A stretch of DNA of 64,000 bases. Source: DHVE2 group archaeon (lineage in GTDB: Archaea; Thermoplasmatota; Thermoplasmata; Thermoplasmatales; Aciduliprofundaceae). Shown one piece after another: positions 1 to 64,000 of this stretch; positions within the stretch are counted from its first letter, which is position 1; each line of letters begins with the position of its first letter. The DNA lies in NCBI GenBank assembly GCA_026993785.1, contig JALWRZ010000007.1, forward strand, positions 1 to 64,000, read 5' to 3'. The notes beneath the pieces are model-generated. The model was not told the DNA's origin and did no database searches. It saw only the letters and a program-made list of their open reading frames with translations. The position numbers were made by a program, and so were the translations under genes.

Positions 1-1093
1 CGAATTTCAATGCCATATCTGATGTGAGCATCATGGGCTTGTGTTTTTTGTAGGGGTCGTGGGCATCAGGGATCATCTCCGGAGCATCCTTCGCGACCCA
101 TTGATATTTACCTGCCGGGCTTTTTGTTAATTCCCATTCATACTCAAACAGGAATTTGAGGTAGTAGGTGGCAAATCTGGTGGGGGTGAGAGACCATGTG
201 AGTTCGAAACCCGATGTGAACGTATCAGGTCCCTTTCCACTCTTGTAGTTGAAATCCCAGCCCAGCCCCATTTTATGAATTGGCGAAGAGGTGGGATCCG
301 GACCGAGATATTTATCGCTCTCTGCGCCGTGGCATTTTCCGAAAGCATGGCCACCCGCAATAAGAGCAACGGTCTCCTCGTCATTCATACCCATTCTTCT
401 GAAGGCAATTCTAATTTGCTTGGCAGATTCCACTGGATCAGGGTTTCCTCCGGGGCCCTCAGGATTCACATATATGAGACCCATTTCCGTCGCCGCATAC
501 GGCCTTTCAAGCTCACCCTCTCTCACGCGCTCGCTTGTGAGCATCTCTTCCTCAGGACCCCAGTCCGGACTCTCGTCCGGCTCATATATGTCCTCCCTGC
601 CCAGGGAGAATCCCAGTATGTTTACGCCCATGTCCTCCAGTGCGACTGTTCCCGCAAGAATGATCAGATCCGCCCAGGAGAGTTTTCTTCCGTATTTCTT
701 CTTTATGGGCCACAGGAGCCGTATTGCTTTGTCGAGCCCTATATTGTCCGGCCAGTTTATCCTCGGTGGAAACCTTATGCTTCCATTCCTAGCGCCGCCA
801 CGGCCATCGTAGATCCTGTAACTTCCAGAACTGTGCCATGCCAGACGGAGGAAAAGAGGGCCGTAGTGTCCGAAATCCGCGGGCCACCAGTCCTGCGGGG
901 TTCTCATCAATTCCTTCAGGTCCTTTATAACGGCATCCACATCAAGTTTGCTTACCTCCGCTACATAGTCGTAATCCGGCCCATAAGGATGAAACGCCGG
1001 GCAATTCTGCTTCAATATTTTCAAATTCAACCTGTTGGGCCACCGGTCCGTTATCCACCTCTTTCTTGGTTTTGAGTTTTTACCATCCATCAT
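1..1093 (-). CDS. katG: Catalase-peroxidase KatG (3' end truncated by window edge)
   Basis: Minus-strand reading frame absent from the ORF track because it runs off the window; begins [38 protein letters not shown] and contains [41 protein letters not shown] and [13 protein letters not shown], all KatG hallmarks. Confidence 0.95.
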
Positions 1094-1108
1094 TCTCCTC
1101 CTCCCTTT

Positions 1109-1708
1109 TTATCTCAATATCTCGTAGAACTCCTCGTAGGGCATCTCCGCGAGGTGCGGGGGCATCTCCTGAAACGCCCTGCGGAATATTTCCTCGAGAT
1201 GAGATTTCTCGTGGACGTCCTTCGACTCCCAGTACGTAAGTATTACGTACTTCGTGGGCTTAATTTCCATGTCCCTCATGTCGCCAGGCAGCCCCGAGCC
1301 GATGGCGCTGATGCCATTAACTCGTAGGAGCTGTGAGCCAAGAAACCCGGGGAATTCCTCTGTCTCTCTGCATAGATTCTTGGCCACCTTCTCGAATTCC
1401 TTCTCATTACCGGGCCTCACGCGCACGAAGTTCATCGCGCATATCACCCCGGTTCCTTCCCATTCTCTATCCCTCAGCTCATCATTTCCGATTATCCGCG
1501 CATCTATGTTCATCTCCCTGAGCTTTCTCTCCGCGATCCTTGCACGGTGCTCGGTTCCGCAGTACACTGCAACTCGAGTATTCTTGCACAGTGATTTCAG
1601 GAAGGCCTCGTAGTGCTCTAAATCGAAATGGGGGATATTTATCGCTCCCTTGACGTGCTTCTTCAGGTATTCGTGCCGGCTCCGGACATCCACTATGATC
1701 TCATCCAT
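1109..1708 (-). CDS. Rhodanese-like domain fused to antibiotic-biosynthesis-monooxygenase (ABM)-like domain
   Basis: N-term IIVDVRSRHEYLKKHVKGAINIPHF...VAVYCGTEHRA (rhodanese); C-term MNFVRVRPGNEKEFEKVAKNL..FPGFLGSQLLR (ABM-like). Start taken at MDEII rather than the ORF extension. Confidence 0.75.
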   Translation of the reverse strand: MDEIIVDVRSRHEYLKKHVKGAINIPHFDLEHYEAFLKSLCKNTRVAVYCGTEHRARIAERKLREMNIDARIIGNDELRDREWEGTGVICAMNFVRVRPGNEKEFEKVAKNLCRETEEFPGFLGSQLLRVNGISAIGSGLPGDMRDMEIKPTKYVILTYWESKDVHEKSHLEEIFRRAFQEMPPHLAEMPYEEFYEILR

Positions 1709-1719
1709 GTTTTCGCACC

Positions 1720-2253
1720 TCAGAACTTCACGAACATGTCCCGAGGCGCGTTGCAGACGGGACACTTCTCCGGCGGGTCATCGCCCATATACGTGTAGCC
1801 GCATACCGGGCATATGTAGATTTCCTTCTCTTTGATATCCTCTCCCTGCGTAGCCTTCTCCTTTGCCTCACCATACATCTTTGCGTGTATCTTCTCAGCC
1901 TCCATTGCAAAGTGGAAAGAGTTCTCTGCCCCCTTCTCCTTGAAATACTTCGCAAGCTCCAGATACGCGGGATACATATCTTCCACTTCGAAGGTCTCGC
2001 CTCCTATTGCAGTCTCGAGGTTCTCCTCGGTGCTCTTTATGTATCCTAAATTCCTCGCGTGGTTCTTCGCGTGCACGAACTCCGCGTACGCTATGGCGCG
2101 AAACAATCTCGCTATATTCTTCTTTCCCTCCTTCTCGGCGACCTCTGCGAATATTGTGTACTTCATATGTGCCATGCTCTCGCCGGCGAACGCCTCTTCC
2201 AGACTCTTCTTTACCATTTTTCTCATACTATTCACCTCCCTAAGGACCCACAT
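1720..2253 (-). CDS. Rubrerythrin (ferritin-like plus C-terminal rubredoxin domain)
   Basis: Ferritin-like helices with E..H residues; C-term [29 protein letters not shown]. Confidence 0.93.
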
Positions 2254-2728
2254 GCATCATGGGCCAGTATTCATCGTAATTTTCAAAATTCTTCAAATTC
2301 TCCAGCTCCTTGGAAAGGATCTGATAATGTCCCATCTCCATATTGGCAAGGACCTGCAGCATAGCCTGAATCTTTTCCTCCTCAAATCTGGACTTCAGGG
2401 CTTCATAGAACTCCTTAGCTGCGAACTCCGCACGCATTGCATCCTCTATAATCTCACTGAGCAAGCGATCCTCACTAGGATCTACCTCCGGCAGAGGTAC
2501 TGGGCTCTTTTCAGGGAGCACAAGCTCCTCATCCGGGAAATTCTGTCTGTAAAGTGATTCTATAAACGCTCTGTGCTTATCCTCCTCTCCTGCAAGGAAA
2601 AGAAGGCGTTCCTTCAAAAGAGAGTTCTTCACCCTCTGAGCCAGGGTTTCGTAAACATCCTTGCTCTCCACTTCGCTTTTTATAGCAGCGAGCAGCAGAG
2701 TTTTCAAATCGAAATTTTCAAGTTCCAT
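2240..2728 (-). CDS. Ferritin-like/rubrerythrin-family protein
   Basis: Two-repeat E..EEDKHR / [11 protein letters not shown] ferritin-like pattern. Confidence 0.75.
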
Positions 2729-3182
2729 ATTTTTTCACCTCCTCTTTCAGGGCTGCGAGCACCTCCTCAACATGCCCGGCAACCTTAACATTCTCCCATG
2801 CCCTCACGATCCTTCCTTGGGGATCTATTAGAAAAGTGCTTCTAACCGTGCCAAAATATTCCCGACCGTATCTCTTCTTCTTGCCCCAGGCACCATACTT
2901 CTCTATCACCTCATGATTCACATCGCTGAGAAGAAGTATATCAAGTTCCTGCTTCTCTATGAACCGAGCATGACTCTTAGGCGGGTCCTTGCTTATTCCA
3001 ATTATAACGGCGTTGAGCTTCTCAAATTCCTTCTTCATCCTGGTGAAATCCTTTGCTTCTTTTGTGCATCCGGATGTATTGTCCTTCGGATAAAAATACA
3101 GCACGACCCACTTACCCCGGAAATCATGGAGGCAGTGGGCCTCACCCTTGTAATCTGGAAGGCAAAAATCCTCAGCTATCAT
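2718..3182 (-). CDS. Peroxiredoxin (Bcp/PrxQ type)
   Basis: KWVVLYFYPKDNTSGCTKEAKDF; RSTFLIDPQGRI. Confidence 0.9.
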   Translation of the reverse strand: MIAEDFCLPDYKGEAHCLHDFRGKWVVLYFYPKDNTSGCTKEAKDFTRMKKEFEKLNAVIIGISKDPPKSHARFIEKQELDILLLSDVNHEVIEKYGAWGKKKRYGREYFGTVRSTFLIDPQGRIVRAWENVKVAGHVEEVLAALKEEVKKYGT

Positions 3183-4369
3183 TTCATCACCCCCAGCTGG
3201 CGATGCTTATCCGCGATTTTCTTGGCAAGTTCCCTTATTTTCTTATAATCCTCCCTCTTGGGCAAACCCTTTATTAAAAGAGGCTCAAGGAGCTCGGCAC
3301 GAAGCGCGCCTATATTGGATTTCAGTATATCCACTGTTCTTCCTCCCCAGCCATAGGAACCCATAATTCCAATTACCTTGGCTTTGGGCTTCAGTGCGTT
3401 GACAAGATATGCGGCATAAACGGCGCTGGGATGAGGACCTGCAAGCATGGTTGGCGTGGCAATTATAAGGGTGGTAACATCTACCATATCTATGGCGATC
3501 TCCCCAAGATTCGCTTTTATGAGGTCTCTTACCTTTACCTCCACACCCTCCTTGTAAAGATAATCGGTAAGGGCGTCCACCATCTTCTTTGTGCTACCAT
3601 GCATGGAAACGTAGAGAATCAAGACTTCATTTTTCGTTTCCTCAGAAGTCCATTCCTTATATGCATCTATAATGAATTTGGGGTCTGAGTAAGCAGGTCC
3701 ATGGCTTGGAGCAATTATTTTGGGATTGAGCTCCTCTATCTTCTTTATGTTTCTCACAATAATCTGACGGAAGGGCATCATGATCTCTGCGTAGTATCTC
3801 TTTGCTTCGTGATAAATACGATCATATTGCTCAGCAAAGGTATGACTTGTGGCTGCATGAGATCCAAAGAAGTCGCAGGTGAAGGCAATACCATCCTCCA
3901 CAAGGAAAGTAGTCATGGTTTCGGGCCAGTGAACCCACGGCGTCATGATGAATTTCAGGGTTCTTCCTCCCAGGTCGAGGATATCGCCTTCTTTTATGAC
4001 CATAAACTTATCCTCATTTATATGAAGCAGATCCATCTCAAAATCCTTGCATTTGGCATTGGTGACCACCCTGGCCATGGGATATTTTTCCAGAAGTATA
4101 GGTGTGCTCCCCGAATGGTCCTGCTCGGCATGATTTGAAACTATGTAATCTATCCTGTCAACCTTCAACTCCTCAAGATTTCTAAGCAACTCCTCCGCCT
4201 TCTCAGGCTCAACAGTGTCTATAAGCGCGATTTTCTTTTCTCCCTTGATAAGATAAGAGTTGTAACTGGTTCCCTGGGGAAGGGGTACTATCTCATCAAA
4301 TAGCACGCGATTCCAGTCGATGGCACCCACGTTGTATACCCCTTCCACTATTTTCCTTATCATGCTCAT
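3179..4369 (-). CDS. Flavodiiron protein (FprA family)
   Basis: Metallo-beta-lactamase diiron motif NHAEQDHSG plus C-terminal flavodoxin domain [15 protein letters not shown]. Confidence 0.93.
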
Positions 4370-4527
4370 TCCTCCAGCTTCTCAAAGAGATCCTTTGAAG
4401 CTCCGCATACGGGACAAGTCCAATCATCGGGTAGCTTCTCGAAGGGCGTTCCCGGAGGAATTCCACCTTCGGAATCTCCCTGCTCCTCATCATAAATATA
4501 TCCACAAACCATACATCTCCACTTCAT
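4366..4527 (-). CDS. Rubredoxin
   Basis: Small ORF absent from the track: [53 protein letters not shown]; stop overlaps the FprA start. Confidence 0.95.
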
Positions 4528-5036
4528 TTTTTCACCTCCACATATGTAGCCGCCCTTTCAGGCGTCTTGCCTTTTATCACACGGTGGTAGTAATCATAGG
4601 TCATTGGCTCTCCTTCACCCAATTTGGCAGCATCCACAACCTCTCCAATGAAAAGGGTGTGGGTTCCGGCGTCTATGGAATTCACAACCTTTGCCTCAAT
4701 GTAACCGATGGAATAATCCTCTACTATGGGCGCTCCAGTCACACCTATCCTGTACTTTGTTTTTTCAAATTTGTTAATATCCCTACCGCTCCTGAACCCA
4801 AAGAGTCCTATGAACGGAAAAGTTGCTTCCCTGGAGAGTATGGAGACCGAAAACACACCACTCTCCTTTATATACTCGTGGGTCAGATTCTCTTTGTTTA
4901 TGCTTATCGCCACTTGAATAGGTTTCCCTGTTATCTGAAACACCGTATTCGCGATTTGCCCGTTATATTTTCCCTGCTTCACAGATGAAACCACATACAT
5001 TCCGTAGGTAAGGGCATGCATCACGCTTCTTTCCAT
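4524..5036 (-). CDS. Flavin reductase-like FMN-binding protein
   Basis: [60 protein letters not shown]. Confidence 0.85.
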
Positions 5037-5084
5037 GAATCAAGGTAATGAGTTCGAAATATATAAGTCTTTCGTCTGATTTTC

Positions 5085-5108
5085 AAATTTTTTCGTATGA
5101 AAAAATTT
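5085..5108. promoter_or_regulatory. 24-bp palindrome AAATTTTTTC-GTAT-GAAAAAATTT, candidate Lrp operator
   Basis: Perfect 10-bp inverted repeat in divergent flavin-reductase/Lrp intergenic region. Confidence 0.5.
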
Positions 5109-5136
5109 AATAAGGATGAACTATTACCTTATTATA

Positions 5137-5559
5137 ATGGACGATAAAGATATCAAAATAATTGAAATACTTCAACAAAACGCTCGAATACCCTATACCG
5201 ATATAGCCAAGGCTCTTGGGGTAACGGAAACAACGGTGAGGAAGAGAATTGCAGAATTGGAAAAGAGAGGGGTCATAAAAAAATACACCATCGAGGTGGA
5301 TCCCGAGAAGTTAGGATATCGCACAGTGACCATTTTGGGTATGGATGTGGAGCCCAAATATCTCCTGGAAGCGGCTAAAAAACTGGCAGAGATGGAGGAA
5401 GTTAAGTGGGTTGCTACCTCCACGGGAGATCATATGATTATGTGCGAAATCTGGGCCAAAAACGGAGAGCATCTCCTTCAGATTCTCACCAACAAGATAG
5501 GGAAGCTCAAGGGCGTGAAGGATCTATGCCCAGCGATAATAATGGAAAGAATAAAGTGA
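5137..5559 (+). CDS. Lrp/AsnC-family transcriptional regulator
   Basis: DIKIIEILQQNARIPYTDIAKALGVTETTVRKRIAELEKRGVI HTH plus RAM-like domain. Confidence 0.9.
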   Translation: MDDKDIKIIEILQQNARIPYTDIAKALGVTETTVRKRIAELEKRGVIKKYTIEVDPEKLGYRTVTILGMDVEPKYLLEAAKKLAEMEEVKWVATSTGDHMIMCEIWAKNGEHLLQILTNKIGKLKGVKDLCPAIIMERIK

Positions 5560-6254
5560 TTCTTGAGATTCAAGGAGATTCCATCGCCATATTTGTTAGG
5601 CGTCTCAATAGATTCTTAGGGAGTGTGAGACTTGAGGAGCAAATTGTAGAGGCCCATATTCATGACCCGGGAAGACTGGAAGAGCTTCTTTTTCCGGGTA
5701 ATCTTGTTCTCTTAAAGCGATATTCGAGCGCAAAGAGAAAAACTTCCTGGGAAATAATAGCTGCCAGGCTCCATAACACCTGGATTTTCCTCAACTCAAA
5801 GTTTCATAGGCCCATTTCAGAAAGAATATTAAAGGACGAGAAAATCAGCCCCTTTGGGAAGGTGGATGATCTAATTCCCGAGGTGAAAGTGGGAAACAGC
5901 AGGCTGGATTTCTTGCTTCTTAAAGGGGATGAAAGAATATGGGTGGAGGTTAAGGGCTGCACCCTTGTTCATCGCAGCGAAGCTCTTTTCCCCGATGCGC
6001 CTACATCGAGGGGAAGAAGGCATGTTGAGGAGCTTATAAAACTGAGAAAAGGAGGAGACCGGGCCGCATTAATCTTTCTGGTATTTCCCAGGGCATCATG
6101 CTTTTCCCCCAATATAGCTACGGATCCCGAATTTGCAGAGCTTTTCTCGGAAGCCATTGATGTGGGTGTAGAAGTTTATCCCCTTCTTCTGGGCTATGAT
6201 GGTAGCCAAATTTTCTATCAAGCCCCAATTCCAATTTGTGAATCCTGGAGATGA
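5526..6254 (+). CDS. sfsA: SfsA family (sugar fermentation stimulation protein homologue)
   Basis: RLNRFLGSVRLEEQIVEAHIHDPGRLEELL..; DFLLLKGDERIWVEVKGCTLV; FPDAPTSRGRRHVEEL. Confidence 0.9.
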   Translation: MPSDNNGKNKVILEIQGDSIAIFVRRLNRFLGSVRLEEQIVEAHIHDPGRLEELLFPGNLVLLKRYSSAKRKTSWEIIAARLHNTWIFLNSKFHRPISERILKDEKISPFGKVDDLIPEVKVGNSRLDFLLLKGDERIWVEVKGCTLVHRSEALFPDAPTSRGRRHVEELIKLRKGGDRAALIFLVFPRASCFSPNIATDPEFAELFSEAIDVGVEVYPLLLGYDGSQIFYQAPIPICESWR

Positions 6255-6304
6255 TTCGGAGAGGCTGGAGAAAATAATTTATTCAAGGCATCTTTTGTCC
6301 CCCT

Positions 6305-6958
6305 ATGTTTCTGCCATTCGAGGAAGGAGAACTGGAGATAAGACCATCCAAGATAATTTGCCTGGGTAAAAATTATGCCAAGCATGCCAAGGAGATGAGA
6401 AGCGAGGTTCCAAAGGATCCCATTATTTTTCTAAAGCCCCCCTCTTCTCTCATAGGTCCCGGGGAGAAAATAATACTGCCAAAGATGAGCAAACTGGTTC
6501 ATCATGAAGTGGAGCTGGCGGTGATAATAGGTAAGAGGGGAAAGAATGTGTCGCAGGAGGATGCCATGCAATATGTGCTTGGCTACACTATTCTTCTTGA
6601 TATCACAGCAAGGGATCTTCAGAACATAGCGAGAGAAAAGGGGTTGCCATGGACGATTTGCAAGGGATTCGATACCTTTGCACCGGTAGGCCCGAGAGTG
6701 GTAGCCGCAGATAAGCTGGACCCCCACAACCTTGAAATCGGATTGAAGGTTAATGGAGAGATCAGGCAAAAAAGCAAGACCTCAGAGATGATTTTCAAGA
6801 TCCCAAAACTTATAGAGTACATCTCCTCCATAATGACCCTGGAGCCAGGAGATATAATCGCCACGGGCACTCCGGAGGGCGTTGGTAAATTGGAGCATGG
6901 AAATGTAGTAGAGGCATGGATCGAAGGAATTGGAGAACTTAGGGTGGAAGTGGAGTAG
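6305..6958 (+). CDS. Fumarylacetoacetate hydrolase-family protein
   Basis: KIICLGKNYAKHAKEM...PIIFLKPPSSLIGPGE..VHHEVELAVIIGK...GDIIATGTPEGVG. Confidence 0.92.
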   Translation: MFLPFEEGELEIRPSKIICLGKNYAKHAKEMRSEVPKDPIIFLKPPSSLIGPGEKIILPKMSKLVHHEVELAVIIGKRGKNVSQEDAMQYVLGYTILLDITARDLQNIAREKGLPWTICKGFDTFAPVGPRVVAADKLDPHNLEIGLKVNGEIRQKSKTSEMIFKIPKLIEYISSIMTLEPGDIIATGTPEGVGKLEHGNVVEAWIEGIGELRVEVE

Positions 6959-6976
6959 AGACTAAAAATTATAAGA

Positions 6977-8017
6977 ATGAAATCACATAATCCCGTGGTG
7001 ATCAATGTGAGGATAAAAATAGGAGATGAGATCAGAGAGCTGCGTGCCGTTTGGTTCGAAGATGGTGTTGTTAAACTAATTGATCAGCGAAAGCTTCCAG
7101 GAAAATTTGAAATTTTCGAGGCGAAAAATGCGGAGGAGGTTGCCTACGCCATAAAGGAGATGGTTGTGCGGGGTGCACCTGCTATAGGAATCACAGCAGC
7201 CTATGGAATGGCACAGGCGTGGCTTCAAAAGAGGAAGATAAATCAAGTATACGAGACGCTCAGAAACACTCGACCTACGGCTCATGATCTCTTTTATGCC
7301 CTAAATCTGATGAAGAAGGGGATAGAAGAGGGTGAAGACGCCGTGTCTCTGGCGGAAAAATATGCAAGCGATATAATTGGAAGGTGCGAAAAGATAGGAG
7401 AGCACGGAGAGAAGATAATAAAGGATGGAGCCAGGATACTGACCCACTGCAACGCTGGAGCTCTGGCGGTGGGTGATTGGGGAACAGCAACGGCTCCCAT
7501 ACGCAAAGCACATCGGGAAGGTAAAAGAATATTCGTATGGGTGGATGAAACGAGGCCAAGGTTGCAGGGGGCCAGATTGACTGCCTGGGAGATGGTGCAG
7601 GAGGGCATAGAGCATGCGATTATCGCAGATAACGCCGCAGGATTTTTCATGCGAAAGGGGGAGATAGACCTTGTGATCGTGGGAGCCGATAGAATAGCGG
7701 CCAACGGGGATGTGGCCAATAAGATAGGTACCTATGAAAAGGCTGTGGTGGCCCACGAGAACGGTATTCCATTTTATGTGGCTGCCCCCATAAGCACCTT
7801 CGACTTCTCTCTGAAAAACGGGGATGAGATACCCATTGAGGAACGTAGAGAGGAAGAGGTTCTGTTTTGCAGAGATTGCCGCATAGCGCCGCAGGAGAGC
7901 AAGGCGAGAAATCCAGCATTCGATGTTACCCCTGCAAAATACATCACAGGAATAATTACGGAGATGGGAATATTCAAGCCGGAAGAGATAGATAAGCTAA
8001 GAGATAGGAGCACCTGA
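6977..8017 (+). CDS. mtnA: S-methyl-5-thioribose-1-phosphate isomerase-like (eIF2B-alpha/MtnA family)
   Basis: MVVRGAPAIGITAAYGMA; ILTHCNAGALA; VWVDETRPRLQGARLTAWEM; GADRIAANGDVANKIGTY. Confidence 0.9.
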   Translation: MKSHNPVVINVRIKIGDEIRELRAVWFEDGVVKLIDQRKLPGKFEIFEAKNAEEVAYAIKEMVVRGAPAIGITAAYGMAQAWLQKRKINQVYETLRNTRPTAHDLFYALNLMKKGIEEGEDAVSLAEKYASDIIGRCEKIGEHGEKIIKDGARILTHCNAGALAVGDWGTATAPIRKAHREGKRIFVWVDETRPRLQGARLTAWEMVQEGIEHAIIADNAAGFFMRKGEIDLVIVGADRIAANGDVANKIGTYEKAVVAHENGIPFYVAAPISTFDFSLKNGDEIPIEERREEEVLFCRDCRIAPQESKARNPAFDVTPAKYITGIITEMGIFKPEEIDKLRDRST

Positions 8018-8020
8018 TAT

Positions 8021-9142
8021 CTACCAGAACTTTCCATTCATCTCTATGGGTATGGGACACTGCACAATTTTCCTCCACCACAGGCAATCCCCGCAGCTGG
8101 GTTGATTTGCCCAGCAATCTGCCCGGGTGTCCTGAACGAAGCTGCAGGCATTAACAAGAGGGCAATCGGTGCAGGAGGGAAAGAGGGCATTCTTAACTGC
8201 GAATCTGAACCACGAATACTCCCGGGAGGTCCATATCTCCCTCAGAGTTTTCTCCTTTACATTTCCAAAGGAATGCGCATATACCTTTTTTTGCCGTCCA
8301 AGAACATACTCGGGATAGATGTGAAGAAATCGGTAACAGGGGGCCACTTCGCCATCCCACCTTACCACAGCTACTTTATTTTCCACAAAATCGCAGTGCC
8401 TTTCTGTTCGAAGTCTAAATTCAGGAACACGAACAAGAAAACCGGAGTAGGAGTTTCGATAGAGTTCGTCCAGATAAGGTTCAACATCCACACTTCCATC
8501 ATAAACTATCAATTTTGCGTGCTCCTCTGTTATTGGCACAAGATTGGAAAGGAGAAGGGAGTTGATATCATATTTTGCCAGATACTCGGCTATCTTGCCC
8601 ATAAGCATGTAATTTTCTTTCGTAATAACAATCTCCACTCCTATATGGGGAAGCTCGGTGCCATACATTTTCTTTATTCTCGCCATTTTTTCCAGGCGAT
8701 GTAGGGTTACCCCTGGCATTATATGTCCGATTTCCGTGGGCTGAATGGGGATGGAATCCAGGGAGATGTAAAGAAGATCAACTCCTAGCTCCACAAGTCT
8801 TTCCATTCTCTCCTCTGTAAGGAGAAATCCATTAGTGGATATGCCCACTGCAAATCCAGATGACTTGGTGACCTCAACCATATCCATAAAGCGGGGATGC
8901 ACCGTGGGTTCACCTATTCCACCAAAATAAATCATTCTCAGCTCTGGAAATTCTTTGGCATCATTGAGTATCTTCTCAAACAATTCGTAAGACATATCTC
9001 CTTCCTCATCCTCCCAGTACTGCTTGAAACACATCTCGCATTTCAGATTGCAGCGGTTGGTTATCTCTAGAAAAAGATAACGCATATCTGGATTGCGGGG
9101 AATACGAATCTCCACCTCGTCCAGATGGAAGATGTGCATCAA
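8021..9142 (-). CDS. Radical SAM/SPASM protein, probable maturase of tungsten-cofactor oxidoreductase
   Basis: CNLKCEMCFKQYW radical SAM motif; C-terminal Cys-rich SPASM-like region CYRF...CTDCPLVNAC...CGDCLWW; next to AOR. Confidence 0.85.
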   Translation of the reverse strand: MMHIFHLDEVEIRIPRNPDMRYLFLEITNRCNLKCEMCFKQYWEDEEGDMSYELFEKILNDAKEFPELRMIYFGGIGEPTVHPRFMDMVEVTKSSGFAVGISTNGFLLTEERMERLVELGVDLLYISLDSIPIQPTEIGHIMPGVTLHRLEKMARIKKMYGTELPHIGVEIVITKENYMLMGKIAEYLAKYDINSLLLSNLVPITEEHAKLIVYDGSVDVEPYLDELYRNSYSGFLVRVPEFRLRTERHCDFVENKVAVVRWDGEVAPCYRFLHIYPEYVLGRQKKVYAHSFGNVKEKTLREIWTSREYSWFRFAVKNALFPSCTDCPLVNACSFVQDTRADCWANQPSCGDCLWWRKIVQCPIPIEMNGKFW

Positions 9143-9393
9143 CCACCCCCCGCGGGAGGAAATATACTCACAACGTCCTCTTCTTCAATCTCAGTATCCA
9201 TATCCCTTATATGCAGTATGTTTTTTCCATTCACAAGAATCATGGCCCTATCCCGCAGTTCTTTGGCAAATTTATCCCCATAACGATTTATAAGTAGTTG
9301 CATAAGCTCCTTTATATTCTTCACTCCTCTAACGGTTTCCTCTCTTTTTCCGGTTATCTCCCTGAGGGTTGCAAAATATTTTACCAATGCCAT
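9139..9393 (-). CDS. MoaD/ThiS-like ubiquitin-fold sulfur carrier
   Basis: 84 aa, C-term DVVSIFPPAGGG. Confidence 0.85.
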   Translation of the reverse strand: MALVKYFATLREITGKREETVRGVKNIKELMQLLINRYGDKFAKELRDRAMILVNGKNILHIRDMDTEIEEEDVVSIFPPAGGG

Positions 9394-9416
9394 GGCATCA
9401 CAAAAAATAGAAAGGG

Positions 9417-11234
9417 TTAGAGATATTCATCGAGTTCAAGCTCTTTGAGTTTTTCTTTGGGTATAGTTCCGTCGGCGTTCCATCCACGCAACTCGTAGTA
9501 CCTGGGCAGCATCTCCTTGAGACGTACCACATGGCCCTTGTTAGGCCCTTCAGGCATGGGCTCCTCAGTTAGCCTCTTGGGCAGTGTATCCTCCTCTCTG
9601 GGATTGAGTCCTGCCTTTAGATTGAAAAGGCGCTCGGCGTTCCATATGCGTTCCCCTATCTTCATATAATCCTCAGTAGTTAGATCCCAGCCAAGAGCCG
9701 CATTAAGAAGGTCCCGATAATCATCACCCACCAGTCCAAAGGTGGTGAAGAGACAAAGTCCTGCGGCATCTATCACCGCGGTCAAATCCTGGAATGCAAT
9801 GAGCATCTTCACCTTCTCATCGCTTATGTCATGGGGGTCCATCTTCACTGGATAGCCAAGGATTTCCGGACTTATCATATAAGCTTTTATGTGATCTCCT
9901 CCGCGGTTATCTGTGGCGTAGCCAAGTCCGTGTCCTTCTGCGCCTCTTGGGTCGTAAGCCGGTAGCTCCTGCTTCTTCACCCCCATGAAGTATTCCTCGC
10001 CCCCGTACATCTTCGCCAATCTGTAGCCTCCCTCAGCTAGCTTGTCACCAAACCCCTGGCGATAGGCAATCTTCTCGATATAGTAATGCAGCACTTCAGT
10101 GTTCCCCCAGCGGAATGGCGGGGCATCACCCAGGTCCTCCTGCTTTAGAAGGCCAACATCGTAGAGCTCCATAGCCGTAGCCAAGGTGCCTCCCGTGGAG
10201 ATGGTGTCCATACCCAGATCATCGATTAGATGATTTGCCTCAATAATGCTCGCCAGGTCATTTATGCCGAGATTGGCACCGAGAGCCCAGGTGCTCTCAT
10301 ATTCTGGACCTTCCGTTTCTTCCAGAACGCCAACACGGTTAACTCTACCGCAGCCTATGGGACATGCGTAGCAGGGCTTGTTTCTCTTTAGATACTTGGC
10401 TGCCATGGCCTCGCCGCTCTGTTCCTCCGCATACTCAAACACTCCGCTCCTGAAATTCCTGGTGGGGTATAATCCGTTCTGATTGATGATGTTCACAAGA
10501 ACCGCGGTGCCGTATTTCGGCAAACCACCTCCTGCCACAGGGTCGTTTTTCAACTTATTGGTTTTTTCTTTTACCACGCTTATGAACTTCTGTCTATCTG
10601 CCAGCTCTACTCTGCCTCTGCCCCTTACAATTATGGCCTTTAGATTTTTGCTTCCCATCACGGCGCCTATGCCTCCTCTTCCCGCTGCACGGTGACCGTT
10701 GTTCATTATGGCTGCGAATCTAACCAGGTTCTCTCCTGCAGGACCGATGGATGCAACCTGAGCATGCTTATCTCCGAATTCTTCAATGAGTATCTTCTCG
10801 GTTTCGCTTACTCTCTTGCCCCAAACATGCGATGCATCTTTTATCTCTATCTCCTCATTTCTTATGGAGATATACACAGGCTTCTCGGCTTTTCCCTCCA
10901 CAATCAGCATATCCCAGCCGGCTAGCTTAAGCTCAGCTCCGAAGAAACCGCCGGAGTTGGCCATGGCGATATAGCCAGTCAGGGGACTTTTTGTTATTAC
11001 CATATACCTTCCACCGGTTGGTGCAGCAGTGCCTGTAAGTGGGCCGGTGGTATAAAGAATCTTGTTTTCCGGGCTCAAAGGATCTACCTTTGGATCAATC
11101 TCCTTCAGAAGTACATGTATTCCAAAGCCTCTGGTACCGAGCCATTTCTTGGCCATTTTTTCATCGAATTTCTCCACAGATATCTTGCCCGTGCTTAAAT
11201 TTATTCTTGCTATTTTTCCATGATATCCGTACAT
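9417..11234 (-). CDS. aor: Aldehyde ferredoxin oxidoreductase (tungsten enzyme)
   Basis: GRYMVITKSPLTGYIAMANSGGFFGAELKLAGWD; RAAGRGGIGAVMGSKNLKAI; CYACPIGCGR. Confidence 0.93.
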   Translation of the reverse strand: MYGYHGKIARINLSTGKISVEKFDEKMAKKWLGTRGFGIHVLLKEIDPKVDPLSPENKILYTTGPLTGTAAPTGGRYMVITKSPLTGYIAMANSGGFFGAELKLAGWDMLIVEGKAEKPVYISIRNEEIEIKDASHVWGKRVSETEKILIEEFGDKHAQVASIGPAGENLVRFAAIMNNGHRAAGRGGIGAVMGSKNLKAIIVRGRGRVELADRQKFISVVKEKTNKLKNDPVAGGGLPKYGTAVLVNIINQNGLYPTRNFRSGVFEYAEEQSGEAMAAKYLKRNKPCYACPIGCGRVNRVGVLEETEGPEYESTWALGANLGINDLASIIEANHLIDDLGMDTISTGGTLATAMELYDVGLLKQEDLGDAPPFRWGNTEVLHYYIEKIAYRQGFGDKLAEGGYRLAKMYGGEEYFMGVKKQELPAYDPRGAEGHGLGYATDNRGGDHIKAYMISPEILGYPVKMDPHDISDEKVKMLIAFQDLTAVIDAAGLCLFTTFGLVGDDYRDLLNAALGWDLTTEDYMKIGERIWNAERLFNLKAGLNPREEDTLPKRLTEEPMPEGPNKGHVVRLKEMLPRYYELRGWNADGTIPKEKLKELELDEYL

Positions 11235-11395
11235 CCCATTACCTCCTCGCAGTATGATTTTACCGCATTATTCTATTTAAATTTTTCCAATTTAATATTG
11301 TTATGCTTAAAAAAACATAACGAAATTCGGAAAGTTGAGAAGTATTTATGACCAAATTCATCAAAATAATGGAGATTTTTTTAGGTTTTCGTACT

Positions 11396-12751
11396 TCAGG
11401 CCTCCTTTATTATTTCTTCTAGGATTCTGCGATACTCATCTACCTTTTCTTTGAGAGTTTCTTCCTCTTTTGCCTCAGCGTATATCCGATAAATTGGCTC
11501 CGTGCCTGAGGGTCGTATTAAGATCCACCAGCCATCGTCCATTATTTTCACCCCATCGAGGGTGTTCATCCTCTCTCCCGAGAGTTTTTTCTTTAGCAAG
11601 GAGAGAACTCTTTCCTTCTTCTCCTCGGGACATTTGACACTCAATTTCCTCTGGTAGTAGGAAGGAAGCTCATCTATAAGCTCGCTCATTCTCTTATCCG
11701 TTTTTGCAAGTATCTCCAGCATTTTTGCCACGGCCATGCCACCATCTCTGCAGAACTGCATATCCGGAAATATGAGCCCTCCATTCTCTTCTCCACCAAA
11801 AATAGCATCGAGCTCTATCATCTTTCGAGCAACTATAGGCGCGCCCACCTTGGTATAGACCACATTTCCTCCCGCAGTTTTGACTACCTCCTCAACTGCC
11901 AGTGAAGTGCTTACTGGCGTAACAACGGTACCACCTCCATGCTCCTTTACCACTTCTCTGGCCACCAGCGCAAGGCTCTTATCTCCATGAATAAATCTTC
12001 CCCTTTCATCCACAAAAATAGCACGATCAGCATCTCCATCATGGGCAATTCCTAAATCCGCACCGCTGTCTTTAACCAGAGCTACCAAGTCCCCAAGATT
12101 TTCTTCTTTCGGCTCGCTGGGATGCCCCGGGAAAGTGCCGTCGGGATGGCAGTTAAGGGATATTACTCTGCATCCCAGCTTTTCGAGAAGATAGGGTGTG
12201 GTGAAACTGGCAGCCCCGTTGGCGCAGTCTACAACCACGGTGAAACCTCTTTTTCTTATTTTCTCCGCATCCACCCTTGATATTATCGCATCTAAATACT
12301 CCTCTCTTGCTCCTTCAATCCTGCGATATTCCCCCACCTCTTTCCATGTCACGATTCTAAACTTGCCGGAGAAGAAGATTTCCTCTATCTTCTCCTCTTC
12401 CTCCCGCGGCAGTTCTGTGCCATCACCAGCAATAGCCTTTACCCCGTTGAACTCTGGGGGGTTGTGACTGGCTGTTATGGCGATTCCAAAATCTCCATGA
12501 TTCTTGGTGTAGAACTGAATCGCGGGGGTTGGTGCTATGCCGATATCCCACACATTTATGCCTGAGGCAAGAAGTCCAGATACCACAGCGCTTTTAACCA
12601 TATCCCCGCTTATGCGGGTATCCATTCCCAAAACCACAACACTCTCCTTTTTCAAATAGCTGCCTATGGCAAGTCCTACCTTCGCCAGAAACTCCGGTGT
12701 GAATTCTCTTCCTATCTTGCCCCGTATCCCGTTGGTGCCGAAGAGACGCAT
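11396..12751 (-). CDS. glmM: Phosphoglucosamine/phosphohexomutase
   Basis: MRLFGTNGIRGK start (start moved from ORF 12832); ITASHNPPEFNG; DGDADRAIFVDE; IRPSGTEPIYRIYAEA. Confidence 0.88.
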   Translation of the reverse strand: MRLFGTNGIRGKIGREFTPEFLAKVGLAIGSYLKKESVVVLGMDTRISGDMVKSAVVSGLLASGINVWDIGIAPTPAIQFYTKNHGDFGIAITASHNPPEFNGVKAIAGDGTELPREEEEKIEEIFFSGKFRIVTWKEVGEYRRIEGAREEYLDAIISRVDAEKIRKRGFTVVVDCANGAASFTTPYLLEKLGCRVISLNCHPDGTFPGHPSEPKEENLGDLVALVKDSGADLGIAHDGDADRAIFVDERGRFIHGDKSLALVAREVVKEHGGGTVVTPVSTSLAVEEVVKTAGGNVVYTKVGAPIVARKMIELDAIFGGEENGGLIFPDMQFCRDGGMAVAKMLEILAKTDKRMSELIDELPSYYQRKLSVKCPEEKKERVLSLLKKKLSGERMNTLDGVKIMDDGWWILIRPSGTEPIYRIYAEAKEEETLKEKVDEYRRILEEIIKEA

Positions 12752-12868
12752 AGGGGTATATGGAGGCATCGAAAAAAAATATTTCTCTCCTTCATCATCT
12801 ATCTGCCGTGTCAAAAAGTATATATTCGACAAATCTTTACATTACTAAGAGGTCAAAGGGGTGATTTG

Positions 12869-13183
12869 GTGATTACATACAAATTGGAGGCGGAAATGGA
12901 GCTGATGGAGAGGCATGTAAAGGTTCTCAAGCAGGTAATTTTAAATCAGCCGGTAGGTATAATCAAGCTCTCACAGCTACTCAATATGCCGGAACATAAA
13001 ATAAGATATTCTCTTCGTCTTCTAGAGCAGGAGGGGGTGGTGGAGGCTTCTCCCGCGGGAGCAAGGGCCAAGCCCGAGGCTAAAAAAGTGCTTCTCAGAA
13101 TAAAGAAGACTTTGGAAGAGCTTGAAGAGAAATCGGCAGGAATAAGAAAAGAAATTGAGGAAATAGAAAAGATGGAACTATAG
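12869..13183 (+). CDS. Winged-helix DNA-binding protein with coiled-coil C-terminus
   Basis: QPVGIIKLSQLLNMPEHKIRYSLRLLEQEGVVEASPAGARAK; GTG start likely. Confidence 0.6.
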   Translation: MITYKLEAEMELMERHVKVLKQVILNQPVGIIKLSQLLNMPEHKIRYSLRLLEQEGVVEASPAGARAKPEAKKVLLRIKKTLEELEEKSAGIRKEIEEIEKMEL

Positions 13184-14377
13184 CTCCAAGGTCTCCTCTC
13201 TCTCCGCCCCGTAAGAAACAATTCTTATCTTTACGCCCACATTTTTCTCTATGAACTCCAGATATCTTTTAAATGCCTCATCTTCAAGGCTATCCCAGCC
13301 GTCGAGATATTCGTATATTGGCTCACATTTGTTGAGAAGGGGCGGCGGGTATTCCTTTATCTCATTTCCGCATCGGTATTTGACTGCCACCGGTATCTCC
13401 TTCAACCCCTGCAGCACATCCACCTTTGTGAGGGCTACCTCCTCTATTCCATTGAGGAGTGTGGCATATCTCAAAATGGGTAAATCGAGCCAGCCCACTC
13501 TCCGAGGTCTTCCAGTCGTTGCTCCATACTCATGCCCCTTTTCTCGTAGCTCCTCGGCCATTTTACCCTTAAGCTCTGTGGGAAAAGGACCTTCGCCTAC
13601 TCTAGTGGTGTATGCTTTGGAGACTCCCATAACCTTATCCAGCAATTTAGGAGGTAGCCCCAATCCTGAAAATATTCCAAGGGAATTAGTGTTGGAGGAG
13701 GTAACAAAGGGATAGGTGCCGAAATCCACATCCAGCATAGCTCCCTGTGCGCCTTCAAAAAGCACGCTTTTTCCAGAGGAGATGGCTTTTTGAAGCCAAA
13801 TCTCCACATCTTCCACAGAGTTTCTGAATTCCATAGCAAGGGAATGAAGCATTCTGCTCACTCTCTCTATCTCATCATCCCTCACATCCATATTCCAGAA
13901 TCTGGAAATTAAGCGCAGTTTCTTCTTGAGCTCCTCTCTATTGAAAAGATCTATGATTCTTATACCTATCCTCTTAACTTTAGTCTCGTAGGTGGGGCCT
14001 ATGCCCCTCTTTGTGGTGCCTATATTCCTTATCTTGTCCTCCAGAGCATCCATCTCTCTATGGAGTGGTGTAACCACATGTGCTCTTGAACTTATTACGA
14101 TTCTTGGCTCTATACCCTCATCTTTCAGCTCTTCTAACTCTTTCTTCAGAACTTCTAAGTCTATAACCATCCCGTTGCCTAACACCCCTATCTTGCCCCT
14201 CAAAACACCGCTGGGCACAAGATGGAGCTTGAATTTCTTTCCATGCCAGACAACAGTATGGCCTGCATTGCTTCCACCACAGTACCTGGCTATGATATCA
14301 AAACGCTCCGCAAGATAATCCACAATTTTCCCTTTGCCCTCATCGCCAAATTGCATGCCCATAACCGCAAGATTCAT
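13178..14377 (-). CDS. purA: Adenylosuccinate synthetase
   Basis: GMQFGDEGKGKIVDYLAERFDIIARYCGGSNAGHTV; TTKRGIGPTYETK; GATTGRPRRVGWLD. Confidence 0.95.
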   Translation of the reverse strand: MNLAVMGMQFGDEGKGKIVDYLAERFDIIARYCGGSNAGHTVVWHGKKFKLHLVPSGVLRGKIGVLGNGMVIDLEVLKKELEELKDEGIEPRIVISSRAHVVTPLHREMDALEDKIRNIGTTKRGIGPTYETKVKRIGIRIIDLFNREELKKKLRLISRFWNMDVRDDEIERVSRMLHSLAMEFRNSVEDVEIWLQKAISSGKSVLFEGAQGAMLDVDFGTYPFVTSSNTNSLGIFSGLGLPPKLLDKVMGVSKAYTTRVGEGPFPTELKGKMAEELREKGHEYGATTGRPRRVGWLDLPILRYATLLNGIEEVALTKVDVLQGLKEIPVAVKYRCGNEIKEYPPPLLNKCEPIYEYLDGWDSLEDEAFKRYLEFIEKNVGVKIRIVSYGAEREETLEL

Positions 14378-14421
14378 CTCCTCACCAAATCCAAAAGGAA
14401 AAGATGTATTATAAATTTTTT

Positions 14422-14531
14422 ATACGAAGGGGGCTCCGCCCCCTCTCTACACCCCCATAAAGAAAAGGGGGGGTGTAGAGAGGGGAGAACCTACGGTTCT
14501 CCCTCGTATGGGAACCCGCTGGTGGTTCCCA
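14422..14531. repeat. Nested multi-stem inverted-repeat element in the purA-rps13 divergent intergenic region
   Basis: Perfect stems read directly: GGGGGctccgCCCCC; CCCCTCTCTACACCCCC/GGGGGTGTAGAGAGGGG (17 bp); GAGAACCtacGGTTCTC; GGGAACCcgctggtGGTTCCC; outer ATACGAaGGG/CCCTCGTAT. Confidence 0.85.
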
Positions 14532-14597
14532 TTGAGGAAAATTGATATATATGGGAATGTGTTTAGGGAGCCTTAGCATATAAAAGCATAGAAGGCG

Positions 14598-15050
14598 ATG
14601 AATATGGCGGAGTTCAAGTATATCGTTAGGATTGCGGATACGGATCTTGACGGAAATAGGCCCGTGATATATGCCATACAGGGCATAAAGGGTATAGGTT
14701 ATAGGGTAGCGGAGGGCATAGTTAAGAGAATGGGGGTGAATCCCCGGGAGAAAATAGGAAACTTGAGTGATGAGGATATTGAAAAGATAAGGAAGGTTAT
14801 TGAGGAAGATTTAGAAGAGATACTTCCTTCCTGGATGAGAAATCACCGCAAGGATTTCTTCACCGGTGAGGATAATCATATTCTCTCCACAGACTTGGAT
14901 TTGCAGAAGCAGGATGATATTAATAGGCTCAGGAGAATCAAATGCTACCGCGGTATAAGGCATGAGAAGGGGCTGCCCGTCAGAGGGCAGAGAACTCGCT
15001 CCAATGGAAGAAGAGGACTCGCTGTCGGAGTAGTTAGGAGAAAGAGGTGA
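14598..15050 (+). CDS. rps13: 30S ribosomal protein S13
   Basis: [34 protein letters not shown]...[23 protein letters not shown]. Confidence 0.97.
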
Positions 15051-15054
15051 GCAA

Positions 15055-15636
15055 ATGGGTGACCCCCGTTTTCATAGGAAAACATACGAGACGCCACGAC
15101 ATCCCTGGGAAGCAGAGAGAATAAAGGAAGAGTGGGAGCTGAAGAAGAAATATGGATTGAAAAATAAGAGAGAGATCTGGAAAGCCAAATCGATTCTGCG
15201 CAACTTCCGAGGTCAGGCAAGGAATCTGCAGGCAAGGTTAAGGTATGGAGATCCCCAGGCGGAAAAACAACAGAAGCAGCTCTTCACCAAGCTTATAAGG
15301 CTTGGAATTCTTGAGGAAAGCAATGCCACACTGGATGCCATTCTCTCACTAACAGTGGAGGATATTCTGAGGAGGAGACTTCAGACTGTGGTTTATCTTA
15401 AGGGCCTGGCAAGAACTCCCAGACAGGCCCGGCAGTTCATAGTTCATGGTCACATTGCAATAAATGGGAGGAGAGTTACCATTCCAGGCTATCTTGTGAG
15501 GAGAGACGAGGAAAATGCCATAGATTATTATGAGCACTCTCCTCTGGCCAACGAGATGCATCCCATGCGACCGCAGGTTGTAGAGGGAGCCGAGGAAGCT
15601 GCCCCACAGGTTGCCCAAGAAGGAGGAGGTGAATGA
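15055..15636 (+). CDS. rps4: 30S ribosomal protein S4
   Basis: [26 protein letters not shown]...; S4 domain [23 protein letters not shown]. Confidence 0.97.
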
Positions 15637-15638
15637 AA

Positions 15639-16025
15639 ATGGCCCTGAAAGTCAGTGTGGTGCATATTTACTCCTCACATAATGATACCATAATCACGGC
15701 TACGGATATAACTGGTGCGGAAACCTTTGCCAAGGCCTCCGGTGGTATGGTTGTCAAGGCTGATAGGGAGGAAGCATCACCTTATGCGGCAATGAAGGCC
15801 GCTGAGATGGTGGCCGAGCAGCTCAAGGATAAGGAGATACAGGACATAATTGTGAAGGTTCGTGCCCCTGGTGGCAACAGGAGCTTGAGTCCCGGTCCAG
15901 GTGCGCAGGCAGCAATAAGAGCGCTGGCCCGAGCAGGTATGAGGATCCTGCGCATTGAGGATGTTACGCCTATACCCCACGATACCACCAGAAAGCCCGG
16001 AGGCAAGAGGGGGAGGAGAGTCTAA
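15639..16025 (+). CDS. rps11: 30S ribosomal protein S11
   Basis: [23 protein letters not shown]...[21 protein letters not shown]. Confidence 0.97.
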
Positions 16026-16847
16026 ATGGAATTAAAGATTCTGGAGCTTGAAGACAGATACATTAGATTTGAAATAAAGGGGATAACCCCGGCTATAGCG
16101 AATGCTCTGAGAAGGACTTTGATCAACGATATTCCAAAGCTTGCCATCCACAAGGTGATTTTCCATCACGGACAGATCAGGGATATGGAGGGCCATGTTT
16201 ACGATTCTTCCACTCCGCTTTTCGATGAGATTATAGCACATCGCCTCGGGCTCATACCCCTGCCCACGGATTTGAATATGAAGTTCCGGGATGAGTGCGA
16301 TCATCCCCCGGATGAGGGTTGTCCGCTCTGCACGGTGACATATACCCTCAACAAGCATGGTCCTGCTACGGTGTATTCTGGAGATCTGATTCCTGTAGGG
16401 GATGAGAAATTCAAGCCTGTGGATCCCCTGATCCCCATAGTGAAGCTGAAGGAAAATCAGGCAATTCTCCTGGAGGCTGAGGCCATTCTTGGCACGGGGA
16501 AGCAGCATGCCAAATGGCAGGTTACCAGCGGTGTGGCCTACAAGTACCACAGGGAGATAAAGGTGAAGAAGAAGGAGAGCGAGCTCTGGGAAAAGGTCAA
16601 GGAAGCCTGCCCCAAAAATGTGCTGTATGAGGACGATGAGGAGATAGTTTTCACAGATGATACAAACTGCAAGGCCCTGGCTGAGATCCTCTCCTTTGAA
16701 AATCCTGAGATTGTGGAGGATGATTCCTGGTTCATATTCCAGTTTGAAACCGATGGAAGTTTAAGTGCGAAGGATACCCTAGGTTACGCGCTCAAAAGGC
16801 TCAAGGAAAGGTTCTCGCATCTCAGAGAGAGCGCATCTCTTAGTTAA
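16026..16847 (+). CDS. rpoD: DNA-directed RNA polymerase subunit D
   Basis: [31 protein letters not shown]...[16 protein letters not shown]. Confidence 0.96.
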
Positions 16848-16898
16848 TTTTAGGTAAAGAAAAAAGGATATATTGGGGATGCGCATGGAAGCAGCGAG

Positions 16899-18683
16899 AT
16901 GAAAGATTCCATGCTCTCTTTGGATATTTACGCCTGGCTTAAGGAGAACAGGGATAAAATTGAGGGAGGATTTATAAAGAAAATTTATCAGCTCGATGAG
17001 AATTCCTTTCTTCTCAAAATCTATAAAGAGGAGACGAGATCCCTTTACATCAACTTGGGGGGCTGGATATATTTCGATGAGAGAGAGACGCCGTTAGAGC
17101 CGAGCATGTTCGTGATGTTCCTACGAAAAAGATTTGGAGGCAAGAGAATAGCGCGATTTGAGCAACTAAATTTTGATCGCATAGTTAAGTTTGAGGTAGA
17201 TGATGGATACACCTTAATTTTTGAGCTATTTTCGGATGGTAATGTTATCGTTGTTAAGGACGGGATAATTGAAAGGGCGTATCGGGAGAGGGAGTGGAGA
17301 CATCGCACTCTGATGAGAGGAGAGGAATATGTGCCACCACCGCAGCCCCATAATCCACTGGAGGAAGATGTATGCAGAGTGATCCGCGAAAGCTCCAGAG
17401 ACCTCGTGAGGACCCTTGCCCTGGAATTTAATCTGGGAAAATATGCAGAGGAAGTATGCAAAAGAGCCAATGTGGAGAAGAGCAAGAGAAAATTGAGCAA
17501 GGAGGAGTGTGAAAGAGTGAGGAGAGCCATCGTGGAGCTCTTCGTGTTTCAGGGAGGATATATTTACGAGGATTTCTTTTCCCCCTTTCCTCTTAAAGAT
17601 AGGGAGCCAAAGAAAGTTTTTTCCACGTTCAACGAAGCTCTAAAAGAGTATAATAAAAAAGGGATTGAGAAAGAGAGCCCCGAACTTGCCAAGCTAAGGA
17701 GGATGATTGAAGAGCAGAAAAAGCTCGTGGAGGAATTCAGAAAAGAGGAGGAGAGGGCCCGGAGAATTGGAGATCTTATCTACGCTCATTTCACCGATGT
17801 CCAGACACTTCTGGACAAGGCGAAGAAGGGCGAAATAGATTACGATAGAAAAAATAAGAAGCTCAGGATATCGCTGGAAGGTAAGGAAATCTCGTTAGAT
17901 GTGGAGAAGAGTGTGGGAGAGAACGCCTCGGATTATTATGAGAGAGCAAAGAAGATGAGAGAGAAGGTTAAAGGCGCCTTGGAGGCCATAAAGAAAAGTG
18001 AGATGAAGATAGAGGAGCTCAAAAAGAGGGAGAAGAGGGAGGAGAGAAAGAAGATTTCTAAAAGACGCAGGTTCTGGTTTGAGAAATACCGCTGGTTCAT
18101 AACCTCTGAAGGAATAATAGTGATCGCAGGAAGAGATGTTAAAACCAATGAAGAGGTAGTGAAAAAGCACCTTGGGAACAAGGATCTCTATATGCATGCG
18201 GATCTGCACGGTGCACCCAGCGTGGTTATTAAATCAGAAGGACGAGAAATCGGAGAGAAAAGCATATGGGAGGCAGCTCAGTTTGCCGTTAGCATGTCCA
18301 AGGCTTGGAACGCGGGATTCGGCAATATGGCGGCCTACTGGGTATATCCCTCTCAGGTAAGCAAAATGGGAGAGAGTGGAGAGTATGTGGCTCGTGGGGC
18401 ATGGGTGGTGCATGGGAAGAGAAACTACGTGCATCATGTTCCCCTTCGTCTTGCCGTGGGCGAAATAGAGTACCAGGGAACCAAGCTTGTGATGTGCGGT
18501 GCAGTGGATTCCGTGATCTCCAGAGCTTTGAAATACATAGTTATAGAGCCAGGGGATCTGAGCAAAAATGATTTCGCCAAAAAAATTGCGAGGGCCTTTG
18601 GGATAAGTGTAGAAGAGGCCCTAAGAATTTTACCCCCTGGGGGAGTAAGAATAGTTGAAAAAAAAGGTCTCGATATTGATTGA
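16899..18683 (+). CDS. rqcH: NFACT/RqcH (Rqc2-NEMF family) ribosome quality-control protein homologue
   Basis: FVMFLRKRFGGKRIARFEQLNFDRIVKFEV; central coiled coil; KNKDLYMHADLHGAPSVVIK-like NFACT-R region (GNKDLYMHADLHGAPSVVIKS); VVHGKRNYVHHVPLRLAVG. Confidence 0.9.
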   Translation: MKDSMLSLDIYAWLKENRDKIEGGFIKKIYQLDENSFLLKIYKEETRSLYINLGGWIYFDERETPLEPSMFVMFLRKRFGGKRIARFEQLNFDRIVKFEVDDGYTLIFELFSDGNVIVVKDGIIERAYREREWRHRTLMRGEEYVPPPQPHNPLEEDVCRVIRESSRDLVRTLALEFNLGKYAEEVCKRANVEKSKRKLSKEECERVRRAIVELFVFQGGYIYEDFFSPFPLKDREPKKVFSTFNEALKEYNKKGIEKESPELAKLRRMIEEQKKLVEEFRKEEERARRIGDLIYAHFTDVQTLLDKAKKGEIDYDRKNKKLRISLEGKEISLDVEKSVGENASDYYERAKKMREKVKGALEAIKKSEMKIEELKKREKREERKKISKRRRFWFEKYRWFITSEGIIVIAGRDVKTNEEVVKKHLGNKDLYMHADLHGAPSVVIKSEGREIGEKSIWEAAQFAVSMSKAWNAGFGNMAAYWVYPSQVSKMGESGEYVARGAWVVHGKRNYVHHVPLRLAVGEIEYQGTKLVMCGAVDSVISRALKYIVIEPGDLSKNDFAKKIARAFGISVEEALRILPPGGVRIVEKKGLDID

Positions 18684-18699
18684 AACGATAAATTTAAAT

Positions 18700-18710
18700 A
18701 CGAAAATCGT
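18700..18710. promoter_or_regulatory. Candidate autoregulatory Lrp operator ACGAAAATCGT
   Basis: Inside larger AACGAT...ATCGTT inverted repeat immediately upstream of the Lrp gene; reverse complement of the 19248 site. Confidence 0.5.
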
Positions 18711-18727
18711 TATTCTACATACGAAAG

Positions 18728-19240
18728 GTGATAATGATGGGAGCTCCAAAATGCAGTCTTATTGAGAGATGGAAACTGCTTGACAAGACTCTCAGACCGG
18801 TAGATGATTTAGATCTCGCGATACTCTGCGCCCTGAGGGAAAATGCGAGAATATCGAATCTCGAGCTAGCCAAAATGCTGGGCATAAGCGAGGCCACTGT
18901 TAGGCGGAGAATTAAAATTATGGAAGAGAAGGGCATAATAAGAGGCTATGCTGCTCTAATCAATTGCTATGGGGTGGAGAACAGCGTTAAGGCATTTATC
19001 TATCTCAAGGTAGATAGAAAACACATAGATGAGGTGGCAAACAAATTGAAGGAGGAGAACAGGCTTATTACTCTTTACCGAATTCTCGGAGACTATGATC
19101 TCCTCTGTGAGTGTTTATTCCTGAGCATGCAGGAGCTTCAGGATTTTGTGGACAATAAACTGGGAATGGAGGGAATAATTTCTTCGGTAACGCATGTGGT
19201 GGCAAGTGCCTATAAGCCCTGCGAGTGGGTGGGCATCTAA
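18728..19240 (+). CDS. Lrp/AsnC-family regulator
   Basis: LDLAILCALRENARISNLELAKMLGISEATVRRRIKIMEEKGIIRGYAALIN. Confidence 0.92.
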   Translation: MIMMGAPKCSLIERWKLLDKTLRPVDDLDLAILCALRENARISNLELAKMLGISEATVRRRIKIMEEKGIIRGYAALINCYGVENSVKAFIYLKVDRKHIDEVANKLKEENRLITLYRILGDYDLLCECLFLSMQELQDFVDNKLGMEGIISSVTHVVASAYKPCEWVGI

Positions 19241-19247
19241 TGTCATG

Positions 19248-19291
19248 ACGATTTTCGTTATTTTATAACGATATTTTTCATTTTAAAACGA
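19248..19291. promoter_or_regulatory. Candidate Lrp operator array upstream of Mrp-Mbh operon
   Basis: ACGATTTTCGT at 19248-19258, then ACGA at 19268 and 19288: exact 20-bp phasing, ending next to an AT-rich TATA-like stretch (AACATATATGC). Confidence 0.55.
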
Positions 19292-19334
19292 AAAACATAT
19301 ATGCTTGTATGAAATTCTCCTAATTGGTGATGAT

Positions 19335-19859
19335 ATGTTACCGTTTATAATCGCGACTCTGGATGCATTCGTGATATATCTCGTCTTAACTGCGGGCAGC
19401 GGGGAGTTTCTCTACTTCTGGTCACCTGGAGAATTCGTTATGGGTATATTTCTTAGCGTGATTGTAGGAGCAATTTCGCGCAATTATCTTTGCAGATCCC
19501 GTAATTATAGAATGCTTAATCCTCTTCGATGGCTAAAATTCATTGTTTATGGCTTTGGGCCGTTCTTTCTAGCCATGGCCAAGGCAAATCTAGACGTGGC
19601 TTATCGCGTGATAACCGGAAAGATAAGACCTGGAATTGTGAAGATTGATCCAAAATTGAAAACGGATTTCGGCATAACGTTCCTTGCCAACTCAATAACC
19701 CTTACTCCAGGCACTCTGAGCGTGGATGTGGATGAGGAGAACAATTACCTCTACGTGCACTGGATAAACGTGAAGAAGGGGCAGGAAAAGAAAGAATTTG
19801 CAGATTGCAAATACGTTTGCGGCAACTTCCCTGAATGGGCTAGGAGGGTTGCCGAATGA
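19335..19859 (+). CDS. Mrp/Mbh subunit, MnhE-like
   Basis: First gene of the Mbh operon; FLANSITLTPGTLSVDVDEENNYLYVHWINV is an MnhE hallmark. Confidence 0.9.
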   Translation: MLPFIIATLDAFVIYLVLTAGSGEFLYFWSPGEFVMGIFLSVIVGAISRNYLCRSRNYRMLNPLRWLKFIVYGFGPFFLAMAKANLDVAYRVITGKIRPGIVKIDPKLKTDFGITFLANSITLTPGTLSVDVDEENNYLYVHWINVKKGQEKKEFADCKYVCGNFPEWARRVAE

Positions 19860-20113
19860 TAGAGGTATGGTTCCTTGCAGCTTTCATACTCATTATCTGG
19901 ATTATCCTCTCCACTGTAAGGGCGGTGGCTGGACCAACGCTTCCGGATAGAGTTGTAGCCCTGGATACCATAAACACACTAATGGTGGCTATAATGATTG
20001 TGCTGAGTGTAGCCTATAAGCAAATAATCTTTGTGGACGTTGCCATCGTTTATGCACTTCTATCCTTCGTGGCCACATTGTATATCGCGAAGTATCTTGA
20101 AGGGGGGATATGA
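19856..20113 (+). CDS. Mrp/Mbh subunit, MnhF-like
   Basis: VRAVAGPTLPDRVVALDTINTLMVA. Confidence 0.9.
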   Translation: MIEVWFLAAFILIIWIILSTVRAVAGPTLPDRVVALDTINTLMVAIMIVLSVAYKQIIFVDVAIVYALLSFVATLYIAKYLEGGI

Positions 20114-20470
20114 ATGTGGACCGATTACCTTATCTGGATCTTCCTGATCATTGGATTGATCTTCAATGGTCTTGGCACCATAGGGCTCCTTCGTTTTCCC
20201 GATGTATACACGAGATTGCATGCGGCGACAAAAGCGACAACCTTCGGCTCCATATTCACCTCTCTAGCCGTGGTGACCTATGGGTTCTCGCAGCTATATC
20301 TCACTGGCAATTCCGCAAATCTCACGCTATCTCTGCATACCATAGTAGCAATAGCAGCGTTAATTTTGACAAATCCCGTGGGGGCTCATGCCATAGCAAG
20401 GGCAGCCCATCGCAGTGGAGTGATGCCCGAGCAGGCTGTAGTGGATAAGCTTGCGGAGGTGAAGAAATGA
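20114..20470 (+). CDS. Mrp/Mbh subunit, MnhG-like
   Basis: IGLLRFPDVYTRLHAATKATTFG. Confidence 0.92.
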   Translation: MWTDYLIWIFLIIGLIFNGLGTIGLLRFPDVYTRLHAATKATTFGSIFTSLAVVTYGFSQLYLTGNSANLTLSLHTIVAIAALILTNPVGAHAIARAAHRSGVMPEQAVVDKLAEVKK

Positions 20471-20721
20471 TCTTCGCAGCCCTCTTACAGCTTCTTTTGC
20501 TCATAGCGCTCATGGTATCGGCGTATCTGGCTATCAAGTTTAAGGACCTCTTGAACTGTGTGATTGCGCTGGGAATATTTAGCTTTCTACTCTCTCTGGA
20601 GTTCTACATTCTTCAGGCTCCAGATGTGGCTATAGCAGAAGCTGGTATAGGTGCCGGATTAACCACAGCCATATTTATCCTGGCCATAAGGAGTACATCT
20701 CGATGGGAGGTGGAAGAATGA
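20467..20721 (+). CDS. Mbh subunit MbhD-like (DUF4040/MnhB N-type)
   Basis: LEFYILQAPDVAIAEAGIGAGLTTAIFILAI. Confidence 0.85.
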   Translation: MIFAALLQLLLLIALMVSAYLAIKFKDLLNCVIALGIFSFLLSLEFYILQAPDVAIAEAGIGAGLTTAIFILAIRSTSRWEVEE

Positions 20722-21023
20722 GAAACGCACTACTTGCCATATCCCTCTTAATAGTTTTTGCATCTCTCCTCTATGTAGCCATCAATCCGGGAGATTTTGG
20801 AGCAGCTACCGGGGAACATCTTGTGTTTGGAGAGCCTAAATACTCGGATATGGACGACTACTTCATCCATAACGGACAGAATCAGACGGGTGCGAATAAT
20901 ATCGTTACGAGCATAGTCTTCGATTACAGAGGTTTTGATACTTTAGGTGAGGCAAGTGTGCTATTTACCGCGGTACTTGGCACAGGTGTAGCCCTAAGAC
21001 TACTCAGGAGGGATAGAAAATGA
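20718..21023 (+). CDS. Mbh subunit MbhE-like
   Basis: NNIVTSIVFDYRGFDTLGEASVLFTAVLGTGVALR. Confidence 0.85.
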   Translation: MRNALLAISLLIVFASLLYVAINPGDFGAATGEHLVFGEPKYSDMDDYFIHNGQNQTGANNIVTSIVFDYRGFDTLGEASVLFTAVLGTGVALRLLRRDRK

Positions 21024-21475
21024 TGAGTAAGATAGTAAGGACTCAGGCAAGTTTTCTCTATACCCTTATACTCATTTTCGGCTTTTACATAGTTGCCCAT
21101 GGGCATCTCACCCCGGGAGGCGGATTTCAGGGAGGTGCAGTAATAGCCACAGGAATTGCACTTATCGTAGTCGCTTATAAGTTTGAGAATATAAAGGGAT
21201 GGGTAAAGAAAAGCATGCTCACAACGGCGGAGAGCATTGGGTTGCTGGCTTTCATAATAACAGGTATTTCTGGGATAGGGGTATCCTTCTTCTACAACTG
21301 GCTAGCAAACTCGGGACTTCTGTTTGGAAGGGTAGTGCACTATGGGATTAACCCGGGATATATAAACACCGCTGGCACCCTGCCTATTATGAATCTTGCT
21401 GTGGGAATAGAGGTGCTGGGCGGTCTGGGCGTGATTATCATGTATTTTCTGCACTATGCCAAGGAGGTGAAATGA
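21020..21475 (+). CDS. Mrp/Mbh subunit, MnhB/MbhF-like
   Basis: FYIVAHGHLTPGGGFQGGAVIATGIALIVVAY. Confidence 0.9.
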   Translation: MMSKIVRTQASFLYTLILIFGFYIVAHGHLTPGGGFQGGAVIATGIALIVVAYKFENIKGWVKKSMLTTAESIGLLAFIITGISGIGVSFFYNWLANSGLLFGRVVHYGINPGYINTAGTLPIMNLAVGIEVLGGLGVIIMYFLHYAKEVK

Positions 21476-21820
21476 ATGCTGTTTAACCTTCCCTTCATCA
21501 CGGTTGTCATTGTGATTGGCTTGGGGCTCTATGCCATGCTTTACAAGAGAAACCTCATAAAGATAGTTATTGGCCTGAGCCTAGTGGAGAGCGGAGTAAA
21601 TCTCTTCCTAGTCTCCCTAGGCTATCGAAATGGAGGAATAGCACCCATATATACCAGTGCACCGAGCACCCATATGGTTCTTCCTACACCTCAGGCATTA
21701 ACCCTGACATCCATAGTGATAGGGGTGGCCACTACGGCAATGCTTCTCTCCTTCTGTGTTGTAATTTACCGAAATTATGGAACATTAGATGCGAGAAAGG
21801 TAAGGAGGTTGAGAGAATGA
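21476..21820 (+). CDS. Mrp/Mbh subunit, MnhC/MbhG-like (NuoK-like)
   Basis: LGLYAMLYKRNLIKIVIGLSLVESGVNLFLV...PTPQALTLTSIVIGVATTAM. Confidence 0.92.
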   Translation: MLFNLPFITVVIVIGLGLYAMLYKRNLIKIVIGLSLVESGVNLFLVSLGYRNGGIAPIYTSAPSTHMVLPTPQALTLTSIVIGVATTAMLLSFCVVIYRNYGTLDARKVRRLRE

Positions 21821-23385
21821 GCTGGGAATACTTAGTTAACCATTCCCCCGCGCTGATTATCATAGTGCCGCTTCTGGCAGCTTTTGGAACGCCGCTCATA
21901 GGCAGGTTCAGCAGAAAAGCCATGTACATATGGATAATTGCTTCTCTCACACTTACCGAGATAATCGCAATAATAATTCTTCACACAGTGTATATCTCGG
22001 GGAAGCCTATGGTTTATGTAATGGGTGCAAACCCCTATAATATGGCGGTGCCTCCAGATTCGGGAGGAATACCCATCAGGATAATATTCACCGTGGATGC
22101 ATTTAGCAGCTTTATGGCCTTTGTAGCTTCCACCGTGGCTTTAGCAGGTGGGATATATTCCATCTCCTGCGAAGCTCAGCAATCTGCCCAGGAGAAGTAT
22201 TACGCGCTTCTCCTTCTCATGCTCGTGGGCATGCTGGGCATGGTTCTTACAGGAGACCTTTTCAATTTCTTCGTATTTCTAGAGATTAATTCTCTGGCCT
22301 CGGCGGCCCTAGTATCCTATAGGATAGATAAGGGTCTTGCTGTTGAAGCAGCCTTCAAATATGCGATTATAAGCTCCATAGGCGCCTTAGCTTTTCTATT
22401 TGGAATAGGCATACTTTACGGGGAATACGACGCACTAAACATGGCCATGATAGCCTCTCGCATGAAATTCACGGACCTGGATAAGATTGTGATGGCCCTA
22501 TTTACTGTAACCCTTGGAATGAAGGCTGGAGCCATACCTATGCATTACTGGGTCCCTGATGGATACGGCAAGGCTCCTGGAGCCATAAGCGCCATGCTTG
22601 TAACCGCTTCTCAGGCATCTTTGTATGGTTTGTTCCGGGTATCCTTCACAGTATTCGGACTAGCGGCCAATACGGCCACATTGGGATGGTTCATAATAAT
22701 GCTGGGAGTTCTGAGCATGTTTGTGGGTGTCACCATGGCCCTTATTCAACACGATATAAAGAGACTTATGGCGTACCACGCAATATCACAAACGGGCTAC
22801 ATGCTTCTGGGTGTAGGTGTAGGTCTTGCAACCCTTGGCACAGCAGCGTTCAATCAGTATGGACTGGCAGCCATGGAGGGGGGGATATTCCACATAATAA
22901 ATCATGCCATGTACAAAGGTCTTCTATTCCTCACTGCCGGTGCAGTGATTTATAGAGTGGGCACCTCAGACCTCAATAAAATGGGCGGATTGGCACATAC
23001 CATGAAATATACCACCATATTCTTTATGATCGGCGCTTTGTCCATCGCAGGAATTCCGCCCTTCAACGGATTCGCGTCTAAGCTACTGATATATGAATCG
23101 GTGTATCAGTTTAATCCAGTACTCTCAATTCTTGCAATGATAGTTAGCATCCTTACCCTTGCCTCATTTGTGAAGGTTTTCCATTCCGCCTTCATGGGTC
23201 CAAAGATACACGATGTGAAGGAGGTGCCGAAATCTATGCTTATAGGAATGGCTATTCTGACCTTCTTCATAATACTCTTTGGTTTGTTCCCCAACATCGC
23301 GCTGAATTACCTCGTTGCCCCCGCAGCCAAGGCCCTGGCTAACCCGCTGGGCTATATTGCCCGGGTGCTCGGAGGTGGTGCGTGA
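21817..23385 (+). CDS. Mrp/Mbh subunit, MnhD/MbhH-like antiporter subunit
   Basis: GDLFNFFVFLEINSLASAALVSYR; HDIKRLMAYHAISQTGYMLLG; HIINHAMYKGLLFLTAGAV. Confidence 0.95.
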   Translation: MSWEYLVNHSPALIIIVPLLAAFGTPLIGRFSRKAMYIWIIASLTLTEIIAIIILHTVYISGKPMVYVMGANPYNMAVPPDSGGIPIRIIFTVDAFSSFMAFVASTVALAGGIYSISCEAQQSAQEKYYALLLLMLVGMLGMVLTGDLFNFFVFLEINSLASAALVSYRIDKGLAVEAAFKYAIISSIGALAFLFGIGILYGEYDALNMAMIASRMKFTDLDKIVMALFTVTLGMKAGAIPMHYWVPDGYGKAPGAISAMLVTASQASLYGLFRVSFTVFGLAANTATLGWFIIMLGVLSMFVGVTMALIQHDIKRLMAYHAISQTGYMLLGVGVGLATLGTAAFNQYGLAAMEGGIFHIINHAMYKGLLFLTAGAVIYRVGTSDLNKMGGLAHTMKYTTIFFMIGALSIAGIPPFNGFASKLLIYESVYQFNPVLSILAMIVSILTLASFVKVFHSAFMGPKIHDVKEVPKSMLIGMAILTFFIILFGLFPNIALNYLVAPAAKALANPLGYIARVLGGGA

Positions 23386-23738
23386 TGAACCCGTTGGGTA
23401 ACTTCACCACCCCCTCCGGGTTTTGGAATCCTATCCTGTGGCTTCTGGTATTCCTTATCCTTCTTCTTCTCGCATATCTCATCTGGAAGAGAGGTGAGGA
23501 AAGCTACAAAAGAGGAACAATGCAGACAGACCCGTTCCTTTCAGGCTACGGTCCGGAATCCAAGGAAGCCATACATGTTAGGGCTGGCAACATATACTGG
23601 GGATTTACTAGGGCTCTTAAGGGCTATTATTCCTTCCTGAGAAAGATACACACAGGGATAATCAATGACTATGTGGGCTGGTATATTGGAATTCTCGCCC
23701 TGATGCTCCTTCTATATCTGCTGTGGGGTGGTTCATGA
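23382..23738 (+). CDS. Mbh subunit MbhI-like
   Basis: Position in operon between antiporter and hydrogenase modules; YGPESKEAIHVRAGNIYWGFTRALKGYY. Confidence 0.75.
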   Translation: MMNPLGNFTTPSGFWNPILWLLVFLILLLLAYLIWKRGEESYKRGTMQTDPFLSGYGPESKEAIHVRAGNIYWGFTRALKGYYSFLRKIHTGIINDYVGWYIGILALMLLLYLLWGGS

Positions 23739-24187
23739 TGAGCGATAAAAAAGCCAGGCCAAACAGAAGCTTTGACAAATCTCTGTGGGTTTTCCATGTA
23801 AATACCGGCTCCTGCAACGGTTGCGATATAGAAATTCTTGCCGCTCTTACTCCAAGATACGACGTGGAGCGATTCGGAATAAAGCTCGTTGGTTCTCCCC
23901 GCCATGCTGATGCGCTCCTCGTAACGGGTCCGGTATCCAGGGAGATGGTAGATAAACTCAAAAGATTCTACGAGCAGGTGCCGGATCCCAAGGTCGTTAT
24001 AGTGGTTGGCTCCTGCGGAATAAGCGGTGGTGTGTTTCACGAATCCTATGACTTAGTAGGCCCGGTGGATCGAATAATACCGGTGGACGTGTATGTTCCA
24101 GGCTGCCCACCCAGGCCCGAGGCCATAATTGATGGTGTGGTTAAGGCGTGGATGAAACTTGAAAGGCTAAGGGGTGAGAATAAATGA
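23735..24187 (+). CDS. mbhJ: [NiFe]-hydrogenase small subunit MbhJ (NuoB-like)
   Basis: NTGSCNGCDIEILAAL...VVGSCGISGGVF...VYVPGCPPRPEAI, cluster ligands intact. Confidence 0.93.
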   Translation: MMSDKKARPNRSFDKSLWVFHVNTGSCNGCDIEILAALTPRYDVERFGIKLVGSPRHADALLVTGPVSREMVDKLKRFYEQVPDPKVVIVVGSCGISGGVFHESYDLVGPVDRIIPVDVYVPGCPPRPEAIIDGVVKAWMKLERLRGENK

Positions 24188-24714
24188 ACTCCCAGGATAT
24201 AATTGAAAAAATTAAGGAGAGATTCGAAGCAGATATAAAACTGCAGCAAAAGGCCCACGGGGTGAAGAAGATAAAGGAAGAGACTATATTTGTGAGGATA
24301 AAGAGAGAAGATTTCAGGAAATTCGTAGAATTTCTATTTGATATCGAAAAGTATCCTCATTTTTCTGTGATATCTGCGACAGATTTAGGAGAGGAAATCG
24401 AGCTGCTTTACCATTTCTCTGTAGGATATGGGGAATTCAACGGAGAAAAGATGATATCCCTAGGAGTAAAGCTCCCAAAGAAAGACTTAAAAATTGAGAG
24501 CATTACCGATTTAATTCCTGGAGCACTGATTTCTGAGAGAGAGATCCACGAGATGGTAGGTGTGGATTTCATAGGTTTGAAGGATACTAGGCACTTCTTC
24601 CTACCGGAGAACTGGCCCGAAGGAAAATATCCATGGCGTCGGGATGAGACGTTCCCCAAAGAGATGCTCAATAAGTTATATGAGACGTGGAAGGAGGGTG
24701 AGGAGAATGAATGA
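24184..24714 (+). CDS. mbhK: Mbh subunit MbhK (NuoC-like)
   Basis: SEREIHEMVGVDFIGLKDTRHFFLPENWPEGKYPWRRDE. Confidence 0.88.
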   Translation: MNSQDIIEKIKERFEADIKLQQKAHGVKKIKEETIFVRIKREDFRKFVEFLFDIEKYPHFSVISATDLGEEIELLYHFSVGYGEFNGEKMISLGVKLPKKDLKIESITDLIPGALISEREIHEMVGVDFIGLKDTRHFFLPENWPEGKYPWRRDETFPKEMLNKLYETWKEGEENE

Positions 24715-25942
24715 ATCGTACACTATTCCCATAGGACCCCTGCATCCGGCGATTCACGAGCCCATCACACTAAAGCTTGAAGTTTCAGGAGAGAGAATCG
24801 TAGGGGTGGATGTTTTCTGCTCCCAAGTTCATCGAGGTATAGAATGGATAGGAATGAATAGAAATAACGCGATTCAAAGCATATACCTTGCTGAGAGAGT
24901 GTGCGGAATATGCAACATATGCCATCCTCTTTGTATGGTACAGGCCATAGAGAAGGCTGCAGAAATAGAAGTGCCTGAAAGAGCAGAGTATATACGCACA
25001 ATCATGGCCGAGTTAGAAAGGATTCATTCCCATCTCCTATGGGCAGGAGTGGCTGCACATGAAATAGGCTTCGACACGGTATTTCATTACACCTGGGCTC
25101 TCAGGGAGAACGTGATGGATCTTATAGAATATCTTACCGGAAATCGTGTTACCAAGGCAATAATGATGATAGGTGGTGTTAGAAGAGACATAAAAGAAGA
25201 AGGTGCAAAGAAGATAAAGGAAGGTATGAAGTTCTATTTGGAGAATTTCAAAAAAATCGAGGAAATTTATCTCCATGACCCAACAATTAAGATGAGAACC
25301 AGGGATGTGGGAATACTTACCAAGGAAGATGCCCTGAAACTCTGTGCAGTGGGTCCAACTGCGAGGGCTTCTGGAGTGCCCAAGGATGTTCGTCAGGATT
25401 TTCCCTATGCGGCCTATGGAGATTATGGTGTCAAAGCGATTACCCCAGATGTGTATAATGGCGAAGTGCATGGCGATGTTTTCGATCGTATAATTGTCAG
25501 GCTTCTAGAAGTTAAGCAAAGTGTGGATATAATAAACTGGGTTCTGGATAACATGCCCTCGGGTCCCCTTCTGGCAGAAAAAAATCTTGTAAAACTGAAA
25601 ATAAGGCTTAAGAAGGCTGAGGGTGAAGGAATAGGCAGGGTAGAGGCGCCACGGGGAGAGGATATACACTATGTTCGTCTCAAAGCGGGAGAAGAGCCTT
25701 TCCTCTCATGGAAAATAAGAGCACCCACATACAACAATGTGCTGCCCTGGATCCCCATGCTTCTTGGAGGACAGATAGCGGATGTGCCCATAGTTGCAGC
25801 GAGTACAGATCCATGTATGTCCTGTCTGAATCGTGTAACTGTCGTGGATACGGATAAAAAGAAGGAGTTTGAGATCACAAAGGAGTATATGCATGAACTG
25901 AGCGTTCGTAAAACCAGGAGGTTGATGCGCAATGGTAGATAA
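24707..25942 (+). CDS. mbhL: Membrane-bound [NiFe]-hydrogenase large subunit MbhL
   Basis: Both Ni ligand motifs: RVCGICNICH and DPCMSCLNR; start taken at MNESYTIPIGPLHPA. Confidence 0.93.
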   Translation: MNESYTIPIGPLHPAIHEPITLKLEVSGERIVGVDVFCSQVHRGIEWIGMNRNNAIQSIYLAERVCGICNICHPLCMVQAIEKAAEIEVPERAEYIRTIMAELERIHSHLLWAGVAAHEIGFDTVFHYTWALRENVMDLIEYLTGNRVTKAIMMIGGVRRDIKEEGAKKIKEGMKFYLENFKKIEEIYLHDPTIKMRTRDVGILTKEDALKLCAVGPTARASGVPKDVRQDFPYAAYGDYGVKAITPDVYNGEVHGDVFDRIIVRLLEVKQSVDIINWVLDNMPSGPLLAEKNLVKLKIRLKKAEGEGIGRVEAPRGEDIHYVRLKAGEEPFLSWKIRAPTYNNVLPWIPMLLGGQIADVPIVAASTDPCMSCLNRVTVVDTDKKKEFEITKEYMHELSVRKTRRLMRNGR

Positions 25943-26948
25943 TTTAATTCATCTGATTGAAATAATCATCGGCACTATTCTTGTGGGTGCATTTGGCATA
26001 CTCTTCGGACTTCTAACAAAGGGTATAGATAGAAAGTTGGCGGCGCATATGCAGTGGAGGATCGGCCCCCCAATTATACAGCCATTCAGAGATGTGAAAA
26101 AACTGTTCTGCAAGGAGAACATAGTCCCGAGAAACGCGGTTACCTGGCTATACAATTCCGCACCGATTATATGCCTCGCATCCACAATTGCCGTTCTTCT
26201 CTATATTCCTCTAGGTTCCATTCCTCCCGTGCTGGGTGGATACGGGGATGTGATACTCATCCTCTATCTCCTCACAATTCCATCCCTGGCCATGGTGGCA
26301 GGTGGTTTTGCATCCGGTTCACCCTTTGCCACGGTTGGTGCGCAAAGAGAGATGGTACTTATGATGTCCTACGAGTTTCCTCTTGCTACCACAGTGATTG
26401 CACTGGGATGGAAAATAAGCACCCTGCATCCCGGGAGCGTGGCCTTTTCACTGAGCACCTTTGCCAGATATCCCGTGTGGAATATAATGGGACCCTTTGG
26501 CATAATAGGTGCCGCAATTCTGCTGGTTGTGATGCTTCTCGTCACAACTGGAGAGATAACCAAGGTGCCCTTCGATATAGCAGAGGCCGAAACAGAGATT
26601 GCAGAAGGACTCTTTGTGGAGTATTCGGGAAAGAATCTAGGTCTGTTCTATCTCGCAGATGCGGTTAAAACGGTGGTTATGGCATCACTTATCGTAGCGC
26701 TCTTTTTCCCGTATAATCTTTCAACATACCTGGCTTCTCATATTTCCCTGCCAACAATCGCCTGGCAAACTGTGGATTTCCTCTTCTATCTCTTCAAAAT
26801 AGAGATTGTGATATTCTTCGCCATGACCTTCATCCGCGTCTCGGTTGCAAGGTTTAAGGTGGACCAGGTGGTCAGGGTATACTGGGGATATCTCACGCTG
26901 GCTGCGTTGATTGCCCTGCTTCTCATAGCCCTGGACGTCCTGTTATGA
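25932..26948 (+). CDS. mbhM: Mbh subunit MbhM (NuoH-like)
   Basis: AHMQWRIGPPIIQPFRDVKKLFCKENIVP; KVPFDIAEAETEIAEGLFVEYSG. Confidence 0.93.
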   Translation: MVDNLIHLIEIIIGTILVGAFGILFGLLTKGIDRKLAAHMQWRIGPPIIQPFRDVKKLFCKENIVPRNAVTWLYNSAPIICLASTIAVLLYIPLGSIPPVLGGYGDVILILYLLTIPSLAMVAGGFASGSPFATVGAQREMVLMMSYEFPLATTVIALGWKISTLHPGSVAFSLSTFARYPVWNIMGPFGIIGAAILLVVMLLVTTGEITKVPFDIAEAETEIAEGLFVEYSGKNLGLFYLADAVKTVVMASLIVALFFPYNLSTYLASHISLPTIAWQTVDFLFYLFKIEIVIFFAMTFIRVSVARFKVDQVVRVYWGYLTLAALIALLLIALDVLL

Positions 26949-26949
26949 G

Positions 26950-27405
26950 GTGATGAAAATGATGATGAATGAGGTCTGGAAACTGCTCTTCAAGAAACCT
27001 AAGACAAATAAATTCCCGGCAAAATACGCACCGAAAAATGTTCATCATTTCCTTAGAAGGGTTCAGAGTGGCAAAGCAAAACTTGTGCCTCCTGTGCCCA
27101 CACCCCCCGATTTTCGAGGAAAGATAAAATATGACATAGATTCCTGCGTTGGCTGCGGATTATGCGCTCAGGTCTGTCCCTCCAAGGCCATAGAGATCGT
27201 CAGAGATAAGAAATGGATAATTATGCACTGCAAGGAAGGGGCTACCCTGGCTGCGCCTCTTAAAATAAAGATTTATGTCTCAAGATGCGTGTTCTGCGCC
27301 CAGTGTGTGGATATCTGTCCGCGCAAGTGCCTTCAGATGAGTGACGAGTTTCTATTGGCCAATGAGAATAAGCTGGATAAAAGCCTGATAGTTCCGGGTC
27401 CTTAA
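26950..27405 (+). CDS. mbhN: Mbh subunit MbhN (2x[4Fe-4S], NuoI-like)
   Basis: CVGCGLCAQVCP and CVFCAQCVDICP. Confidence 0.92.
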   Translation: MMKMMMNEVWKLLFKKPKTNKFPAKYAPKNVHHFLRRVQSGKAKLVPPVPTPPDFRGKIKYDIDSCVGCGLCAQVCPSKAIEIVRDKKWIIMHCKEGATLAAPLKIKIYVSRCVFCAQCVDICPRKCLQMSDEFLLANENKLDKSLIVPGP

Positions 27406-27911
27406 CTCTCCTTTTTTTTTAGTAACAACTCAAGGTAAGATTCTCTTATGAATCTGGAAAGTCCTAAAACTCTGGCCATTTGAAGAACCTTATGCCTGGA
27501 TTTTTCATACTCTCCAATGCATTCAATCTCCACAAAATCTCCGAGCTCAGCCAGGTGATCCAGGGAGACGTGAACATCACCCACCAAATATTTCCTTCTT
27601 ATCTTGGTGACCTTAGCTACCGGCCTGAATCCAAGTCTGATAAGAAGAGCTTCCATGCGCTCTCCGCTGTCCACCTCTACCTCTATCTCCTCCCTAGATT
27701 TTGTATCACTATCGACCTTGGGGCCTTTGTAGGTAAGTATCTTGCCATTTCTTATTCGCAGCGCCTCATCGGTAACTTTGAAATCCCGGGAAGGGTGTGA
27801 AAAATAGATATCCACCTCTTCCTCCTCACCCTGAAATATCGCACCAAGCTTTTTGAGACGTTTTTCTATCTCAGCAGGATTATCAATTCTCGCTTTTATC
27901 TCTACTTCCAT
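27402..27911 (-). CDS. CYTH-domain protein (CyaB/ThTPase-like)
   Basis: MEVEIKARIDNPAEIEKRLKKLGA (ExExK motif); DVHVSLDHLAELGDFVEIECIG. Confidence 0.9.
   Translation of the reverse strand: MEVEIKARIDNPAEIEKRLKKLGAIFQGEEEEVDIYFSHPSRDFKVTDEALRIRNGKILTYKGPKVDSDTKSREEIEVEVDSGERMEALLIRLGFRPVAKVTKIRRKYLVGDVHVSLDHLAELGDFVEIECIGEYEKSRHKVLQMARVLGLSRFIRESYLELLLKKKES
27412..27420 (+). terminator. Candidate oligo-T terminator for Mbh operon
   Basis: T9 run 7 nt after the mbhN stop, inside the 3' end of the convergent CYTH gene. Confidence 0.45.
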
Positions 27912-28416
27912 TTTCAAAACGCTCCATAGCCTTCTTTATGGCCTTTTTCGCTTCCTGAGCATTTTGGAACCCGATTATTCTGACCCACTTGTTTTTCTCC
28001 AGCTCCTTGTAGTGCTCGAAAAAATGTCGAATCTGCTGAAGTATGCCCTGCGATATATCATCTATGTCCTTCACATCCTCTCCCCTGGGATCCACTTCCG
28101 GATGAGGCACTGCTATAATCTTGCGATCCACACCATGCTCATCTTCGGTCACAAGCATACCTACAGGAATCGCACGAACTACAACACCGTGGGGAAAGGA
28201 ATCATAGGATATTACCAGACAATCTATGGGGTCTCCATCCTCCTCCTGGGTATTGGGTATGAATCCATAGTTAAAGGGATAGAATGAGGCAGTATGAAGA
28301 ACCCTGTCTACCTTTATTACATTCATCTCGAAGTCATATTCGCATTTAATGTTGCTACCCTTGGGAACTTCTATGAATACATAAACATCTTCGGGTGGGT
28401 TCTCTCCAACTTTCAT
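27883..28416 (-). CDS. ppa: Inorganic pyrophosphatase (soluble, family I)
   Basis: VFIEVPKGSNIKCEYDFEMNVIKVDRVLHTASFYPFNYGFIPNTQEEDGDPIDCLV. Confidence 0.96.
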   Translation of the reverse strand: MKVGENPPEDVYVFIEVPKGSNIKCEYDFEMNVIKVDRVLHTASFYPFNYGFIPNTQEEDGDPIDCLVISYDSFPHGVVVRAIPVGMLVTEDEHGVDRKIIAVPHPEVDPRGEDVKDIDDISQGILQQIRHFFEHYKELEKNKWVRIIGFQNAQEAKKAIKKAMERFENGSRDKSEN

Positions 28417-28447
28417 GACGCACCTCATGTATTGCCCCTATTTATCT

Positions 28448-29341
28448 TTACCTCAGAATATTTCTTCGCATGGTGTTTTCGATATCGTAGGCCTCCTCCA
28501 CATCTACCTTTCCATCCTTCACGGAAGGATGAGCTATCAAAATTTTTCTCAGGGTATCCTTCATCTTTACTCTTAGCCTCTGGGTTATCTTGCCCTGATA
28601 TACCAGTGCGAGCTTGAGCCCCTTTTCCTCCTCGATGGCAACCTTCATTCCGTTCCAGTGAAAATCTTGAGTGTGAGCGATAATCTCTTTTTTGAGTTTC
28701 TCCCGCTCTTTCTCTCCCAGAGGACGAAGGGAGATAAGGGCTATTATGCCTCCACCACTATGAATAAGCATAAGGTGATAAATCTTCAGTTTCTCCTCTC
28801 CCTTCTTGAGGAGTCTCAAAATTATTCTGCGATAATGGCCTTTAAGATAGGAAAGATATGTGAGCCAACCCACATAGATGCCGATATACCATGGCATAAT
28901 GTAAGTTAGCTCTGCAGAAAACTTTACGCTATTTTCCCAGAACCCCGAGAGAAAAGAGATTATTCCCCAGCTTGAGGAGAAAATGAGTATCACAAGAGCT
29001 ATAGTAAGAGAAGCCTTTCCTCTGCTTTTATAGTCCTCCATAAGCAGGAATTTATCCTTTAATGATCTTGCCTTGGCGATCATCAGTGCTCGATACACCT
29101 TATCCTCCAGAATAAATACTCCCAGGAAAATGAGAAAATAACGAAACGCAAAAATATAATTGCGAAGATAAACATTATTGAAAATTAGGGCTATCATAAA
29201 GGCTATCTCGATTACGTAGAGGTAAAAGAAATCTTCCTTTATTTCGCGAATGGTTGCCACAAATGAAAATTTCGTGGTGTTTATAAAAATTAATCGCTTC
29301 AAATCTTTTCTCTGATAATCACCGCCGCTCCATTCACACAA
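28448..29341 (-). CDS. Membrane protein of unknown function
   Basis: Several hydrophobic segments in N-terminal half, charged cytosolic C-terminus. Confidence 0.5.
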   Translation of the reverse strand: MCEWSGGDYQRKDLKRLIFINTTKFSFVATIREIKEDFFYLYVIEIAFMIALIFNNVYLRNYIFAFRYFLIFLGVFILEDKVYRALMIAKARSLKDKFLLMEDYKSRGKASLTIALVILIFSSSWGIISFLSGFWENSVKFSAELTYIMPWYIGIYVGWLTYLSYLKGHYRRIILRLLKKGEEKLKIYHLMLIHSGGGIIALISLRPLGEKEREKLKKEIIAHTQDFHWNGMKVAIEEEKGLKLALVYQGKITQRLRVKMKDTLRKILIAHPSVKDGKVDVEEAYDIENTMRRNILR

Positions 29342-31157
29342 GAGAAGATTTTGGCCTATCTACACCTTCGCGAACCTTCACGCACATGCCCTTCTGAAAG
29401 TTCAGGCACTCCTCCCTGTTCATCAAGGTTCTTCCAACGGCAACAAGCTCATCTTTTTCATTTACCACCAGCACCTCGTCACCGGGTCTCAGATTTGCAT
29501 CCATCTCAACTACGAACTTTGCAAACACATTCCTTCCCTGCTTGTTGAACTGCGCGGAATCATCATTCACCACCACCCTAAGCCTGGGAAATTTGAACTT
29601 CCTATGCAATCTATATGCCCCTTGGATTCGAAGGGTGAAAAAGCCATCCTCAGCACGGAGTGAGGCAACATGCTCTCCATCCACAATGACATTTCTTATC
29701 TTTCCTGTGTTCTTTGATTTTATTATCTTGATATCTCCTGTGAATAAAGCGGCACCAGCACCTTTGCCAAACTGGTAATCCGCGATAGATCTTATTTTCT
29801 TTAAATCGAACTCCTCTGGGGCAATTTCCTCAAATTTTTCGGGCAGCTCCAAGCTCTCTTCCCAAGGAAACTCGGATTGCTGCACAGGATAAATGTCTTC
29901 AAGCTCAAGGGGAATAAGCCCGAATGGAGTCCTTACTCTAGCACCCTTGGGCAATCTTTCCAGATTCCTGCTCCAGGGTCTTGGCACCGATATTACCGGA
30001 CCCTGGGATTTAAATCTTCTAAGCCTCTTTTTTAATCGGAGCACAATAGGTCTTTTGAGGCTTTCTCTACCCGTATAAAAGAAACCGCTCTTCTTGCTGA
30101 TGCCCTCAAATCTCTCGAGCCATTTTCCATATTCCAGAATTTTGCGATAGGCGCGTAGAAGTTGCGGATGTTCCCTGGCTCTGGATTCCACATACTCCCA
30201 TAGTGCTTCTTCGTGTATTGCCTGCTTTATCCTCCGGATTTCCTCGAGGGAAATGTAGAGATTGTGCTCTGCAAGCACACGCACCCTTTCTTCATCTTCC
30301 ATTTCCTTTATTTCTTCCAGCTCGTATTTCTCCAGGATAGGGGAGTAATAAGGCGGATATTTCAGCTCCTCCAGTTTTCGGGTTCCGTGGGGAAATAGCA
30401 ACCTGTTGTCCCGGGCATATTTCACATAGGCAGCGGAATCGAAAAAATCCACGCCTACCAGAACCGCGAGAGGAAAGAACATAGGATGCCCTCCACCAAA
30501 CAGATGCACGGGCTTCGATGGATTGAGATGCATCTTCGCGTGTATTATGGACTCAACGACCTCTGCATACCTGTAATTTTCCATTAAAGGCACAACACCA
30601 CCGATGGGATAATAGTCAAAGTCCAGGGCATTCATCTTCCGTGCAGCGTATTCCCTCAGATGTGGATAAATAGAGCCTTGAACAGGGCCGGCAAGAAGCA
30701 TATCACCCCGATATCTCTTTGCTTCCTTTCCCCTGCGGGCCGTCTCCTCTATAGCTGCTTTTACCTCTTCCTGGGAGAAATCGGGCTCTGTGAATACATC
30801 TAAGATTGTGCCTATATCAGCATGAATATCTCTCTGAAATTCCACAATTTCCCTATTTGTGATTTCCACATCCCCATAAACATGGGATTGGAATGTACCG
30901 CTATCGGTCATAATTAACCCTGGGAAGTCCAGCATTTTATGAAGTCCCTCTTTCAGGGCTTTTTCCCTCAAATCGTGATTTTTCCAGATAATGTATGCAT
31001 TGGTTATTATTGCCTCCACACCAAATTTCTCCTTCATCTCCCGGGGAGATATAACTATGAGGTTTGGATTTATAACTGGCATAAGCGCAGGGGTTTCCAC
31101 GTCTCCAAATCTGCAAATTCTCGCAAGTCCGTCCCTGTCTCTGAGTTCCATCTCCAT
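29334..31157 (-). CDS. tgtA: Archaeosine tRNA-guanine transglycosylase (full-length with PUA domain)
   Basis: IMTDSGTFQSHVYGDVEITNREIVEFQ; HLFGGGHPMFFPLAVLVGVDFFDSAAY; C-terminal PUA NVFAKFVVEMDANLRPGDEVLVVNEKDELVAVGR. Confidence 0.95.
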   Translation of the reverse strand: MEMELRDRDGLARICRFGDVETPALMPVINPNLIVISPREMKEKFGVEAIITNAYIIWKNHDLREKALKEGLHKMLDFPGLIMTDSGTFQSHVYGDVEITNREIVEFQRDIHADIGTILDVFTEPDFSQEEVKAAIEETARRGKEAKRYRGDMLLAGPVQGSIYPHLREYAARKMNALDFDYYPIGGVVPLMENYRYAEVVESIIHAKMHLNPSKPVHLFGGGHPMFFPLAVLVGVDFFDSAAYVKYARDNRLLFPHGTRKLEELKYPPYYSPILEKYELEEIKEMEDEERVRVLAEHNLYISLEEIRRIKQAIHEEALWEYVESRAREHPQLLRAYRKILEYGKWLERFEGISKKSGFFYTGRESLKRPIVLRLKKRLRRFKSQGPVISVPRPWSRNLERLPKGARVRTPFGLIPLELEDIYPVQQSEFPWEESLELPEKFEEIAPEEFDLKKIRSIADYQFGKGAGAALFTGDIKIIKSKNTGKIRNVIVDGEHVASLRAEDGFFTLRIQGAYRLHRKFKFPRLRVVVNDDSAQFNKQGRNVFAKFVVEMDANLRPGDEVLVVNEKDELVAVGRTLMNREECLNFQKGMCVKVREGVDRPKSSLV

Positions 31158-31182
31158 AGTTCACCAAAAGAGGATTAGGTAT

Positions 31183-32055
31183 TTAAAGAGAAGCCTCCGT
31201 CACCCTCTCCTCCATGAACTTTACAAGATGATAGAGGAGAGAATTGCATTTTCCCCGTATAAAAGGCTTTGTTATGTAATCTATCTCCGTCCTCCTTCCC
31301 CTTTCAATGTCCTGCAGCATGCTCGATTTATTCTCACGTGTTTTTTCAATTACCTCCAGGGCCAGAGAATATATGTCCGCATGAATGCCTTGCATTGCTA
31401 GAGTTTCGGAGCATTCTTCGGCAATGCATCTCACTATTTCTTTGAGATGCGGGGATTTGAGGGAACCATTCTTAACTCTTAAAATAGCAGTTAGAGGATT
31501 TATAACCGCGTTTATTGCAGCTTTAATCCATCTGCGCTCCATTATATCATTCACAACTTCGCATTTCAATCCGTTTTCTGAAAAATTCTGAGCGATATCG
31601 ATCACCCTTTGGCTTAAATGCCCGTCCCTCTCCCCGATGTATGTGTCTCCAAGGCCCGCATGCTTAACTACCCCCGGAGACAAAAGCGTGGCACCGTGGG
31701 TCGTAACTCCCGGAATAACATCAAATCCCTGAAGCGATTCCACAATTCCAACCCCATTCTGAAATGTTATTATGGGCTCCCCTCCGTATTCCTTCCTTAT
31801 TTCGTTGGCAGCTTCCTCCGTTTGATAAGCCTTCACTGTTAGAATTATGAGATCATATCCTCCAGGATAATACTCTTCAGCCTCTAAGTAGAAATGCCCC
31901 TGGGTGAATCCCTGAACTTCTAAGCCTTTTTCTCTTATTGCCCTGAGATGCTCGCCCCTGGTTATTAAGAGCACCTCATTTTTATGAGAAAGAATTGCAC
32001 CCAGCACGCTTCCCAGGGCACCTGCTCCAAATATAGCGATTCTCATTTTACTCAC
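31183..32055 (-). CDS. panE: 2-dehydropantoate 2-reductase
   Basis: MRIAIFGAGALGSVLGAILS; ITFQNGVGIVESL; ERRWIKAAINAVINPLTAI. Confidence 0.92.
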   Translation of the reverse strand: MSKMRIAIFGAGALGSVLGAILSHKNEVLLITRGEHLRAIREKGLEVQGFTQGHFYLEAEEYYPGGYDLIILTVKAYQTEEAANEIRKEYGGEPIITFQNGVGIVESLQGFDVIPGVTTHGATLLSPGVVKHAGLGDTYIGERDGHLSQRVIDIAQNFSENGLKCEVVNDIMERRWIKAAINAVINPLTAILRVKNGSLKSPHLKEIVRCIAEECSETLAMQGIHADIYSLALEVIEKTRENKSSMLQDIERGRRTEIDYITKPFIRGKCNSLLYHLVKFMEERVTEASL

Positions 32056-32463
32056 CTATGCAAATACAGCTTTCCTACTTACAACATAATTCCACAGAGC
32101 TGCAGCGCCCATTCCGGCGAAATAGGCAAATCTATCCCCTGCGGATATGAGGAGCAGAAATATGAAAACCCCCGTTTGCACGAGAAAACCGCTAAATAGA
32201 GCACCATGATAGGCAAAGAATCTTTGAAGCAGAGTGAGCTTGCTCTTTTCCTCCCTGAAAACCCAGATATCATTGGGAAAGAAGGTAACCAGGATACCAG
32301 CTTCCACCGATGAGAGATATGGGATTATATATTGGGTGAAGGATGCCTGATTTGGTATCCTATATGTCATAAGGAAAAATACTAGGGTGCTGGTGCCCAT
32401 TCCCAGCACACCCACTAGGCTGAATTTGATAAATAGTATGATCTCATGCAGTTTTTTATTCAT
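32056..32463 (-). CDS. GtrA-family membrane protein
   Basis: IKFSLVGVLGMGTSTLVFFLMTYRI...LLQRFFAYHGALFSGFLVQTGVF. Confidence 0.8.
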   Translation of the reverse strand: MNKKLHEIILFIKFSLVGVLGMGTSTLVFFLMTYRIPNQASFTQYIIPYLSSVEAGILVTFFPNDIWVFREEKSKLTLLQRFFAYHGALFSGFLVQTGVFIFLLLISAGDRFAYFAGMGAAALWNYVVSRKAVFA

Positions 32464-33232
32464 TTTCTATACTCTCGAGAGCTTCACGAATTTCCTCATC
32501 CTCGGGATTTCTCTTCAGAGCCTCCCTGAGATATTTCCGGGCTTCCTCCTTCTTTCCCATGAGTAGGTAAGATATTCCCTTGGCGTACCATGCATCAGGG
32601 TCATCTGATATCTTTATGCAGCGGTCAAAGGCTTTTATTGCTTCTTTATACCGCTCCAAATAATGCAAAGCGAGACCCTTATTATACCATGCATTGTCAT
32701 AATCTTCCTCAATCTCTATTGCCTTTTCCGCAGCTTTAAGGGCCTCCTCGTACTTATCCTGGAAAAGGAGCGTTACCGATAGATTATTCCAGGCCTCTGC
32801 ATCCTCCGGGTTTATCTCCACCAGCTTTCTGTAATATTTCTCTGAGATGGGATATTCCTCCAGGGCGTCGTAGCAGGAGGCGAGGTTGTACCACGCGTCT
32901 ATGTTTTCTGGATTTATCTCTGTAACCCGCCTGAAATACTTCGCTGCCTCTTTATATTTCTCGTTATCGTAGAGAATCATTCCCTTCAGCAGGAGGAGAT
33001 CCTCATCCTCACCCTCCTTCAAAAGAGAATCCACTATTTCCAAGGCTTCATCATCTCTTTCCAGGGAGCGGAGAATGTACGCCTTATAGGTCTTGGCCTT
33101 CTTATTGTTTTTGTCCTTCTGCAGTATTTCCTCAATCATATCCAGGGCAGGCTGATAAAGCCCCATGGTGAGGTATTTCTGCAGTTCTTCTTCCCAATCT
33201 TCGCTCATAAATCTCTGAATACCTGCTTCCAT
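32456..33232 (-). CDS. TPR-repeat protein
   Basis: Tandem 34-residue repeats such as IDAWYNLASCYDALEEYPISEKYYRKLVEINPEDAEAWNNLS. Confidence 0.9.
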   Translation of the reverse strand: MEAGIQRFMSEDWEEELQKYLTMGLYQPALDMIEEILQKDKNNKKAKTYKAYILRSLERDDEALEIVDSLLKEGEDEDLLLLKGMILYDNEKYKEAAKYFRRVTEINPENIDAWYNLASCYDALEEYPISEKYYRKLVEINPEDAEAWNNLSVTLLFQDKYEEALKAAEKAIEIEEDYDNAWYNKGLALHYLERYKEAIKAFDRCIKISDDPDAWYAKGISYLLMGKKEEARKYLREALKRNPEDEEIREALESIENE

Positions 33233-33339
33233 AAAAACCTATTGTCCTTCATATCCAGTAAAAAAGGCAGCATCTATCCTTGTTCCCAGGATTGATATTT
33301 TTTTCAAAAAATATATAAACGAGCCTGCGTATATTTTTC

Positions 33340-33897
33340 ATGGCGAGGGCTATGAAGGACATCACAGTGGAAGAGGTAATGTCGCGGAACCCGAAAATAG
33401 TATCCGGAGAGCTCACTGTAAAGGAGGGGGCTAAAATACTCAAGGAAAAGGGTATAAGCACCCTGATAGTTGAGGAAGATGGAAAACCTGTTGGAATAGT
33501 CACAGATAGAGATTTCGTTACCAAAGTGGTGGCGGAGGGGCTACCTCTCAGCACCAAACTAAGGGACATAATGAGCAGTCCCATAATCATGATTCCCCAT
33601 AACGAGTATCTGAGCGACGCTGCTCGGATAATGAGTCGCAGAAAAATTAGGAAGCTTCCCGTGGTAAAGGGCGAGAAGATAGTAGGCATACTTTCAGAAA
33701 ATGACATAGTAAGAATCTCTCCGGACCTCATAGCCCTCGCCCAAGAATATGCGAAACTGCATACAAGCGGGGAAAAAGAGGTAAGGGTTGAGGAATACAT
33801 CGCTGGAAAATGTGAGGTTTGCGGTCAATATTCACTGCGGCTTACCATGTACAAGGGGATGCTTGTATGCCCTGAATGCCTGGATGCTATGAGGTAA
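33340..33897 (+). CDS. CBS-domain pair with C-terminal zinc-ribbon-like motif
   Basis: Two CBS repeats; C-term CEVCGQYSLRLTMYKGMLVCPECL. Confidence 0.88.
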   Translation: MARAMKDITVEEVMSRNPKIVSGELTVKEGAKILKEKGISTLIVEEDGKPVGIVTDRDFVTKVVAEGLPLSTKLRDIMSSPIIMIPHNEYLSDAARIMSRRKIRKLPVVKGEKIVGILSENDIVRISPDLIALAQEYAKLHTSGEKEVRVEEYIAGKCEVCGQYSLRLTMYKGMLVCPECLDAMR

Positions 33898-33937
33898 AAA
33901 TTTATATATAAATAATCTTTTATATTATGTGATTCCT

Positions 33938-34336
33938 ATGCCAGAGGTAAAATTGTCAAAAGAAGAACTTTTAGATGTAAAGAGAGCGCATCAGGAGATA
34001 ATGTCCTATGCGTCTGTGGGACTCTTCTACAAAAGCGGAGAATTTATAGGCAAATCCATGGCAGCGAAGGTAAAGAAGGAAAAATATTTTGAGGAGCTCT
34101 CAAAGATTCTAAAGGAGAAAGGATGGGTGAAAGAAATTGAATTTGGGGATGAGCTAGTGAAGGTCAAGGGCTCCATAGAAGTTCATCCATCCAAGGTGCC
34201 CACCTGCGATTTACTCAGGGGAGTCATCCGGGGTATATATGAAACGCGAACTCAGAGCATTGTGAAGGTCGAGGAAATTAAATGCGAGAGTGTTGGCGAT
34301 GAGTATTGCGTTTTTAAGATTAGGAGGGTGAGATGA
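33938..34336 (+). CDS. V4R-domain protein
   Basis: GLFYKSGEFIGKSMAAK...CDLLRGVIRGIYETRTQSIVKVEEIKCESVGDEYCVFKI. Confidence 0.7.
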   Translation: MPEVKLSKEELLDVKRAHQEIMSYASVGLFYKSGEFIGKSMAAKVKKEKYFEELSKILKEKGWVKEIEFGDELVKVKGSIEVHPSKVPTCDLLRGVIRGIYETRTQSIVKVEEIKCESVGDEYCVFKIRRVR

Positions 34337-34337
34337 T

Positions 34338-34619
34338 ATGATGATGGGATATGCTATTGTTAAAAAAGACGGCAGCTTTATTGAGGGAGATCTTCCCGCG
34401 AATGTTGACAGGGATAGATTCTGCATAATGTGTGCCGCCAGCTATGGAGCGGCATATACTGCTCAGAAAGAACTGCAGGGGGATGTTCTTCAGCTTGTTA
34501 TAAAAAGCAACGCTTACCACATTGTCATAATGCCCATAAAGAGAGGAGATCTCCTGGTGGTCATCGGAGATGAGGAGGACGCAGAGAAGATGAAGGAAAA
34601 GGTGGATGAGGAAGAATGA
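34338..34619 (+). CDS. Roadblock/LC7-like protein
   Basis: GYAIVKKDGSFIEGDLPANVDRDRFCIMCAASYGAAYTAQKELQ...HIVIMPIKRGDLLVVI. Confidence 0.7.
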   Translation: MMMGYAIVKKDGSFIEGDLPANVDRDRFCIMCAASYGAAYTAQKELQGDVLQLVIKSNAYHIVIMPIKRGDLLVVIGDEEDAEKMKEKVDEEE

Positions 34620-35341
34620 AGAATATTATTATTACGGGAGCGTCTCGTGGCATAGGCAGAGCCATTGCCATACGCCTGGCTAGAGAAGGCTACCGTGTCG
34701 CAATAAATTATTACAGGAATGACGAAGCTGCGAAAGACGTTCTCCGATTAATAGAGCAGGAAGGTGGCAGCGGGGAATTATACCAGGCCGATGTTTCTCG
34801 TTATGAAGAAGTGGAGGCTATGGTGAAAAAATTTTATAGTGCTTATGGAAAAATCTATGGTCTTGTGGCCAATGCAGGGATATACATAAGAAGGAACATA
34901 AGAGAAATGAGTATCGAAGATTGGAAAAGGACCATGGATGTAAACTTAAACGGAGCTTTTTACCTTGTGAAGGCATCGCTGCCATATTTAGAGCACCATG
35001 CCTCCATTGTTTTCATATCATCCCAACTTGCCTTTCGAGGCTCTCCCAGTAGTGTAGCGTATAGTGCGTCTAAAGCAGGCTTGCTTGGGCTTATGCGCAG
35101 CCTTGCAATTCAGCTTGCTCCGGATATAAGGGTGAATGCCATTGCCCCTGGAACTATAGATACAGATATGATTTCAAATTATACTGAGGAGGAGAGGAGG
35201 AAAAGGGAGAGGGAAATACCCCTTGGCAGAATAGGCTCTCCTGAAGATATAGCAAACGTTGTATCCTTTCTCCTCTCTGAGGATTCATCCTATATTACCG
35301 GTGCGACCATTGATGTAAATGGTGGATTTTATATCCATTAA
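34616..35341 (+). CDS. SDR-family oxidoreductase (FabG-like)
   Basis: IITGASRGIGRAIAIRLA; YSASKAGLLGLMRSLA; ITGATIDVNGGF. Confidence 0.92.
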   Translation: MKNIIITGASRGIGRAIAIRLAREGYRVAINYYRNDEAAKDVLRLIEQEGGSGELYQADVSRYEEVEAMVKKFYSAYGKIYGLVANAGIYIRRNIREMSIEDWKRTMDVNLNGAFYLVKASLPYLEHHASIVFISSQLAFRGSPSSVAYSASKAGLLGLMRSLAIQLAPDIRVNAIAPGTIDTDMISNYTEEERRKREREIPLGRIGSPEDIANVVSFLLSEDSSYITGATIDVNGGFYIH

Positions 35342-35491
35342 ATCTTTTTATTATTTTTGACCAAAATTTTTGCATCGTGTTAAAAAATGTCAGGAAAAAT
35401 TTAAATGGAGGATTTTTATCACCCCATCATCACGAAACATTTAAATAGGGCGGTTGAGTAATATAATGTTGCGGCTTGGGAGTGAGTCCAA

Positions 35492-35911
35492 TTGACAATG
35501 GCATACATGGAAGATGTGGAAAGCCCGGAGCTCGTAATCACCATTGATGTGCTGGCGAGGGCTATTCAAAACGGATTAAGTAGACCCCGTAGAAAGCTTA
35601 GTTTAGAGGAGGCAAAGATGACTGCGGAGCATATTCTCAACTTTTTTGGCTACGGAGATAGGATAATAGACAATATGCTTGAGCCGGAAGATAGGGATAC
35701 CTTCTATATCCTCGAAGATCTTGGACTGCTTAAAACGGAGAGGGAAGAGACCACACTGTGGGACGGCAGAGAATGGAGAATCCATTACTGGCTTCTGAAC
35801 AAAGAAAGGATTTTGAGCTTGGCGAACCGATCCCAGGAAACGGAGGAAAGGGAGGAGGAGATAGAGAACATATATAACGAATTGCCCGATGATGTCTGGA
35901 TGCACAGTTAG
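35492..35911 (+). CDS. Conserved archaeal hypothetical protein (winged-helix-like fold possible)
   Basis: 140-aa ORF 8 nt upstream of ABCE1; TFYILEDLGLLKTEREETTLWDGREWRIHYWLLN. Confidence 0.5.
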   Translation: MTMAYMEDVESPELVITIDVLARAIQNGLSRPRRKLSLEEAKMTAEHILNFFGYGDRIIDNMLEPEDRDTFYILEDLGLLKTEREETTLWDGREWRIHYWLLNKERILSLANRSQETEEREEEIENIYNELPDDVWMHS

Positions 35912-35919
35912 GTGATTTT

Positions 35920-37686
35920 ATGCATATCGCAGTTGTCATTTATGATAGATGCCAGTTTAAAAAATGTAACTATGAATGCCGCACCTATTGTCCTCCGGTA
36001 AGAATGGGAATTGATACAGTAGTTATCACGGAGAAAGGGTACCCGAGAATTATTGAGGAGCTCTGCGAGGGTTGCGGAATTTGCGTTCACAAATGTCCCT
36101 TTGAGGCAATAAAAATTGTAGGTCTACCTGAGGAGCTTCAGGAGGATTTGGTGCATCAATATGGCGAGAATGGATTTCGTCTCTATAGATTACCTGCTAT
36201 TCAGAAGGATAAGGTCATAGGATTGCTTGGCCCCAACGGAGTAGGTAAGACAACAACCCTAAATATTCTCTCAGGCGCCCTTATCCCAAATCTTGGGAAT
36301 TATGAGCGAGAGCTTACATGGGATGAGGTGATTGAGCACTTTTCAGGAAGCTCCCTCGCGGATTACTTCTCCAAAATAAGGGATGGAGAATTGAGAACCG
36401 CACTCAAGCCCCAGTATGTGGATAAGATTCCCCGAGTGTTTAAGGGCAATGTGAAGGAACTTCTAAAAAAGGTGGATGAGGAGGGCAGGCTTGAAGAAAT
36501 TTCCACGCTCCTCGGATTGGAGAATTCCTTAAACCGAGATGTGGATAAACTGAGTGGGGGGGAGCTGCAGAGCGTCGCCATAGCCGCCACATTGTTGAAG
36601 AATGCGGATGTATATTTCTTTGATGAGCCATCCTCCTATCTGGATATTGCTCAGAGACTGAATATTGCAAGGATAATAAAGGAACTTGCGAGAAAGAGCA
36701 TAGTTTTTGTGGTGGAGCATGACCTAGCTATCATGGATTTTTTAGCAGATGTGATTCACATTCTCTATGGCAGTGAGGGTGCCTACGGAATAGTTTCCCA
36801 GATAAGAGCCACAAGAAACGCCATAAACGCTTATCTTGAAGGCTATCTCCGAGAGGAGAATATAAGGTTCAGGGAATGGAAGATTGAGTTCACGGAGCAT
36901 CCCCCTAAAAAGAGGGTTGATTTGCCCACCCTGATAAGCTGGCCCTATCTTGAGAAGAGTTACGAGAATTTTAGGCTTGAGGTTCATCCCGGTGAGATAA
37001 AGATAGGGGAGGTTATAGGCGTAGTGGGTCCAAACGCCACGGGCAAAACCACCTTTGTGAAACTCCTTGCAGGGGTGCTCAAGCCTGACAAGGGGGAAAT
37101 CGAAGAAAATGTTAAGGTGAGCTATAAGCCGCAGTACATAAAACCGGAATTTGAGGGAACCGTGGAAGAGCTGTTGATGAGCGTTCTCAAGGAAAGGATG
37201 AGTAGCGGGTTCTTCAAGGCTGAGGTCATGCATCCCCTTAATATCAGGCACATAATGCACAAGGAAGTGCAGGATCTCTCAGGAGGGGAGATGCAAAGGT
37301 TGGCCATAGCCATAGCCCTCGGCCTTGAGGCTGATCTGTATCTCATAGATGAGCCCTCCGCGTATCTTGATAGCAACCAGAGGATGATAGCAGCCAAGGT
37401 TATTCGCCGCGTGATGGAAAACACCGGAAAAAGTGCGCTTGTGGTGGACCACGATGTCTACTTCATAGATATTGTGGCCGATAACATCATGGTGTTTGGC
37501 GGTGAGCCATCCCTGCATGGTGTGGGCCGAGGGCCCTACGATATGAGAGAAGGGATGAATCTATTTCTGCGGGATGTTGGCATAACATTCCGTCGTGATA
37601 AGGATACAAGAAGACCCCGGATAAATAACCCTGGCAGCTACACGGACAGAGAGCAGAAATCCAGGGGTGAGTACTATTATGCTTGA
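35920..37686 (+). CDS. abce1: ABCE1/Rli1 ribosome recycling ATPase
   Basis: N-terminal Fe-S region [11 protein letters not shown] / [16 protein letters not shown]; two ABC cassettes GPNGVGKTT and GPNATGKTT, both LSGGE. Confidence 0.97.
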
Positions 37687-37748
37687 GCTTCAAAGAAATA
37701 ACAAAAAGTGCAGAGATAATTTTTTATTTAAGAGCCACATACATAAAA

Positions 37749-40058
37749 ATGATGCTTAGCTTAGTGAGGAAGAGGAGCGGCGACTATGTGCTTTATGATC
37801 GCAAGAAGATAGCCAACGCCATAAAGAAGGCCTTCTTGGAGACAAGGGAAGTGGATAATCCAGAGGAGGTGGCTGAAGAGCTGGCAAAAATTGTGGAGGA
37901 GAGAATAAAAAAGTACGAGATACCGACGGTAGAGCAGATCCAGGATATTGTGGAAGAGGTTTTGATGGAGAAGAAGTATGTGAATACTGCCCGCGCATAT
38001 ATAGTTTATAGGGAGAAGAGGAAGAAAATAAGAGAGGCAAAACAAATAATGGGCGTTCAGGATGATCTCAAGCTCACCATAAATGCCGTCAAAGTTCTCG
38101 AGGCCCGTTATCTCCTTAAGGATGAGAAAGGGAATATAATTGAAACCCCCCGAGAGATGTTCTGGAGAACCGCAAAATATGTTGCCCTTGTGGATGCTCT
38201 CTATTTTGAAGATGTGTTTGATATGAGTGGCAAACAGAAGCCACGGAGCATGGAGTTTGCAGGTAAGAGTAATCTGAGCGTTTATGAAATGGAAATGCTG
38301 CGAAGAGCCTTCAGAAGATTGAACAGCAAGGGACATATGCGCGTTGACTTCTCCGAATTTATTCGCATTCTCAATGATAGATGGGACCTCATACAATCTG
38401 TGGCAAGAGATTTCTATGAGCTTATGGTACGAAGACAGTTCATTCCAAACTCGCCCACATTGATGAACGCGAACACGAAGTTAGGGCAGTTAAGCGCGTG
38501 TTTTGTGCTACCTGTGCCTGACAGCATTGAAGGTATATTCGACGCGGTAAAATATGCGGCGATGATACACAAGAGTGGAGGTGGCACAGGATTTTCGTTT
38601 TCGCGATTAAGGCCCAAGGGGGATGTAGTGGCGAGCACCATGGGTGTGGCCTCAGGGCCCCTGAGTTTTATGCGGGTATTTGATGTAGCGACAGATGTGA
38701 TAAAGCAGGGAGGCAAGAGAAGGGGCGCGAATATGGGAGTGCTGAGTGTGCATCATCCCGACATACTTGATTTCATCACGTCGAAAGACTCGGAAAACAA
38801 GGTGCTGAGCAATTTCAACATAAGCGTAGCGGTGACAGACGAGTTTATGGAAGCACTGCTCAATGATGATTACTACGAGCTGCGCAATCCGAGAAACGGG
38901 GAAGTGGTTCGCAGAATAAAAGCGCGTCAAGTTTGGGATCTGATAGTCACGCAAGCGTGGAAGACAGGAGATCCGGGAGTGATATTCATAGACGAGATAA
39001 ATAGGAGGCACCCTGCGAGGCATCTGGGAGAGATAGAGAGCACGAATCCTTGTGGAGAGCAACCGCTCCTTCCCTATGAATCCTGCAATCTTGGTAGCAT
39101 AAATCTATCCCTCTTCGTGGAGAACGGCGAGATTAAATGGGACAAATTGAGACGCGTAGTTCACACTGCCGTCCACTTCCTAGACAATGTGATAGACGCT
39201 AACAAATACCCGATACCGCAGATAGAAAGGATGACTTTGCTCACCCGCAAGATAGGTCTCGGTGTCATGGGCTGGGCTGAGATGCTGATAAAATTGGGAA
39301 TACCGTATGATAGTGAAGAAGCCATAGAGTTAGCGGAGAAGGTGATGCGATTTATAAGCGAAGAATCGCATCGTGCGAGTATGAAGCTGGCAGAGAAGCG
39401 CGGTGTATTTCCTGCGTGGGAGGGTAGTGACTGGTGGAAGAAGGGCATAAGGATAAGGAACGCTACCACGACGACGATAGCACCCACAGGCACCATAAGC
39501 ATCATCGCCGGCACATCTTCCAGTATCGAGCCACTTTTTGCCATTGCCTTCGTTAGGAAGGTTCTGAATGGGGAGGAGCTGTTGGAAATCAACCCACTCT
39601 TCGAGGAGGAGATCAGAAGACGCGGTCTGTATTCTGAGGATCTCATGCTTGAGATAGCCAAATCGGGAAGCATCCAGCATTTGGATCTTCCGGAGGATAT
39701 CAAGAGATTGTTTAGAACGGCGCATGATATAGCGCCCAAATGGCATGTGGCTATGCAGGCAGCGTTCCAGAAGTATGTGGATAACGCTGTGAGCAAGACT
39801 GTGAATCTTAGGTATGACGCACCGCCAGATGAAGTAAACGAGGTATTTATGCTCGCCTATCAGCTCAAATGCAAGGGCATCACGGTGTATAGGGATAAGA
39901 GCAAGAGGGAGCAGGTGATAGAGAAGGCGGATAAGGCCATCGAGAATCTGCTTAAGAGGAAAGAAAAGGAGATTTTGCAGGTAAAACTTTTCCCTGAAGA
40001 ATACATCAAAATGGGTTCCACCGAAACATCTTCTTGCAGAGAAGGTGTCTGCGATTAA
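37749..40058 (+). CDS. nrdJ: Adenosylcobalamin-dependent (class II) ribonucleotide reductase
   Basis: ATP-cone [67 protein letters not shown]-term CREGVC. Confidence 0.93.
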
Positions 40059-40069
40059 GGAGGGAGATT

Positions 40070-41230
40070 ATGCATTTAACAAAGGATGAGGAGAGAATTC
40101 TGGAGGGGGAATACGGGGAGTCGTTAAGAATGATGATGAGCATTCTTGTGAAAATAGGTGAGATTTACAATGCAGATAGACTCATCCCCATAGCTTCAGC
40201 TCAAATTTCCGGTGTTTCTTACAATACCATAGGCGACCATGGCCTGCATTTTCTCCGCTCTCTTCGAGGTGTAAAGGTGAAGGTACCCACAACCTTGAAT
40301 CCTCTGGCCTTCGATAAGAGATATGTAGATTTGCTTAAAGTAAGTGAGGAAATGTTAGAAAAGCAGGGAAAGATAATAAAGGCCTATGTGAATATGGGAA
40401 TTAGGCCTACAGCCACCTGCACCCCATATTATTTTGACAACATCCCAAAATTTGGACAGCACATAGCCTGGGCAGAGAGTTCCGCGGTGATTTACGCCAA
40501 TTCAATCATAGGTGCAAGAACCAACAGGGAGGGGGCAGTTACAGCCCTAGCCGCTGCAATAATAGGTAAAGCTCCCAATTATGGGTTGCATTTAGAGGAA
40601 GAGAGAAAGGCCACGCATATTGTAGCTCTTGATTTTGAGCCCAAGGGAGAGGAGTATCCGTTAGTAGGCCTTGCAATAGGAGAAAGGATAAGTGGCATTC
40701 CATACCTGAGAATAACGGGCGACGAAGATGATTTCAAGCTTATGGGTGCTGCCATGGCGGCTTCTGGAAGCATTCCCATGTATCATGTGGAAGGCTACAC
40801 TCCGGAGTATAGGAATGCCCTGAATGATGATGTGGAAAGAATATTCATAGAAAGAGATGAGCTCGATTATTTCAGGGAGGAGATCGATGTAGAATTAATA
40901 GCCATAGGTTGTCCCCATGTATCCGCAGTTGAGCTTAGAAGAATTGCGGAATTTGTTAAGAATAAAAAGAAAAAGAAGGATATAGAACTCTGGGTTTTCG
41001 CGGCTAAAAGTGTGAGACAGAGATTCTCCGAATGGGTAAGGATAATCGAAGATTTTGGTGCCAAGGTAATGGAAGATACCTGTGTGGTTGTTAGCAACGC
41101 GGGAAGATTATATCGGCGGATAGGAACCACCTCTGGTAAGGCTGCGTTCTACCTCAGTAAAGAGAAATTCGGTGGCTGCGAGGTAGTGGTGAAAGATCTC
41201 TACACTCTTCTAAGGAGCGTGGTTGAGTGA
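40070..41230 (+). CDS. Aconitase X large subunit, probable phosphomevalonate dehydratase large subunit
   Basis: MHLTKDEERILEGEYGESLRMMMSILVKIGEIYNADRLIPIASAQISGVSYNTIGDHG; CTPYYFDNIPKFGQHIAWAESSAVIYANSIIGARTNREG. Confidence 0.9.
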   Translation: MHLTKDEERILEGEYGESLRMMMSILVKIGEIYNADRLIPIASAQISGVSYNTIGDHGLHFLRSLRGVKVKVPTTLNPLAFDKRYVDLLKVSEEMLEKQGKIIKAYVNMGIRPTATCTPYYFDNIPKFGQHIAWAESSAVIYANSIIGARTNREGAVTALAAAIIGKAPNYGLHLEEERKATHIVALDFEPKGEEYPLVGLAIGERISGIPYLRITGDEDDFKLMGAAMAASGSIPMYHVEGYTPEYRNALNDDVERIFIERDELDYFREEIDVELIAIGCPHVSAVELRRIAEFVKNKKKKKDIELWVFAAKSVRQRFSEWVRIIEDFGAKVMEDTCVVVSNAGRLYRRIGTTSGKAAFYLSKEKFGGCEVVVKDLYTLLRSVVE

Positions 41231-41232
41231 TT

Positions 41233-41607
41233 ATGAGAGGCAGAATTATTGTGGAGGGAGAGGCTGAAGGTTATGTGGTAAAATGCGCGAAGCCTGTGGT
41301 GGTTCTAGGAGATATAAATGAGAAAGAGGGAACTGCATGCGGGAAAAAGATCGCAGGCAAGGTTTTTGTGTTTCCTCGAGGTGCAGGGAGCACAGTTGGC
41401 TCATATACAATATATGGATTGAGATATTATGGCAAGGCTCCAGTAGCTATGATTCTACAGGAGGCTGAACCTATCGTAGCTGCAGGAGCCATTATAGCCG
41501 AGATACCCACTGTGGATAAGATCGATATCTCATTACTCCAGGAAGGGGATTTGGTGAAAATAAAAGGCAATGTGGTGGAAGTTATATCCTCCCATCCACA
41601 AAAGTAA
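41233..41607 (+). CDS. Aconitase X small (swivel) subunit, probable phosphomevalonate dehydratase small subunit
   Basis: DUF126-like: GKVFVFPRGAGSTVGSYTIYGLRYYGKAPVAMILQEAEPIVAAGAIIAEIPTVD; directly follows the large subunit. Confidence 0.9.
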   Translation: MRGRIIVEGEAEGYVVKCAKPVVVLGDINEKEGTACGKKIAGKVFVFPRGAGSTVGSYTIYGLRYYGKAPVAMILQEAEPIVAAGAIIAEIPTVDKIDISLLQEGDLVKIKGNVVEVISSHPQK

Positions 41608-44587
41608 GTATTTCGCTGAGTGTCTCTTCTTCTATTTCCTCCACATTGAAGAGGAAAAGTGCAGATTTAGATTTTATTATATTTTTAAGTTCCATAAGAA
41701 AATTCTTAAGGCGATCCATCTCGTTTATGAGGAGAAGAAAATCAAAACAATCCATTAAAACTATCTTGATTCCCCTATCTATCATCTTGGTAATCTCTGC
41801 CTTAAGTCTATCCAGCTCCTTGGGTTTTATGCTTCTTCCTAAAGGTACATAGGAAATCCAGATTATCTGTGCATTCTTAACATCGTAGATCTTTCTTGCA
41901 TTTTCTGGATTTTCCTTAGTAATAAGAATCTTCCTCTCATCCTTCAGCTCTGGAGGCAGATTCGCTAAGAGCCTATGGAAATCTCCAAGGAATAGGTATA
42001 TGTGTCCCTCACGTATCTCCTTAGTTTCTTCCAACTTCACCTTTATAGGTGCACCACATCTGGGGCAGAATATATCTTCCTCGCCAAGCTCTACCCCGCA
42101 AAATGGGCAGTAGGTCTTACTTCCTATTTTTTTGGATTTGAAAGCATGGGTGTAAAGATACTCCTTAATGCGCGTTGCAAGGTTCATGGAGAACCCTGGA
42201 AGCTCAGCAATTTCGGCTACAGGTGCCTGCATGAGCTCGTATATGCTCCCATATCCCATATGAAATAGGGTTTCTGCCTTATTTTCCGCAATACCAGGTA
42301 TGCTTTTGAAAGCCTTTATCACCCATTTCTTGAATAGAGGATTGATGGCTATGGTTATATCATGGTCGAGAATGGGCCATATTACTACATAAGCGTATTC
42401 TTTGTACTTGAAATCCATATTTCTTATTCTGCATCTACCCCTAATCTCTTCGGAATACACGCGAATCTCACGAATTATCTTCTCATCCCCTGAGATGCTT
42501 ACATCTATGAGATCATCATAATCCAAATCCAGATCCTTGCGCATGAAATTTATTCTTCTCACGATTTCATTTACGAATCTTAGTCTTTCTGTGGATATGT
42601 CCCTCTCCTTAAGCACATAGAGAGGACCATAGGGAGTATCAAGTTTAACATATCCGGCTGGCATCTTCTCCACGTATCGAAGCATATTTGGGGTTATCTT
42701 TATTATGAAACCCTCCACACCCAGGCTATATCCTCCCTTGTTCATGGCATCCATAATTTCCTTCACATTTTTCCTGCGGAGTAGAAAAGCTATCTTAGAT
42801 GCCAAAGCGCGGTATTTCTCGCTTATAGCCTCTAAATTGGGAACTATCTCAATCTCCATCTCCTCCCATCTTTCCGTGGGATTGAAAAGCAGAATATTCT
42901 CCATTTTCATTATACCTGATGTGAAATAGCTAACCTCGTCAGCTCTTGGGGAGACAAAAAATATCTTTTTGATTGGCTCTCTCCTAGGTATATTATTTTC
43001 CCGCCTGTATCTCCGAATTGCCTTAACGATCTCCCTAACTATGTTTACATTCATCTCTTCCTTTATTTCTCCCAGCTCAAGCTTGATGTTTTTCACACCC
43101 AGCCTGGAGAGAATTTCTTGGGAGAAGGAAGGAAGATATGGGTAAAGCATTATAAGCACATCAACAAGCGGCCCTTTAACTATTGGATAAGGTCTTTTCA
43201 TGGGTATATAAAAATGGGAAAAATCGTTCATAACGAATTTATAGATAAGATCAAAGGCGCTGGCAAAGTTATAGGCGCCAACAAGTTCCATATATCTTCT
43301 CTTCACCTTTTCTACCTCATTAATAAGCCATTGATCCAGCGGATCCATCATTTCGCTGCTTCCGTAAATCTCAATATATTTTTTTATATTGATTAATAAA
43401 TTCTTCAGCTTATCTATCCTTCTCAGATCCTCTTTTTTCACCCCCCCTCTTTTCTTGGAAAGAAGTACCCCTCGGACATCCTCTTTAATTTTCTCCGGAG
43501 GTTCATGGCGCAAAATCAAAATGGGATTAAAGAATTCATGTCCCACTTCCTTTGAAAGGGCGGAAAGAAGGTACATAATATTACTTCTTTTCTGATGAAT
43601 TATTCCAAGAGAAGGAGCAGCTACCTCTTCGGGATATGCTAAGGCATAAAGAAACTCGGATTTTATAAAAAAGGGCATGCTCATTATGTTTCCGCATACA
43701 GGACACTCTTTTATCTTATCTCCTATTTCCGTATGACCGCATTGCTGGCAGTAGAGAATGGGGATTCTGTATTCTCCCTCCTCCGAGGAAATAGATATCT
43801 TGCCCTTTTTAGCTTCGATAAACGCAATGGGTATATCCACTTCCTCAAGTATACTATCACAGCGGGGACATTGGGGTATCTTGGTTTTCTTCTCCAGAGA
43901 ATATATGATGGTGTAAGAGGGCATAACCGAGGGAATAGTAAATTCATCTCTATTTTTGGCAGTTATAAAACCCGTAACATAGGGCCCAAGAAGCACATAA
44001 TTCTGAAGCTTGTACTCTTCATTTAAAAGCTCCTCAGGTCTCCATTTTTTTATTCTTCTCCGAGGCACCTCTAATTTATCAACAAGCACATCCCTCAGTT
44101 TTTCGGAGGAGACCCAGATCTCTTCCTCCATATCCACCGCAAGAAGATTCTCATCTTCATTCACAGCAATGCCAAAGGGCTCATCACCATCCTCCAATAG
44201 ATCTATGAAATAAAGCTTCTTTCCTATTCTTACTTTAATAACATTCATTCTGGTTTTTTCCTCTGTCCATTTTACCTGTGAAGCAAGATAATATCTATCG
44301 CATTCTCCGCAGTAGTACCTTCTTCTCTTCTCGATCTTCAGTATGCTATCTCTGTAAAGCCCTTTGAGAATTTCATTAAGTTTGTCACCATGCCCCTCCG
44401 CTTTAATCACCTCAGAATCAGGAAGATACTTCCTTATTTCTTCCGAAGAAAGTGTAGTGATTACTCTTATTTTAACATCATCACCAAATATACTCCTAAA
44501 TTTCCGATAAGCATCGTAGAAAACCAACTCTTCCAGAGTATACGAATTAAGCGAAATTATTGGGTATGTGTAAACCACCTCTTCCAT
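41582..44587 (-). CDS. Isoleucyl-tRNA-synthetase-like paralogue lacking HIGH/KMSKS, with HhH, zinc-ribbon and DUF835-like modules
   Basis: DPLDQWLINEVEKVKRRYMELVGAYNFASAFDLIYKFVMNDFSHFYIPMKR (class I aaRS anticodon-binding type); VREIVKAIRRYRRENNIPRREPIKKI; HhH IPGIAENKAETLFHMGYGSIYELMQAPVAEIAELPGFSMNLATRI; YCPFCGVELGEEDIFCPRCGAPI; C-term HIYLFLGDFHRLLANLPPELK...IVLMDCFDFLLLINEM. Confidence 0.7.
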   Translation of the reverse strand: MEEVVYTYPIISLNSYTLEELVFYDAYRKFRSIFGDDVKIRVITTLSSEEIRKYLPDSEVIKAEGHGDKLNEILKGLYRDSILKIEKRRRYYCGECDRYYLASQVKWTEEKTRMNVIKVRIGKKLYFIDLLEDGDEPFGIAVNEDENLLAVDMEEEIWVSSEKLRDVLVDKLEVPRRRIKKWRPEELLNEEYKLQNYVLLGPYVTGFITAKNRDEFTIPSVMPSYTIIYSLEKKTKIPQCPRCDSILEEVDIPIAFIEAKKGKISISSEEGEYRIPILYCQQCGHTEIGDKIKECPVCGNIMSMPFFIKSEFLYALAYPEEVAAPSLGIIHQKRSNIMYLLSALSKEVGHEFFNPILILRHEPPEKIKEDVRGVLLSKKRGGVKKEDLRRIDKLKNLLINIKKYIEIYGSSEMMDPLDQWLINEVEKVKRRYMELVGAYNFASAFDLIYKFVMNDFSHFYIPMKRPYPIVKGPLVDVLIMLYPYLPSFSQEILSRLGVKNIKLELGEIKEEMNVNIVREIVKAIRRYRRENNIPRREPIKKIFFVSPRADEVSYFTSGIMKMENILLFNPTERWEEMEIEIVPNLEAISEKYRALASKIAFLLRRKNVKEIMDAMNKGGYSLGVEGFIIKITPNMLRYVEKMPAGYVKLDTPYGPLYVLKERDISTERLRFVNEIVRRINFMRKDLDLDYDDLIDVSISGDEKIIREIRVYSEEIRGRCRIRNMDFKYKEYAYVVIWPILDHDITIAINPLFKKWVIKAFKSIPGIAENKAETLFHMGYGSIYELMQAPVAEIAELPGFSMNLATRIKEYLYTHAFKSKKIGSKTYCPFCGVELGEEDIFCPRCGAPIKVKLEETKEIREGHIYLFLGDFHRLLANLPPELKDERKILITKENPENARKIYDVKNAQIIWISYVPLGRSIKPKELDRLKAEITKMIDRGIKIVLMDCFDFLLLINEMDRLKNFLMELKNIIKSKSALFLFNVEEIEEETLSEILTFVDGRI

Positions 44588-44692
44588 TTTTGCACCGAAT
44601 GTATATTAAGTTTCATTGATATATACCTATCGCCCAAAAAAATTCAATATTTTGAGAATAAGATATAAATAAACAAGACTCATGCAGCATCC

Positions 44693-45985
44693 ATGGCCCA
44701 ACAAATAGAAGAAATTCTGAACGATGAGTTCGTAGGGAAAAAAGTGGAGCTGAGGGGATGGATTTATCGGAAGAGAAGAGTTGGAAAATTAATATTCATC
44801 GTGCTTCGCGATTCCACAGATATAGTCCAATGTGTGGTGGAGAAAAGAAAGATTCCGGAGGAGACTTTCAAACTGCTTGATAAGGTAGGTGTGGAGAGCT
44901 CTCTGGTACTCAAAGGCACCGTTAGAAAGGAGGAGAGAGCACCTACCGGTTACGAAGTGGATGTAGAAGAAATAGCGGTTGTAGGGCCATCTTACAATTT
45001 TCCCATCTCCAAGGATAAAAGCGATGAGTTTCTTCTGGATAACAGGCATCTATGGGTTAGAAGCAGGGAAATGAATGCTATTTTGAAAATAAGACACACG
45101 GTATTCAAAGCACTCCATGAATTCTTTCGCGATAGAGGGTATTATGAAACCCAAGGTCCAATGTTTGTGACAGGAGCAGTGGAAGGCGGATCCACACTTT
45201 TTGAAGTTCCTTATTTTGGTAAGAAGGTGTATCTTACGCAGAGCTCGCAGTTTTATCTTGAAACTCTTATATTTTCTCTTGAGAAAGTTTATACCGTGGC
45301 TCCCAGCTTCAGAGCGGAAAAGAGCAGAACAAGAAGGCATTTGACAGAATACTGGCATGCCGAAGCAGAGGCGGCTTGGTACCACAACGATGATATGATG
45401 CGTGATGAAGAGGATATGATTGTTCACATAATTCAGAGGGTATTGGAAGAAAGAAAGAAAGAACTCAAATATCTTAACAGGGATATAGAGCTTCTGCAAA
45501 ATATCGAAAAACCCTTTGAAAGGATGAGATACGAGAAACTCATAAACTTTGCACAGGAGCATGGAGTAAATATAGAGTATGGAGATGACCTGGGTGCTGA
45601 TGAAGAAACCGCTATAACCAAGCATTTCAATGCGCCTGTGTTCATAACCCATTATCCGCGGGAAATAAAACCCTTCTACCATCGTCCGGATCCAGATAAT
45701 CCCAATGTGATTTTATGCCATGATCTCCTTGCTCCCGAGGGATATGGAGAAATCATTGGTGGCGGAGAGAGAATTTATAAGCTAGAGGTCCTTCTTCAGA
45801 GGATGGAGGAAGAAGGCCTTAATCCAGAGGATTACTATTGGTACGTCGACCTCCGAAAATATGGAAGTGTGCCTCATGCAGGATTTGGCCTAGGCATGGA
45901 CAGATTTGTCTGGTGGATCGCAGGACTCTCACATATAAAATACGCGATACCCTATCCCAGAACCATCAGAAGAACAAAGCCTTGA
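44693..45985 (+). CDS. asnS: Asparaginyl-tRNA synthetase (class IIb)
   Basis: VELRGWIYRKRRVGKLIFIVLRDST; VEGGSTLFEVPYFGKKVYLTQSSQFYLE; FRAEKSRTRRHLTEYWHAEAEAAW; GFGLGMDRFVWWIAGLSHIKYAIPYPRT. Confidence 0.92.
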   Translation: MAQQIEEILNDEFVGKKVELRGWIYRKRRVGKLIFIVLRDSTDIVQCVVEKRKIPEETFKLLDKVGVESSLVLKGTVRKEERAPTGYEVDVEEIAVVGPSYNFPISKDKSDEFLLDNRHLWVRSREMNAILKIRHTVFKALHEFFRDRGYYETQGPMFVTGAVEGGSTLFEVPYFGKKVYLTQSSQFYLETLIFSLEKVYTVAPSFRAEKSRTRRHLTEYWHAEAEAAWYHNDDMMRDEEDMIVHIIQRVLEERKKELKYLNRDIELLQNIEKPFERMRYEKLINFAQEHGVNIEYGDDLGADEETAITKHFNAPVFITHYPREIKPFYHRPDPDNPNVILCHDLLAPEGYGEIIGGGERIYKLEVLLQRMEEEGLNPEDYYWYVDLRKYGSVPHAGFGLGMDRFVWWIAGLSHIKYAIPYPRTIRRTKP

Positions 45986-46019
45986 AAACAAAAAAATGCG
46001 ATAAAAAGAGTGAAGAAAT

Positions 46020-47084
46020 TTAGGCAAGTGCACTCTCTTTCTTGGGTACCTCTTCTCCTGCTGCGAATTTCTCAGCGAAGTGGCAAGCCACATAGTGGCC
46101 TTCCTTCACTTCTACCAGAGGTGGATCTTTGGTGTCGCAAAGTCCCTTCTGAGCATAGGGGCATCTGGGCCAGAACCTGCATCCGGGAGGTAGATTTATT
46201 GGGCTGGGTATCTCTCCCTTTATCTCTACCCTTCCATGCTTGTGATCAGGATCAGGCACCGGCACTGCGGATATAAGCGCTTTGGTGTAAGGATGCAGGG
46301 GATTGAATATAACATCATCAGTTTCTCCCATTTCCACGATCTTGCCCAGATACATCACAGCTATTCTATCTGACATATAGCGTGCCACAGCTATATCGTG
46401 GGTGATGAAAAGGAAGGGAATGCCATACTTGTCTCTCAGATCCAGCATTAGGTTCATCACGCCTGCCCTTATGGATACGTCCAGCATTGATACAGGCTCA
46501 TCCGCAACTATAAATTGAGGTCTTAGCACTAAAGCTCTCGCGATAGCAACTCTCTGTCTCTGACCGCCGCTCAGCTCATGGGGAAATCTTTCCAAGTACT
46601 CTTCGGCAGGTTTAAGCTCAGCGTCTTCCAATGCTTTTATCACCATTTCCACCTTATCCTCATATGTATCCCCTATACCATGAATCAAGAGAGGCTCCAT
46701 AACAGTTTTGAGCACCGTAAATCGGGGGTTTAGAGATTCGTAGGGGTCCTGGAAGATCATTTGTACATTTTTTCTGTATTCCTTCAGGTCTTTACCCTTA
46801 AGCTTTGCTATGTCCTTTCCGTGGAACAAGATGCTGCCTGCGGTAGGGTCCTCCAGACGGGTAAGCAATCTCCCGGTGGTGGTCTTACCGCATCCCGATT
46901 CACCCACGAGGCCCAGAACCTCACCCTTTCTTATATCAAAGGAAATACCGTCCACTGCCTTAACATAGATAGGCTCGCCCCAGAATTTAAACATTCCTAC
47001 GTGCAACTCAAAGTATTTTTTGAGATCCCTTACCTTTACTACCACATCTCCTCCATTGTTCTCCTCATTCATTTGCCTCACCAC
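46020..47084 (-). CDS. Oligo/dipeptide ABC transporter ATPase (OppF/DppF-like)
   Basis: [32 protein letters not shown]; CxFWPRCPYAQKGLC. Confidence 0.93.
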   Translation of the reverse strand: MVRQMNEENNGGDVVVKVRDLKKYFELHVGMFKFWGEPIYVKAVDGISFDIRKGEVLGLVGESGCGKTTTGRLLTRLEDPTAGSILFHGKDIAKLKGKDLKEYRKNVQMIFQDPYESLNPRFTVLKTVMEPLLIHGIGDTYEDKVEMVIKALEDAELKPAEEYLERFPHELSGGQRQRVAIARALVLRPQFIVADEPVSMLDVSIRAGVMNLMLDLRDKYGIPFLFITHDIAVARYMSDRIAVMYLGKIVEMGETDDVIFNPLHPYTKALISAVPVPDPDHKHGRVEIKGEIPSPINLPPGCRFWPRCPYAQKGLCDTKDPPLVEVKEGHYVACHFAEKFAAGEEVPKKESALA

Positions 47085-48120
47085 CTAGCTCGCCATAAAG
47101 CTCCTCTGCAAAGTGACACTTGGAGAAATGACCCGGTGCTACTTCCACCACGGGAGGCTCTTCTTCAAGGCAGATATCCTTTGCATATGGGCAGCGGGGT
47201 GCAAATCTGCATCCCTTGGGTGGATTAGCAAGGTCAGGCGGAGACCCAGGAATCGCTTTTAACCTTTTCTTCTCACCTTTGATGCTGGGGAACGCTTTAA
47301 GAAGAGCTTCCATATATGGGTGAGCTGTTTCTTTGAAAACCTGGCGGGTGCTTCCTACCTCTACCAGATGGCCTGCGTACATCACGGCCATCTTGTGTGC
47401 CATCTCTGCCACAACGCTCACATCGTGGGTGATTATAATCATAGCCACATTATTTTCCTTTTGAAGTCGGGCCATCTCACCTAAGATTTTATCTTGGGTA
47501 ACCACATCCAACGCCGTTGTGGGCTCATCCGCAATGATTAGGTCAGGGTTGAGGGCAAGGGCCATGGCTATCATAGCTCTCTGTTTCATACCCCCACTGT
47601 ACTCGTGAGGATAATTATCAATCCTGTCCTTGGGTATTCCCACCAGTTCATATAGTCTTTCTACTCTCTTTCTTGCCTCCTCTTCAGTTACATTCTCATG
47701 GGTTAGTATTGCCTCAATAATCTGATCTCCTACCTTAAACACAGGGTTAAAGGCATTCATTGCGCCCTGGAAAATCATGGAGATCCTTTTCCACCGGTAT
47801 TTCCTCATCTCAGGGTGATACTCCACTATTCTTCTATATCCAGGAAACTTCTTGCTGGGTACTGTGCTCATCTCAACAAAATCCTTTCCATCGAAAATCA
47901 CCTTGCTTCCTTCCTTGATATACGCATTTGATGCCAAAAGCTGGGTTATACCGTAGCCTGTGGTAGTTTTACCGCATCCCGATTCGCCCACGAGGCCCAT
48001 GGTCTCTCCTCTGTGAAGTGTGAAGCTTACATCATCAACGGCGTAAACCCAACCAGCTTGAATCTTGTAGTGCACTGAAAGATTTTTTACATCCAACAAC
48101 ACCTTTGCCATTCTACTCAC
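47065..48120 (-). CDS. Oligo/dipeptide ABC transporter ATPase (OppD/DppD-like)
   Basis: [46 protein letters not shown]. Confidence 0.93.
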
Positions 48121-50594
48121 CTCTTCCTCAGACGTGGATTGAGTATCTCATCGAACGCTCTCCCTACTAGATAGAAGCCCAAGGATATCAGCGTGATAGA
48201 GAAGCCAGGAGGCAATAACCACCACCACGCGTACATGGTCGCTCCTGCAGTCTGTATGCTGTAAAGCATCTGACCCCATGAGACAGCTCTAGGATCTCCT
48301 AGGCCCAGATAGCTAAGCGCTGCCTCTGTAAGGATAGCTCCTGCTACGCCGATGGTCATATAAAGGAAGGCGAAAGGAAGCACATTTGGAAGTATGTGAG
48401 ATACCATTATCCTCCATCTGCTCGCTCCTGCCACCTTGGCTGCATCCACGAATGGCCTGGCCTTCAGAGATAATGTTTGTGCTCTTATAACCCTGGAGAT
48501 TCCTGCCCATCCAAAGACACCTAGTACGAGGATTATATTCCATATACTGGGTCCCAAGATGGAGGTGAGAATAAGCACTATCGGAAGGAAGGGTATGGTT
48601 AGCATGATATCTGCAAATCTCATCATCACCGTATCAACCCATCCACCTCTGTAGCCAGATATGACACCATAGAGAGAGCCAATCATCACTTGCACAAAAG
48701 CTGCGAGGATACCAACAATGAAAGCGACCCTTGCACCATAAACCAGCCATGTCCACAGGTCATGGCCCTTATCATCTGTACCAAGGAAATAGAAGTTTCC
48801 ACTGGGATATCTGCCTGGGGGCAGAGGAAGCTGACTCTCGCCTTTAAGAAGCACAAGTCCTACTGTTTTAGTATCAGCACAATAGTAGCCACCATATATA
48901 TCGAAAGATGCTGTTGTAGCGCGATATCGAGAGCCCTGAAGACTGCCAACGAATATAAACTGGCTTAACTTGCTTCCAGGAGGATAGGGGAATACACCTC
49001 TCTTGCCTTCAGGAGTGTAATAAGAGAATCTACCTATCTCCACATATCCGGATGAGAGATACTGATGGAGATCCAGAATGAGCAGCTTCATATCGCGAGT
49101 TAAGAAGAAGAGTTGGTTGTTCTCCTCCACATAGAGAAGCCGCTTGACATCTGCCGCAGGTATCTTTATGTTTTCAAGCTTGTTTCCTTTTTTATCCACG
49201 AAGTGCTCTTGAATAAAGCCTCTGCTCAACGTCCCTCTGAACTTGTAAAGATAGGAATGTCCCGTAGAGGGATCGTATTTGGTCACGTACACGGTCAGAT
49301 TATCTCCTGCCTTGTATATCTGAGGGGCGGCGTGTATTTCCCCCACCCCGAGAGTCATTGTAAGCCGCTCATCTATTACAGGAATGCCCTTGGAATCTCC
49401 CTTGGCTCGAACCACATACAGCTTGGCTATATTCCCATCCTTCACAGGAAGAAGAATAGGATTACTTCCAAGGTCCTGTGCTGAGGGATAAAATCCTGGA
49501 GGTGCTGTAAGCGTGAAATTGAATTTCTTCTCCATAAGCTTGGGATATACCTGCACAGGCGGCTGACCTGGAATTGGCACAGGATATATCATCTTCCTAT
49601 CGAAACCCTTGTAAAGAATAGTATTATTCTCAGTAGGCACGACTATTATATTTCCATCCTTGTTAGGCGAGGAATCATAAAGGTTACCGTTGAAGAATAG
49701 AAGTGGAGTGTAGATTATCTTATCACTGTATGTTTTATTCATTATGAGCTTCACGCAATTCTCTATGGGTGGTAGATGTGGATCATTAGAGTAGGTATAG
49801 TACTGATAGAAGAGTTGAAGATGATGCTCGTCACCCACCATGATGAATCTCAGGGGATACACCTGCATGGTGTAATTGTAAAGGACAGCACTGGTAAGCT
49901 GTGCCTCAGAGGTTACATCCTCTACAAGCCATTTAGGCTCAAAATTCAGATTTATCACCATATATCTGTTGTAGCTAGAATTCTTAAGGTTATAGATGTC
50001 ATAAATTACCAGATGTTTCTGCGTTGTGAATATTATTTCGCCATCGAAATATGGATTCTGTCCTGGACCATTATAGTGAAGCTGCAGATCCGATGTGGAT
50101 GGAGATGCATATATTAGATGAGTGATATTCTCATCACTGCCTATTCCTTTTATGGAATCCAATGTGAGAGTGAAATTCAGATTCGTTGTTTCCCACGGTT
50201 TCATATTTGCAACGCTTTTGTTCAATGCAGTCCCCACCAGTGCAGGATTTTGTACATAAATTCCCTCTATGGAAGTACCGTGATTAAGAAGGATCCAATC
50301 TCCTCCTGTCATAAGGTTGGGAGCATAGAGCTGTGTGTATCCTATAGCCATACCATAGATATTCTGAGATACATCGAATGCATATAAGTATGCTTTAAGC
50401 GCATCCTGCGGAGGAGCCTCAAAATCAGGGGTATAGGGGGTTAATATGGGTGCGGCCACCGCCAGAAAAGCAAAGAAAAGTATCAATGCCAGGCCTGCGA
50501 TTCCAAATTTACTCTGGCTGTAAAGCTTCCACCCGTTTTTAAGACTCCTAACCATGTGCCTTCGAATTTCTTCCCATCTTGATATCTCTGGCAT
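48117..50594 (-). CDS. Oligo/dipeptide ABC permease (OppC/DppC-like) with very large extracytoplasmic insertion
   Basis: N-terminal TM1 then ~535 residues before LGTDDKGHDLWTWLVYGARVAFIVG; C-term permease core GWAGISRVIRAQTLSLKARPFVDAAKVAGAS. Confidence 0.88.
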   Translation of the reverse strand: MPEISRWEEIRRHMVRSLKNGWKLYSQSKFGIAGLALILFFAFLAVAAPILTPYTPDFEAPPQDALKAYLYAFDVSQNIYGMAIGYTQLYAPNLMTGGDWILLNHGTSIEGIYVQNPALVGTALNKSVANMKPWETTNLNFTLTLDSIKGIGSDENITHLIYASPSTSDLQLHYNGPGQNPYFDGEIIFTTQKHLVIYDIYNLKNSSYNRYMVINLNFEPKWLVEDVTSEAQLTSAVLYNYTMQVYPLRFIMVGDEHHLQLFYQYYTYSNDPHLPPIENCVKLIMNKTYSDKIIYTPLLFFNGNLYDSSPNKDGNIIVVPTENNTILYKGFDRKMIYPVPIPGQPPVQVYPKLMEKKFNFTLTAPPGFYPSAQDLGSNPILLPVKDGNIAKLYVVRAKGDSKGIPVIDERLTMTLGVGEIHAAPQIYKAGDNLTVYVTKYDPSTGHSYLYKFRGTLSRGFIQEHFVDKKGNKLENIKIPAADVKRLLYVEENNQLFFLTRDMKLLILDLHQYLSSGYVEIGRFSYYTPEGKRGVFPYPPGSKLSQFIFVGSLQGSRYRATTASFDIYGGYYCADTKTVGLVLLKGESQLPLPPGRYPSGNFYFLGTDDKGHDLWTWLVYGARVAFIVGILAAFVQVMIGSLYGVISGYRGGWVDTVMMRFADIMLTIPFLPIVLILTSILGPSIWNIILVLGVFGWAGISRVIRAQTLSLKARPFVDAAKVAGASRWRIMVSHILPNVLPFAFLYMTIGVAGAILTEAALSYLGLGDPRAVSWGQMLYSIQTAGATMYAWWWLLPPGFSITLISLGFYLVGRAFDEILNPRLRKR

Positions 50595-50606
50595 TTTTTC
50601 ACCTCC

Positions 50607-52010
50607 TTATTGAAGCCTCACTCTCGGGTCTAGGAACCCATAAAGGATATCTGCAATTATATTCCCGATTATAACCAACAGTGATATGATGTACAGCGAT
50701 GCCCCTGCCAGGAAGAAGTCCTGGGTAGTAAGGGCTGTAAGATAGGTGTAGCCAACACCATAGTAGGAGAAGATCTGTTCGAGGATAACTGCACCACCTA
50801 TGGAATAGCTGAATGCAAGCACAAAGGATGTGACTATTGGAAGCATAGCATTCCTTCTTGCATGCTTATTTCTTACAACTTTCTCTGGCAACCCCTTGGC
50901 CTTAGCCGTGAGGATATAATCCTCACCCATGGTTTCAAGCATAGAAGTTCTCTGCAAGAGAATTACACCAGCCATTCCTAGCAGGAGAATTACGAGAAGT
51001 GGGAGAATAAGGTGCCATCCATAATCCACTATAGGATATATTGGGTTTCCAGGGCAAATTCCAAGCTTAGCACACGTACTCCCAGGTCCTGTCAAGTTGC
51101 CACTGGCGTATCCCCCTATTGGTGTCCAGCCTAAGGTATAGGAGAATATCCAGATGAACACCAGGCCTAACCAGAAGGATGGCATGTTATAGAAGAATAA
51201 GCTCGTACCTATAGCCACACCCTCAGCTACTCCACCTCTTCTCCAGGCGATATATGTGCCTATAGGTATGCCTATAAGATACACCAGTATGGTGGCTGTA
51301 CCAAACCAGAGCAATGTTCTCGGTATTCTATCCGCCAGAATTTCCCTGACTGGCTGATTAGTCCTTATAGATATTCCAAAATTGAAAGTGAACATATCCT
51401 TGATAAATTCCACATATCTCACATATAGCGGAGTATCTACTACATACATCATAGCGATGTTGAGATCCTGGGGTATCTGGGCATTTTGTTTGGAGAAGTT
51501 TAGGAGAACATAGGTATATCTTTTGGGCAGAACTCCTGCAGTTTGAATAGCTCTACCCACCAGGCTGGAATAATCTGCCCATTTGTACTTTGCAGTTGAT
51601 TCCTCATTTAAGGATATCTCATTTACCGGCACTTTCTTAGCCGAAGAGAATATGTAAATGCTCACACCATATTTGCTTATGTTGAAATTGAAAACCACTG
51701 CTCTCGGATGTCGTTGAAAATCTATGAGATGATAGTAATAGGTACACGTAGGATCCGCCCCATCCAGTTGTGAATTAGGTATAAGTTTAAAATCGCTGGC
51801 CGTTAAGTAACCATGATGCTCCTCCGCCAATCCGAACTGCACGGCCATTTTAGCAATGTCGCCAGGATTTAAATTTGGATTTGCGTAAAATGGATCCGTG
51901 GGATCTCCTGGCATGGCTTCGAACAATGCCCACACTATGCTTGTCACTACAAAGAGGGTGATGACTGCCTGGATAAGTCTTTTTACAACATAAGGTCCCA
52001 AGCCTGCCAT
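50607..52010 (-). CDS. Oligo/dipeptide ABC permease (OppB/DppB-like) with extended extracytoplasmic loop
   Basis: GPYVVKRLIQAVITLFVVTSIVWALFEAMPGDPTDPF; TSMLETMGEDYILTAKAKGLPEKVV. Confidence 0.9.
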   Translation of the reverse strand: MAGLGPYVVKRLIQAVITLFVVTSIVWALFEAMPGDPTDPFYANPNLNPGDIAKMAVQFGLAEEHHGYLTASDFKLIPNSQLDGADPTCTYYYHLIDFQRHPRAVVFNFNISKYGVSIYIFSSAKKVPVNEISLNEESTAKYKWADYSSLVGRAIQTAGVLPKRYTYVLLNFSKQNAQIPQDLNIAMMYVVDTPLYVRYVEFIKDMFTFNFGISIRTNQPVREILADRIPRTLLWFGTATILVYLIGIPIGTYIAWRRGGVAEGVAIGTSLFFYNMPSFWLGLVFIWIFSYTLGWTPIGGYASGNLTGPGSTCAKLGICPGNPIYPIVDYGWHLILPLLVILLLGMAGVILLQRTSMLETMGEDYILTAKAKGLPEKVVRNKHARRNAMLPIVTSFVLAFSYSIGGAVILEQIFSYYGVGYTYLTALTTQDFFLAGASLYIISLLVIIGNIIADILYGFLDPRVRLQ

Positions 52011-52229
52011 AATTTATCACCTGCCACTGCCACCTATAACATAATCATACATTTAAACTTTACTGAAATTCAGATGTACATTATCCTTGACAGCATTACG
52101 ATATTTGCATTATTTCACAAGGAATTTTTGATATTTCAATATTTCGCGCCGAGATAATTTTTTGCATTTTCCTGCATATTTCCTTTAGAAAGGGAAAAAG
52201 ATAATAAACAGGGATGGGAATTACCCATC

Positions 52230-53459
52230 ATGAAGGAATACTTCACCATGGACGATTTTGAATTTGAGGACAAAACAGTTTTGGTAAGGGTGGATGTGAA
52301 TTCCCCAATAGATCCGGTGTCTGGAATCATTCTTGATTACTCTCGATTTGAAGCTCATAGACAAACATTGAAAGAGCTTAAAAATTCAAAGGTAGTGGTT
52401 CTCGCGCATCAAAGTCGCCCAGGAAAAAGGGATTTTCTGCCGCTTAGACCTCATGCCATGGTGCTTACTAAGATTCTGGGGAGGAGAGTAAGGTTCGTGC
52501 CGGATCTTTTCTGCGATTATGCCCTGGAGGCCATTCAGAATATGAAAAGTGGAGAGTACATTATGCTTCAGAATACTCGATTTTACTCTGAGGAATACTG
52601 TCTCAAAAATAACCCTGAGAATACCCATATTGTGAAGGAACTTTCCAAGGTTGCCGATTATTTCATTAACGATGCCTTTGCTGCCGCGCATAGAAAACAG
52701 GCAACTCTGGTGGGATTTAAAAAGAAAATGCCCATGATTGCAGGGAGACTTATGGAGAGGGAGATAACCATGCTCAACAGATTTTTGAAGCTCCAGAGAA
52801 AACCCAAAATTGCTATTCTAGGCGGAGCAAAGGTGGAAGATTCGCTGAAAGTTGCCAAAAGCTTTGCGGAGAGAAATATCGTGGATAAGATACTCACAGG
52901 AGGCGTAGTTTCTATTTTCTTTCTTCTGGCAAAGGGGTATAATTTGGGAAAGGGAACTGAGGAATTTGTGAAGAAAAACTATGAGGATTACGAGAAACTG
53001 ATATCTCTTTCGCAGGAACTTCTTGAAAAATATCCTGAGATCATTGAATTACCGGTGGATGTTGTGGTTAACGCCGAGGGAAAAAGAAAAGGTATGCCCC
53101 TGGAGCATTTGCCTTCCCCTTATCCCATATATGACATAGGTCTTGATACTGCTATAATGTACAGAAATATGCTAAAGGACGCAAAGGCAATAATCGTGAA
53201 TGGCCCAATGGGGGTATTTGAGCTGCCAGAGTTCTCCTTGGGTACTGTGGAGGTGTTCAGAGGGATAGTTAATAACAGCGCCCTAAAAATTGCAGGTGGA
53301 GGACACACTATAGCGGCTATTGAGAAGCTCGGAATCGCCAAGTATTTTGATCACATCAGCACAGGAGGTGGTGCGCTGATTACATTCCTCTCCGGGGAGG
53401 AAATGCCGGCGATTGAAGCGCTCAAAGAATCCTACAGACACTTCTCACATCTGAAATAA
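52230..53459 (+). CDS. pgk: Phosphoglycerate kinase
   Basis: KTVLVRVDVNSPID; LAHQSRPGKRDF; NDAFAAAHRKQATLVGF; ILGGAKVEDSLKV; GGGHTIAAIEKLG. Confidence 0.95.
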   Translation: MKEYFTMDDFEFEDKTVLVRVDVNSPIDPVSGIILDYSRFEAHRQTLKELKNSKVVVLAHQSRPGKRDFLPLRPHAMVLTKILGRRVRFVPDLFCDYALEAIQNMKSGEYIMLQNTRFYSEEYCLKNNPENTHIVKELSKVADYFINDAFAAAHRKQATLVGFKKKMPMIAGRLMEREITMLNRFLKLQRKPKIAILGGAKVEDSLKVAKSFAERNIVDKILTGGVVSIFFLLAKGYNLGKGTEEFVKKNYEDYEKLISLSQELLEKYPEIIELPVDVVVNAEGKRKGMPLEHLPSPYPIYDIGLDTAIMYRNMLKDAKAIIVNGPMGVFELPEFSLGTVEVFRGIVNNSALKIAGGGHTIAAIEKLGIAKYFDHISTGGGALITFLSGEEMPAIEALKESYRHFSHLK

Positions 53460-54206
53460 CTTTTTCTTTTTAAAGTAGTAAATCATGATAAGGGCTACGG
53501 CAAGCATAAGAAGCAGAGAATAATAATATCCGTATTCCCACCTTATCTCTGGCATATTTCTGAAATTCATCCCGTAGATTCCTGTTATCAGGGTGAGGGG
53601 CATCATAATCGTTGCTATAATAGTGAGAACATTCATGCTTTTGTTTATCCTTGCTGATAAGGTGTTCTGCATAAGCTGAATAGCCACTGTGGTGGCATCT
53701 ATAAGATATTCTACTCCGTAGATCATCTCATTAATATCCCGAAGAATCACATCTACCCTGGGAGGAAGTATCTTCTGATCCCGCAAACTCTCTATAACAT
53801 TCCTTATTTTGAAATAATCCCTGTGCATCTGAAACACTATCTTCTTTATGGCAAGTATTTTTCTCACCAACGAGGAGGAATATTCCGTTATCGCCAGATT
53901 TTGCATCTTCTCTATTTTGTTCTCTATTTTATCTATCACCTTATATTCATGCTGCATTATGCTCCATATCACCTCCTCTGGGGAATCTCTTCGTACCAGC
54001 GTTCTCTTTATGATTTCCAAAGCCTCCTCTGAGGCCTTAACCCTTATCTCCTCACCTTCCCACTCAACGGCCACCATATACCTTTTCATCTCCTTATCAA
54101 AATTGTGAATTGGAAAAATCACGGTATATTTTTCTCCAACTTTTTTTATAATATTTACCTCTTTTATTTCCTCGCTTACAAGTTGAAGCATAATAAAAGA
54201 AAGCAC
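53445..54206 (-). CDS. CorA-family divalent cation transporter
   Basis: C-terminal MNVLTIIATIMMPLTLITGIYGMNFRNMPEI (GMN motif) plus second TM. Confidence 0.93.
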   Translation of the reverse strand: MLSFIMLQLVSEEIKEVNIIKKVGEKYTVIFPIHNFDKEMKRYMVAVEWEGEEIRVKASEEALEIIKRTLVRRDSPEEVIWSIMQHEYKVIDKIENKIEKMQNLAITEYSSSLVRKILAIKKIVFQMHRDYFKIRNVIESLRDQKILPPRVDVILRDINEMIYGVEYLIDATTVAIQLMQNTLSARINKSMNVLTIIATIMMPLTLITGIYGMNFRNMPEIRWEYGYYYSLLLMLAVALIMIYYFKKKKLFQM

Positions 54207-54288
54207 GGGGAGATATATAAATCTGTTCCTGTGCAGCGCAGCAAAAATCTAAAAGTTTTTATATGTAGAATTTCATACACTTTCATAG

Positions 54289-55428
54289 GTGGTTAAGATG
54301 AAATCCCTTATCAAGGAGGCTTTGGCTAGAGCGGAGGTTAGAGCTACACAGCTCCCCACCCCGACCCCCACAGGGGATATAGTTATGGAAACCCAAGAGG
54401 ATAAGGAGCTTGAAGAAGTTCTTAAGGGTTTAAAGACAAATATAAAAATCGTGGGATGTGGAGGAGCTGGAAGCAATACCATCACGAGAATAATGGAAGA
54501 AGGGATATATGGCTCGGTAGAGCTTATAGCGGCCAACACCGATGCACAACATCTTCTTATCACCCATGCAAATCGTAAGATTCTTCTTGGCAAGAGAATA
54601 ACTCGAGGCCTTGGGGCCGGTGCGCTCCCGCAGATTGGTGAGGAGGCCGCCAGAGAGGCTGAGGATAAAATACGGGAAGTTCTTCAAGGTGCGGATATGG
54701 TATTTATAACCTGTGGACTAGGCGGCGGAACTGGCACAGGAAGCGCGCCTGTGGTGGCGCAAATTGCCAAGGAGCTAGGTGCACTTACTATTGCGATTTG
54801 CACCTTACCTTTCACCGCCGAAGGCAGAGCTAGATATGAAAATGCCATGTGGGGCCTTGAAAAACTTAGGGATGCTGCAGATACAGTAATAACGATACCC
54901 AACGATAAGCTGTTAGAGCTTGTGCCCAGATTACCCCTTACTCAGGCTTTCAAGTTTGCGGATGAAGTTCTGATGCGTGCCATAAAGGGTCTTACCGAGA
55001 TGATAACCAAACCTGGGCTCGTGAACCTTGATTTCAATGACCTTAAGACAGTGATGAAAGGTGGAGGCGTAGCAATGATAGGTTTGGGAGAGAGTGAAGG
55101 AGCCGGCGACGAGAGAGCATTGGAGGCTTTGGAAGATGCTATAAATTCACCGCTTCTTGAAGTGGATATCTCCAGCGCTACCGGGGTGCTTGTAAATGTG
55201 GTGGGTAGCCCCGATATGACAATCAGCGAGGCGGAGAGGGCTGTGGAGGAGCTTCATAAGAAGGTTGCCAAGAACGCCAGAATTATCTGGGGCTGCGCTA
55301 TTGACCCAACCTATGACCGTCGCATATCGGTGCTTGTGGTAGCCACAGGGGTAAAAAGCAAGCAAATCCACGGAAAACTTACGGAAGAGGAGCTAAAGGC
55401 GCAGTATGGTGTAGATGTTATCCGCTGA
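54289..55428 (+). CDS. ftsZ: Cell division protein FtsZ
   Basis: [55 protein letters not shown]. Confidence 0.97.
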
Positions 55429-56065
55429 AATCATTGAGGAGAGGGAACGATTATTACACGGGATCAAAAATCTTCAAATCGCCTTTTTAATTGAGATTAT
55501 AGTTGGGATCGTAGCTATTCCATCCTCTCTTTTTAAGCTTTTTACCTTCCTTGGTGGGGGCCATCTACCATTTATAGGAATGCAGTGGAGTGCCTATTTT
55601 TTTATAAATTCAATAATCTCCCTTATTGGTGGGATAATAATCTTTTATTTTCTTTACAGGGGGTTTGAAAATATTAAGGAGAGTATTACCACTACATCTA
55701 TCGGTACCTGGGGAGCGGTTCTAAAGCTTATAGCTCTAATTATCTCCTTTCTTCTCACAATTTTCTTAATATCCTATCTTCCCCGGCTTATGGGCGGAAG
55801 CATTCAGATGGAAAATATAATTCAGGTAAGTATAGCCAGCTCTGTAACAGCTATTATAGGATTAGTCGGCGGAATTTTGATTGCCATTGCCCTCTATCAC
55901 ATAGGGGACGAGTATAATGAAAGCTTAGTTACCGTGGGTGGGATCCTCTACATCTTCCTTGCCTGGATTGCCGCCATACTCCTCTTTATAGGTTTAAAGA
56001 ATGTGGAGAAAAAGGCTCTTAGAGGCAAGCCAGGTATTTTGCCTCCACCGCCGCCACCTTTTTGA
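55415..56065 (+). CDS. Multi-TM membrane protein (DUF973-like) with proline-rich C-terminus
   Basis: Five or so hydrophobic segments; C-term KALRGKPGILPPPPPPF; start overlaps the ftsZ stop by 14 nt. Confidence 0.65.
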   Translation: MLSAEIIEERERLLHGIKNLQIAFLIEIIVGIVAIPSSLFKLFTFLGGGHLPFIGMQWSAYFFINSIISLIGGIIIFYFLYRGFENIKESITTTSIGTWGAVLKLIALIISFLLTIFLISYLPRLMGGSIQMENIIQVSIASSVTAIIGLVGGILIAIALYHIGDEYNESLVTVGGILYIFLAWIAAILLFIGLKNVEKKALRGKPGILPPPPPPF

Positions 56066-56164
56066 TTTTATTGATGCCCTTATGATTTCTCCTCTTTAGT
56101 GAAAAAGCAGAGATAAGAAAAATTTTTAAATAACACCTCTCTTTTTTCATCCCGGTGATGATTT

Positions 56165-57619
56165 ATGTGGAACGGTCCTCTAAAAAAACTGGATAATTTT
56201 CGCTGGGAGATACCAAAGGATTACAAAAGGGGGATGCGCGTACCGGGTATAATATTCGCATCGGGGCATATGATAGAGCAAATAAAGAAAGACAACGCGC
56301 CCGAGCAGGTAGCCAATGTGGCTACGCTTCCAGGAATCGTGAAGGCCAGCATGGCCATGCCCGATATACACTGGGGCTATGGCTTTCCCATAGGAGGAGT
56401 GGCCGCTTTCAGTGAGGAGGATGGGATAATCTCTCCAGGTGGTGTAGGCTACGATATAAATTGCGGTGTGAGGCTTCTGGTCACCAATTTGGAAGAGAAG
56501 GATGTGCGCCCCAAGTTGAAAGAGCTGGTAGATGCCATATTTGTTAATGTTCCCTCGGGCGTTGGAGAGAAGGGCAAACTAAGATTGAGTTTTAGCGAAT
56601 TAAACGAAGTTCTGGATTTTGGGGCAAAATGGGCGGTGGAACATGGATATGGCTGGCAAGAGGATCTGGAGAGAATAGAGGAGGGGGGAAGCATAAAATA
56701 TGCGAACCATGAGAAGGTGAGCGAGAAAGCGAAAAGGAGGGGTGCACCACAGCTTGGAACTCTTGGTGCCGGGAACCACTTTCTGGAGGTGCAGAGGGTT
56801 GAGAAAATTTTTATCCCGGAGATTGCGAAGAAGTTTGGAATAACCCATGAAGGTCAGATAACCGTGATGATCCACACCGGTTCCCGGGGTCTCGGGCATC
56901 AGGTGGCCAGTGATTATATACGCGTGATGGAGCAGGCAGCCAGGAAATATGGGATAAAACTTGTGGATCCGCAGCTTGCCTGTGCTCCCATTAAGAGCAA
57001 GGAAGCGGAGGATTACTTTGCAGCCATGAGCGCCGCGGCCAATTTCGGTTTCACCAACAGACAACTCATCACTCATTGGGTTAGAGAATCCTTCGGCAAG
57101 GTGTTCGGCGAGGATCCTGAGGATCTGGGAATGCATCTTGTTTATGGGGTTGCACATAATATAGCGAAGTTAGAAGAGCATATAGTGGATGGAAAGAGAA
57201 TGAGGGTTTATGTGCACAGAAAGGGCGCCACGAGGGCGTTTGCAGCAGGGAGGAGCGAGTTATCCTCGCTATATCGCGATGTTGGGCAGCCGGTTCTAAT
57301 CCCCGGTGACATGGGCACCGCATCCTACGTTCTTGTGGGCACCCAGAGGGCCATGGAGGAAACCTTCGGCTCCACATGTCATGGTGCAGGTCGAGTGATG
57401 AGCCGCCATGCTGCGCTTCGCAGATTTAGAGGCGAGGAGATTAAGAGGCAGCTATGGGAGAAGAAGCGCATCTATGTGAGAAGCGCAAGCAATAGAGTTG
57501 CGGCGGAGGAGGCCCCTGACGCTTACAAAGATGTGAACGAAGTTGTTCGTGCTGTAGAAGGTGCAGGAATATCAAGAATAGTGGCCAAGATGGTGCCCTT
57601 GGGTGTGGTGAAAGGCTAA
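56165..57619 (+). CDS. rtcB: RtcB tRNA-splicing ligase, no intein
   Basis: [59 protein letters not shown]. Confidence 0.97.
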
Positions 57620-57627
57620 TTCTCTAT

Positions 57628-58806
57628 CTATCTTTCTCTCAAAATATAGATGAGAACGAGAACGGTAGATAGGGCAAATAGGGATGAGAAAATCAGAGGA
57701 GAGAAATCCCCGCAGTAGGAGATTAAAAGCGCAGTGAGTATGGATAGAGGTATTGTGGTGAATCTCCATATGGTAGAAATCGTGGAGAATATTGTGCCTC
57801 TATATTCCTGGGGCACCGCGGGTAAAAGCAGGGGACGATAGCCCATATGCCATAGGGGCCAGAGGAAATAGGAAAGGATATAGAACACAATAAATATGGG
57901 AAAGAGAGAATCACGTTGCAGGAAAATACTGCTAATATACACCGCCGCAGCTCCTATGCCCAAGGAGAGCATTGCAATATAAGGCAGATTTTTCCATATT
58001 CTTCGGGGAAGCATGCTCTTGGTGAAGGAAGACAGAAATTCTATAAAGCTTCCCAGGGCGGATACAAGCACTATGATAATAACTCCTTCTCCAAAATGAT
58101 TTATGATGAGATTATCCGAAACTATTCCAGACATCATAAATACACTCATTTGAGCCAATATCCCGACCAGAATAAGGGGAAGAAGTGTGGAGGAAATCTT
58201 CAATTTCTTTCTCTCCCTGTATACCGGTAAATCTGGTAGAGCAAGATAAACAAAGAGGATATAAACGGGTGATATAGCTGCCATGGCGAGATAGTAGAAT
58301 CGCATTCCCTGAAGCTGCGGTACCATGAGAAAATATAGAAAAGCGCCCAAATATGTTAGGAGCGCAGTAATCGAGGGTAATAACCAGTGCCACACATAAA
58401 CATCCTCCAGGGCATCGGAGGGATATATTTCCTTTTCATAAACGCTATAAGCGAAGGTGAAAAGTATCGCTGTAGAGAAAAGGATGCGCCCTATTAAGAT
58501 AATCGCGGGGGACCAGGCTACACCGTATATAAAATAACTTACTCCCCAGAGAGCCTCCGCGACCATTACAAAATATTTGGCATTGAGATGCCTGTCAGAA
58601 AGGTAACCCAATGGAGGAATGAGAAGAGCTGTTAAAAAGGAAGAGACGCTTATTATGGCTCCAACTTCCACCACAGAATAGCCAAGTTTGAATAGATAGG
58701 CATTAAATATTACGAAGCCTACTAGGGAGGGAGAAGTAAGAGAGTAGTAGATCATAAGGTTCTTTGCTCCCCGGGGAAGAGAGCTGAACTTCTTGATATT
58801 CACCAT
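57628..58806 (-). CDS. Major facilitator superfamily transporter
   Basis: ~12 TM pattern; GYSVVEVGAIISVSSFLTALLIPPLGYLSDRHLN. Confidence 0.85.
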   Translation of the reverse strand: MVNIKKFSSLPRGAKNLMIYYSLTSPSLVGFVIFNAYLFKLGYSVVEVGAIISVSSFLTALLIPPLGYLSDRHLNAKYFVMVAEALWGVSYFIYGVAWSPAIILIGRILFSTAILFTFAYSVYEKEIYPSDALEDVYVWHWLLPSITALLTYLGAFLYFLMVPQLQGMRFYYLAMAAISPVYILFVYLALPDLPVYRERKKLKISSTLLPLILVGILAQMSVFMMSGIVSDNLIINHFGEGVIIIVLVSALGSFIEFLSSFTKSMLPRRIWKNLPYIAMLSLGIGAAAVYISSIFLQRDSLFPIFIVFYILSYFLWPLWHMGYRPLLLPAVPQEYRGTIFSTISTIWRFTTIPLSILTALLISYCGDFSPLIFSSLFALSTVLVLIYILRER

Positions 58807-58918
58807 CCCCTATGGATTTTTAATAATTAAACCTTTTTAGCAAAGATTATGCATCCACGCTCCTACTTTGAATTTTTCTTAAGGAATCTTTTTATAATTC
58901 CTGGAGATATCATCAACC

Positions 58919-59167
58919 ATGATAGAAGCTGGCACGCAGGAGAAGGGAGATGCACTGGTAATTATAGAGGAATCAGACAAGAGAGAGGTGTTAGTGGAAA
59001 GCAAGATAATGGCCATCTACGGCGAGGCAATACGCAAAACAGTAGAGGAAGTAACTGCCGGCTTGGTAGCAAAAATAACTGTTAAGGACTATGGTGCACT
59101 AGATTGGGTCATAAGGGCCCGCCTGGAAGCAGCTATTAGAAAATTCAAAGAGGGGGTGAAGGAATGA
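58919..59167 (+). CDS. citD: Citrate lyase acyl-carrier (gamma) subunit, atypical
   Basis: MIEAGTQEKGDALVIIEESDKREVLVESKIMAIYGEAIRKTVEEV..VKDYGALDWVIRARLEAAI; first gene of citDEF order. Confidence 0.9.
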   Translation: MIEAGTQEKGDALVIIEESDKREVLVESKIMAIYGEAIRKTVEEVTAGLVAKITVKDYGALDWVIRARLEAAIRKFKEGVKE

Positions 59168-60012
59168 AGCTTCGTCGCACCCGCCTATATGTGCCCGGTA
59201 ACAATCCACACCTCGTGGAGAATGTGGGATTATATAATGCCGATGCAGTTATACTTGACCTGGAAGATTCTGTGCCCATACCTCAAAAATTCGATGCCCG
59301 CATTCTTGTGAAATATTCGCTGCAGCATGTAGACTTTGGAAGAAGTGAGAAGTGGGTCCGCATAAACGGGATAACCACATCCTACTGGAAAGACGACCTT
59401 AGGGAGGTGCTTCCCTACTGCCAGGTGATAAACCTTCCCAAGGTTGAGAGCTATGAAGACATGGAGATGGTGGATGCTGAGATGAAGGCAATAGAGGAAG
59501 AGCTTAAAATATCCCCACGGGAGGTTGTGCCAATAATAGAGACAGTGCGGGGCCTTATGAACGCCCGTGAGATTGCAAAGCATCCTCGGGTCACCGCGCT
59601 TGCCTGGGGCGGCGAGGACCTGACCGCTGATTTAGGTATTCCCAGGAAAAAGGCGCTCATTCTTGAGTATGTACGCGCCGAGATAGTTTTTGCGGCTAAG
59701 GCCAATGGAAAACAGGCACTGGATACCGTATACAGCAATATAAGGGACGAAGAAGGACTCTTTGAGTATGCTCAGAGAGCCAGATATATGGGCTTCGATG
59801 GAATAGGGGTAATACATCCCAATCAAATCGAAATCGTACATAAGGCCTTCAGACCTACGGAGGATGAGATTGAAGACGCCAAGAAGATTATCGAAGCGGC
59901 TGAGCTTGCGGAAAAGGAAGGGAAGGGAGTGATCTCTCTCAATGGAAGAATGATAGACCCCCCTGTGGTTGAAAGAGCAAGGAAAATTCTTCAATTTGCG
60001 GAGGTGGAATAA
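59164..60012 (+). CDS. citE: Citrate lyase beta subunit (citryl-CoA/ACP lyase)
   Basis: LRRTRLYVPGNNPHLVENVGLYNADAVILDLEDSVP; VVPIIETVRGLMNA; GGEDLTADLG; GVIHPNQIEIVHKAF. Confidence 0.93.
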   Translation: MKLRRTRLYVPGNNPHLVENVGLYNADAVILDLEDSVPIPQKFDARILVKYSLQHVDFGRSEKWVRINGITTSYWKDDLREVLPYCQVINLPKVESYEDMEMVDAEMKAIEEELKISPREVVPIIETVRGLMNAREIAKHPRVTALAWGGEDLTADLGIPRKKALILEYVRAEIVFAAKANGKQALDTVYSNIRDEEGLFEYAQRARYMGFDGIGVIHPNQIEIVHKAFRPTEDEIEDAKKIIEAAELAEKEGKGVISLNGRMIDPPVVERARKILQFAEVE

Positions 60013-61551
60013 ATGCCCATAAATGCAGTAGGTCGTGAAGTACCCAGCGAGATAAACGGCCAAAGATTCAAGCCCTTTGCCGGTGATGGAAAAACGCCCC
60101 CGGAAGGAAGACGTGCAGGTTCCCTCATAAGAATGGCACCCAAGGGAAGGAGCAAGATCGTGAATTCCCTTGAGGAAGTGATAAAAAAGGTAGGTCTGGA
60201 GGATGGAATGACCATCAGTTTCCATCATCATCTGCGCAACGGGGATTTTGTTGTGAATATGGTGATGCGTACCATCGAAAAAATGGGTTTCAAGAACATA
60301 AGACTATTTCCAACTGCCCTGTTCCCCGTTCATGAGCCTCTGGTTCCCATGCTAAAGAGCGGTGTAATAAGGAGAATAGAGGGAAGCATGAACGGCCCTG
60401 TGGGCGAGGCCACAAGCTACGGCGCGATGCGTGAAACCGCGGTACTTCGCTCCCACAGTGGCCGCGTGAGGGCGGTGGAGAGCGGAGAGGTTCATATAGA
60501 TGTGGCTTTTATTGCTGCTCCCACCGCAGATCCCTATGGAAATTTAAATGGCGTGGACGGCCCATCTGCCTGCGGCCCCTTGGCATACGCGATGGTAGAC
60601 GCATATCACGCAGACCATGTGGTGGCAATTACAGATCATCTAGTGCCCTATCCTGCCCATCCCATCAGTATATATCAGCAAAATGTGGATTATGTTGTGC
60701 CTGTGGACAAGATAGGAGATCCCAAGGGTATAATGTCGGGAACACTTAGAATCACCACCTCGCCTTCGAGATTGAAAATCGCGAGATACGCACTTGAGGT
60801 CATAGACAGAGTCGCCCTTAAACCAGGATTCTCTTTCCAAGCCGGGGCTGGAGGCATCTCTCTTGCAGTAACGAAATTCTTGGGAGATTTAATGCGCAAG
60901 CGCGGAATAAAAGCATCATTCATCAATGGCGGTGTAACAAAGTATGTGGTGGACATGCTCCATGAAGGTCTGGTAGATGTGGTTCTTGATGGCCAGGCCT
61001 TTGACCTGGATGCTGTGAAATCTCTCAAGGAAGACGCGAATCACATAGAGACTCCTCTTGCAATGTATGGAAACCCCTACTCCTCAGGAGGCATAGTTAA
61101 TATGCTTGATGCCGGAGTTTTAGGCGCGACCGAAGTGGACATAGATTTCAATGTAAATGTTAATACCCACAGCGATGGTTTGTTGCTCCATGGCATCGGC
61201 GGACATCAAGAAGTTGCCGCTGGTTCTGCTCTGACAATAATAACAGTGCCTCTCTATAGATACCGCGTTCCTGTAGTTCGCGAGAGAGTTACCACGGTAA
61301 CCACTCCCGGCGAGGTTGTGGATGTGGTGGTGACAGAATACGGAATTGCTATAAATCCGAAGAGGGACGATATAATAGAGGCCATGCGCGGCTCAAAGGT
61401 TCCCATATGGGATATTCAGGATCTGCAGAAGAAGGCATATCAGATTTGTGGCAAGCCTGAAGAGCCAAAAACCACTGACGATATAATAGCCGCCATTCTC
61501 TGGCGCGATGGAACAATCATAGATGTGGTTTACAAGGTAAAGAAATCCTAG
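60013..61551 (+). CDS. citF: Citrate lyase alpha subunit (citrate CoA/ACP-transferase)
   Basis: NAVGREVPSEINGQRFKPFAG; ISFHHHLRNGDFVVNMVM; QAGAGGISLAVTKFLGDLM; VTTVTTPGEVVDVVVTEYGIAINP. Confidence 0.95.
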   Translation: MPINAVGREVPSEINGQRFKPFAGDGKTPPEGRRAGSLIRMAPKGRSKIVNSLEEVIKKVGLEDGMTISFHHHLRNGDFVVNMVMRTIEKMGFKNIRLFPTALFPVHEPLVPMLKSGVIRRIEGSMNGPVGEATSYGAMRETAVLRSHSGRVRAVESGEVHIDVAFIAAPTADPYGNLNGVDGPSACGPLAYAMVDAYHADHVVAITDHLVPYPAHPISIYQQNVDYVVPVDKIGDPKGIMSGTLRITTSPSRLKIARYALEVIDRVALKPGFSFQAGAGGISLAVTKFLGDLMRKRGIKASFINGGVTKYVVDMLHEGLVDVVLDGQAFDLDAVKSLKEDANHIETPLAMYGNPYSSGGIVNMLDAGVLGATEVDIDFNVNVNTHSDGLLLHGIGGHQEVAAGSALTIITVPLYRYRVPVVRERVTTVTTPGEVVDVVVTEYGIAINPKRDDIIEAMRGSKVPIWDIQDLQKKAYQICGKPEEPKTTDDIIAAILWRDGTIIDVVYKVKKS

Positions 61552-61597
61552 TAATTTTTCAGTAACACCTTTATATTAATTTTTCATATTCTTTGCT

Positions 61598-62002
61598 ATG
61601 ATTCAAAGATTTGGAGTCTCAATAGATGCCACACTTCTTAAAAAATTCGATGAGTATATAGAGAGGAAGGGATATATAACCAGATCCGAGGCTATAAGAG
61701 ACCTGATAAGGGATGCACTTATTAACGAAAGTTTTGAGATTGAAAACGCCGAGGTTTTTGGCACAATCACAGTTATCTATGACCATGAGGTTCGTGGGAT
61801 AACCGAAAAAATCACACACCTCCAGCATAGATATGTTAAAGAAATAAGAGCCGCGGTGCATGTGCATGTTGACGAGAAAAACTGCCTTGAAGTTGTTATC
61901 GTACATGGAAAGGCAAAAACCATAAAGGAGATTTCTGATAAGCTTATGAGCCTGAGAGGAGTTAAAAACGTGAAGTTTCAGATTACCAGGGTGGAGCCAT
62001 GA
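61598..62002 (+). CDS. nikR: Nickel-responsive regulator NikR
   Basis: RFGVSIDATLLKKFDEYIERKGYITRSEAIRDLIRDAL; Ni-site H..H..C pattern HLQHRYVKEIRAAVHVHVDEKNCLEVVIVHGKA. Confidence 0.95.
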   Translation: MIQRFGVSIDATLLKKFDEYIERKGYITRSEAIRDLIRDALINESFEIENAEVFGTITVIYDHEVRGITEKITHLQHRYVKEIRAAVHVHVDEKNCLEVVIVHGKAKTIKEISDKLMSLRGVKNVKFQITRVEP

Positions 62003-62424
62003 AAGACTATAAGGGGATAAGTGGAGCTCCCTGCCTAACACATGGCTGCTCTAGATGCTGCCATAACACCGAGATGATGCTCACCCGTGAAGATGTTGAG
62101 AGGATAGAGTCCCTGGGCTACCGAGATTTCTATTACGAGAGCGACGGGTTCCTTTATCTAAAAAATAAAAATGGAAAATGCGTTTTCTTGGGCGAGGATG
62201 GAAAATGCAAAATTTACGAAGCTCGTCCCTACGGTTGCAGATTCTATCCCTATATCTACGATTACAAAAGGGATCAGATACTTCTGGATGATGATTGTCC
62301 TTATGCGAATGAATTCTCACTTCAAAAACCACAGGCCCTGAAAAATTTAGTTTTCATGATACTTAAAGAAAGAGAAGAGAGAATAAAAAGAAGAATGAAG
62401 AATATTAAGATAGAGCTTTCTTGA
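61999..62424 (+). CDS. YkgJ-like cysteine-cluster protein
   Basis: CLTHGCSRCCHNTEMMLTREDVERI...CVFLGEDGKCKIYEARPYGCRFYP; overlaps nikR stop. Confidence 0.85.
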   Translation: MKDYKGISGAPCLTHGCSRCCHNTEMMLTREDVERIESLGYRDFYYESDGFLYLKNKNGKCVFLGEDGKCKIYEARPYGCRFYPYIYDYKRDQILLDDDCPYANEFSLQKPQALKNLVFMILKEREERIKRRMKNIKIELS

Positions 62425-62704
62425 ATCTTCCCAGGGGATCGGTGAGCAACAGGGATAGCATCCAGAGGAAGAGCGCGAAGAGCACCAGTATCACACTCAA
62501 AATCGCTGCGTTGGCCGAGAGATCAAAGAACTCCCCATCTTCTATATAGCCCATCAAATGGTCGGCGAATACCATAATAGCCGTGCCCCAGGAAATCAGC
62601 GAAAGAAATTCAAGTTTGTAAAGCGATGAATTCGGTAAGATATACCACAGCACCGTGGAAATAATTGCCAGGAAGGTTATGGCTATGAGCCACATACCAA
62701 TCAC
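62405..62704 (-). CDS. Small membrane protein of unknown function
   Basis: ~3 hydrophobic segments; start overlaps upstream ORF stop. Confidence 0.55.
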   Translation of the reverse strand: MIGMWLIAITFLAIISTVLWYILPNSSLYKLEFLSLISWGTAIMVFADHLMGYIEDGEFFDLSANAAILSVILVLFALFLWMLSLLLTDPLGRFKKALS

Positions 62705-63045
62705 TGCCTTACCGCGGCTCTACTCACAGCCTTCACTTTTAGTGTGTGGAGCTTCAGCAAAACTACCCACGTGAAGGTGACCAGCGCAGCCATAAGAGTT
62801 CCATGGGTAGCCATCTCATGCAGCATAACCGCGGTATCGGCGGGATTTTTCATCGCGGTAAGAAATGGGGGCCAGGGGACTACCTCGCCATGCCATATAT
62901 GCTCCAGAGCAAGAAGTGCTACGCCTCCCCAGAGCATGGTGTTTAGCCATTTGAGCTTCAGCTTCTCAGCTCTCTCTTTACCTATAAGCTTCGCCAGTAT
63001 CAGCGTAACGGTTCCTTCCATTCCAGGTACCAGGAAGCATGCCAT
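62701..63045 (-). CDS. Small His-containing membrane protein of unknown function
   Basis: VALLALEHIWHGEVV and MLHEMATHGTLMAALVTFTWVVLL segments. Confidence 0.55.
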   Translation of the reverse strand: MACFLVPGMEGTVTLILAKLIGKERAEKLKLKWLNTMLWGGVALLALEHIWHGEVVPWPPFLTAMKNPADTAVMLHEMATHGTLMAALVTFTWVVLLKLHTLKVKAVSRAAVRQ

Positions 63046-63090
63046 ATCATCACCTCATGGGGTAATCTCGTAGCATTATAAAAATATTTT

Positions 63091-63107
63091 GTGTTAAAAA
63101 GTAACAC
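63091..63107. promoter_or_regulatory. Candidate operator GTGTTAaaaagTAACAC
   Basis: Perfect 6-bp inverted repeat 46 nt upstream of the small membrane-protein pair. Confidence 0.5.
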
Positions 63108-63126
63108 TCATTTTAAAAAAGTGATA

Positions 63127-64000
63127 TTAAGTGAGGAAAGCTATGAATACCCCTGCTGCGATTGCTGAGCCAATCACACCGGCAACATTGGGACCCATAG
63201 CATGCATGAGCAGAAAGTTGCGCGGATTCTCTTTGACACCCATTCTCTGCACAACCCTCGCGCTCATGGGCACAGCACTAACTCCCGCGGCACCAATCAT
63301 TGGATTTATCTTTCCATGGGAAAGGACATAGAAGAGCTTTCCCAAGAGGACTCCTCCGGCGGTAGCAGTGGCGAAGGCAAATACACCAAGAAGCAATATT
63401 TCCACGGTTTGAAGAGTTAGGAACCTGTCTGCGGTCATCATATAACCTACACCTAATCCCAGGAAAATGGTTGCTATGTTTATCAGCTCATTCTGCACAG
63501 TCTTTGATAATCTCTCCGTGACCCCGCATTCCCTTAGGAGATTTCCAAACATCAGCATTCCCACGAGAGGGAGCGCAGTAGGCACCAAAAGACCTACGAC
63601 AATAGTTGTAACCACAGGAAAGAGTATTTTCTCCTTCTTGCTAACCTTCCTTAGGGGTTCCATTATAACATTTCTCTCCTTTTTTGTGGTAAGCGCTTTG
63701 ATTACCGGTGGCTGGATAATCGGCACAAGAGACATGTAGGAATAGGCAGCCACAGCAACGGCTCCCAGGATTTCAGGGGCAAGTTTTGTGGCGGTGTAAA
63801 TGGTGGTGGGGCCATCTGCGCCTCCAATTATCCCGATAGCTGCAGCCTGATTAACGTTGAATCCAAAGATGAGGGCTGCAAGCATGGCGCAGTATATTCC
63901 TATCTGAGCTGCTGCCCCAAGCAGAAAGGTTTTGGGATCCGCTAAAAGAGGTTCAAAATCTGTCATCGCTCCTATTCCTAAGAATATTATAAGAGGTATT
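63127..64000 (-). CDS. oadB: Na+-translocating decarboxylase beta subunit (OadB/GcdB-like), N-terminus beyond window
   Basis: [88 protein letters not shown]; frame stays open to the window end ([22 protein letters not shown]). Confidence 0.95.

Follow-up and report, generated by a model that had tools for sequence, protein, structure and literature searches.

The window, a 64,000-nucleotide stretch of a DHVE2 archaeal genome, carries on its minus strand the 1001-codon open reading frame reported in an earlier note, with an ATG start (Table 1). The product is related to isoleucyl-tRNA synthetase (IleRS) and has lost its catalytic motifs, and it is referred to below as the dead IleRS. The 3′ end of the gene overlaps the convergent gene for the aconitase-X small subunit by ~26 bp. 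The divergent neighbour asnS also adjoins the dead ileS in families f3 (G096), f4 (G246) and f10 (G006, G030). Between the two divergent genes (44588-44692), a TATA-like CTTAATATAC ends ~13 bp ahead of the dead ileS ATG, compatible with a leaderless archaeal transcript of dead ileS running divergently from asnS.

Table 1. The dead ileS gene, the segments of its product and the neighbouring genes (positions in the window).
Feature	Coordinates	Strand	Description
Aconitase-X large subunit gene	40034-41230	+	convergent with dead ileS
Aconitase-X small subunit gene	41227-41607	+	convergent with dead ileS
Dead tailed IleRS gene	41582..44587	-	1001 aa, ATG start, stop included
Residues 861-1001	41585..42007	-	DUF835 (inactivated-KaiC-like) domain
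Residues 819-860	42008..42133	-	zinc ribbon, C827/C830/C841/C844
Residues 751-818	42134..42337	-	helix-hairpin-helix (HhH; Pfam HHH_5)
Residues 511-750	42338..43057	-	IleRS C-terminal domain (Pfam DUF5915)
Residues 411-510	43058..43357	-	anticodon-binding helical domain (Pfam Anticodon_1 418-541)
Residues 266-410	43358..43792	-	class I core, second half
Residues 85-265	43793..44335	-	CP1 (editing) domain, reduced in size
Residues 1-84	44336..44587	-	N-terminal half of class I (HUP) core; HIGH absent
asnS	44693..45985	+	divergent neighbour of dead ileS

Pfam searches matched Anticodon_1 (residues 418-541, E 3e-16), DUF5915, which is the IleRS C-terminal domain (577-729, E 3.7e-8), HHH_5 (760-809, E 1.1e-4, under its cut-off), Zn_Ribbon_1 (826-848, E 1.9e-6) and DUF835 (880-984, E 5.7e-16; 59.0 bits against a gathering score of 33.1). 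The earlier note's reading of an IleRS-like anticodon-binding and C-terminal region followed by an HhH, zinc ribbon and DUF835 tail is thus borne out. Residues 1-410 matched no synthetase model, with no hit to tRNA-synt_1 in the protein up to E 10, and the score on the NCBIfam ileS model (23.1 bits) was below the cut-off of 621.4. No protein kinase domain was found among the Pfam matches, and no Walker A motif was seen in the DUF835 sequence (residues 861-1001).

Profile-profile alignment placed residues 65-1001 of the dead family on the live tailed IleRS described below (probability 100%, 3e-88), and a profile of the N-terminal residues 65-305 alone did so with a probability of 93.9%. For an AlphaFold model of the whole protein (pLDDT 84.8, pTM 0.56), the top PDB match was IleRS2 (8c9d, E 1e-38, ~1000 columns) and matches 1-9 were all IleRS; the TM-scores were modest (0.43), as is to be expected where the orientation of domains is uncertain. 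Since one of the 18 rows of the underlying alignment was a live IleRS, residues 1-420 were refolded with the input restricted to dead copies (pLDDT 86.8), and PDB matches 1-15 were again all IleRS (3.6e-15). The earlier note had named a missing class I core as one observation that would count against its reading; the predicted structure does contain this core, with a strand (2-6) and helix (15-33) at the position of the IleRS HIGH strand-helix. By Pfam, the profiles and the predicted structure, the domains follow one another as they do in IleRS: class I core, CP1, anticodon-binding domain, C-terminal domain. Taken together, these comparisons of sequences and models indicate that the dead protein is an IleRS by descent, with homology over its length.

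Alignment with live IleRS confirmed that HIGH is missing. The loss of KMSKS was also correctly noted earlier, but not its replacement by LLSKKRGGVK: in the alignment with live tailed IleRS the KMSKS loop itself is deleted, and LLSKKRGGVK aligns with the live segment LRWYLLYAG past it, so LLSKKRG was rejected as a modified KMSKS. No intact equivalent of either motif was found in the dead protein. Within the second core half (residues 266-410), DVWFDSG and DQTRGWFYS are replaced. Beyond HIGH and KMSKS, the editing site is dead as well, TTTPWT and GxVHxAPxxGxxDF being gone from CP1, and retention of CP1 for trans-editing was rejected on that ground. All of these motifs are replaced or deleted in every aligned dead copy of the window's order. 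Among residues that are invariant in live tailed IleRS, the dead family keeps 5/67 in the N-terminal core, 7/70 in CP1, 16/111 in the second core half and 11/30 in the anticodon-binding domain, against 38/67, 47/70, 74/111 and 24/30 in the functional untailed enzymes of that order; in the C-terminal domain the dead family keeps 36/64 and the untailed enzymes 31/64.

Instead of the four Cys pairs counted earlier, six CxxC pairs were found, making three zinc sites, and all 12 zinc cysteines are kept. Eight of them form the two IleRS sites (C93/C96/C240/C243 of CP1 and C280/C283/C295/C298 of the second core half) and are common to the live and the dead proteins of f3 and of the window's family (f1); the other four, in the tail ribbon, do not vary among the dead copies of either family. 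R677, R678 and M682 are found in all three kinds of protein, whether tailed, untailed or dead. From the lost motifs we infer that the dead protein would be unable to activate isoleucine, charge tRNA or edit.

A separate canonical ileS, which the earlier note proposed to look for, is present: the window genome encodes one complete untailed IleRS (C12:68736, 1039 aa) with PHIGH and KMSKS intact, alongside one ValRS and one LeuRS. In every f1, f3 and f4 genome examined, a single IleRS, invariably untailed, scores above the family cut-off. These functional enzymes possess complete anticodon-binding and C-terminal domains of their own.

The architecture of the dead protein, taken at first to be without parallel, proved to be widespread. 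Across most of the class, live IleRS enzymes of ~1300-1550 aa end in this tail of HhH, ribbon and DUF835. They are usually the sole IleRS of their genome, have HIGH, KMSKS and the editing motifs intact and often possess a second HhH and ribbon. Several members of this live tailed lineage have lost the tail (G029, G106, G160, G044). An intact tailed and a complete untailed IleRS occur together in f6 genomes (G002, G027, G069, G098, G105, G112), possibly representing a stage before displacement. In f20, one tailed IleRS (L202, genome G053) shows early damage (ASMPWT, GHSREGY, LSKSMGD) and has a second complete IleRS alongside. Also in f20, very long proteins adjoining the tailed IleRS (L043:9073-12999 and L044:8992-12501) end in DUF5915, and the L043 protein contains CARDB domains; judged by their domains, they appear to be another instance in which this tRNA-binding-type domain has been put to new use, here in proteins that are not synthetases. 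A literature search whose reach was mostly outside subscription journals found neither the tailed IleRS nor its dead form described.

Most class genomes that were read have the live tailed ileS convergent with two aconitase-X genes; the window gene sits in exactly this place, as do its f1 orthologues and the two f4 copies. In a tree of the C-terminal domain (237 columns), all 14 dead copies from the window's order fell into a single clade (100/98) next to the live tailed enzymes, and dead and live tailed proteins together were split from untailed IleRS (100/99). The functional IleRSs of f1-f4 formed one clade, which grouped with second untailed copies from f6 and other class members. Both types are present outside the class as well (rows G311 and G319 of the phylum tree were left out as wrong ORFs). 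The shared locus and the position in the tree show that the window gene is the native tailed ileS of its lineage, inactivated in place. Charging is the work of the untailed IleRS. A simple recent duplication within the lineage was rejected, as both tree and locus point to the tailed lineage. The earlier note was right, then, in recognizing a dead relative of IleRS, but this is a displaced native gene at its native locus and not a paralogue fused to new domains. The simplest history is that two IleRS types coexisted, that charging in the order passed to the untailed one, and that the tailed one was retained at its locus although its catalytic function was lost.

Dead copies extend beyond the window's family. 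The relatives in f3 (four genomes, 918-933 aa) are without DUF835, and those in f4 (two genomes) are strongly reduced to 686 aa, having lost DUF835 and kept the C-terminal IleRS domain. No dead copy is present in f2, a family of the same order, or in six f4 genomes of genus g20. Dead tailed copies, always with another IleRS present, were found in seven more families (f7, f10, f15, f19, f24, f27 and f29); they measure 1300-2921 aa where complete and their damage varies, f27 having kept HIGH and lost KMSKS and f7, f10 and f29 having lost all motifs. One f15 relative (L057, genome G042) of at least 2921 aa, damaged in HIGH and KMSKS, has a long stretch separating its IleRS part from the DUF835 tail. 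Of the second copies compared, 11/12 are of the untailed type with HIGH and KMSKS; the remaining one (G066) is of the tailed lineage and has its N-terminal end cut off.

A 383-column tree placed the dead copies in two clades, one comprising the window's order with f7, f10, f27 and f29 (98/94) and the other f15, f19 and f24 (83/76). The tree would require one or two inactivations, with the caveat that long branches may attract; many independent deaths of the tailed IleRS were not borne out. A second IleRS accompanies all dead copies (30 with, 0 without) and a minority of intact tailed enzymes (8 with, 29 without), an association that reflects one or two independent events and therefore has no statistical weight by itself. 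The class thus holds a pseudo-IleRS lineage of long standing, and the window gene is one of its well-kept members.

The dead protein is full-length in 8/8 sampled genomes of its family, at 45-66% identity. For the close pair G228/G170, dN/dS was 0.076 for dead ileS (0.066 for the functional IleRS), 0.04 for its C-terminal domain and 0 for the HhH. Other comparisons of dead ileS gave 0.038 (close pair L093/L095), 0.12-0.14 (more distant f1 pairs) and 0.10 (one f3 pair); between the window and its genus mate dS is saturated, which limits dN/dS there. Mean identity within the family is highest in the HhH (73%), followed by the ribbon (65%) and the C-terminal domain (62%), and lies at 37-46% in the core halves and CP1; among orthologues, 5-19% of core columns are invariant versus 33-46% in the C-terminal domain and HhH. 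Dead ileS is therefore under purifying selection over its length, most strongly in the C-terminal domain, HhH and ribbon. The catalytic half is itself conserved in sequence (dN/dS 0.04-0.25) and so is not a mere linker.

Our preferred reading, to which we assign a probability of about one half, is that the dead protein is a non-catalytic tRNA-binding regulator or scaffold, a pseudo-synthetase that would hold RNA and use DUF835 for signalling. The anticodon-binding and C-terminal domains would bind RNA, most likely tRNA(Ile), an expectation drawn from domain kinship; the zinc ribbons and HhH would make additional RNA contacts, and DUF835 would connect the bound state to partners. The job may already have resided in the C-terminal half of the live tailed enzyme and been set free by the untailed takeover. 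An affinity of the C-terminal domain for RNA is not evident from its net charge, which is only +4. Nor can signalling through DUF835 be the universal function, because f3 and f4 have lost this domain; a core function common to all copies would therefore belong to the part that derives from the synthetase, and to its C-terminal domain in particular.

DUF835 has been described as possibly an inactivated KaiC domain, which archaeal response regulators use for output (PMC5847659). Elsewhere in the window genome (G000:C6), a DUF835 gene (L009:1048-1854) lies directly before a gene for a P-loop ATPase of the GvpD/KaiC type (1856-3181), and DUF835 may work with KaiC-like ATPases. Response-regulator output and this gene pair together make a signalling role in f1 plausible.

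Among the alternatives, it is possible, if somewhat unlikely, that the dead protein senses nothing and assists the functional IleRS, or a multi-synthetase complex, in trans as a helper or scaffold, in the manner of Arc1p and the AIMP proteins. Such a role would fit the retention of tRNA-binding-type domains with catalysis gone, the other IleRS alongside every dead copy found and the frequent proximity of asnS. However, a functional IleRS that is complete in its own anticodon-binding and C-terminal domains has no obvious need of a helper, and the g20 genomes of f4 and family f2 manage without the dead copy. Doubtful, in our estimation, is a more specific proposal in which an ancient pseudo-IleRS of several Thermoplasmata families would sense tRNA(Ile) charging or abundance and report through its inactive KaiC-like domain, as a counterpart of GCN2 lacking the kinase output domain of that protein. 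We also see little likelihood of moonlighting beyond translation, in which the tail would work on DNA or within a signalling complex of the KaiC type, the synthetase body being left as a structural remnant or a small-molecule sensor. The link of DUF835 to response regulators, the DUF835 gene beside the KaiC/GvpD-type ATPase gene and the standing of the HhH as the best conserved part are consistent with it, but f3 and f4 keep the C-terminal IleRS domain after losing DUF835, and the tail is missing from several live enzymes of the tailed lineage. An active but unusual enzyme, such as an altered aminoacyl transferase or a trans-editing factor, is very improbable, for although the predicted core fold is present, every activation and editing signature residue is replaced or deleted and the core is weakly conserved among orthologues. 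A decaying pseudogene on its way to loss would account for the stepwise shortening from f1 through f3 to f4 and the absence from f2 and most f4 genomes, and for f4 it is possible, but as a general explanation it is scarcely credible, being contradicted by dN/dS in the window's family and one f3 pair (0.04-0.14), by the ORF of ~1000 aa intact in 8/8 genomes of that family and by the 12 retained zinc cysteines.

The regulator or scaffold reading can be set against known proteins. The dead protein shares with the live tailed IleRS of Thermoplasmata the domain order from CP1 to DUF835, the chromosomal neighbours and the lineage in the C-terminal tree, but the latter has intact HIGH, KMSKS and editing motifs and is usually the sole IleRS. 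IleRS2, the type 2 IleRS of Priestia (8c8u-8c9d; PMC10485003), is in contrast catalytically active and has no such tail. That synthetase paralogues can take on new functions is well established (reviewed in PMC9437257). LeuRS-I of Sulfolobaceae is likewise an archaeal extra synthetase with a damaged CP1, and it binds tRNA without charging it; however, it still makes leucyl-adenylate (PMC9437257), whereas the dead IleRS is also without activation motifs. SbzA, HisZ and PoxA (PMC9437257) are synthetase descendants with new jobs too, but most proteins of this kind retain the active site or lose the tRNA-binding part, the reverse of the dead IleRS. The DUF835/iKaiC proteins of PMC5847659 resemble the dead protein in matching Pfam DUF835 above its cut-off, but carry REC or PAS domains where it carries a synthetase body. 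Synthetase-derived proteins with new jobs are thus already known; what appears new is a native synthetase that was displaced and then kept as a non-catalytic protein.

One published survey of IleRS states that sequences without the catalytic motif were removed (PMC10485003), a filter by which dead IleRS proteins would be hidden. Conversely, archaeal IleRS-like ORFs with good C-terminal matches may, in these lineages, not charge tRNA. The named records of the window's family are DHVE2 and Aciduliprofundum archaea. Aciduliprofundum boonei (G013) is in culture and, we assume, very probably carries the dead ileS, so tests are feasible.

In several archaeal families, a housekeeping enzyme at its own locus has apparently been displaced by a second copy and retained in non-catalytic form. 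This amounts to a natural experiment in which charging and editing were removed and the remainder kept, pointing to parts of the tailed IleRS that serve a second function. If the tRNA(Ile) sensor proposal is true, the live tailed IleRS would combine charging and sensing in a single chain.

Follow-up and report, generated by a model that had tools for sequence, protein, structure and literature searches.

A CitDEF system without the prosthetic-group serine or its maturation genes in DHVE2 archaea, probably working on free coenzyme A

Bacterial citrate lyase is defined by the serine that bears its prosthetic group, together with the genes for its maturation, and to judge from its sequence the archaeal CitDEF system described here lacks this defining feature. 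The system is encoded in a window of 64,000 nucleotides (the whole stretch analysed, positions 1 to 64,000 of contig JALWRZ010000007.1 from a DHVE2 group archaeon), and the serine-less acyl-carrier-like subunit, CitD, extends beyond this window through the family and the phylum Thermoplasmatota. We consider it rather likely that citDEF codes for an enzyme of the citrate-lyase type that has no covalent phosphoribosyl-dephospho-CoA and runs on free CoA, with CitD as a non-covalent component. Should this hold, citrate lyase could dispense with its acyl carrier as a carrier, lineages across an archaeal phylum would run citrate lyase on coenzyme A itself, and the reason why bacteria built a dedicated cofactor would be open to a direct test. 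Moreover, the annotation of a citD gene would be no safe evidence for the bacterial pathway.

The citD reading frame (positions 58919-59167, + strand) encodes the gamma subunit, an acyl-carrier-like protein of 82 aa (MIEAGTQEKGDALVIIEESDKREV..., N-terminus MIEAGTQEKGD). It belongs to the CitD/MdcC fold family PF06857, with 62.7 bits for a gathering cut-off of 25.1, and falls below the NCBIfam cut-offs for bacterial CitD (41 vs 63.5 bits for TIGR01608 and 55 vs 65 bits for NF009726). Its motif AGTQEKGD (58928-58951, +) corresponds to the Ser14-bearing motif of bacteria and aligns without gaps with the AGTLESGD or AGTLESSD of seven bacterial CitDs, which pairs Lys9 (codon AAG, 58943-58945, +) with Ser14. 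The family considered here comprises the DHVE2 archaea, with 18 genomes including that of the window, drawn from a search of 60 relatives; CitD is present in 16 of the 18, own genome included, and sampled genomes from the rest of the order yielded none. Lysine occupies the site in all 16 family CitDs, with AAG as its codon in 11 and AAA in 5, so this residue is not a sequencing slip, and the original prediction that lysine stands in for the prosthetic-group serine is confirmed. In the motif, seven of eight residues are the same in every one of the 16 species, vs 31 of 82 in the whole protein (hypergeometric P 0.004). The dN between the window CitD and that of locus L001 is 0.12, and a scan of GTDB contigs returned a single close relative, a DHVE2 archaeon MAG with 82% identity.

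In a wider search of Thermoplasmatota, 44 of 390 genomes had a CitD. Among the 37 readable CitDs from outside the family, the site is occupied by K in 16, R in 9, E in 7, A in 2, and Q, P and N in one each, so that 25 carry either K or R; with the 16 family members, serine is found in 0 of 53 readable sequences, which come from one phylum and are not independent. Serine occupies the site in all 11 bacterial CitDs (the seven of the main alignment and four more), a small sample taken from plasmid records only. Searches of open-licence PMC papers turned up no report of a serine-less CitD. Most non-family CitDs (L023-L062) also carry a cysteine directly after the motif aspartate (xxDC), a feature absent from the family and bacterial sequences examined.

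The enzymes that make and load the bacterial cofactor are missing as well. CitX, CitG and CitC were each found in 0 of the 18 family genomes, including the own genome of the window (99.84% complete), which bears out the earlier remark that the window holds no citC, citX or citG and extends it to the whole genome and family. CitX was likewise absent from all 380 phylum genomes sampled and CitC from 37 further CitD-bearing phylum genomes (0/55 with the 18 of the family), while ACPS gave 0/18 in the family; E. coli, the positive control, was matched in each of these searches. CitG-like proteins appeared in 2 of the 37 further genomes, and the CitG profile is not specific, since it also matches archaea without any CitD hit, such as Methanocaldococcus. 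Annotated bacterial citD loci have citX nearby, or else a gene whose annotation names the CitX product, and CitC acts on the prosthetic group that CitX and CitG supply (PMC10798043). The family thus lacks three features of a bacterial-type CitDEF: the prosthetic-group serine, CitX with CitG, and CitC.

Could the standard group sit on another residue of CitD, through an unrecognised transferase? Ser28, the only invariant serine in the family, and Thr6 of the motif, equally invariant, are the residues that would suit this idea, to which we nonetheless give very little credence. Both positions also occur in bacterial CitDs that use Ser14, and the absence of CitX from the phylum and of CitG from the family counts against it too; as we read the alignment, Ser28 is not a substitute for Ser14, because the aligned bacterial proteins have that serine besides Ser14. 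The serine of IIEESDK, put forward earlier as a fallback cofactor position, is not conserved in the CitD alignment.

The two catalytic subunits, predicted to be intact, do look so. The citE gene (59164-60012, +), whose start overlaps the citD stop, encodes a beta subunit (citryl lyase) of 282 aa with a PF03328 match of 167 bits; aligned to the structures of CLYBL and malyl-CoA lyase, it retains R66, E126, D152 and the E34/D35 pair, judged against the catalytic residues named for malyl-CoA lyases in PMC3832036. The citF gene (60013-61551, +) encodes a complete alpha subunit (acyl transferase) of 512 aa, which matches PDB entries 2hj0 and 1xr4 over its full length and, with 607 bits, lies above the TIGR01584 cut-off of 501. 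The gene order citDEF is conserved in the family loci. CitE scores 271 bits with TIGR01588, below the cut-off of 443, and is therefore left outside the curated CitE family, so that a homologue of citrate, rather than citrate, may be what it really cleaves. An enzyme that splits a different hydroxy acid, such as citramalate, whether on free CoA or not, would agree with this score. It would also agree with one bacterial citDEF whose neighbours are methylaspartate (glutamate) mutase genes, the setting in which a citramalate lyase would be expected. However, CitF clears the cut-off of the citrate lyase alpha model, and a change of substrate alone gives no account of the missing serine or of the missing CitX, CitC and CitG, so we regard it as unlikely.

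No clear resemblance to CoA-type lyases emerged from the CitE positions at which the family differs from bacteria. Residue 7 of CitE (59182-59184) is arginine in 16/16 family and 35/35 other archaeal proteins and methionine in 9/9 bacterial ones. In several archaeal families of the phylum other than this one, a single protein of about 375-386 aa combines CitD and CitE (L023, L025, L028-L034, L036, L038-L040, L048-L050, L053 and L054), and CitF is then often encoded at a separate place in the genome. We found no support for the idea that the family CitF arose within the sampled bacteria, as the 11 bacterial CitF sequences form one group in an unrooted tree; on a long branch we also observed a CitF from a Cupriavidus plasmid (L113), with no CitD or CitE match in the surrounding stretch examined.

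Free CoA is the probable substrate carrier because lysine replaces the serine and the genes that make and load the cofactor are absent, and the enzyme would then probably work like citrate lyase, with coenzyme A itself replacing the carrier. In such a cycle, CitF would transfer CoA from acetyl-CoA to citrate, releasing acetate and citryl-CoA, and CitE would split the free citryl-CoA into oxaloacetate and acetyl-CoA. Acetyl-CoA would take the place of the acetylated prosthetic group and act catalytically, so that CitC, CitX and CitG would not be needed; given that CitC works on the group provided by CitX and CitG, this would account for the joint loss of Ser14 and all three enzymes. Of the options offered in the original prediction, free CoA thioesters are thus favoured by the searches for CitX (0/380) and CitC (0/55), by the lack of any other fitting serine, by the preserved catalytic residues of CitE and the full-length CitF, and by the CitF relatives paired with a citryl-CoA lyase described below. 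According to PMC3832036, the CitE-like enzymes characterised so far, true CitE apart, act on free acyl-CoA, and the MdcD-MdcE of malonate decarboxylase takes malonyl-CoA instead of its loaded carrier protein (PMC5534430).

For CitD itself, the proposed role is that of a non-covalent subunit that would hold the complex together and may dock CoA. Against the free-CoA reaction it must be counted that, on the sequences, it seems to offer no reason for the retention of CitD. Like citrate as the substrate and the free-CoA reaction, a role of Lys9 in binding a CoA phosphate in place of the tether is inferred: free CoA has a 3'-phosphate that the prosthetic group lacks, and our guess is that Lys9 may grip it. 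The specific proposal of CitD as a non-covalent holder, with its invariant Lys9 on the 3'-phosphate replacing the covalent link, is doubtful, and the glutamate at this site in seven CitDs of the phylum counts against such a latch.

An invariant lysine in 16 species also invites the reading that a cofactor (lipoyl, biotinyl or an N-linked CoA-like group) is attached to Lys9 by some unknown or borrowed ligase, and the own genome encodes two proteins of the BPL/LplA/LipB family. These ligases can, however, serve ordinary targets. The canonical lipoyl motif is DKA and the biotin carrier encoded near citDEF has EAMKM; neither carrier-lysine motif is present in CitD, whose EKGD differs from both. 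Since E, A, Q, P or N occupies the site in other lineages of the phylum, we hold a lysine-linked cofactor to be highly unlikely. A PDB sequence search with the window CitD gave no match, a CitD profile found MdcC (5vit) alone, weakly (E 0.67), and an AlphaFold2 model built from a two-sequence alignment had a pLDDT of 47. In MdcC, the equivalent loop is exposed for modification, which speaks for a Lys9-linked group; Ser25 sits at the end of this loop, and modelling puts the ribose of the bound group some 10 A away from it (PMC5534430). On the analogy of MdcC, Lys9 could instead reach the phosphate of free CoA, which is the guess made above.

Sister lineages provide a further argument for the free-CoA reaction. 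CitF matches over the cut-off occur in 79 phylum genomes, 42 with and 37 without CitD. A gene resembling citryl-CoA lyase adjoins CitF, mostly at a distance of no more than 25 bases, in 32 of these 37 genomes without CitD vs 1 of the 42 with it (Fisher P about 1e-15, relatedness ignored; examples are L100, L101, L102 and L103). Three of four such neighbour proteins tested pass the NCBIfam cut-offs for citryl-CoA lyase, and the best PDB match of one of them is 6hxp, a citryl-CoA lyase. It counts against the parallel that, in the tree, the CitF of these pairs and the window CitF fall on separate branches. As the pair has no CitD, its thioester would be free if it makes citryl-CoA, which suggests that CitF in Thermoplasmatota can feed a free citryl-CoA intermediate. 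The pairing may represent a route by which a transferase drives the cleavage of citrate, and would be the second one based on a transferase. Ten genomes with longer open frames of 712-718 aa that match the citryl-CoA-lyase-like query gave no CitF match; in length these frames resemble an ATP-citrate lyase subunit. A 392-aa protein directly follows citF in L104 and L105, the latter matching the aconitase family.

Compared with the ATP-independent CitDEF of E. coli and Klebsiella, the archaeal system has homologues of all three subunits with their genes in an unchanged order, a full-length CitF and the catalytic residues of CitE, but differs in lacking Ser14 on CitD as well as CitC, CitX and CitG, and its CitD and CitE fall short of the NCBIfam equivalog cut-offs. 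With the citryl-CoA lyase and citryl-CoA synthetase of Hydrogenobacter (Ccl and Ccs) it would share the cleavage of free citryl-CoA proposed here, and a Ccl-like protein adjoins CitF in the sister lineages; however, Ccl has a citrate synthase fold whereas CitE is a TIM barrel, and Ccs is an ATP-dependent synthetase, while here the CoA would come via a transferase. In malonate decarboxylase (MdcACDE), MdcA is a related transferase, and among the relatives of CitD whose structure has been solved MdcC is the closest, although MdcC has its prosthetic serine, Ser25, and its own maturation enzymes. Malyl-CoA lyase and CLYBL have the fold and catalytic residues of CitE and act on free CoA thioesters, but unlike the archaeal CitE they have no CitF or CitD partner.

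Around citDEF, a divergent MFS transporter gene lies upstream of citD (57628-58806, -), as an MFS gene also does in L064, and downstream of citF there are genes for NikR and a CxxCxxCC protein (61598-62424, +). Further on, in 63127-63999 (-) and L063:8128-15420, a carboxybiotin decarboxylase beta subunit is followed by the EAMKM biotin carrier. From a reading of the translations, this cluster includes carboxyltransferase and methylmalonyl-CoA mutase genes, and it looks like a methylmalonyl-CoA decarboxylase rather than one of the oxaloacetate decarboxylase type.
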